DNA from: Scatophagus argus
Taxonomy: Eukaryota; Chordata; Actinopteri; Scatophagidae
Assembly: GCF_020382885.2 (NCBI RefSeq)
Contig: NC_058496.1
Coordinates: forward strand, 2,947,001 to 3,011,000
Reading direction: 5' to 3'
Length of the DNA stretch: 64,000 bases
Shown here one piece after another: positions 1 to 64,000 of the stretch (within the stretch, counting starts at the first letter, position 1; each line of letters begins with the position of its first letter). A program made the position numbers and the translations under genes. The notes under the pieces are model-generated. The model was not told the origin of the DNA. It did not search any database and worked only from the letters and a program-made list of their open reading frames with translations.

Positions 1-38
1 TCGCCTTCTTTAAATAACACTTGGATGTGTGTTCACAG

Positions 39-1700
39 GATGCTCCTCAGTATCCAGGCTACCCCTCGCACTACTGGTATCCCCAGTCTCATTCCTCAGG
101 ACACTATGCAAACACCTATCCCTCAGGATCAGATGTTCAGCCGCAGTACAATCCACAGGTACGGCTCATGATGCAACACCTCTCAGTCTGAGTGTGTACG
201 TTGGGTGTAAATCTACTCTTTATCCTAAGTCTCTTAAGTGCTTTCACCTTTCGCTCACATTTCTCAGTCAGCTGCTGTGTCGACGCTGTCAGTAGCATTT
301 CACATGATTAATCCCCCCTCCTCTTCTGCTGATGATGTAGGTAATGCCTGGAGGTTATCCAAACGGCCATGGTGTCTACAGCCCCGCGCAGAATCAGTAT
401 TCAACAGGTGGCTTCCACCCATCCAACCCTTTCTACTGTGCTGACCCTCAGAGACCGGCTCCAGGTCCTTATCCTAACCAGGGCTGTCCAGCAGAGCAGA
501 GCAGTGGGCCATCTGGCCAGCCACACTCTCAGCACCAACATCATCACTATCCTGGTCCACACTGTCAGGGGGTGAGTTCACCATAATGTCACAACTGATC
601 TTCCCTGACTGTTTGAGACGATGCGGTATGATATTAGTAGTGGAAATAATGCACTTGGCCTCTTTCTCTGAACCAAAATAAACTGATTGTTTTTCCTTCT
701 GTCTTCCCTCTGCTCTCAGGCTCCTGGATACCCTGCTGGACCATACCCTCACTACAGTGAAAGTGGCCATGCAATGCCTCCAACCCCCCCATACCCCACT
801 GGCCAGCCTCTCCACCCAAGCCCCCAGGCAGACGCGTGGGCGCACTCTGGGGCGTATCCCCCCTCTCAGCAGCAGTGGCAGCCGGGCCAGCAGCCTCCAC
901 AAAACCACTATGGGAATCCTGTCCGTCCAGCGCACCCTCCAGCGTGGCCAGGGACTGGAACTGGTGCTCCACCACCTTACCAACCCAAGGTCTGAATCTG
1001 CAGCTATTTTAAAATTCTTTACTATAGTTAATTAAGTGAGTTAAATGAAAGCTGAGGGACATATAAGACATGAATAAATACTCAAATTAACATTCACTAA
1101 AGCACAGAAATTGATCATTTGGGAAAATACAGTTTACAATTCGCTTGTCATTATCAAATATTTTAAACAAAGAATTTTACAGTAATTTGTTTTGTGTCAC
1201 TGCAGGACCAACAGCACCCACGTCCGCCACAAGTTGGACCTAAACCGAGGCCAACCCCATCCCCGCATCCCCCCAGTGGAAAACCAGTCGAAATAAGTTC
1301 TCCTCCACAAATGTACATCAAAACCGGGAGAGGTGAGCCTAATCCTTCACAGGGTGAGCCCCCACCCTCGGCCCCGGCCCAAGCTCCAGCCCAAGCTCCA
1401 GCTTCAGCTTCAGCTCCAGCTCCAGGCCATGCTGGTCCTCAGCCCCTGAGCAATAACCCCAGCCTTGCAAGGGTCCAAGAGGTCATGACCAGAGTGCTGC
1501 TGCTTCAGGAAGATGTTGATGAGTTTGTGGGCAAAAAGACAGACAAGAGTTATCGATGTTTGGAGGAACTGTTGACCAAAGAGCTGTTGGTGCTGGACTC
1601 TGTGGAGACACAGGGACAGGAGAACGTCCGGCAAGCCCGAAAGGAGGCCGTACAGAAGATCCAGGCCATTCTGGACCAGCTGGAGAAGAAAGCCTTCTGA
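39..1700 (+). CDS. bag4: BAG family molecular chaperone regulator 4 (3' part of gene)
   Basis: BAG4 (SODD) is a cytosolic co-chaperone; its C-terminal BAG domain binds the Hsp70/Hsc70 ATPase domain and promotes nucleotide exchange, and it silences death-domain receptors. Four exons fit the splice sites: 39-158, 341-571, 720-989 and 1206-1700 (stop TGA 1698-1700). The first three encode a Pro/Tyr/Gly/Gln-rich low-complexity region typical of BAG4, including a PPPY motif (possible WW-domain ligand) just before the last intron. The last exon ends in a helical BAG domain (about 1464-1697) with the characteristic VQEVMTRVLLLQEDVDEF and QARKEAVQKIQAILDQLE segments, finishing KKAF. Pro-Ala dipeptide repeats precede the domain. 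The N-terminus and promoter are outside the window. The low-complexity composition and terminal position of the domain favour BAG4 over BAG3 or BAG1. Confidence 0.88.
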
Positions 1701-2610
1701 AATTGACTTATTTATTGGTTTGTTTGTCTTGCTATTTCTCCTTCAAGAATATTCATGGACACAATGAGGGTCTAGTCTTGATCCTTGAAGCAATGTTATC
1801 TCAAGGTTTTTTTTTCTACTACTATGATGTAAAAATAAGTGGCATGGAATCAACCTTGAAAGCCTAATTGTGCTGGTAATACTGATATGGTGGGATCAGA
1901 AGCGAAGACTGATGGTTGTACATATCATAAGTGACTTTCAGCCTCAGTGAGTGACTGTGCCGACTACACAGCCTGACACTTTTGCTCAGCTGATCTCTGT
2001 CATGTCTTTGCCAGCATAATGCGGCAGACTCGCTGGAAGATGAATTTATCTAATGCCACATTACAGCCCTTAGTGGTCTCTGACCTGTGATACAGATTAT
2101 CATCACGCTGTCCCTCAGGATTGTGGGTTGGTTTTTAGTCTGATCTTATGTCTAACAACATGTGCGCTTCATTCACGTCTACTAACACATCTCACAGTCC
2201 AGCTGCATGATCACGATATTGATATTGTCCCCCCCCCCCCCCGACAGGCCATACACTCACCTCTCCACGTGTCTGCAGGAATAGGTGCACTTCTCTAATT
2301 TTTCCGGTTGTGTCCCCAGCCCTGCATGTTCTGTAATGTCAGACAAGCACTCAGTAGAGGCATGACATCTCCGAGCTGAAAAACCGGGCCTGGCAGATTA
2401 GTGAAACTCCCTCTGAGGATTCGCTGTCCCCATTATTTCGTCTTCTGGATGAATTTGACTCCCAAGTGTGGATGTAGAATCAGTCCTACATATGAATGCC
2501 ATGTATTTCACTCTAGGAAATGCTGTTATTACAGATGTGTAGGTTTATGAATTACTTGAAAAGCTGTTAAATTATATTCTTTCTATCCCTTTTTGAACAC
2601 TTTGAATATA

Positions 2611-2679
<69 letters not shown>

Positions 2680-3785
2680 CTATATATATATATGTATGTA
2701 TGTAGGACCAAGGAAGTGATTTGTATTTTCTGAACTTTAAGTGTTCATTCAGTAGTTGTAAAGGGTAAAAGATTTTCAGTTTGGTCAACAGCACTCAGCT
2801 GTTGTTTAATTTGGACCTTGTTTCTGTGTTCTTGTAGCACTAACATCCTTGTTACACCACAAACCGTTTTCCTGTGTAGAGCAAGTCTTTTTTTCCACTC
2901 ATCATTGATGTGTTGGTTTAGAGAAAAAAAGAGTGCCATATTTCAGGGGATGGTTTTTATATGAATAGGAGTAAAATAAAATAAAACTAAGATCACAAGC
3001 TTTGCATGAAAAAGAAAAAACATCCATCATATGTGTTCATTTTCCTGTTCTGGTAAGTTTCTGTTCAAATGGAGCACAACTGTACAGTTTCAGATGTAAT
3101 GCATGTTTCCAACACAAGATGGGAATCTTTGCCTGATAAATGCTGAAGTTATTTCAAGTCAGAAAATAGAGAAATGATTAAATGTCGGTATATTTTTCAA
3201 AAATCTGTGAGCAACTGAATATTAATTTGTTTTTCTCACCACTTTATCCGAACACAGTGAAATATTTGGCTCGATGTTGATAGTGGCTGCAGATAAATTT
3301 GGATATAATTTAAAAGAAGGACAAACATTTTCCTTTATGAAAATTCAAAGAGGAGAAATAGCTAGTTTGTCAAGTGGAAACTGCTGCATGGTCCCACACT
3401 CCCTACGTCTGCTAGCCAGCATTCAGATCTTTAAATAGGCAGCCTATTTTGATGCAAAAGCATAACACAGGGCCCTGAAGACTCGAGGCACATGCACAGG
3501 CTGGATTTGATTTAAGGGTCAAATGGTCTGACAGCACTCAGAACACCCTGTGGAGAGTAAATCTGAGACCGTGTTATTTATTCTGTCCGTTCAGGCACAG
3601 TCGTTCCACACAGCTTGCCGGGATTTTTTTTTCTGAAAGACAACTTTTTGAGGGTAAATTAAATGTAACTACAAACTACAGTTGTGACTTTCTGTGCTGC
3701 CTATCTGTAATGGATTAGAAGTTAGGAAAACTCCTGTGTCACCTTTGGGATCCTCTTGAACCCTGTGAAAAAACAAAAAAAAGCA
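1701..3785 (+). other. bag4 3' UTR and bag4-dusp26 intergenic region
   Basis: No protein-coding signal. Overlapping AATAAA hexamers at 2975-2980 and 2980-2985 are plausible bag4 polyadenylation signals, giving a 3' UTR of about 1.3 kb. A poly-C run lies near 2228-2242 and a compound CA/TA microsatellite at 2607-2704. The segment from about 3000 to 3785 presumably holds the dusp26 promoter and 5' UTR, but I see no convincing TATA box. Confidence 0.5.
2607..2704. repeat. Compound (CA)n-(TA)n microsatellite
   Basis: About twenty CA dinucleotides are followed by an interrupted TA tract and short TATG units. It lies in the presumed bag4 3' UTR. The minus-strand open frame across it is a repeat translation, not a gene. 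Confidence 0.95.
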
Positions 3786-4838
3786 ATGTCCTATACATCC
3801 AAACTTCCTGCGTCCTGGAAGGATGAACCTCCTCGTCGGAAAGTGGAAATTGACCTGAGTTCACCTGGTTTAGCAGTGTTTGAGTTGGAAAGACTCTTGT
3901 TCACTGGCAAAGCCATCATCAGTCATGCAGATGAAGTCTGGCCAAGGCTTTACGTTGGTGACCAGTAAGTGACTCACAGTAAGGCATGTCCTTGTAGCTG
4001 TTTGCTGGGCTACTGTCCAAATATTCTTGTGTTGTGACAGGGAGTGGACTTAGCTCTTTTTTTAACAAATATTGCATAAATCTAGACTTGGATTTAGCTT
4101 ACACAGAAGTGAAAGAAGCACTGATCATAAATCAGATTTAAATGCCAAACAAGTAACTTCAGACTGGCGAGCTGCATTCCACATTGGGAACTTGCGTAAA
4201 CTATAGCGCCACTACGTGAGAGGGGAAGCATGAAAGTGTGTCTCAGGTTTCTTGATAGGTTCTAACTTGCGGGTCTGAAATTGTCTTGTAAACATCAATC
4301 CATCGCTGTGAAATACATCAGGAGACGTTGCGTTTTGCAGACACAGTGCAGAGAACCAGGCCGATCTGTCCATGCATGGAGTCACTCACATCCTGAATGC
4401 AGCTCACAGCAAGCGCAGAGGACAGCCAGCGATCTATGAGAACATGAAGATCACCTACATGGGCATAGAGGCTCATGACTCCTGTGGGTTTGACATGAGC
4501 GTCAACTTCCAGGCGGCAGCAGACTTTATCCACAGGGCTCTCAGCAGAGGAGGTAAGAGGACATGTAGACAATGATAACTCATTTAAGGGCAGTCACATT
4601 TGGGGTCTGTCCAGAAATTAATGTAATATTTCTGTGATTGTCAGGCAAGGTGTTGGTGCACTGTCATGTAGGAGTGAGCCGTTCTGCCACCCTGGTCCTG
4701 GCGTACCTGATGCTGAAGCAGAACCTGACCCTTGTGGAGGCTATTTGTGCCGTGAAAGAGAACCGAGGTGTTATCCCCAATCGAGGTTTCCTCCGACAGC
4801 TCATCAAACTGGATGGCCAGCTCTTTGGCGCTCACTGA
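3786..4838 (+). CDS. dusp26: Dual specificity protein phosphatase 26-like
   Basis: An atypical dual-specificity phosphatase of the DUSP26/DUSP13 group, which dephosphorylates phospho-Ser/Thr and Tyr on MAP kinases and other targets. Exons are 3786-3964, 4341-4552 and 4645-4838 (585 nt, 194 aa). The ATG at 3786 was chosen because an open frame upstream has no ATG. Diagnostic segments are [11 protein letters not shown] and [14 protein letters not shown] near residues 32-60, the D-loop EAHDSCGFD with likely general acid Asp106, the P-loop HCHVGVSRS with nucleophile Cys137 and Arg143, and the [10 protein letters not shown] tail. The length is close to the roughly 210 aa of human DUSP26, and the sequence resembles DUSP26 more than DUSP13. 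The P-loop residue after the catalytic Cys is His, where human DUSP26 has Ala. Pieces of intron 1 and exon 2 recur downstream as relics between the serpin genes. Confidence 0.87.
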
Positions 4839-4857
4839 ACCCTGCCTGATTCATTTC

Positions 4858-5080
4858 AGCTTATTTATATTGTGTCAATTCACAACAAAAGTTAATCTCA
4901 AGACACTTTCCAATTAGAGCAGGTCTAGACCAAACTCTTTTATCAAATTTTGTAATACAGCGAACCCAATATTCCCCCTTGAGCAAGCACTTGGCGACAG
5001 TGGTGAGGAAAAATGGCCTTTTAGAAGGCAAAAACCTCAGAGCAGACCCCGGCTCAGTGTGGGCGGCCATCTCTGACCAA
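4858..5080. repeat. Dispersed teleost retroposon-like repeat
   Basis: The stretch with AAGACACTTTCCAATTAGAG, AGCAGGTCTAGACC, GAGCAAGCACTTGGCGACAG and a GGGCGGCCATC end matches, from memory, an abundant interspersed repeat of teleost genomes. It is somewhat decayed and lies directly after the dusp26 stop codon. Class (SINE or LINE tail) cannot be fixed without a repeat library. Confidence 0.6.
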
Positions 5081-6520
5081 ATGTGAAACATGCTCATAAT
5101 CTGTCCTTCTGTTCCTCAGTTACACTGTTGAATAATGGACAGAAAACATTATGATGGCGCAGTCAAGTTGATATTTGACCATTTTGACAGAAAATGTCAG
5201 CATTTCATCATTTTATATTATCAGACATTTGTGTGAAAGTTTGAGATAATTAGTGCATGAGCTCTTGAGGATTGGGGGCACTGATGTCAGGCGTGCTGAT
5301 TGTACAGATCTTCCGAGCTGCCGGGCTGAACGTGTGTGTGAAGCCTTCATGTTTTAGAATCTGTTGCTTCTTTGCAGCAGCATCTATTTCTGAAGCGTTA
5401 TCATCCACCACAAGCTCATTAGTTCTGATGAAATTAAACTTCAGGTGATTCACAAAGCTCTCTATCATTCACTGCAAACCAGCGAGGAGTCTGGACAGAC
5501 ATGGATGTAAACTGCAACTTGACGGGTGTGTGGAGGCGTCCAAATCCAAGGCAGCAGGTTGTTGTACTCACAGCAGCTTGACTTCTTTCCTTCATCCTGC
5601 CCTGCTGAAAGCCACATTTAAGCATTAATCATCACTCACTGCAGTGGCTGAGCAAATAAGGGGTTGAGACAGAAACAAAGTCCTCGTGTGTGGTCCTTGA
5701 AAATCACCATATCAGTACTGAGATTGGCAAACTGGTTCTAAAGTGCAAAAAGTATGCACGACCTATAGAATTAGATAGGATGGTCGCTTTTAGCCAGTTT
5801 AAGTTGGCATTGGTAGGCTTAGAGCAGTGTGAATGTTTTCTTCGGACTGATGTTGTCTCTTATGTTATTGTTATTGCTTGCATCTTTTGTGTTCCTCCGT
5901 TGCTTTTATGTATTGCAAATATTGTTTTGCATGTAATTCTTTATATTTTTTAGATGTATTATATTTTATATAAATTGTAATCAGGGTGTCAGTGCAACAG
6001 ACAGAATGCTATCAAGGCCTTAAGTGTTTTAGATAAAATAATAACAATGAATAATAACCCAGCTGTTATCAGATTCTGACTGTACTCATATTGATCCTGT
6101 GAACACGCGTGCTTGATTCATTGCAGAGGGATACAGCGTATTGTATTTAGCTTTCAGATCGTGGATGACAATGCCAGCCTTTCCTGGTCGTGCACTTGAG
6201 AAAGGTTGTTTTTCTACTCCAGCCAGCCCATTATGAGCTGCTACAGAGGTGGGCAAACATGTCTGCAAGGAGCAGAAGTGTAGACCCATTTCATGACTTA
6301 TATTTTTATTCAGATCAAGTGAAAAACAAGCTTTGTTTGGTGAATGATTGGTAGTAAATTTATTCATCAATGTTACGTTCATACAGAACCATTAAATTGG
6401 GTTTCCACTGTATTGTACAGTAACAGGATTAGGGTGGCCTCCATCTTGTGCAAGCTCAGTTCAATGCCATGTGTAAATAGTAATAATTAAACAGCGCCAA
6501 TGCAGGAGTTGAGCAAATAA
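5081..6520. other. dusp26-serpin A intergenic region
   Basis: No recognisable gene. Two overlapping minus-strand open frames (5250-5468 and 5434-5625, about 70 codons each) have no family resemblance I can name. A short block at about 5641-5690 resembles the upstream region of the serpin promoters (shared GAGCAAATAAGG core followed by an ACAAAG motif). From about 6340 on, the sequence aligns by eye with the region upstream of serpin B (from about 9837), marking the 5' flank of the duplicated unit. Confidence 0.4.
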
Positions 6521-6541
6521 AAAGTTGAGGATGAACAAAGC

Positions 6542-6628
6542 CAAAGTTCAGTGCTGATCAGTTTTATAAAAGGGTGGTCTCTCTCTCCATTCAGCCTGCG
6601 CTTTGCTGGACATACAGTGAACCAGAAG
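6542..6628 (+). promoter_or_regulatory. Serpin A promoter and non-coding exon 1
   Basis: A TATA box (TATAAAAG, 6565-6572) is preceded by CAAAGTTCA (6542-6550), which resembles an HNF4-type half-site common in liver promoters. A short exon of about 35 nt, starting near 6595 by TATA spacing, ends at a strong donor (AAG/GTAAGTG, exon end 6628). The next exon begins at 7276, six bases before the start codon. The same block recurs before copies B and C, which supports its function. The transcription start itself is inferred. Confidence 0.65.
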
Positions 6629-7281
6629 GTAAGTGTTTTAAAAAATGGTCGTCTCCAATTTAACTAATCTGCCAAGCTTTTAAAGCTTTTTAACATTTTA
6701 TCCCACTGGAGTTGGAAAATCATTACCATAAGTAGTGTCAGAAATGGAAAATCTATAGAAGATATTCACCCTTCTTGTTTTCCTTTTGAGTTCAGAGGAT
6801 GTGTTGCTAAAATTTCAGGAAAGTGAATCCGAAATTTGTTCACATTTTCTTGTAGAGCATTAAATGTCATTAAATGTAGGAACTTCCACCAATCTTGCTC
6901 ATAAAGACTGCATGGATCTGGTTTGATCAGATTTTATTCGCCATAACCAAACAACCCTCAATCTGTCATCAAGGTATGATTCAAATGTTGCACTGGTGCA
7001 TGGGTGCACATGAAATCTATGAGAAGAGTACCTAGAAAAAAAAAGAAAAAGAAATATTTAAAGTTTTATATAAATTAACCAAAACGGTTCCAAATAAATG
7101 GCAGGAAATACTTTGTACCTGAAGGAGCTCATCACTTAGGATGACTGTGGAAATCTGCTTTTCAGAGCCTTTAAAGTAACACATTTCCTGTGACCTCATA
7201 GAAAATCAATATTTGCAATAGTAAACATTGCATAACCCAAATGAACATCACTGCACTTTTGAACCTTCGTCTTAGTTCACC

Positions 7282-8950
7282 ATGATGAAGGCAGCCCTGG
7301 GTATCTGGATCCTATCGGCAGTGATCTGCGTAGGAAGAGGTCATCACCATGCCGGTCATGCCAGCGTCGAAGATCATGCAGGCCAAGAAACTGCAGCTGA
7401 CAGCAGCCACAACAGCGTCTCATTGGTGACTGCAGCAAACAAAGAGTTTGCCTTCCGTCTGTACAGGAAGTTAGCAGCTCATGCCGACTCACAAGGCAAG
7501 AACATCTTCTTCTCCCCTGTTAGTGTGTCTGTTGCCTTGGCTGCTTTGTCCGTAGGAGCACGAGAGGAGACCCACCGGCAGCTTTTCAGTGGTCTGGGTT
7601 TCAACAACACCCTGCTGACCCAGTCAGATGTAGATCAGGTGTTTAAGATCCTCCTCCAAAGGGAAAGCAAGGCATCTAATGAAGACCTCAGTGAGGGGAC
7701 GGCTGTATTTGTGGACAACCGCTTCAAGCCACGACCTGAGTTCCTGGAGACCTTGAAGCAGTCCTACTTTGCAGAGGGGTTCAATGTTGACTTCACCAAA
7801 ACCACAGACAGTGCCAATACCATCAATAAGTACGTGGAGGAGAAGACCAATGGAAAGATAGACAAGCTGGTCGACAACCTGGATCCAAGCACAGTCATGT
7901 ATCTCATCAGCTACATCTACTACAAAGGTAAAAGGCTCCCTGAGATGAGATCCGATTTTCCAAAAAGCACATTTTCCATTTTTATGTATCAAACATAAGC
8001 TGTGTTTTGATTCTGCTCATCCTCATCAAACAGGAAAGTGGGCAACTCCATTTGACCCAAAGCTCACTAAGGAGGACATGTTCAGGGTGGATGGCAACAC
8101 AAAGGTTCAAAGTTGCTTCGTTAATTCAGAATAGATTGGAGATACAATAATTATGCATCTTCATGCATCTTCTTACAGTGCAATTATGGGACTTCATGTT
8201 TAAGTTAACATCTTCCAGGTTCCAGTCCAGATGATGAATATGGAGGAGCGTGTTGATACGTATTATGATCAGGCAATTAACACAACGGTCCTCCACCTGC
8301 CCTTCAACAACTCCTACTCCATGCTGCTGATGTTGCCCGATGATATGGCAACACTGGAGAACACCATCTGCCCAGGTCATGTCACCAGATGGTTGAAGTC
8401 TTTGCTGTCCAGGTTGGGAGAATCTAAAATCACCCTTAAAATTTTGATGGTATTTAAACTACTCAGCTTTTTCCTGTCATATCAGTCATGGTGCGTTTGT
8501 CTATTTCCCCATGTTTTTAGAAAACGTGACGTATATCTTCCAAAGTTCTCCATCAAGACTTCCTACACCCTGGACAGTGTGTTGACTGAAATGGGAATGA
8601 CAGACATGTTTGGTGATCGTGCAGATTTGAGTGGCATTGCAGAGGGGCAAAAACTGACAGTCTCAGAGGTAAAGATAGAATATGTTATAGCACACATGCA
8701 CTATTTTCCTTATATTCCATCCGTCATTCACCTCACTGCCTCTATTGCTCCATAGGTTGTGCACCAAGCTGCCCTGGATGTCGATGAAGCCGGAGCCACC
8801 GCTGCAGCTGCTACAGGGATCGGCATCATGCTTACGTCCGTAATGCATATCCCTATCATGAGGTTCGATCGTCCCTTTATGGTTGTCGTCACTGAACGCA
8901 GCACAGAAAACATCCTCTTTATGGGAAAGATTGTCAACCCAAACATCTGA
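7282..8950 (+). CDS. Alpha-1-antitrypsin-like serpin, copy A
   Basis: Predicted secreted clade-A serpin, a suicide inhibitor of serine proteases, like fish alpha-1-antitrypsin homologues. Coding exons are 7282-7927, 8034-8104, 8219-8412, 8521-8668 and 8756-8950 (417 aa). A signal peptide (about residues 1-20) is followed by a His-rich segment, RGHHHAGHASVEDH. Serpin signatures include NIFFSPVSVSVALAALSVGA, the FVDNRF region, a TNGKIDKLV segment and the C-terminal FDRPFMVVVTE with FMGKIVNPNI. The reactive-centre hinge starts at Glu364 and runs AGATAAAATG, consistent with an inhibitory serpin; the scissile bond lies near Thr380-Met383 (TSVM). N-glycosylation sequons occur at FNNTL, INTTV and FNNSY. 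The intron at 8105-8218 splits what is one exon in mammalian SERPINA genes. Confidence 0.88.
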
Positions 8951-9375
8951 TGTAACAAACACTTTTTGCAGAAGTACAGCTTGCATCACCTATAAAACAC
9001 TCAGAAAACATTTGTTGTGTGGTTTCTTGCCTTATTATTGAGTGTGTTTTAATGTTGTATCCATTTTAATGGTTATGATGTTTGTGTTCTATCAGTTTTT
9101 CTTTTAAAATATAAAATAACAGGGATACATTAGACAACAGTTGACATAGGCATTCAAGCTCTTCTTGGCTAACATTACTGTTTCATTGTGTGATAAGATT
9201 GAAAAAGTGTAAGAGTAAATTAATTCTGAAATAACACTGCACATATTGGACACAGTAATTTAAGTCCCCAAAGCCCCAAAGTAAAAAGTAATGGATGTCA
9301 TTAACTTGCAGTGTAACGCAAATTACTTGATGTCTCTTCACCAGAAATCAGAAATACCTCGTTTTACCTTGAAAA

Positions 9376-9660
9376 ATGTCTGGCATGTCTCAGGTTTCTT
9401 GACATGTTAGGATTCACATGTCGGAAATTGTCTTGAAAACATCACTATGAAACATGTTGAATGCATTGATTCATCAGAAAACACTGAGATGTGGTGTTTT
9501 TCACACAAGAAGCAAAGAAGGGCTGATATATCCATTAATGGAGTCCTTGTGTTCTGAATGCAGCTCACAGTAAACGCAGCGCACAGCCAAATATCTGTGA
9601 AGGCATGAAGATAACTTACGTGGCCATAGAGACTCATGACTCCTTTGGCTTACTACCGTT
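9376..9660 (+). pseudogene. Relic of dusp26 intron 1/exon 2 between serpins A and B
   Basis: Sequence from TGTCTCAGGTTTCTTGA onward matches the end of dusp26 intron 1 (compare 4230-4340). It runs into a decayed exon 2 at about 9535-9650, with GAATGCAGCTCACAG and CATAGAGACTCATGACTCCT still readable. The splice acceptor, reading frame and P-loop exon are lost. Exons 1 and 3 are absent, so this is a truncated genomic copy and not a processed pseudogene. It is probably the left end of the duplicated unit that created serpin B. Confidence 0.75.
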
Positions 9661-10020
9661 ATATAGGTCCATATATTTTCTTCTTGTAGCACTATTGATA
9701 TTGTCTCTTTTCTTGAATCTTATTTTCAATTAAGTGAACTTAAAAACATTTTAATTCTGTCAAATTTTACATGTTAAAAGGACTGAAGTTTTACATTAAA
9801 AATATGCATCTGATGCATCTTTTAGTCAGTGCCTGTCAGTCATTTATTCATCAGTGTTATTTTCACTCAGAGTCATTAATTGGGTTTGTGCTGTGTGGTA
9901 CAGTATTATCCACCGAGTAGACTTTGGATAGTGAATATCACAAGCATGTTTTTGGATTTTCTGCTTTTTGCCTTTACCCTGTGCTTTACCCTCAATTTGG
10001 TGCTATATTAAGATCGTTAC
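9661..10020. other. Upstream flank of serpin B
   Basis: AT-rich, with no gene. The part from about 9837 (TTTATTCATCAGTGTTA, then a GGGTTTGTGCTGTGTGGTAC block) resembles 6355-6420 upstream of serpin A, so it belongs to the duplicated unit. Confidence 0.45.
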
Positions 10021-10059
10021 ACAGAACAAACCCAGTGACTGAGCAAATAAGGGATTAAG

Positions 10060-10169
10060 GATAGAGAATAAACAAAGATAAAGTTCAGTATCTCTGATCA
10101 GTTTTATCAAAGGGACAACTCCCTCCTACCAGCCTGCATTTCCCTGGATATACAGTGAACCGTTAGAAG
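10060..10169 (+). promoter_or_regulatory. Serpin B promoter and non-coding exon 1 (degenerate TATA)
   Basis: This is the copy of the serpin promoter block. GAGCAAATAAGG is retained nearby (10039-10050). The TATA element has become TATCAAAG (10105-10112) and the HNF4-like site has become TAAAGTTCA. The non-coding exon ends at 10169 with a donor GTAAGAG. The two substitutions suggest weaker or altered expression of copy B; that is inference. Confidence 0.55.
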
Positions 10170-11579
10170 GTAAGAGATTATAAAGATTTAGAGAACTCAG
10201 GTGAATTGTTTAACAACATGTGTCAAGGCCAGCAGCTAATATGTTTGACATGTGTTCCCTTGAGATGTAACCCTGTGTCCTGCACATTTGTTTTGTTAGC
10301 ATTCAGTTAGCATAACATTAGCTTACAGCTTTGTAACTTGTCACTTGTTTGTGTGTGTCAAGAGCCTCTCTTCATCTGCATTTGTCTTCTTTGTTTAATT
10401 TATTCATTTCTGATCCTGAGTGACTGACAACCCACAAACTGTAACAGTGACAGACTAGATATGCTATTCTTCAAGGTCCTTAGGGTGCCTCAATAGTAAA
10501 ATCTTCTGTAACGATGGGGATGCTTGCATAATGACAGTAAAGACTCTTGAATCAGTAGTGTTGTATGCCATTACGTGGCGCTCTGAGGGAGAGATTTGTC
10601 TGTCGTGGGAAAACAAAGCTGAGTTAACCTGAAATAGAGACAGGCTGTTTTGTCAAATGGCACTGATAACTTCACAGTTAGCTTCAACTTTACTGCCGAC
10701 ATTCATGTGGACAGCAAACATAACATTAGATGATAAAAAGCACATTGTGGCTAATGTTAACCTTCATTCAGATCTCTACTAATAAACAAAGAATGATTTA
10801 TTAATTATTAATACTAGCTAACTTTGCTATTTATTCAGTTAGCTAACATTAGTCTGGCTAAAAAACTGGCAGATGCCCATTTGATGGCAATCTTAAATTG
10901 GGAAAATAAGCCTCTAAAATGATGCTAACAAGATTTAAACATCATTACGTTATTTAATCACAACATTGTTTTCCTTACTACTGCAAATTCACTCTAAGTG
11001 CTGACAGAAATACTGCTGTCTCTCTGCTGCTTCTCTGGTCTAGCAAATTAAAAAGGTTTCCGTGAAAGATAAAACTTTGAGCTTATCAGCCCTCCCTCGG
11101 CTCTACGTTGTTGCGACATATAGGTTTTCATGACACAGTAAAACGTTCAGACACTCAGACACTTAGATTACGCTTCAAAATGAAACACGATCAACTGAGA
11201 TGCTGGGATTTCATTTGCAGACATTGCAGCAATGTGTATGTACTTACTGGATAAAGTACCCATTAATTAAATGCAACAATCAAATACATGAAATCTTTAA
11301 GTATTACTTAGGTTTAATAGTTTCTGTAAAGTTTAACAGTGAAAAAATAAAAAAAAATGCATAATCACTGCATGGATGTTTTTTGATCAACTGTCATCAG
11401 ATTCTGTTTCAGATGTTGCTAAAACTGTTTCAGAGAGTTGTCAGGAAATGCTTTGTTCATGAAGGAACTCGTTATTCAAAATTAAAGCAACACATTTACT
11501 CTGACCTCATAGAAAATCAATATTTGCACTAGCAAACATTATGTAATCTAAATGAATAATCGCAGCACTTTTGTCTTAG
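10170..11579 (+). other. Serpin B intron 1 with extra segment
   Basis: The intron is about 1.41 kb, against about 0.65 kb in copy A and 0.67 kb in copy C. Sequence similar to copy C stops near 10290 and resumes near 11290, so about 1 kb in the middle is unique to B. That stretch is AT-rich with repeated GTTAGC/CTAACATTA words and has no coding frame; it could be an inserted non-autonomous element. Confidence 0.45.
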
Positions 11580-11585
11580 TTCACC

Positions 11586-13278
11586 ATGATGAAGGCAGCC
11601 CTGGGTATCTGGATCCTGTGGGCGGTGATCTGCACCGGGAGAGGCCATTACTATTTTGGTTATGCCAGAGTGAATGATCATGCAGGCCAAGAAAGTGCAG
11701 CTGACAGCAGCCACAACAGCGTCTCATTGGTGACTGCAGCAAACAAAGAGTTTGCCTTCCGTCTGTACAGGAAGTTAGCAGCTCATGCCGACTCACAAGG
11801 CAAGAACATCTTCTTCTCCCCTGTTAGTGTGTCTGTTGCCTTGGCTGCTTTGTCCGTAGGAGCACGAGAGGAGACCCACCGGCAGCTTTTCAGTGGTCTG
11901 GGTTTCAACAACACCCTACTGACCCAGTCAGATGTAGATCAGGTGTTTAAGATCCTCCTCCAAAGGGCAAACAAGACATCTAATGAAGACCTCAGTGAGG
12001 GGACGGCTGTATTTGTGGACAACCGCTTCAAGCCACGACCTGAGTTCCTGGAGACCTTGAAGCAGTCCTACTTTGCAGAGGGGTTCAATTTTGACTTCAC
12101 CAAAACCACAGACAGTGCCAATACCATCAATAAGTACGTGGAGGAGAAGACCAATGGAAAGATAGACAAGCTGGTCGACAGCCTGGATCCAAGCACAGTC
12201 ATGTATCTCATCAGCTACATCTACTTCAAAGGTAAAAGGCTCCCTGAGATGAGATCCGGTTTGTTCTTTGCTTGCTCATTGTTAGGTCATGCCCGTCAGT
12301 TTGCTGTATCAACCATAAGTTGATACTGCTTATCGTCATCAAACAGGAAAGTGGGCAACTCCATTTGATCCGAGGCTCACCTGGCCGGACATATTCATGG
12401 TGGATGATTACACCAAGGTTCAGAGTTTCTTAATTTATTTGATAAGGATTGGAGTCACAATAATTATGCATCACTGTGAGTCCTTCATACTTCATACATG
12501 TGAAAAGGGACTTTCATGTTTAAATTATCATCTTCCAGGTTCCAGTCCAGATGATGAATATGGAGAAGCGCTTTTATGCCTATTATGACCCTATGATTCA
12601 GACATCAGTCCTCCACCTGCCCTTGGACAGCTGCTACTCCATGCTTCTGATGTTGCCCAACAATATGGCAACACTGGAGAATGTCATTAGCCCAGATTTT
12701 GTCAGCAAATGGTTGAGGTTAATGGAGTGCAGGTTGGGAAAATCTAAAATCCTCCTAAAATTATTGGTTTTAAATATGGAAGATTTTACAGAATTTTAAA
12801 TGGCTCCTCTTGTATCTTTGTCTATTTCCCAACTTTATTTCAGAACAATTTACGTTTCTCTTCCAAAATTCTCCATCAAGACTTTGTACTCACTGAAGGA
12901 TGTGTTGACTGAAATGGGAATGACAGACATGTTTGGTGATCGTGCAGATTTGAGTGGCATTGCAGAGGGGCAAAACCTGGCCGTCTCAGAGGTAAAGATA
13001 GAATATGTTAATGCACACACATGCAGTATTTCCTTCCTTATATTCCATCCATCATTCACCTCACTGCCTCTATTGCTCCATAGGTTGTGCACCAAGCTGC
13101 CCTGGATGTCGATGAGGTTGGAGTCACTGCTGCAGCTGCTACAGGGATCGGCATCATGGTTACATCTTCCTTCTACACCCCTATTTTGCAGTTCAATCAT
13201 CCCTTTATGGTCATCATCACTGAAAGCAACACAAAAAACATCCTCTTCATGGGAAAGATCATCAACCCAAACGTCTGA
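11586..13278 (+). CDS. Alpha-1-antitrypsin-like serpin, copy B
   Basis: Second tandem serpin, a predicted secreted protease inhibitor. Exons are 11586-12231, 12347-12417, 12539-12732, 12844-12991 and 13084-13278; each has the same length as in copies A and C (417 aa), and all splice sites are retained. It is the most divergent copy. The segment after the signal peptide is RGHYYFGYARVNDH, in place of the His-rich version. Exon 4 and the distal reactive-centre loop differ: after the hinge EVGVTAAAATG the loop reads MVTSSFYTPILQFNHPF, so the scissile region is TSSFY (residues 380-384). The hinge still fits an inhibitory serpin. Sequons FNNTL and ANKTS are present; the INTTV and FNNSY sites of A and C are lost. 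Its promoter has a degenerate TATA box. Confidence 0.87.
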
Positions 13279-13850
13279 TGTAACAAACACTTTGTTTTTA
13301 CAGCTGTTGCATCACCTATTAAACATTCAGATATTTTGTTATTGAGTGTGTTTTAATGTTTTAACAGTTTTGATGGTTGTTTTCTATTGAGTTTTATTCT
13401 AAAATAACACAGGGATCGGAAGCATTGGACAACAGATAAAATTAGCATTCAACCTCTTAATTGCTAACATTTCCAGTTAAGATAAGATAAGATAATCCTT
13501 TATTAGTCCCATTACTGGGAAATTACAGTTGGTTATGCAAATAGAAAAGAAAAGAAGTACATTCATTTCGAAATATCATCACACATCTTGGACACATTTA
13601 TTTAAGCTCTAAAAAACAGAATGGATGTTATTGACTTGTAACGTAACATTAATAATGTCTTCACCAAACATAAGAAATATGTTGCTTTGCCTTGAGAAAC
13701 AGCCCAACGTTCCTCTGGATTTTCAGTATCCATTTACTGATCAGTCGAGAATCAATGAAATGATAACGATTTGTCAGATTGCCTATGTTCACGCAAAGTG
13801 AAACCTGGAACACAGTGGAAATGATCCTTTTGCTAACTGCATTTGACCCT
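13279..13850. other. Serpin B 3' flank
   Basis: The 3' UTR-like stretch (to about 13400) resembles those of A and C. A short retroposon tail follows at 13477-13529. Sequence around 13560-13700 resembles 9230-9360 after serpin A, which shows how far the duplicated unit extends 3' of the gene. No gene is seen. Confidence 0.45.
13477..13529. repeat. Retroposon tail fragment
   Basis: GATAAGATAAGATAATCC followed by TTTATTAGTCCCATTACTGG and AAATTACAG resembles the 3' end of a common teleost LINE/SINE. It is absent at the equivalent place after serpin A, so it inserted after the duplication or was lost there. Confidence 0.55.
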
Positions 13851-13859
13851 CTAAATCAG

Positions 13860-14185
13860 AACATTACGTCATTAGAAAATGGCCGCCATGTGTACGGTCT
13901 GCCTAGCTGTGGAATTAATAAATCCTGAGAAGAAGAAGTTTGCAAGGAGAGGCAGCGCATGGAGTCAATAAAAGAATAATACACCTCCTTTAGTAGGAGA
14001 GCAGGCTGGAAGGGCAACATTTCTGCAGAATAATTGATGCTTTTAGAATTTATAGATACAATACAAATGCTTAAAATAAAGTTAGCAAGGCAACCAAAGT
14101 TTGTGTCAATAGACAATGTTATTAACAAATAACAGTAACAGGAGATAGACAACTTGTTTTGGTGAGAAAAGTACTTACTGAGTCA
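13860..14185 (+). pseudogene. Relic of carnmt1 exon 1 and start of its intron 1
   Basis: The region aligns by eye with 17530-17885 around the true carnmt1 exon 1. Shared words include AGAAGAAGAAGTTTGC, AGGCTGGAAGGGCAACATTT, CTGCAGAATAATTGATGC, GCTTAAAATAA and TTTGTGTCAATAGACAATG. The start codon and frame are broken by substitutions and indels. Similarity stops near 14185, where dusp26-like sequence starts, so this is a duplication junction. Only the first exon and its flanks are present. Confidence 0.75.
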
Positions 14186-14189
14186 TCTT

Positions 14190-14480
14190 TAACTTGTGTA
14201 AACTACAGCTCTGCTATGTGAGTTTCCACTGAGGGAAGGCGTGAAAGCGTGTCTCAGGTTTCTTAAAATGTGCTGATTTCTGTGTCTGAAATTGTCTTGT
14301 AAACATCAATCCATCCCTATGAAATATATCAGGAAACATAGAGATGATGTGTTTTGCAGACACAGTACAGAAAAGCAGGCTGGTCTGTCCATGCATGGAG
14401 TCACCCACATCCTGAATGCAGCTCACAGTAAATGGAGAGTAGGTGAACCTCACCTACATCGACACAGAGGCTCAGGGCAA
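14190..14480 (+). pseudogene. Relic of dusp26 intron 1/exon 2 between serpins B and C
   Basis: Matches the dusp26 intron 1 end and exon 2 (4190-4480). The acceptor TTTTGCAG and the words ATGCATGGAGTCACCCACAT and CCTGAATGCAGCTCACAG are preserved, then an internal deletion breaks the frame after AGTAAATGGAGAG. It is better preserved than the relic at 9376-9660. It abuts the carnmt1 relic on its left. Exons 1 and 3 are missing. Confidence 0.78.
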
Positions 14481-14610
14481 ATGTCTGGTGGTCAGTTTTC
14501 TCATGAATGCGACTTTCGTATAAACACTGACAGTGTGAGTTTTTGCCTTTACCCTGTGCACTCAGCATGATGCTATGCTAAGACAGTAATCATTACACAG
14601 AACAAATGCA

Positions 14611-14737
14611 GTGACCGAGCAAATAAGAGATTGAGATAGAGGATAAACAAAGACAAAGTTCAGGTGAGCAGTTTTATAAAAGAGCCATCACCCGTACAGC
14701 CTGTGCTTTGCTGGACATTACAGCAAACCAGGAGAAG
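14611..14737 (+). promoter_or_regulatory. Serpin C promoter and non-coding exon 1
   Basis: GAGCAAATAAGAG and CAAAGTTCA (14654-14662) lead to TATAAAAG (14675-14682). A short non-coding exon ends at 14737 with donor GTAAGC. The layout is the same as before copy A, with both the TATA box and the HNF4-like motif intact. Exon 2 starts at about 15412. Confidence 0.62.
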
Positions 14738-15417
14738 GTAAGCAAAGCTTTAAAGAGCTCAGATGAAATGTTTAACAATATGGTCTTAAGTCGAAGGACT
14801 CGGCTAACAGTTAAGAGCTATGTTTGACATCTTGGTTTTGTTTGAGACGTAACTGTGTATCACACATTTCAAATTTATTACATAGTAGTCAAACGATGAA
14901 TTACTGTAAAATTTTGATGGCTTTAAAAAACCTCATATCTCATAAAAATCCGGGGTCATTCTGAAATATATCAATCTTACTTAGTGTTTAACAATTCCTG
15001 CTAAGTTTAACAGCCAAAAAATCTGTTAATCATGAGGACTGCATGGTTGTGGTTTGATTGATTTCATTAGCAACGATACAATCCATCACTTATCATCAGA
15101 TCCTGATTCAAATGTTCTGTGTTGGTGCATGGACATAATTAACATCACTGTCTCTAAATTAACCCCGCCAACGTCAAACCAGTGAAAATAATGTGAAAAT
15201 AACCAAAACTGATCCAAAGAATTGGCAGAAAATACTTTGTACCTGAAGGAGCTCATCGCTGAATGAATTGATGATTTGATAATTTGAAAACTGCTTTTCA
15301 GGGCCTTTAAAGCAATACATTCACTGTAACTTTTAAGAAAATCAATATTTGCAATAGCAAACATTGCATAACCCAAATGAACATCACTGCACTTTTGAAC
15401 TTTCATCTTAGTTCACC

Positions 15418-17105
15418 ATGATGAAGGCAGCCCTGGGTATCTGGATCCTATCGGCAGTGATCTGCGTAGGAAGAGGTCATCACCATGCCGGTCATGCCAG
15501 CGTCGAAGATCATGCAGGCCAAGAAACTGCAGCTGACAGCAGCCACAACAGCGTCTCACTGGTGACTGCAGCAAACAAAGAGTTTGCCTTCCGTCTGTAC
15601 AGGAAGTTAGCAGCTCATGCCGACTCACAAGGCAAGAACATCTTCTTCTCCCCTGTTAGTGTGTCTGTTGCCTTGGCTGCTTTGTCCGTAGGAGCACGAG
15701 AGGAGACCCACCGGCAGCTTTTCAGTGGTCTGGGTTTCAACAACACCCTACTGACCCAGTCAGATGTAGATCAGGTGTTTAAGATCCTCCTCCAAAGGGC
15801 AAACAAGACATCTAATGAAGACCTCAGTGAGGGGACGGCTGTATTTGTGGACAACCGCTTCAAGCCACGACCTGAGTTCCTGGAGACCTTGAAGCAGTCC
15901 TACTTTGCAGAGGGGTTCAATGTTGACTTCACCAAAACCACAGACAGTGCCAATACCATCAATAAGTACGTGGAGGAGAAGACCAATGGAAAGATAGACA
16001 AGCTGGTCGACAACCTGGATCCAAGCACAGTCATGTATCTCATCAGCTACATCTACTTCAAAGGTAAAAGGCTCCCTGAGATGAGATCCGATTTTCCAAA
16101 AAGCACATTTTCCGTTTTTATGTATCAAACATAAGCTGTGTTTTGATTCTGCTCATCCTCATCAAACAGGAAAGTGGGCAACTCCATTTGACCCAAAGCT
16201 CACTAAGGAGGACATGTTCAGGGTGGATGGCAACACAAAGGTTCAAAGTTGCTTCATTAATTCAGAATAGATTGGAGATACAATAATTATGCATCTTCAT
16301 GCATCTTCTTACAGTACAATTATGGGACTTCATGTTTAAGTTAACATCTTCCAGGTTCCAGTCCAGATGATGAATATGGAGGAGCGTGTTGATACGTATT
16401 ATGATCAGGCAATTAACACAACGGTCCTCCACCTGCCCTTCAACAACTCCTACTCCATGCTGCTGATGTTGCCCGATGATATGGCAACACTGGAGAACAC
16501 CATCTGCCCAGGTCATGTCACCAAATGGTTGAAGTGGATGAAGTCCAGGTTGGGGAATCTAAAATCACCCTTAAATTCTTGATGTTTAATATGGATGTTT
16601 TGAAAATGTTTAAACTACTCAACTTTTTCCTGTCAGATCAGTCACTGTGTGTCTATTTACCAATTTTTCTTTTAGGACATACGATATATTTGTTCCAAAG
16701 TTCTCCATCAAGACTTCCTACACCCTGGACAGTGTGTTGACTGAAATGGGAATGACAGACATGTTTGGTGATCGTGCAGATTTGAGTGGCATTGCAGAGG
16801 GGCAAAAACTGACAGTCTCAGAGGTAAAGATAGAGTATGTTATAGCACACATGCACTATTTTCCTTATATTCCACCCATCATTCACCTCACTGCCTCTAT
16901 TGCTCCATAGGTTGTGCACCAAGCTGCCCTGGATGTCGATGAAGCCGGAGCCACCGCTGCAGCTGCTACAGGGATCGGGATCACACTTTTGTCCTTCCGC
17001 CACATCCCTATCATGAGGTTCGATCGTCCCTTTATGGTCATCGTCACTGAACACAACACAAAAGACATCCTCTTTATGGGAAAGATTGTCAACCCAAACA
17101 TCTGA
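15418..17105 (+). CDS. Alpha-1-antitrypsin-like serpin, copy C
   Basis: Third tandem serpin, 417 aa. Exons are 15418-16063, 16170-16240, 16355-16548, 16676-16823 and 16911-17105. The signal peptide and His-rich N-terminus are identical to copy A, and intron 2 is nearly identical to A. Several sites instead match copy B (QRANKTSNEDL, IYFKG), so C is a mosaic of the two. The reactive-centre loop has the A-type hinge (EAGATAAAATGIGI), then TLLSFRHIPIMRF; residues 378-384 differ from both other copies, giving a candidate scissile region of LSFR (380-383). This suggests a different target protease (inference). Upstream TATA and HNF4-like motifs are intact. carnmt1 starts 518 bp downstream on the same strand. 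Confidence 0.88.
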
Positions 17106-17622
17106 TGTAACAAACACTTTTTTACTAAAGTGCAGCTTGCATCACCTATAAAACACTCAGAAAACATTTGTCCTGTGGTCTTTCTTCATTACTGAATATG
17201 TTTTAATGTCTGAACAGTTTTAATGTTGTTGTATGTTTGTTTGGCAAAATGGTGCAATTATAAAACATTATCAAAAAGAATCAAAATAATAGAGATAATC
17301 TTTTAAAGCAAATGCATGAAATTCAGAGACTGTAGAGCTATAACAGTTTTATATGTTTTAGCCCAACAGCTACATATACTGTATATTATAATCTACTGAA
17401 GTGTATACTTTCTAATTACGTATAATATTAACGTAATCAACAGTGACTCGGGTCATATTATTTTGTGCATCCGTTTGTTTGCCTTCGACTAACTGCATTC
17501 CAATAATTTGCCTGTAGATGGCAGCAACACACTCTTTGGAGTCTGCTCTTCCTGAATCAACAAATCTCAAGAAGAAGAAATTTGTCGCGATTTGATTGGA
17601 TAGCTCCAGATTTGTTTTAGAC

Positions 17623-20600
17623 ATGGCCGAAACAGCAAGAGAAGGACCGCAAGGTGGACCGTATTTTCACAAAGAGAGAATTAAATACAGCCCCGAGGAG
17701 GAGGCCAGGCTGGAAAGGGAGCATTTCTGGAGAATAATCGATGCCTTTAGGTTTTACAGGTATAATATCGGTGCTTAAAATAAAATAAGAGCCGGGCGAC
17801 GTCAGTTTGTGTCAATAGACAATGTCGTTAGCAAATAAGCAAAGGACAGTTAACTCGTTCTGGAGGGAAGATCACACACTGAGGTAGTTCAACGTTATTC
17901 AGACATTCGCTAGTGCTTCCCACCGTTACTTAACTTGAATTTAAGCAGCGCCCTGTGGCAGTTATTTATTAATCATGTGTCTTGAGCCCAACTCGCACCA
18001 CTTCTACTCCATGATTGACTTTCTCCAACACTTAGAACAAACAAACTTAGAGAGAAACGCTGTCACATAAGTTAGCAGCCTTATTTGAAGACAATAATAT
18101 AAGAGGCATTTGGACCAGTGTGTGTGAAACCCCCAAATCGATCCTCAGGTTTGTAACTCGTATGATAATCAGATTTGCTGGCCGATATATACACCAAGAA
18201 ATCAAATAATTATGCACGATATTGTTTTCATTTGAAGACTTTTTATGCCACTGATATGATGATAATAGCATAGTAATGCAAAGTATAATATTTCAAGTAG
18301 CAGTGCGAAAAATACATTTGAACTATCTTAAATAGATAAAACAATAATATAAACAATAAAACCACCCAACAAAAACAGTTACTAAAATATGAATAATATG
18401 GGACATGGGTATTGTCCTTCCTTTCTCAACAGTCGATGTAAGCCAGTTGAGCTTTTGCCACTTTAAGTTGATATGTAAGATGAATTGATAACATAATTAT
18501 TGCGACAGGCTAAGTGACAGCTGACATGAACCCTTGTGTCTCTTCTGTTCAGAGTTCATGTCGAGGAGCAGGTTAAGCGTGCCAAGCTTCAGTTTCGGAG
18601 TCTGCCACAGCACCACCAGGATTTGCTGCCAGATGTTTTGTCTAACCTGGCGCGAATCAGCCAGTGTGCAGACTGCAACCAGGAGCTGCTGCAGGCCATT
18701 GTTCACAACAGCCTCCACATGTTTGAGAACATTGAATACGGCGAGAGGGTAAGGCTTGACTTAGACCAGGGCCCGATTTCAGAAAGCAGGTTCAGAGGAT
18801 ATCAAAGTATGTTAAGTCTAAAATGAGGGAAGACTCTACAGCCTGTCAAAGCACATACTGGAAGGCATTCATCTCAGGAGTTTGTGTCTTTAGAAACATT
18901 GAAATCCCCGTTAGATGCACTATATAAGCAATATGTGTAAGATAAATGTAAAGGTCTGCATTATAATGCATTCATTTTCACTGCTCCACTGCATTTAAAT
19001 GGCCTCTCTACTGTTTATTTAACCACTGCCGTGGCGAACCATGGTGCTGAAACTCCATGGGTGATGGAGTCCCATCACACAACGTATCTTGCAGTGACCA
19101 TAGTCGGACTTGATTGAGCTAATTATGGTTGGCTCTACTGGAACCAAAAGTTATTTAAATTTGATTTCTGAAACAGAAAGTCATCTATAGTCCACAGGTA
19201 GTCTGCTGTAAACATACAATAGACACACAGGTTGTAGTTTATTTTTTTCATTCACTTAAGGAATTTAGGTAAAGATATTTTATCTTCATCCAACTTCCAG
19301 GAGGATCCAAAGAAGTTGCGACCGTCCACTACGTTTGACATGGACAAACTCAAGTCCACCATAAAGCAGTTTGTCAGAGACTGGAGCGAGGTGGGCCGGG
19401 CTGAGAGGGACTCCTGCTACCGGCCAATCATCCAAGAGATCCAAAGACTCTTCCCAAGTGACCAATAGTAGGAAACTTATGCTCACTCACCACATGCATG
19501 CCAAGAAAACAAAGGACTCAGACACAGAGATATGTGAAGACTAAATGATAGAATCACCTTTCACACGGCTGTGGTCTCAGAACACCTTGTAATAATGCAG
19601 ATAATATGACTTACCACATGTTTTCTATGTGATATGTGCATTTTGTACATTTTATTATGTCAGTGATGTGTCTAAGGTGAGCGTGCTGGTTCCGGGTGCT
19701 GGGCTCGGCCGGCTTGCCTGGGAAATCGCTCGGCTCGGCTACATTTGCCAAGGCAACGAATGGAGCTTCTTCATGCTCTTCTCTTCAAACTTTGTTCTCA
19801 ATAGGTAAATCATGCTATGCTATGCTATGTACCTCTGTCTGTGTACCCCCCCTCGCTCTCTGTTGTTGTGATTTGGTGCTATATGACGACATAATTTGAA
19901 AAAATTGAATTGAATTACACACTGACACCACACCATCACTCTTGTAACACCCAGGCACTCTCACCTTCTGTACATTCATGCAGGATATCTCAGCTCGCTT
20001 GAGGTAGAACTGTCTATCAGTCATGCTTAACTCTACAAGTATGTGTCGCTGATCACAAATGAAGTCAGAACACATAATTCGCATGTTGGGCACTACATTT
20101 CTGGCGTCATGCTTCGCAGAGTATCGCTTCCGTCCCTCCGCCTGTAGTAATACATTTTGACTGCTCCATACAGGTGTGAACAGGTGAACTCGCTGACCCT
20201 GTACCCCTGGATCCACCAGTTCAGCAACAACAAGAAATTCTCCGACCAAACGCGACCAATCAGGTTCCCCGATGTCAACCCTCAGAGCTTACCACAGAAT
20301 GCAGACTTCTCCATGGTGGCAGGAGACTTTGTGGAAGTCTACAGTGACTCAGGTTAGTGAAAGCTGTGTGGATCTTGCACCTTTGCTGTGTCCCTGATTT
20401 AGTTTGCAGTCAAAACACCCGCAAGGCAAATGAGCTAATGAGGACTTCAGTCAACTTTGTGTTTACCTCAACCCCTCCAGCAATCTTCCCTGAAAGAATT
20501 AACCGTTTGGTCCCCAAAATATGCTTTGAGGAAGAAGCTCACGCGGGACCAGCTACAGTTTAGTTTTGATGCTCTCCACGTTGATTCAGTCAGCTCAGAT

Positions 20601-21401
20601 TGTGCCCAAAACAGCTTGCTATCACAGAGAAAATTTGTTTGTGCAGCTTTTGTAACGTCAATCAATCACGTTACAATATACTGTCTGTTTCTGTCAGATT
20701 CCTGGGACTGTGTGGCTACCTGCTTCTTCATCGACACAGCTCACAATGTCATCGAGTATGTGGAGACTATCTGGAAGATTCTTAAGCCTGGTGGAGTGTG
20801 GATCAACTTGGGTGAGTCAGCTTTTGTAAAGCAGACGAATACATGACCATGAAGCTGTAAGGACTACAGCAGTAATTTACTATACGTTGTCAGTTTTCCA
20901 GCCAGGTCTGTCAGGTTGATGTATGATCAGACGTCAGTGTGTCAGACTACAGTTTTTTATAAGTAAGCTTATCTCAGAATTTGAACATTTTATGCTCCTT
21001 CAGGCCCACTGCTGTACCACTTTGAGAACATGGCCAACGAGCTCTCAGTTGAACTTTGCTACGAAGACATTCGAAAGGCGATCGTTAAGTTCGGCTTCCA
21101 AATAGAGGTGTGCCACTTTAATTTACTGATATTTAAAAATCGTGTTTGTGAAAGGTCTTAGAGCTCCTGTCCCAGTCATAAAACAGCATCTGTGTTCCTC
21201 CTGCAGCTGGAGAAGGAGTCGGTTCAGACCACCTACACGGAAAACGACCGCTCCATGTTGAGATACGTTTACGACTGCATCTTCTTTGTGGCGCGTAAGC
21301 CCGCAGATCTGTACTCTAACGGCCAAGAAGATGACCAACAACAGAGTTTTCCGCCGGCCGCTAAGTCACCACGGTGGGAAGATGCCGACAGCCTGACGTG
21401 A
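17623..21401 (+). CDS. carnmt1: Carnosine N-methyltransferase
   Basis: Homologue of human CARNMT1 (C9orf41), the SAM-dependent enzyme that methylates carnosine to anserine. Eight exons keep one frame: 17623-17759, 18553-18748, 19301-19467, 19664-19804, 20174-20352, 20698-20811, 21004-21107 and 21207-21401, giving 410 aa against 409 in human. The ATG at 17623 starts [18 protein letters not shown] motif I is [16 protein letters not shown] (residues 174-189), followed by [19 protein letters not shown]. Other family blocks are [61 protein letters not shown] and the C-terminal [12 protein letters not shown]. The exon 3 donor is the less typical TA/GTAGGA at 19467, required by frame and homology. 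AATAAA at 22017-22022 is the likely polyadenylation signal. Confidence 0.93.
18768..18840. repeat. Dispersed repeat fragment in carnmt1 intron 2
   Basis: CCCGATTTCAGAAAGCAGG followed by TATGTTAAGTCTAAAATGAGG resembles a common teleost interspersed element recalled from other fish introns. Boundaries and class are uncertain. Confidence 0.35.
19806..19917 (+). repeat. SINE-like tail in carnmt1 intron 4
   Basis: TTGTGATTTGGTGCTATATG, then an AAATTGAATTGAATT end, is the typical 3' tail of a teleost SINE/LINE. A short ATGCT repeat precedes it. It starts immediately after the exon 4 donor. Confidence 0.55.
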
Positions 21402-22575
21402 CAGGAAGTACTCACACATAAACAATGAACTCAGAGGACTAAGTGAAGATCAGACACACAAGAAGAAAATGTACACAGCAGGAAAAAAATCAGTGCACAT
21501 AAATTTTCTTTTCATCACATGTATACGTATTTTTATGTTTCATCTCATGGAGGTGAAACATAAAATCTGTCGGGGCCCCGTTTTCCTGGGACAGTGAAGC
21601 AGCTGAGTATGGCTCAGATTTTAGAATGTAATATGAAATATTGCAGTACTGCGTTATGAGTATCAGATGAGAAACTTCTGAGTATTTATGCCCAGGTTTG
21701 AGAAGAGCCGATCACGCTCTGTTGCTGCTTTGTTTTAGTGGTTTGTGTGTCAGCTGCAAGAGTAGATTTCTTTTAACCGCGGTTTTACTAATCCTCATGT
21801 CTGCTGACTTTAACTGCCTGATGATTTGCTTTAGAAATCTATTTATTTTTTTGCAAGTATGGTGCCAGTAAGTATGTTTACTATTATTACTATTTGTCTT
21901 TGTTATCAGCCAACACTGAAAATACAAGCAAAACGCGTTTCAGCTTTTTAGGAGTAACTTGTTTTAAAGATGGAGACGATTTTCATCGACTTCTCTGGTT
22001 TCTAATCACACTTTTCAATAAAGTCACACGTTTTAAAAAAATATATATTAATGTTTTATATGATTTTAACACCAGTCTAAGAGCACTAAAATGCTCAAGG
22101 TCAAATTTAGGTATCCTTTTTGTCTTGCTGAAAAAATCATGATAATGGTGACTTTATTTGTATAGCACCTTTAAAAACAGAGTTTACGAAGGGCCGACGG
22201 ACTCGATATTCTCCCACCAGAATTTCATGATACTGGCAATTTGGAAGCATGTAAATATTCAACACGATCCGTTTATAAAATCCTGATTAACGCTCTGATT
22301 ACAGTAATCTGTTGTGGATGAAATAAAACCACGCATCAGCATGAACGCACCCGCCACAGGAAGAGAGGAGCCGATGCTCTGTTCTGATTGGCTGTCAGAG
22401 GAGAGGAGGCGATGCTGTACTCTGATTGGTTATCCGGACTGGCTCGCGATTATCCCACTACCGGTGCTGACTGTTTTGTGACGGAGCGTGAGCACATGTC
22501 GGGTTAAAAAGCCAGAAGCAGAGCCGAAGTACTGTTTTTGTGGCGCTTATCAGCGTGCGCACGGAGGGGACATCC
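21402..22575. other. carnmt1 3' UTR and C9orf40-homologue promoter region
   Basis: The carnmt1 3' UTR ends near AATAAA (22017-22022). A short retroposon-like fragment (TTTATTTGTATAGCACCTTT and neighbours) lies at 22149-22194. Two inverted CCAAT boxes, each within CTGATTGG (22384-22391 and 22420-22427), occur in a GC-richer stretch about 150-190 bp before the next start codon, which fits a TATA-less NF-Y-type promoter. Confidence 0.5.
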
Positions 22576-23422
22576 ATGGCGAAGAGGCGCGCCGAGGACG
22601 GCCTGCTGCACAGCTCTCCACCCAAGAGATGCTGCCGCTCACTCTGCAGTGTTGACATGCAGCTGGGAAGCATGGTGACCCCGAGCGGGGGCGTGAGCCC
22701 GCCGTCCCTGCTGGCGTTACTGGGCAGCCGATCCAGAAAGAGACCGTACTACTTCGAGGAGCCCGCGAAACAAGACGAAGAGGCGCTTTATCGCAAGGCC
22801 ACACACTGCGACACTAGGAAGCATGCAGCAAATGTTCCGTCGGTGCAGGCTTCTGGAAGTTTCCAGGACCGTCGCAGCTCCTGCAGCGCACCCACAAGCT
22901 CCAAGAAACGGCCTCGGGAGGAGTGCGTGGGTCCGGATACGGTTACGCCTAAAGATGATGATAAAGTAAGTTAGTGATACGAGGCAGGAGTCGGCTGTTT
23001 TCACGGCCTGCAGATAGTGAAGCTATTTAGACAAAGTGAGTCGATGTAATGACGGTAAATGTCCACTAGATGTCGCACCTTACCCATTCTAAATCCCGCC
23101 GTTTTTCCACCTGCCCGCCACGATCTCTCTGTGTGGGGAAAACGTGGCCCTGATTCAGCCCAGGTTTGATTCACCTGCTGTATTCAGTCTAAACTGTTAC
23201 TGTAAGCCACTTTGAGTGTTTTTTCTCCTGTGCTCAACCCTTCTGTCATTCTCATCTCAGGCTGATGACGACACCAGCACTGAAGACTGGTCTTACAACT
23301 CGTTCCAGTACTGGAGGGTCCCCTTACCTGAACTTGACCTTACACTGCTAGAAGACGCCAGTGACGGCTCCCAAAAAGGGGATAAGTCAAAAGTGTCTTC
23401 TTCGGATGTCATGGAAACATGA
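22576..23422 (+). CDS. Uncharacterised protein C9orf40 homologue
   Basis: Two exons, 22576-22965 and 23261-23422, give 183 aa (human C9orf40 is of similar length). The ATG at 22576 begins MAKRRA, as in the human protein; an in-frame extension upstream lacks an ATG. The C-terminus carries the conserved block SYNSFQYWRVPLPELDL, followed by an acidic LLEDASDGS segment, as in the family. The middle is basic, Ser/Pro-rich and poorly conserved, with possible nuclear localisation signals (SRKRP, SKKRPRE). No enzymatic motif, signal peptide or membrane segment is visible, and the function is unknown. Its position between carnmt1 and trpm6 matches the human order and supports the assignment. AATAAA at 24288-24293 is a candidate polyadenylation site. 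Confidence 0.85.
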
Positions 23423-25632
23423 AGGCGATAGGCGTGTTACTCTGCCCCAGCAGCAGCAGGTGAACGCGATGAAACTGTGATGTCTTTCGTCGGACTGACA
23501 TGTCAAAAGCACATTAAGGCTGCTTGAAATGCATCCAGGTTAGACGCAACGACCCGACGGTGCAGACTCAGATCTCAGAGCCTCGGGTGAGAGTGTAGCG
23601 GTGGCGTTCTTACAGCGTGGATCAGAACCTTCCTGTAAACCTCGGCGAAGGGTCGCCCTCACATCCTCCAACTGTTCGTAGTTTCCTTTAAAAGCTGAAA
23701 GCGGCTTGTTGTGGAAGGTATTTCAGACGGCCTGATGTACAGCTGTGACTGATGTGCAAACCTCGCATTTCATACATCAGTTTACGTAATATTGTTGAAG
23801 ACCGCAGGTTGTGAGTCTGCACATAATATTATTATCATCTTAACTGTATTTCAGAGTGTGTTGTATGGTGTACATGTTGTTTATAGAGTGTGTGACTGAG
23901 CTGAAAGATGTTGTGAGGGAGGGAAAAAACCCACCAGATTTTAAAAACACTAAATAAGAAGCTTTAGCTTATTTTAAATGAGCTTTTATTACACTTTAAT
24001 GATGCAGCTTCTTGCCAGTCACAGCGCTGTCACGTCTTCATTGACAGTAGAACAGCTCTTCTCACTCTTGTTTAATTTTATTATATTTTTTTCTTTTTTT
24101 TTTGTATTTTAACTTCCAGCCGGTCATGTCTTTCAATTCCTTCTCGGATTCCTTTCAGGATTATTAAAAACCACTGGCCTGAATTTCATGAAAATTTGTG
24201 CAGGGGTGTAGCATGGGCTGAGAAAGAACACATTAAATTACTTTTCTCTCCTGTTTACATAGTGAGATGGAGCTTTTGGCTTGGGGGAATAAATGTCACA
24301 CACGTGTCGAAATCCTTTTAGATGGCCGTAAAGGTCAGCAGGGCTGAAACAGTTAGCTGTAGGAATAGTTTGAGTGCATATCAAAGTCGACATGCACGGC
24401 TACCAGTAACCTTCCGGAGCAGCTAGCACATATAGTCGGTCAAACTTAGCACAGAAAGCAGATGTTAGGGAGCAAAGTGTGGCTTCAGGGAGGTTTGTAT
24501 TGTCATATCATCACATTTTATTTCTCTAACTAAGATTACGGAGACAGAAATACACACACATGTTGTGCAAGAATGACCGGTATTGTTTGTTTGTTTGTTT
24601 TCTTTTCATTATGCAGATTAAATTTTGACTCTTAAAAATGACTTCCTTGTGAACAAAAGGTTTTTGATAACAAGCTGCTGTGCTCGTAGTGTTATTTAAA
24701 GTGAAGGTCTAATCTGTTTTTCCACAAATGTAGGCGACATTAAGTAGGCCTGTACAGAATATTTCCGGTTTAGAGGTTCAAAACAAGCGTGCAGCTGAGC
24801 TGACGAGGCGTGTGTGGGCACACAAAACAATATTTCCACTTATTTACTACAGTTTTTAAACGTGTCCAGATGTGTGTAGTGGCTGAGCACCAGTTTATAA
24901 ATGCATTTGTCAGGGTCCATCTGATCAACAGGAAAAACTGAAAGAATCAGATGTGTCAAAGCATCTTCAGATTAAGTGTTTTCTCTCACGCGAAGAAGCT
25001 ACAAAATCTAAAATTACAGAAATATGGCAGGAGACATAAGGATAGCATACTCAAATACAAATTTAATAAATATATAATACATATAATTTAATAGCAGACA
25101 CACGGGAAAGCATGGAACAGTAACAAGTCAGCTGCTCTGTAAAGGAAGAACGCTTCCCGCAGTGTCCCGGTGCAGCATCTTCACTGGATGCGGTCCGGAT
25201 GTGGTCCAGGTGAGCCCCATGGACCCTGCTGTCTTTGGGAGCTACTGTATCAACAGATGCTTTGACCCCCACAGCTGGCTTACTGTGAGCGAGGCCTGCT
25301 CGAGGCCCACACACACGTGAATCAAATGAGTATCAGCCCCCGGGCCCACACCTCCCTGCCCGTGGACCACGACCAGGGTGACGGCTTGGGGGTGAGGCAA
25401 TAGCACCTTAACTATTTGTTGAGCGGCTCAGGAGGTGAAAGAGTCCTGAACGTGCTTGAAGGAGGAGGTCACGAACTCCTCAAGGCTTCTTGGAAAGACT
25501 CCCTGCCCTTTGGACCCACGGCTGATAAAAGGACAGCCAGTCCTTGTCTCGGAGGAGTCAATGATGCAGAGGTGGGATTTGACTCAAGACTCATGTAGAC
25601 TCATGTTAGGTTTTTAACTGACGTGTTCAGCC
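23423..25632. other. C9orf40-homologue 3' UTR and trpm6 upstream region
   Basis: The first 0.9 kb is probably 3' UTR, ending near AATAAA at 24288-24293. The segment 25150-25600 is richer in G+C than its surroundings and has weak open frames on both strands that I cannot assign. It lies just before the proposed trpm6 exon 1 and may be promoter or 5' UTR. Confidence 0.35.
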
Positions 25633-28600
25633 ATGGTAAGTTATGTAACCTTATGACTAATAGATACTAACGTTAATGTTGTCGACTGAAGAGGCGGGCT
25701 TGTTTCCAGCGCAGGGGGGTGAAAGTTATACCAAGAGCTCAGCTGTTTATTTAAAACTATTTATTAGCTGTCGTTAGCAAACAGCTAATGTTAGCAAAGT
25801 TTCGGTGGGATTTCAGCGTAAGCTAACTGACGCGTAACTTAAGCTAAATGTAATGCTGATATGCTAGGTTAATAAAAACATTTATATCTGCTGGGAGTCT
25901 AAATATAGTTCCCGGGCAAACATATTAAATAAATCATTACGTTATATTATTTTGTTTTTTATCACGTACTGTTTAACGTATGTTTAAAATGTTTGGGTGC
26001 TTTAATTGCAGTAATTAGATAACTAATGTTAACTAAGCTAACGTTAACCCACTTAATTAACGCTCCTTAATGTAACGTTTCTGGTTAATTAAAAGCGTAC
26101 AGCTGGATTAGTGGTACTTTATTTTGCTTAACTTTACGCTTAAAAGTCCACAGCATTTCAGCTGACAAAAGTGTGTTTTAGTTTTATAATAGTCACTTTT
26201 CACCTAATCAAGAAATTTTGATTTTACATGTTAAAACAAACTACGTTGCTTCTGCGTTTCTCATCAAAACCATCAGTTTTACTGCTGTGGAGCTGATAAG
26301 GTTCTTAAAATAGGTTTAAATTGCTTTTTGTGAAAGCTATGAAAGAAATCACATTTTTAAATTAAATTCCCACTTAAAGTAATGTTTCTTGTAGTCATGT
26401 GGCAATTCTGTAATTTCTGCTGCAGCACCTGGTAAACTGGTGTGGTTCATTGTCTATGAAGAGGTATCTGTATGGTAAAAACAGTGGAGAGGACGGTTCA
26501 GTGTTTACGCTGTCTGAACCCGGGAGGAGCACGTCAGCTCTCAGCCATGTGTGCTAATCTCAGGAAGGGGATGTTTGGATGTTTCCCTCTCACTAAGGCC
26601 ATTGTTAAATGTGTCTGGGAAGCTGAGCACAGCAGCAGAACGAGCTCCTCTGACAGACCAGGAGAAACGTGAAGAAAAGACCGCTGCGAAGTCCAATGTC
26701 TCACATCCTGTCAGGGTTGTTTCAGAGTGCACTGCAGGTTTCTGTGACAGGGAGGGACCTGCTGCCGGCACCGCAATGAGCTTCACCGAGAAGGTCACCG
26801 ATCCCGTGTTTTCAGGAACAGAGTGTGTTGTTGCTAGAGGACGATGAGTTTTACTGCACAGTTAAGAATGTAGTGTTTAAATGCTCCACTGTTCGCTGTA
26901 AGTAAATATTTCCTCTTCTCATTCCAGTCACGAAAGTCTTGGATTGAGGAAACCTTCTTCAAAAGAGAATGCGTGAAGTTTATCCCTTCCTCTCGAGATC
27001 TGCACAGGTAAACTGGAATCTGATTGCATTGATGAGCTTCCAGAAAAGTTTTTTTTATGATTCTCAGAAGAAATGCGGGAGCGTTCGTTTAGTGAGTACA
27101 CAGTGCAATATTAACAGCGGTGGTTGGAAACAACATTTTTCTGAGAGCAAAACTATTTGGCAGTCAGCCCTTTCTTCCAGGAATAGAGACCATGTGGATT
27201 CTTTTATAATGTGTTATTTCCTGTTTCTTGCAGATGTATTCCAGTATGTCAAGTGTGCCAGAACTTGATCAGGTATAATCTATGAGTTCTGTGGTTATGT
27301 CAGTCTTTACACCATCCTGAATCTCAACACGTTTCCCTTCTACACCCCAGGCCCCGTCCCGTGAAGTGCTTGTTTTACTGTCGGGAAAATTTTTGCGTCA
27401 CTCTATCCCACACCCTTTATTTTAGCTCTCTTTTTTTTCCCGTCGTGTCTTACTAGTTTTAGTGTATGAGTTTTGTCGGCTGTGTAATGAGTAGATACCC
27501 AAGGACAAAGGGAGGTGAAGAGGAAGCGAGGGAGACAGGAAAAAGGGAAGAATTGGGCCAGGTGGAGTCCTGTCAGGTGCCCATGACTCCAATCCAACAA
27601 CCCTAGCTTGATTTGAGGGTGTTTTGTGAACAAATACCTTCTTTTAATGAGCCCAAAAAGAGCAGTAACATGTAAGTGAATGATGTTTCTGTGTCAACAC
27701 AAAAATCTGCACCTGCTGTGCTCAGTTACATAATCTTTCCATTGTTCAGATGTTGTTGTGGCCGCTTGATGGGGGAGCACTCTTGGCAAGAGTCCCTTCC
27801 CCCTGCAACGCTTTGTCCTGGCCCTGGACAGGATGTGGAAGAGGACTGGTCCATAGAGCTCCACACCAAAGCCAGTCCCACCAATGCCTATGGGACCATC
27901 GACTTTCAGGACACGGCCACACGCGTGTGCCGGGCAAAGGTCAGTGAGTCTGCTAACTGTACAGGCCCTGTCTTTGTAGGCCTGAGAAACCGACGCTTGT
28001 TTGCTCAGTCAGCATGCCAGACCTTCATTATGTACAAGTGACTGCTCCACAAATGAAAGTAAATGCTGTACATGAAATTGGCATTAGATGGTTGTATAAA
28101 CAAGCTTTGGTTTGCTATGATGTAAGATAGTATCTACTTCAAAACAGTCACACTAGCAGTAGCAAAGACCAGCACCAAGAGCCTCTCAGTCCCCAACAGT
28201 TCCATGTGTGTCCTGTCCAGTATGTCCGTGTGGCTGTGGACTCAAAGCCGGAGGTGCTGCTCCAGCTGATGCTGAGGGAGTGGCAGATGGAGAGACCCAA
28301 GCTACTTCTGAGTGTCCAGGGAGGCTCAGAAAACTTCACCCTGCCTCCTAAAGTCAAGCAGGCCTTCAGCAAAGGGCTAATCACTGCTGCCCTCAGCACA
28401 GGGGCGTGGATACTCACTGATGGCATTAATACAGGTAACGTTTGTAAGATCTGTGGGTGTCATTAAAAGAAAACATTTTGCAGATCTTGACATCTCTATA
28501 ATGCTGGCTGCAAGTGTTGGCATAAATACTGCTGCTTCATTTGTTTACTAGCGGAGTTTGACCTCTCCGATATGGCGGCTGCACAGACGCATAGCTGCGA

Positions 28601-31578
28601 CATACAGCAAGCAATCAGGTGTTATTTCTGTCTTGACAACTGTTAATCTGCTCTGATAAACTCAACGCTTGGCAGGTTTATTGCTGAGGCCTCACGAAAG
28701 TGCGGCGTCGAGTGAGAAGTTGTTTGCACACGTTTAATAAAATGAGATGGAATGTGTTTGCAGAAGAATTTGATTGTCACGCAGCAGGATGGTGTGTTTG
28801 ACTTCTTAAGTCAGCTGAATTCTTTGTTTTGTGCTCTGAATTGTATATGTGCTGTGCATTCAGCTGGTCTTTACCTGCCCTCTAGGTGTGTCTAAGTATG
28901 TGGGCGAGGCAGTGAAAACATTCGGGGGCCACGACCTGAGGAAAAGAAACACAGTCGGCATCACGCCATGGGGAGTGATTGACAACAACACAGACCTTAT
29001 AGGCAGAGACGTGAGTCCTAAAATCTTATTTATTGTTTTTTTTGTTTTTTTTTTAACTTTCAACTAGAAGGTCTGCAGAAACCAGAAGATCTGAGTTATC
29101 ATGACATGAGTGTAAATATTCCCAGAATGTTGTTGGCTCCTGGTTGACATGACATTTGCTCAACGTGATTCAGGTGTTCAGGCCCTACCAGCCCCTGGGG
29201 AACCCGCTAAGCAAGAGGGCCTGTCTTAATGGTTTCCACTCCCACTTCCTGTTGGTGGACGATGGAACGCTGGGAAAACACGGCTGTCAGCAAGGCCTGA
29301 GGAAGAAGCTGGAGAAACACATCCAGCTACAGAAGATACACCCCCGTGAGCCAGCGTGTGTGCGCGTATTTTGTGTAATGCATACAGGAAGTGAAAAAAA
29401 GCATAGGGGGTTTGATATTCGCATCTGCTTCCTTCTCTGCAGGACTGAACCAAGGAGTGCCGGTGGTGTGTGTGGTGGTGGAGGGAGGTCCTGCCATTGT
29501 GTCCACAGTGCTGGAATATGTTAGCAATGTGCCCCCCGTGCCGGTGTTTGTGTTTGAGGGGTCGGGCAGGGCTGCTGACCTGCTCGCCGTCTTACACAAA
29601 CAGACTGCTGTTGAAAGGTATGTCTGCTCACCTGCCTGCTCACCTTCATGGATCCACTGTGGTCATAAGAAAAATAAGAAGAATAAAACAAGTTCCAAAG
29701 CACTTAAAATGCAATCGATAAACGATAACAGGCAAAGATAAAAGATAATTAAACAAACTCTAAAACTGCCCAAAGCTTAAAATAGTGTTTTAAAAGTGTT
29801 GGCTGAATAGAAAAGGTCCAGTCACTTTTAGTTTTAAACTTTGATCAAGGAATGACCAGGAGTGACCAACCAGAAGATCTCAGGTTGCACTTCTGTCTGT
29901 TAACAGGTCAGAGGATTTACTACATCAATTTCAAAACACACCAGGAGCCAATAAAATGATTTTAAAACTCTCTCCTTGGTCCTGTTTATTATTGTGGCTG
30001 TTACCGGGGTTTTGCTGTGTGAGGCTGTGTGGAGTGAGACTCCATGTTAGGTTTAACAGTGGTGTTAGAGAGGCTGTTTAATGGGCAGCATCCCTACATT
30101 TTGTAGGCAGCTGGAAGCTGACATTAAAGAGGACTTCCTCGTCAGGATCGAACATGTGTTTGCAGTAGAGAGAGCAGAAGCCTCTGAGCTCTACAGTCTC
30201 CTCCTGCAGTGTATGGATCACAGAGAGTCTGTAAGTAAAACACCATTTGGGATTATGTGTGTTGTGATTTAACACATAAACTTCTCACACTGCTTCAATG
30301 TGTCTTTGAACAACAGATAACCATCTTTGACTCAGAGTCAGAGGACCACATGGCTCCCGATGCAGCCATTTTGACAACTACGCTCAAAGGTACTTATTTT
30401 TCTCCTGGTTTTATACTGCAGTTATTTTGACATGTCATAGCAGGAAAAGTGCTAGCATAACTGACAACATTAACAAGTACCCTGTTTGGTCAGTTCAGTT
30501 ACGCAGGCCGACGCACCAGCAAGGCTTACTGGTGCACTTAAATTGAACCGTAATCATTAATGTGAGACCTCAACTTTTTCCCACTTTGACAAGTCAAAAC
30601 GTGAGCCAGGGTTAGGGTTAGGGTTAGAGAAGGCTCTGCTGCAGTCTGGAAACACAGAGTTTGAGTTCTGTTATGTTTTTTGTTCTGCATGATGAACAGG
30701 CACGAATGCCAGTCCTGCAGAACAGCTGAGTATGGCACTAGCCTGGGACAGGGCCGACATCGCTCAGAAAGACATCCTGGTGCATGGACAGCACTGGCAG
30801 GTAAGACTGAATCGTGACTGAAAGTTCTCATTCTATGATTTCATTGCACACAAGGAATGTTTTACATTCCCAGACTCTCCATAGTTGTTATCTAACCACA
30901 ATACCCACATGCTGAATGTAGGTGGGTTCCTTGGAGCAGGCCATGCTGGATGCTCTGGTGATGGACCGAGTCAGTTTTGTCAAGCTGTTGATCGACAACG
31001 GCATGACTATGAGCCGCTTCCTCACAGTGGATCGCCTCGAGCATCTCTATAACACGGTCAGTGTCACATGCTTACTGTCCAGCTGCTCCACTTTTAATAA
31101 ATTAAGAAAAGTATAAATGCATTTCTCTGTAGAAACTACTTTCTCCCTGCTTTTGTTTCTCTTGCTGTTCTGTTTTCACTTTTGTCTCCCCTTTGGCTGG
31201 CACTTTGCTACACAAACAGAAGAAATTCAATTCTTTTGTTTGTGACTCTTGAAGCACAAATTCCACAAACTGTGGCTTTGATTGAAATCACAGTAATGCA
31301 CTGTAAGTGTTTTGCACCAATAATCTCAGCGCTTCCTGGTCACTCAGGGTATTTTTCCCAGTTGTTGTTTTTCGGATGCTTTTCAGATCACAAGACTCTT
31401 TGTCATCAGCACACCCACACTTGGCTTTCTCCACACTGCCTTCATCTTTTGTGTATTAAAGCCTGTTTACTTATTCATAACTCTGGGATAAGAAGTCCCC
31501 CCAAAGAAAGAAGCAAAGGGTCCCGGAGAAGCTGCTGTTTCTGCAGCTGTGTTTAAAAGTAGCAGGTTTTGTTTTTCT

Positions 31579-31609
<31 letters not shown>

Positions 31610-31870
31610 ACATTCCTCTGCGCAGCCACAGGGGCAGACAGACCGTTTCCTCCACCACCTCGTTGAAGATGTGAAACAGGTGAGCAGTGAGGATGAGAAC
31701 ACCTGTAATCAAAGAAATACTAAGCTACAGCACAGACACTGTGTGCTCTATTGGCTTTTATACAGTCTAGTTGAGCTGCAATTATGTGCACTGTGGGCTT
31801 ATATAGATACTATTTTTATTTACTGTAGCAGCCATATTTACATTGTATGAGTATTTATTGGGTGGGTATC

Positions 31871-31901
<31 letters not shown>

Positions 31902-34900
31902 GTGTGTGTGTGTGTGTATGTATGTGTGAGAGCAGGCCTCTCTTCCCATGGGTTACCGTCTGTCTCTCATTGACATGGGCCTGGTGATCGAGTACCTTAT
32001 AGGAGGAGCCTATCGCAGCACCTACACACGGAAAACCTTCAGAGCTGCCTACAGCCGCCTGCAGGACAAAGTGAGCATCGACTTAGAGCCAGAGCAGTTA
32101 CACGTCTGAGAAAACAAATCCTGACTTGGTTATTTTCTTGTGTGTATCAGTTGTAACCGCATTAACAGATAATGCACTTTCTAGGAAGGTAGACGGGACA
32201 GCTCGACCTCCTTGTCTAAACAGAGACGGGGTCTAATACTAAACTCAAGCAGAGGGAGGAGTCTCCAAGACCTGCATTTCTTCAGAACTGCTCAGCCCTA
32301 CAAACGCAAGGTTGGTGAGGGATTTTTTTTCAACGTGAGTTGTGTGCTGCCTGACAAAAAGTTTCCTTAAATCATTCAAACCTATACCTCAGAACTGACA
32401 TGATTCAGATATTATTTATATCGTTGCCTGGTCTACATTTAATCACATGTAAGTGCTGTCTGCAGTGGAAACACGAAACAGATCCAGGGCACATCTTAAG
32501 GCAGCTTAAAAATATCCTCACACATTTCTGCATTATAAAATATCTGTTTTGTTTTTGGCCACACCTCTGACTTTTCCCTTTAGGAGCAGGATGAGTCAGC
32601 CGGGAGCAGTCGAGAGGTCACGTCGGACCCCGGCCTTGGTAAGGCCCCACTGCTGGTCCCCTTCAACTTCAACGACCTGTTTGTGTGGGCCGTGCTTCAG
32701 CAGCGCCAGCAGATGGCCTTGTTCCTGTGGCAGCACGGCGAAGAGGCGCTGGCACGTGCTGCGGTGGCCTGTAAGCTTTACCGCTCCATGGCCTTTGAGG
32801 CACGGCAGAGCAGTATGGATGACAACATTGCAGAGCGATTCAAGACATATTCACTGTGAGTGGGCTCCTGGGTGTTTTGTTAATGTTATGGACTTTATGC
32901 AACCGTTCCTATGAAAACCTGCACATGACCGCATGTCCGTCGCGTCTCTCTGTCTTAGTGAGTTTGGTCAGCTGGCGGTGGACGTGTTAGACTGTGCATT
33001 TCGTCAGAACGAGCAGATGGCCATGAAGCTGCTGACTTCAGAGATGGAGGCTTGGAGCAACTTCACCTGCCTGCAGATGGCTGTCTCCTCATGTCACAGA
33101 CCGTTTGTGTCCCACTCCTGCACACAGACTCTGCTCACAGACCTCTGGACCGGTCCGCTCAACATGAGAAAAAACTCCTTTCTGAAGGTAAATATTGTGA
33201 ACGTTGCGAGAAATGAAATACAAAAGACAATCTAATATGATCAAAATGAACAAAATGGAATCAGTTGAACCCACTGACAGACTTCAACTGTTCAGAGATC
33301 AGAGCTTAATGCTTAGTTAAGCTTTTCCTTATGCATAGTTGTATAAGCGCACACGCCACACTCGTCATCTCTGTCTTTCAGATTATTCTGAGCCTCCTTC
33401 TGCCCCCTGCCATCTTGTTACTGGAGTTTAAAAGCAAAGCTGAAATGTGCCATGTACCACAGTCCCACGAGGCAATGCTGTTTGGACTTGACTCTGTGAA
33501 GTCAGTGCCAGCCCACGAGGGAACTGATCCGATGGTGAAGCACCAGTAGAGAACTTATCCAGCACAGGTTTTAAAGTGGAACCCTAATAGCTTTAGTATC
33601 GGTCTTTTCCTGTCTCATTTTCATACTCTTCTGCTTCTCTGCTCTCAGGACAGTCAGGATGCAGAGCGAGGACTGCCTTTCCGCAGAAGATGTCATGGTC
33701 CTGTGTCAGAAACTGTGTCCTCTATGACTGTCCATTGTCTGTCCTGGATCACAAGACTCTATGAATTCTACACAGCGCCTGTTGTCAAGTTCTGGTTTCA
33801 CACAGTAGGTGGTATAAAATATTTCTCTTCCTAGAAACACATTTTTTTGTCTTATTGATATTATGTGTCTTTCATTTGTGTTTTCGCTGGTATTGTGTTT
33901 GCTAGCACCCCAGGAGGGTTGGAGACCACTCTGTTGGAGGCTTATGGGGTTCCTAATAAAGAATTTGAAGGAAATGATGTTTAACTAATCAGAAGTAAAA
34001 TCTAGACATTACAAATATGACAGATGATTATCAACGACCCTATGGCCTGTATTTCATTGGCATATTCTGTTAGCTGATCCTTAATTATCTCATTAAAGGA
34101 CTAATTAATCATCAGAAAACCTTCTACAATCATGTTAGCACAGCTGAGAACCATTTTGCTGTTTAAAGAAACAATAAGACTCGCCTTCTTTGGGATACCT
34201 GAGGCAGCAGCATCTGTAGGTTCCAGGTCTTAAAATGGCTAGAAACAAAAAACTTTCTTTAGAAATGCAACAGTCAGTTGTTGTTTTGATAAAGGATGGC
34301 TGTCGTCAAAGTTATGATGGCGCATCTTCTGTCCATTACATCTTCTGTAAGGTACCAAAGCCAGAATGCCAAAGAACTGCACAAGATTTCTGTGTTTCTA
34401 AATGTTTGAAAAGGCAACGTCTCTGAATTTTTGTCCTTGTCCCTGTAGATGTCCTACTTGGCCTTTCTGATGTTGTTCTCCTACGTCATCCTGGTGAAGA
34501 TGGGGGATGTGCCCAGCGTTCAGGAGTGGCTGGTCATAGCGTACATCTTGTCCACTGCAGTGGAGAAAACCAGAGAGGTGAGAGAGCCAGTAGGGAAGCA
34601 TGTTCTCTTTTGTAATTATTATGTCATCGATATGTGCATTTGGGATACCCTCTCCTACCCAAATATGTACCTCTTAATTAGGTCCTAATGTCTGAGCCGA
34701 GGAAGCTGAGCCAGAAGCTGAAGATTTGGTTCTCAGAGTACTGGAACATATCAGATTTCATTGCCATCGTCCTCTTCCTGGCTGGACTGGCAATGCGTTG
34801 GCATGGCAATCCGTACTGGACAGCAGGACGCATCAGTTACTGTCTGGACATCATCTTCTGGTTTGTCAGAGTGATGGATCTGCTGGCTGTCAATCAGCAT

Positions 34901-37900
34901 GCTGGGCCTTACCTCACCATGATCACAAAGATGGTGGGTAGACACAGTACGTTACTTGTTGAGGAGGAAGACCTTGGAGAAGAGTTTTTGTAATCACCCG
35001 TTCTCTTCTCCCTCTCTGTGTATCTGCTCAGACCAGTAATATGTTCTTCATCGTGGTGATGATGGCAATAGTGCTGCTGAGCTTCGGGGTGTCCAGGAAG
35101 GCTATCCTGTCGCCAAACGAGGAGCCGTCCTGGAGTCTGGCCCGAGACGTGGTCTTCCAGCCCTATTGGATGATCTATGGAGAGGTCTACGCATCGGAGA
35201 TAGATGGTGAGTGAATCAATAGAAAACAATACATACTTAGAACAAACAATAAAGCAAAGTATGCTTTAGGATGTGACTACCATGTGATTGCTACCATGGT
35301 GTGTCTTCAGGATTTTCTCCCCAGCTCCACCCTCCTGTCCAAATATGGTCCCACAAAACTTAGATGTGTCCTGTCTGTGTGTTTTAACAGCATGTGCTGA
35401 CAGAAAACCATGTCCTCCTGCTGCCTTCATCACGCCCTTCCTGCAGGCTGTTTATATGTTCTTCCAGTACATCATCATGGTCAACATTCTCATTGCATTT
35501 TTTAAGTAAGCATGTTTACTAAATTAGTTTATTTTTCTCTGGCAGACCACCAATAAAGAGTCTTTTTGTTTAAATGAATGCTTTTCTCCTCTCATTAACA
35601 GCAACATTTACTTTGACATGGCATCAACATCCAATAAGCTGTGGAAGTACAACCGTTACCATTACATAATGACCTATCAGGAGAGGCCGTGGCTGCCGCC
35701 CCCCCTCATCCTCCTCAGCCACGTGACACAAGCTTTGAGGGCCTTGTACAGGAGATGTAGTGGAGACGCTGAGCGGGAGGAGAAATGCTCTGGACTTAGT
35801 GAGTGCCGCAGTGTGTACGAGTGTGGATGGAAAGCAGTTATTTATACACATATTACATTAGTCAGCATTAGTCAAGGAATAAACTCACTTCTCCCATCTC
35901 TACCAGAGCTCCTTCTGGGCCACGAGGATCGTAAGAAGCTCCATGAGTTTGAGGAGAAATGTGTACAGGCCTACTTCCATGAGAAGAGTGAGGGTCCCCA
36001 CAGCAGTCATATTAACAGGATCAGAGCCACAGCTGACAGGTTGGATTGAAATTCTGATCTAATGTTCTCACTGTGTAATCAGAGAAGATGATCCTCCAGC
36101 TCTCATGTGTTCCTGCTGCACCGTGGTCACAAATACCAGCTACTGACTGACCTTTTAGATGTGACGTGGGTCCTTGCCCAGTAGGGTTCGATCGACATCT
36201 CGCTAAAATTTTTAATCTTACTGTCAAAATTTATAATTACCAGTGATGGAATGTAACTAAGTAGAAGTTACTCAAGGATTGTACTTAAGTACTAGTACTT
36301 TACTTGAATACTGCTCAATACTTTCACTGTTGAACTTTTAAAAACATGAACATTTGAGGAGAGTTTTCTACATTTTTGTTCAACTAGAGCTGAGGAGATG
36401 GGCCTGATGATGGGGGAGGTCTCAGAGAAGGTCAACTTCATTCAGGACAGCCTGTCAGAGTTGGACTATCAGCTGGGTCAACTCCAGGACCTTTCAGCGC
36501 TGGCTGTGGACATGCTCACTCTGCTCTCCGCTTCTGACAGCCTTCATCAGGAGGAGGCACGTCTGGCTCAGAGTCGGCCCGTCATGGCGTCCCGGCACAT
36601 CCTGCCTCACAGCTGGACCCTCCCACACAGAACGGACTGTGACGTACTTAATGCGCAGCGAGTGATGGCCAAGTCGTGTAAAAGCACTCCGCCATCTTTG
36701 CTGAAGGGCCACGCTCTGGTGGCGAGTAGACTGGCGTCACAGGAGTGCCATGTCGGAGCCAGGGCGAGCAGGGGAGGAAGACAGGGACGCACTGACGAGG
36801 CAAAGGAAGGAGCTAAGGAGGTGCTTACCTTTTTTGAGCCAGGCCAAAAGAGAATTTTCTAGCAGGGCGTCAGAAAGTATATCATTTTAAAATCTAGCGT
36901 CTTTACCACCTAATGATTGGTGACAAAAAATATTTTGTTTAACCCAGGTTTTTTCCCCTCTAGTCTGCTGCTGTTGACCATCCCAGTGAGAACTGGTTGG
37001 GACTTTCTAGACCTGCGTCCCGACAGACACACTGTGAGTCCTGTGGACCATCTTGCTGTGCGTCTCCTCTTCCCTCCAGAGGCGTGGAGTCACCACATCT
37101 GAAAATCTGGACATGTGACCCACACCTGTATCCCAGTCAGGAGGAAACATCAATGGAAGAGGAGGAAGAGGAAGAGGAAGAAGAAGAGGTGGAAGAAGAG
37201 CAAGAGGAGAATGGGACACAGGACCACCTGTCTAATACAAACGTATCGAGAGCATCTAGCAACGCTGTCCTTCTGTCTGACCCTCGAGAGGTTCCTGAGG
37301 GTTTGGTAAATCCTGCCTTTTCTCAGGATGAGGACCTGCCAAGTCCTCAATCCAGACCTTCCAGCCAGTGGGGAAGACCTGTGAAGTCCCCCAGGTGGGC
37401 GTGTCTGTCCCATGATCGTCCCTATGGCCATTGCAGGTCTCTGTCATCCAGCATGGAGAATATGACTTTATCTGGGGCGCCTCTCAGTCCACTGAGGGGG
37501 TCCTCTCCTTCTCTTCATGGTCCAACGAACAAAGAGAGTTTGTCTGGTGGGAGATGTTTTAGGGACAACACGTCGCTACAGTGCAGCAAGAGCAAAGGTA
37601 TTGTTGTTGTTTGGCAGAAAGCAGTTATTTATGACAAGCTCAAGAATATGCTTTAGCTCACAGATCTGTAAAGTATCATTATGAAGACTGGCCATTATAA
37701 AGAGGGATTATTCAGACAGAAAAACTATGTAGTAATTTAAAAAATCTGGGTGTAATACTGTGTCTGCTTTTATGTGCTGAACACCGTCAGTGTTATTACG
37801 CTGTACTTTGTAACAGTTCAAGTGTGTTTTTGTGTCTGCAGAGTGGTCCAAGTCCTCTGACTTCACTCAAGCAGACAGCAGAGGCAAAAGCCAGAACAGA

Positions 37901-40900
37901 AAGACGGTGAAGATCCAAGAGAGCAGTCCAGACACTGTAATGTGGCACACAATATGAATCTTGACAACCATATAATGCTTCATTACAACTGAACATTTCA
38001 CAGGATCTTTCATTAACGCACTTACATATTCTGTGAACTTGTTCTTCTCTTAATTTCTTATGGGAAACAGGTAACCATGCAGTCCCACCTGTCTGACGCC
38101 TGTTGGAGAAGATGGCGGAGACTGAGGGGAGAACCTACGTGTTGGTCGGCTTCAACCAGCCTCAGTCAGCTCAGTAAGGGCCTACGGTCTTTTTAACTGA
38201 AGTAATCAGTAAGCAAAAAGCCAGAGAATGAGAGGATGTCAAAGAGCCTCTTTGGCCTGTCAGAACTTATAAAATCAATCCAGCGTGTAAATGAAGAGAA
38301 GGAGAAAGTGACCCAGTGAAATGTGCAGTGCATATTGTATTTACAGTTTTGTTTTAAAGACTTGAATATTGAAAATGTCATTATTGTTTCAGATTTTGAA
38401 CCAGTGGATTTGTTGCAGAAACAAGTGTTTTCCTACCAGGTATATTTGTACCAAATTGTGAAATACTGAGTATAAGTATAAAACATACTGTGTGTATAAT
38501 ATGTTGATTGAGTGGTTGGTTCAGTTGTCTTTGCGCTTGTCTTCAGGATGTGTGGAGCCCCACTCACTCGGCATGGAACAGCTGGGCCAGATCCATGAGC
38601 CGCAGGTCTTCGTAAGTCAGCCTTTTGTTTTGGCCTGCCATAAGATCCACAGATTTCAAAACATTTGAGGCCTGTAAGAATTAAATCAGATGTTTGTTGT
38701 AGGTTGCAAAGTGGGATTACTCCTGAAGGTATTTCTGATACATTTCCAATTAAATACATTCAGCAAGCTAATTTACTCACTCACTACTTGTGAGATGCAT
38801 TGTTTTTGTATTTTAATGTCCCTTTGTTTTGCTTGCTGCAGCGAAGAGCCCCTCGTTCCAGTCCACTGAAAATTTGTACCCACACTATTCAGGTATTAAA
38901 ATGCAACTTTGCTGATTTTCATTCAGTTTTGTATTGTTTCAGTGTGTGTAGTAGATGCAGTATTAAACTTTTCTTCATTTTGCCACATTTAGTCGTGTTT
39001 TTCTGTGTTATCTGGCATATTTTTTGCTGGCTTGAGGGCTACTGAGTGTAGAAGCGTATGAAAGTAAGGGTATAGAGGTTGAATTGAAAGAGAGACAGAG
39101 TTGCTCTGTCTGTGACTCTGTCACTGCACTAATTCTTCTGTTGTGTTTGTGTGTTAACAGCTGTGGAGAGAAACAACCTGATGAGACTGGCTCACACCAT
39201 TCCCTTCACACCTGTCTCCATTCTGGGTAACTTTCATCCATCTCATACAACTTTCATCCATCTTATTTCTCCATCTCTTTTCATACACTTCATTTACTGT
39301 TTCCATCATTCTCTGCAAGGGGGTGAAGAGGTGAGCATCTACTCTCTGGAGGAGGTGTCCTCTGATGTTCACCCTGAGTCGCTCTCCTCCTGGTCGTCAC
39401 GAGGCCTGTCTGCCATGCTGCAGCCCCTCTCCAGTGAAGAGGGCTCGCTGGACGGGGGTCTCCGGCGGGGCTGCAGGGTGCTGTGTACCTGGGCAGAGCG
39501 GGACGTGCTCAGGCCCGGTCTGGTATATGTGGTCAAAGCTTTCAGGCCGGAGGTGGTCCGTGCCTGGCAGAGGTACTTCCATGGCAGCACGGCCCTACAG
39601 CTTTGTTTAAGGGTGAGTAAAGAGCAGCATTGTTGATGACATTTTTGTTGATGAGATGATGCTTGTCCAGTCAAACCTATTTAATTATGTAATCACAATT
39701 TTCAAATTTCAAACTTAAGTTCCTACAGATTTAACTTTATGTTCATCCTCTGAAGGAGATCCAGCAGCAGAGAGCAGCCCAGAACATGATGAAGGTGTTC
39801 AACCAGGTCAAACCTGATGATTTGCAGTACTCGCCAAGGTGTGTGTGTGCGTGTTTCCTCTTGTATATGCATGTGTGTGTGCGCGTGCACTGATTGTGGT
39901 TTCTCTCCTCCAGGTTTCTAGATGTATCGCTGGTCCTCTGGCATTCAAATGGCCTGTGGTTGACTATTGAGAGGAACATGTCTGGCGACTTCAGGAAGTA
40001 CAACAACAACACAGGAGAGGAGATCGCCCCCTGCTGTTCACTGGAAGAGATGCTGCTAGCGTTCTCCCACTGGACATATGAGTACTCACGCCGAGAGCTT
40101 CTGGTGCTCGATATACAGGGTAGATTCCTTCACTGCCTGTGTGTTTGCGGCATGCTTGTGTGTGTGCGCACATGCAAGCTGTTTATTTAGATGTTGTGTT
40201 TTTTGACAGGAGTAGGAGATGAGCTGACCGACCCAACAGTCATTATGGCAGACGATCAGAGGTACAGCGACACATCGAGGTTATCGATGACATCTTCTTT
40301 CACGACTCTTTCAGAACTTCATATTATCTCACTGAACCTTTTTCTGACCTTGTCGTAGCGGCAGCAGGGGTGAGATGCTTTTCGGTCCCGATAACCTTGG
40401 AGATGCTGCCATCAACGCTTTCCTGCAGAAGCACTCATGTAGCGCTTGCTGCCGCAGACTGGGGCTGTCAGGTCAGAAATGTTCAGCCTCTGTGTGTGTG
40501 TGTGAGTGTGTGTGAGAGAGACAAAAAGAGATAGGAATGTGTGGATGTTATTGTTGATAAACTACATGAAGAAGACAGATTTTATCCAGTGTTATCTAAA
40601 CCAATATGTATATGATTTGCAGTCCTTGGCGTATACAGAGGATTTTTTTTTTTGTCATTGTTGTGTTCTTTTTTTCTTGTGCACGTGTGTATATGCGTGT
40701 ATTCATATGTCACCTTTGTGTTGTCACTCGGGAGGCCAACGTTGGCTCTGAGATAAATCCCCAACAACTTCAAATGAAGACAACACACACCATCAGCCAG
40801 CTAATTAAGCTGCGAGTGTTCGTTTATTCCTATAACAACAGTAGTGTTGGAGGCATGGGGGTGGGCCCTGCTTTGTGCGTTGTGCTCCACGGCCTTTGAT

Positions 40901-41378
40901 TACGTATTAATCATGTCTTTGTGCTGGCGATGTGCTGCTGAGACATTAGCTTTGATTAGCTATTAATTAACGTCTCTGGGTAGGCACGATACCGGCATCT
41001 AGAGGATAACTGCTCGGAAAGAAACTGTGCTCAAAAACAAACAAGCCCGGCAAACAAACACACAAACACAAACACTCAGACACAGTTGTTTTGATATTTC
41101 AAAGGTGCGTTGTGTTTCCTCTTCCTCTTCTTGTGTCCTCTCCAAGATTTCTCCAACAAATCAAACCAAATTATTCATGCTGGATGTGTGGACTTCCTCC
41201 CAGGCCTGTCAGTATTCTCTTTCTTGTGGTAATGACTGTGTTATTGGAGCGACATGTCGCTAACTGATGTTTCTGTTGTTCAGATTTAGGGAAGCGTCCG
41301 GAGGACCGCGAGAGCAGCAGCGAGCCAGAGTCGACATCGGGGAGAGGAGAACGCGAGGACGATGAAACCGAGATGTAA
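25633..41378 (+). CDS. trpm6: Transient receptor potential melastatin 6, channel-kinase
   Basis: TRPM6 is a plasma-membrane Mg2+/Ca2+ channel with a cytosolic alpha-kinase, used for epithelial Mg2+ uptake. Proposed exons: 25633-25635 (Met only), 26928-27007, 27234-27272, 27750-27939, 28221-28434, 28886-29010, 29174-29345, 29443-29617, 30107-30230, 30317-30389, 30700-30800, 30922-31056, 31626-31679, 31936-32070, 32185-32310, 32584-32855, 32959-33187, 33382-33534, 33649-33804, 34449-34577, 34682-34933, 35032-35206, 35391-35505, 35602-35798, 35907-36039, 36388-36820, 36964-37597, 37842-37936, 38071-38173, 38393-38439, 38547-38611, 38849-38892, 39161-39226, 39320-39612, 39756-39838, 39914-40119, 40210-40261, 40359-40471, 41284-41378; about 1,961 aa. 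The order is melastatin homology region, six membrane segments (about 830-1110), pore [18 protein letters not shown] box [11 protein letters not shown], variable linker, then kinase (about 1680-1945) with VVKAF lysine, LVLDIQG and zinc-site [14 protein letters not shown]6-like LPHSW and synteny separate it from TRPM7. Linker exons are less certain. Confidence 0.9.
25636..26927 (+). other. Proposed trpm6 intron 1
   Basis: AT-rich 1.29 kb between the Met-only exon and the SRKSWIEE exon. GCTAATGTTAGC-like words recur at 25770-26060. Open frames at 26472-26847 match no family and are not supported as exons. Confidence 0.45.
29660..29990. repeat. Repeat-like segment in trpm6 intron 8
   Basis: AGTTCCAAAGCACTTAAAAT, AAAATAGTGTTTTAAAAGTG and CCAGGAGCCAATAAAATGAT resemble a decayed teleost interspersed element (SINE/LINE body). 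Boundaries are approximate. Confidence 0.35.
30608..30627. repeat. Short interstitial telomere-like repeat
   Basis: Three consecutive GGGTTA units in trpm6 intron 10, between exons ending 30389 and starting 30700. It is too short to indicate a chromosome fusion by itself. Confidence 0.85.
31580..31607. repeat. (AAT)n microsatellite
   Basis: About nine AAT units, ending 18 bp before the exon that starts at 31626, inside the polypyrimidine/branch-point zone of the trpm6 intron. Confidence 0.95.
31870..31926. repeat. (GT)n microsatellite in trpm6 intron
   Basis: A nearly perfect GT tract ends about 10 bp before the acceptor of the exon starting at 31936, so it replaces a normal polypyrimidine tract. 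Confidence 0.95.
34195..34436 (+). mobile_element. Possible Tc1-like transposase relic in trpm6 intron 19
   Basis: An open frame from ATG 34235 begins [20 protein letters not shown], resembling the N-terminal helix-turn-helix of Tc1/mariner-type transposases, and ends [10 protein letters not shown]. The rest of the transposase is missing and no inverted repeats are evident. It ends about 20 bp before the exon at 34449. The assignment rests on short resemblance only. Confidence 0.35.
36241..36345. repeat. Dispersed teleost repeat in trpm6 intron 25
   Basis: CAGTGATGGAATGTAACTAA, then GATTGTACTTAAGTACTAG and TACTTTACTTGAATACT, is a widespread teleost element recalled from many fish introns. 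It ends about 40 bp before the exon at 36388. Confidence 0.55.
37153..37209 (+). repeat. Coding GAA/GAG repeat (poly-Glu tract) in trpm6
   Basis: A purine-only repeat inside exon 36964-37597 encodes an acidic run of Glu interrupted by Val and Gln. It sits in the poorly conserved linker between coiled coil and kinase, where length change is probably tolerated. Confidence 0.9.
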
Positions 41379-41840
41379 CCCTTGACCCAGGAAGTAGGGA
41401 AAACAAGACACGTGCACTTTTACCAACACGTGTACTGAGACGTGTCCGTCTGAACACACGCACTCACATGTTTTCTCACTAAATAATGTCTTGCCAAAAC
41501 CCTGATTCCTTTGTAGTAGAAACAACGAGCAGTCTGACTGCACACTAAAAATGTGACATTTCTACAAAAGATGCTAATATATTGTTTCGGTATATTAAGT
41601 GAATACGGTCAGGAGGAAGTGTTGCACATTGTTGCCACACAAAGGATTTATAACACGAATCTGCATCTCATGAAGGAAATACATAATGCTGTGTTCACAA
41701 AAATCTAAATGACCATTTGACCATTTGTACTCTTACTGTTAATAATCAACACTTATTCATTATAGATTGTTTGGCAAAAATAAAAAATGTGACCAAAAAA
41801 AAAAAAAAAAAAGAGGCAGAAATGCACCCATAAAATTTCT
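41379..41840 (+). terminator. trpm6 3' UTR and polyadenylation signal
   Basis: After the TAA at 41376-41378 a 3' UTR of about 400 nt leads to AATAAA at 41779-41784, followed by an 18-base A run (41795-41812). The opposing rorb transcript has a candidate signal only about 57 bp further on. Confidence 0.6.
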
Positions 41841-44800
41841 TTTATTTTTTTTTCTTTCTTCCCACAACAAAATGTCTACAAAAGCGATAAAATATAGAAT
41901 TTAACAAAAATCACTTCAGACCTTCACATTTTATGTACATCTCAAAGGAGGACTCAGTGGGGGCCCTGCACACCTCTGAACTTCAACCCTTTCTGATCCA
42001 TCAAGTGTGGGTGTTTGTGGCTCTCTTTAATGCAAATGAATGGACACACACACACTCACTTTTTCATTCTCATGAAAAAAAAAAAAAATCTAGTAGAGCT
42101 CATGGATTTCTAGTAGAGTCAGAGTTCAGAGTCCAGCAGAGTCCCCCTCTCAGCAAATGAAAAAAAGCTTCCAATGTAAAAACGGTTTGTCAGTGTAATC
42201 AAATACACGTTTTACTTGGTGTTTCCCCCTTTTATCTTTTTTGATTGGTTTCTCAAGTAAACTCATACGGTAAAGCATCTACGCCCCCACTCTGCCAATC
42301 CCCTCCTCACCAGCTATGGCACTTTGAAAACAAACAAACAAAAAGAGTTTCATGTTATTGTTTTTTTTGTTTTGTTTTGTTAGTCCCGTGTTAAAGAGGT
42401 TCTGCAGCCCAAACACCTTTTAGGTTTTGGTTACAGATTGCTACATTTTATTTTTATTTGCTCTTGCTGGGATGCAAAGACATTCTAAACAATAAATTAA
42501 CAATTTTCAGCACTACTCCAATTGCATCGGTTTACAAAGCATTGGTAGAGCGAAAATCTCATGCTCTCCGTCTCTCTCTCTCACACACACACACACTCAT
42601 GCAGGTTTTCTCTGGAAAAGGAGGAGGTTTGGGGTGGAGTGTGTTTGACTAAGTGTAGGAAATGCATTTCAAACCAAGCGTATTGAAAATGTCTGCGCCG
42701 TCTCGAGGACGACTGGTTTTGTTGTGCGCTCAGCGACGTCAGTCTGTGTTGGTGGAGTCGTAAAGGCGCGTGATGCGTTCAGCCCCTCGCACTGAACAGG
42801 CTACTCCATAACATTCAGAATAGGTTACCCTCCTGCCGCAGGTTAAGGGTCTCTGATCCGGTTCAGTAAGGCCAGTTCAGAAAGGGCTGTTCACTGTCTG
42901 GTCAACTCACACATTCAAAGGTTGAGGGGAAAAAAAAAACAACAAAATTTCAAATCGAACAACAAATTTTAAATTGGTTGTGTATAAATAAGAGCATTTT
43001 ATTTAAAAATTCTTTCAGCTCGTGAAAATAATTTGCTTTGAACTGACTGAATTGACGTGGAATTTGCCCTAAACCCGCCGCCCACCCCGCCAAAAACCCC
43101 TCCCACGAAACTCACAATATCATGAGAAGAGAAAACACAAATAAGCCCCAAATGTTTCATTGCAATGAAACGTCATGCAAATAGAACAGAACAACAATAG
43201 GCTAATAGTAATAGAAGAATAGTAGTCATAATAAGAACAATAATAATAGTAAATAGTAATAAAATAAAAAATAATCTTACAATGCAAACATGACAGTAGT
43301 AAATGCCTCCAGTTCTTATTGCTACAGTATCTTACTTACAGTGTTGCGTTGCCAGTCACTCTTGCCAGCACATCCCCTCTCATAACCCCCAGCCCACCCC
43401 TGTGATTCACAGTCTAACAAGGGAAAATAAAAACATCACATACAAAACTTCAGAGTTGGAATTCACTGTCCTAGAGCTGTTGTGACGGCGCTTGATTCAC
43501 AGCTTACTGGTGGACTTCCCTCACTGTCCCCAAAGCAGCAAAATAAGCAGTAAACATGAGTGCACAGTGGTGACGTCTATATATTTTTTTTTTTTGTCTT
43601 TCTTCATGTGCTACATAACAATGCTTATGTCATATAGTCTGAATCCTTAACGAGATTTGGACAGTGAATTCATGCTCTATACACACATACACACACAGAC
43701 GCACACTTAGCAAAGCCTTGTCTGGGCAGATTCCTTTGCCTGCATACGTTTGGCGACGTATGCCAATTTAATCCTAAAAAGTTCATCTTTTATAATTAAT
43801 GGGTTTTTTTTTGTAAATTTGCAAAAAATATTAAACCCTCTTTTGATGCAAAGTCAGAAAAAGAGCTGCTCCCTGAGAGATGCTGCGTAGTGCATCGAGC
43901 CGTAATGAGCAAGTGATTGTCTTAAGAGTCACTGGCCTCTGATCTGGGGTCGGGTCAGGGGTCGAAGGAAGGATCTCGTGAATGGATCGCTGAGACACAG
44001 CGTGGGACAGTTGGATCACCGATGTTTAACATTGATGCTCGTTCCCTGTGCTGTCGACGCTGTTTTGTTCACCGTGTGGAGAGAACACGTGAGGATGAAA
44101 ACGGTGATGGTTCGAGTGTTTTTAATGTCAGCGAATGCTTGTAGCAAGTCGAAGATTTGGCCACCGTGCAGTGAACGGCTGCAAACAGCAGACCTCCAGT
44201 TTTAGTGCCTAACGAACCTTAGATCAGAGTGCACCAATTAAACTTGAGGTAAAAGTCTAAGTGCTGTCTAAATTGTCATTTATTAAACTAACCAAGTACC
44301 ATCAGGTTATTCATTCTGTGCTGTTATTGTGTAGCGGGCCAGTTATTTGGGTAAATAGCTCATTGAAGATGGAGCTCTTTAGTTGCAGTTGTAGATTTGC
44401 TGTAACTCATTACAGATGAAGGTAATGCATACCGAGTGTTAAATTGTTCCTTCACTTAGCACGAGGTGAAATGTCAGCGAGAGCCTCTTAAATGCCCAAC
44501 AAAACCAGTGTGATTTTACACAGTGGCCAAATACTAATCAACATCAATGTAGTAAAAGCAACAGAAAATCAGTAAGTGCTAGTAGTTGTGGTATGACGAA
44601 CAAAAAAGCAAGCAAAGTGATTGTCTATCACAGCTTTCTGCATGAACTGTTGGTGTAGTATTGTTGCTTTTAAAGATCAGTGGATGCTAACCAGCATTTC
44701 CTCCCATCTTTCAGTCTGTGCCCTGCGTTGTTTCCTAACTCCAGATCGTATTGTGTCACATTAAAAACACTGCAGTCTGCAGTGGGATGATGGTTGTTGA

Positions 44801-46265
44801 TGATCAAGAGTCAAATATAGTGCATTCTTGTTAAAACTGCTACCCTGTTGCAAACAGCTGATGACACTAAGAGATGGACAGGAGAGGAGTTTGATCAGAA
44901 AGGCAGTGTGAAAGTTATTGCTCTTTAGAGAAAAGGGTCCTTTATATTCACAGCCTGGAGTGATCGACGTCCATGGACTGGATTGTGCAAATAGTGATGA
45001 GACGGATGAGGGCTTACAGCACTCATACAGGCTTTTGAAGATTGGAAAGCTGTGAGTTAAATTCAAGTTTGTCATGTTTTTTTTTTTCTTGATGGAGATT
45101 TTATCCACTTTTTCATTGCGGTTTCTGTCCACCTCTGTCTGTCCGAAATCTCATGTCAAGGCCCTAAGGCGTAAAAAATAAGGGGCAGGGTGAGGGGAAT
45201 TTGGGACGAGGCAGGGTTTACTGTGAGGTCCTAGTGTCTGATTGGTTGCTTCTGGTTGATTGTTCGAAAGCAGTCCAGCTTTTTGCTGGACGTTAATTAT
45301 TGCAGCGAGGAAAAAAAATGATTGATAGGACGGCAAATCTGCCAGATTCTTTTACTTGCAAAATAGAATATTTATGTATATATCTTCACCTTGAAAAGTA
45401 GTAGCCATTATTTTCTTTTTAAATCCTTCATATGCTCTCTTTACAATTCTATAAGTTCTCACCAGAAGGATGCAGTCCCTTCTTTACATATGAACAAAAT
45501 CCAGACAAGGCTTCTGTATATCCACAAAACCCAAATCGGCTCCCGGTTTTACCCAATATTCCTTTACAAGTCTCAACTTTACAAATTCTGTACACAAGAA
45601 ACTATCAAATAAAATAAAAACACATAGACAAGTTATAGTCAGCCGCATTGGGCCGCTGTATATTTAAATTAGGACTAACTTATTTTTAACAGAACAAGAA
45701 GTAATACTGGAATCCGCTCTGCACTAGAAGAATATCTACAACAGCCTCTCTAAGTCCACGGTTCCCTCCCCCATCCAACTTCTTCACCTTCACAATTTTC
45801 TTCCTGTGAAGAAAAATAAATCAAAAGTTTTTTTTGTTTTTTTTTTGTCCAAAGTTAAAACAAATTAACTTACCCATTTTTTTTTAAGATTGACAGCTTA
45901 AAATTGTTCCTAGATGGTTTAAAGTCTGTACATTTCTGGTCAGTCAGTTCAGTTCAGGAGACAGGACGAAGCCCCGCTTATGTTGTGGCTCGGGACGCGT
46001 TTCATTTATATATACATTCTTCAGACTGTATCGGTGAACGGGATGGGATAAGTGCTGGACATTCCTAGTATTGTTGGCAGTAACTGTAAGTTTCTGGCAG
46101 ATGACTCCTCACCTCCCAGCCCGAAATGAGGCTGAGCTCGGAAATATGTGTTTGCCACCGTGATGACATAGTCGAAGCAGCCGCTGTTGTTTCACCATAC
46201 GCGGCTGTCTTCTCATTTTCTTGTTGCTCCGCCGACGTGGTCGGTTGCGTCGAGGCCACTGGCAG
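41841..46265 (-). other. Probable long rorb 3' UTR
   Basis: No coding frame with family resemblance exists between the rorb stop (46266) and trpm6. On the minus strand the most distal AATAAA (complement of TTTATT, 41841-41846) would give a 3' UTR of about 4.4 kb. Nearer signals of the same type occur near 43012 and 44277, so alternative ends are possible. The tract is AU-rich in the transcript, and ROR-beta mRNAs in mammals also have long 3' UTRs. Confidence 0.5.
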
Positions 46266-63525
<17,260 letters not shown>

Positions 63526-64000
63526 GGTGTTGGCGTTGCTGGAGCTGGCGCTGAGGCTCGCTTCTCAAAGCAGCAGTCATGAAGAAACAAACAGAAACAC
63601 TTTAAAAAATGTGGGGGTTTTGGGGGAGTGCGGGGGAGAAAGATCCTCGGTTAAAAATAACAACAACAACGACAAGAGTGCAGATGATCTGCGTCGACGT
63701 CCACTTGCTGCCCTGAGCGGAGGCGTCTCTGCGCTAAAAGCATCCCAGACCGGGGCGCAGGGAGGCGGGCTGAGGTCGGTCGGTGCGTCGGTCGTTGCGC
63801 TCTGGTCGTGTGGTCGCTTTTCTCATGACATCTGCGCTCTCACCTCTATGGGAGGGTTTCACTGTTTTCTGCGGGCTGAGGGAGGGAAGAGCGTATAGGA
63901 GAGGCTTCACCCGGCGGCCCCGATTGGACTGGAGCACTTTCCGCTCCTCCCACTCTCTCCTGCTCAGCCTCCAGCCCGGAGCCTCCACACACACACACAC
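63526..64000 (-). promoter_or_regulatory. rorb 5' UTR and promoter-proximal region
   Basis: In transcript sense this lies upstream of the rorb ATG (63525). It is G+C-rich with many CpG dinucleotides, mostly at 63690-63960, fitting a CpG-island promoter. No TATA box is evident. The bases just before the ATG on the minus strand (AACACC) make a reasonable start context. Confidence 0.5.

Follow-up and report, generated by a model that had tools for sequence, protein, structure and literature searches.

Old tandem Spn_215c serpins in Scatophagus argus with a gene conversion mosaic and divergent reactive loops

A 64,000-nt stretch of the Scatophagus argus genome (contig NC_058496.1, positions 2,947,001 to 3,011,000; the window) carries a cluster of three intact tandem serpin genes, copies A, B and C, spanning 7282-17105. 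GT-AG gene models gave the same exon lengths in each copy (646, 71, 194, 148 and 195 nt), as the initial annotation had read them, and an open frame of 417 residues. The cluster had been said to start at 8756, which is merely the start of exon 5 of copy A. All three proteins matched the full-length Pfam Serpin profile PF00079 (positions 2-370 of 370), with E values of 4e-115 or better.

7282..8950, + strand: serpin copy A (Spn_215c type), exons 7282-7927, 8034-8104, 8219-8412, 8521-8668 and 8756-8950; 417 aa; GT-AG model, open frame; PF00079 E 4.8e-118
11586..13278, + strand: serpin copy B, exons 11586-12231, 12347-12417, 12539-12732, 12844-12991 and 13084-13278; 417 aa; GT-AG model; PF00079 E 4e-115
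15418..17105, + strand: serpin copy C, exons 15418-16063, 16170-16240, 16355-16548, 16676-16823 and 16911-17105; 417 aa; GT-AG model; PF00079 E 5.1e-119

A DNA search of the genome with copy C as query returned only these three copies and no fourth, and each copy was placed once by genome DNA search. Copy A, the only copy queried against the prokaryote-centred NCBIfam library, had no match there. Protein identity is 94.7% between A and C and 82-83% between B and either of them, so that the description of three near-identical genes fits A and C but not B.

Intron positions computed from the exon lengths are 192a, 215c, 282b and 331c in all three copies, using A1AT numbering anchored by K312=K290 and E364=E342 of A1AT; this numbering and the intron set of group V2 are in part our assumption. 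Introns 192a, 282b and 331c are those of serpin group V2 (clade A-like), and the extra 215c intron, at which the 71-nt exon 2 following 192a ends, is that of Spn_215c. The naming of introns follows the published convention of A1AT numbering.

8105..8218, + strand: copy A intron 215c, the diagnostic one, lying at 12418-12538 in B and 16241-16354 in C; from exon lengths and flanking sequence

The flanks of this intron read CAAG/GTTC in copy B and AAAG/GTTC in copies A and C; Table 1 of PMC2746811 lists CAAG/GTTC for fugu Spn_215c, the same as in copy B. Passages of Ragg et al. 2009 (PMC2746811) and Kumar 2015 (PMC4476131) report Spn_215c from two pufferfish, Takifugu rubripes and Tetraodon nigroviridis, and call its origin unclear. 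By their introns, copies A-C belong to this group V2 serpin, which is specific to ray-finned fish. They share the group V2 introns and the 215c intron with the pufferfish gene, but here the gene is present three times in tandem, with a mosaic of conversion and unlike loops. Assignment of the copies as SERPINA1 orthologues was rejected, since a separate serpina1-like gene with an MPMS loop and without the 215c intron lies on another contig of the same genome (C19:16738036); the clade A-like cluster is thus off that contig, at a different chromosomal location as had been proposed. Of six paralogues set against B and C, the serpina1-like gene matched them best (41-42% identity). A tree of nine serpins was not trusted, because the joining branch is 81/84 and a partial serpinb row fell amid the clade A-like rows.

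The inhibitory-type hinge noted previously is present in all three gene models, with Glu364 (P17), Gly366 (P15) and small residues at P12-P9 (Ala369-Ala372). P14 is neither Thr nor Ser, being Ala367 in A and C and Val367 in B; small uncharged residues are tolerated at P14 in some inhibitors, so this departure is not decisive. The translated models also bore out the residues earlier read at 378-385, namely MLTSVMHI in A, MVTSSFYT in B and TLLSFRHI in C, and the flanks described as nearly unchanged between A and C are identical in amino acids at 354-377 and 384-396.

8825..8848, + strand: copy A reactive loop P4-P4' IMLT/SVMH, codons 377-384, from the gene model; P1 predicted via the P17 rule
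13153..13176, + strand: copy B reactive loop P4-P4' IMVT/SSFY, codons 377-384, from the gene model and aligned positions
16980..17003, + strand: copy C reactive loop P4-P4' ITLL/SFRH, codons 377-384, from the gene model and aligned positions

With P1 at residue 380 by the P17-P1 rule, the predicted P1-P1' pair is Thr-Ser in A and B and Leu-Ser in C, so that C alone differs.

The three copies are old tandem duplicates. Eleven alignable intergenic segment pairs are 69.9-80.0% identical, with 280 of 1372 aligned bases differing (about 20%). Introns 1-3 of B differ from those of A and C at 22-31%, and intron 4, which is partly converted, at 10-12%. Around the coding regions of A and C, 30% of aligned sites differ on the upstream side and 48% on the downstream side, partly through lost alignment. 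The CARNMT1-like gene next to the cluster has its first exon at 17677-17838 (exon status read from sequence, with the CARME domain further downstream); a decayed copy of this exon was taken as a neutral clock for the duplication.

13973..14132, + strand: decayed copy of 17677-17838, between B and C; 76.8% identical

The near identity of the gene bodies comes from gene conversion. Over the gene body only, a two-state model gained 62 (A-C), 93 (A-B) and 104 (B-C) log units over a one-rate model. The longest identical gene-body runs are 222 nt for A-B and 362 nt for B-C, each reached in 0 of 5000 permutations, and 249 nt for A-C, reached in 7 of 5000. The exon 1 core is nearly the same in all three copies, except at 7664-7672, where A is unlike B and C. 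Synonymous differences between A and B number 1 in 123 sites over codons 38-215 vs 14.2 in 51 over codons 217-295. Protein constraint alone was rejected as the source of exon 1 identity, because synonymous sites are also identical and the tract crosses into the start of intron 1.

7373..7953, + strand: exon 1 core to intron 1 start, about 99% identical in three copies (B 11677-12257, C 15509-16089); alignment and segmentation
7200..8398, + strand: tract converted between A and C (15336-16534 in C), with 1199 nt and 13 differences; two-state segmentation
8538..8823, + strand: tract converted between A and C (16693-16978 in C) that ends directly ahead of the loop, with 286 nt and 3 differences; two-state segmentation

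Between converted flanks, the segmentation left an A-C island at 8824-8848 with 11 differences in 25 nt, which is P4-P4' plus one base. Upon rotation, the loop was fully covered by an island in 29 of 1669 rotations and overlapped to some extent in 13%.

The copies had been described as diversified exactly at the reactive loop. An excess is indeed found there: out of 22 amino-acid differences between A and C, residues 378-385 hold 4 where 0.42 would be expected (binomial p 0.00075). Residues 296-310, however, hold 9 (p 3e-8). Residues 397-405 hold 5 (p 9e-5) and 128-131 hold 3 (p 0.001); these two stretches and 296-310 were chosen after seeing the data. The loop is more divergent than the body, as in hypervariable-loop clusters, and P4-P4' and 296-310 are the two most divergent coding stretches. 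At least 10 differences in all three pairs were reached by just 3 of 410 eight-codon windows, those starting at 300, 377 and 378.

8399..8537, + strand: second A-C divergence patch, exon 3 end, intron 3 and exon 4 start, codons about 300-310; HMM islands 8399-8407, 8441-8452 and 8488-8537

Two short converted-like pieces lie between these islands, and a further A-C island occurs in the gene body at 8898-8909. We take the second patch to correspond to A1AT 278-288, from the end of helix H to strand s2C, which presumably neighbours the strand of sheet C coming after the reactive loop.

The dN/dS comparison suggested in the initial annotation, hard to read from three sequences with conversion present, gave a divided answer. 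The loop (378-385) exceeds the protein minus 376-385 for B-C (1.83 vs 0.59), and falls below it for A-C (0.72 vs 0.94) and A-B (0.32 vs 0.71). Synonymous divergence is itself high at the loop, and the ratio is therefore raised in just one of the three pairs. For A-C, pS is 0.51 in codons 376-385 (3.7 of 7.2 synonymous sites) and 0 in 311-375 and 386-395; outside the loop and 296-310 there are 3 differences in about 270 sites (Fisher, rounded counts, p 5e-6). Loop divergence of 11, 11 and 13 of 30 nt (A-C, A-B and B-C) exceeds that of intergenic DNA; the excess is modest, with one-sided p of 0.031, 0.031 and 0.004 over three pairs that are not independent. Compared with introns, the excess is weak for all changes (p 0.09-0.28), and non-synonymous changes alone gave p 0.015 for B-C, 0.27 for A-B and 0.12 for A-C. 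Non-synonymous loop divergence is greater than that of exons 2-3 for B-C (p 0.0008) and A-B (p 0.04; rounded counts). A passage of the Ohta review (PMC3966226) states that gene conversion with selection predicts raised synonymous and non-synonymous divergence at the selected site, a pattern that this loop fits.

Probably, in our judgement, old tandem Spn_215c copies have had their scaffold homogenised by conversion and their bait loops kept apart by selection, the latter being suggested, not proven. Each copy is predicted to encode a suicide inhibitor that is secreted and acts on serine proteases. Ectopic gene conversion among the copies would keep much of the scaffold alike, and the bait (P4-P4') would escape it and stay divergent, most likely because overwriting the bait by conversion would cost the copy its own protease target, and selection would then remove such an event. 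The P1 Thr of A and B predicts an elastase-like specificity for small P1 residues, and the P1 Leu of C one of chymotrypsin, cathepsin G or chymase type. A point against this reading is that, for A-C and A-B, loop dN/dS neither reaches 1 nor matches that of the remaining protein.

Alternatively, the loop island may be a stretch missed by conversion in a little-constrained region, with no need for diversifying selection, which we consider unlikely. The other gene-body islands fit such a neutral mosaic: patch 296-310, which spans an intron, is as diverged as the loop, showing that islands can persist where loop selection plays no part. The chance of some island-loop overlap and a loop divergence not clearly above that of introns point the same way. 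Against it, the island covers all of P4-P4' and almost nothing else, few eight-codon windows are as divergent, and loop divergence stands above intergenic DNA and, at non-synonymous sites, above exons 2-3. A more doubtful proposal is that loop P4-P4' and the patch at helix H end/s2C form a two-part specificity module carved by conversion and selection, the two stretches being held apart in sequence while the remainder of the copies is homogenised; if so, the target would be set by loop and exosite together.

Import of one copy's loop by a short conversion from another, lost or diverged serpin would lift synonymous and amino-acid differences together, as observed, but is very improbable. The genome search with copy C showed no donor, and none was found in the window plus 30 loci (several being the cluster itself, with the C18 serpin cluster among those excluded), where the best non-self match to the 30-nt loop was 20/30, as in unrelated DNA. 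Recent near-identical duplicates with loops altered fast by point mutation under positive selection would account for the low overall A-C divergence and clustered replacements. We rejected this reading, to which we give scarcely any credence, because amino-acid selection alone does not raise synonymous change, which is too high at the loop, and because the surroundings of A and C are too diverged. Of the earlier interpretation, clade A-like serpins of inhibitory type with a divergent protease-contact loop are retained; recent duplicates with rapid loop replacement are not, the copies being old and converted, with synonymous divergence at the loop equal to amino-acid divergence. Assembly error or merged haplotypes appear very unlikely, given three singly placed genes with separate diverged flanks, diverged B introns, open frames and intact splice sites.

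Rodent Serpina1/Serpina3 clusters, reportedly described by Barbour in 2002, are likewise made up of clade A serpins in tandem whose reactive loops are hypervariable, but are mammalian and by intron pattern not orthologous to the fish copies; to our knowledge, mammalian serpin genes lack 215c. A homogenised body with a divergent bait loop is long known from rodents and is found here in a little-studied fish-specific serpin, whose copies thereby probably act as a set of inhibitors that diversifies. In the woodrat, a passage of PMC12646145 describes 12 SERPINA3 paralogues that were expressed and tested. Innan's two-locus conversion-selection model was applied to human RHCE/RHD, according to a passage of PMC3966226; these duplicates too have been homogenised yet diverge over a stretch at the presumed selected site, but they encode blood-group antigens, not inhibitors, and polymorphism data exist there. 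The S. argus cluster is a small natural system in which to ask whether a protease-contact loop is shielded by selection against gene conversion, and warns that dN/dS alone can misread conversion-affected clusters of this kind. Copy C shares P4-P1' ITLL/S with human alpha-1-antichymotrypsin (SERPINA3, chain 9d7k_S), for which we claim no orthology. A ZPI-like serpin of the same fish already has I-T-x-x-S at the same loop positions, so only the two Leu residues of copy C are of note in this likeness.

Three serpin genes lie in tandem in the window, here termed copies A, B and C, each complete with GT-AG introns and a predicted 417-residue product:

7282-8950, + strand, serpin copy A
11586-13278, + strand, serpin copy B
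15418-17105, + strand, serpin copy C

Gene models of A, B and C share five coding exons of 646, 71, 194, 148 and 195 nt, as given in the initial annotation, whose start at 8756 marks the last exon of copy A only. The Pfam serpin profile was matched at positions 2-370 of 370 by each copy. When copy C served as a DNA query against the 570.7-Mb genome, three candidates came back, namely the A, B and C loci. Scanning that genome with Pfam yielded 105 serpin matches at the exon level, spread over many other loci. The cluster is flanked by a BAG-domain gene on one side and, on the other, by genes for a carnosine N-methyltransferase and a TRPM protein, in that order. A putatively RORB-like reading frame at 48.3-48.9 kb gave no Pfam match; dinucleotide microsatellites at 49.6-50.0 kb, 55.1-56.3 kb and 62.8-63.6 kb show as repetitive frames.

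The exon lengths place the introns at positions 192a, 215c, 282b and 331c of alpha-1-antitrypsin, with the numbering fixed on Lys290 and Glu342; 192a, 282b and 331c together make up the group V2 intron set. A literature search by name for Spn_215c, a fish-specific group V2 serpin, led to PMC2746811 and PMC4476131, which report the 215c intron for Spn_215c of two pufferfish and term its origin unclear. The exon flanks in copy B (CAAG/GTTC) are those published for fugu Spn_215c (PMC2746811), and A and C have AAAG/GTTC. The intron itself (A 8105-8218, B 12418-12538, C 16241-16354) begins with GTTC, as does the next exon, leaving a short direct repeat at the two intron ends. Repeats of this kind would result if the intron had been gained through repair or a tandem duplication.

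Comparison of intergenic DNA revealed 11 alignable segment pairs, 69.9-80.0% identical; pooled, 280 of 1372 aligned bases differ (~20%), a lower bound as only alignable segments were counted. Introns 1-3 of B differ from those of A and C by 22-31%, and intron 4 by 10-12%. One of the 11 pairs involves a decayed sequence between B and C: 13973-14132 is 76.8% identical to 17677-17838, apparently exon 1 of the carnosine N-methyltransferase (CARNMT1-like) gene, so the unit that was duplicated in tandem took in the 5' end of this neighbour. Despite this divergence, all three copies are ~99% identical over the core of exon 1 and into intron 1 (7373 to ~7953), apart from 7664-7672, where A differs from the other two. 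Two-state segmentation of the pairwise alignments showed A and C to be ~99% identical over 7200-8398 and 8538-8823. Identity runs of 222 nt (A-B) and 362 nt (B-C) were matched in none of 5000 permutations, and the 249-nt A-C run in 7 of 5000. Over the gene body only, the two-state model improved on a single rate by 62 (A-C), 93 (A-B) and 104 (B-C) log units. We read this identity mosaic as ectopic gene conversion among old copies.

In the A-C alignment, 25 nt at 8824-8848 carry 11 differences and stand out as an unconverted island, which nearly coincides with reactive-loop positions P4-P4' (8825-8848; codons 377-384). Over these 24 nt the three pairs show 10, 10 and 11 differences, and at least 10 differences in every pair were found in only 3 of 410 eight-codon windows (starts 300, 377 and 378). 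Island cover of P4-P4' as complete as observed occurred in 29 of 1669 rotations, and any overlap in 13%. For A-C, codons 376-385 have pS of 0.51 and pN of 0.32, and both are zero in codons 311-375 and 386-395; synonymous divergence this high suggests that the island is old rather than the product of new point mutations. Codons 376-385 are more diverged than intergenic DNA (one-sided p of 0.031, 0.031 and 0.004 for A-C, A-B and B-C), with a less clear excess over intron divergence for all changes (p 0.09-0.28), the pairs behind all loop statistics being non-independent and the numbers small. Positive selection on the loop had been implied initially; dN/dS of codons 378-385 exceeds that of the protein without 376-385 for B-C (1.83 vs 0.59) but not for A-C (0.72 vs 0.94) or A-B (0.32 vs 0.71).

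Nor are the differences confined exactly to the loop, as first described: codons 378-385 hold 4 of the 22 A-C amino-acid differences and 2 of the 7 positions at which all three copies differ, compared with 9 of 22 and 4 of 7 for codons 296-310. Other A-C differences lie at 397-405 (5 of 22) and 128-131 (3 of 22). In antitrypsin topology, codons 296-310 correspond to where helix H ends and to strand s2C, adjacent to the strand just after the loop; the patch could thus form an exosite. It is interrupted by intron 3, which also differs between A and C (21 of 106 sites, plus 23 gap positions), and the patch therefore need not be selected. In copy A an open frame extends from exon 3 through to intron 4 (8204-8755), taking in the 108-nt intron 3 and exon 4; intron 3 would stay in frame if retained, probably by chance.

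Hypervariable loops are established in rodents for tandem clade A serpins, and in woodrats 8 of 48 selected sites in SERPINA1-like and 9 of 37 in SERPINA3-like genes fall in the loop, above expectation (PMC12646145). According to a review by Ohta (PMC3966226), reactive-centre hypervariability is explained by conversion followed by selection, a process that increases synonymous and non-synonymous divergence alike; the review also covers Innan's model, under which selection keeps the selected site from being converted. The fish cluster conforms to this established pattern. No title reporting this cluster was found in a literature search whose reach excluded most subscription papers; the novel elements are the assignment to Spn_215c, the threefold arrangement in tandem, the map of conversion tracts and an island that matches P4-P4' almost exactly.

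Other serpins of the same genome include a serpina1-like gene that lacks the 215c intron and has MPMS at its reactive centre, a ZPI-like gene with a TPYSLP loop, a candidate Spn_94a, and a heparin-cofactor-II-like gene with an intron whose exon flanks (ACAG/CTCC) are those published for 241c; we assigned these presumptive names by loop and intron. Introns of these types indicate a ray-finned fish from the lineage that Ragg et al. examined. Among six paralogues compared, serpina1 is the closest (41-42% identity), but the tree lacks the strength to resolve the cluster's descent. Counting 16 residues from Glu364 places P1 at residue 380 and makes Ser381 the P1' residue, which lines up with the serine in the MPMS and TPYS loops. 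The predicted P1-P1' is Thr-Ser in A and B and Leu-Ser in C, whose P4-P1' (ITLL/S) is the same as that of human antichymotrypsin. The cluster loops are two residues longer than the serpina1 loop on the prime side. Target proteases assigned to A, B and C on this basis would be putative. Elsewhere, two serpin matches 7805 bp apart (C6:2464908 and C6:2472713) have identical scores for each listed exon, and represent either a clade B-like serpin duplicated in tandem very recently or a duplication introduced by the assembly.
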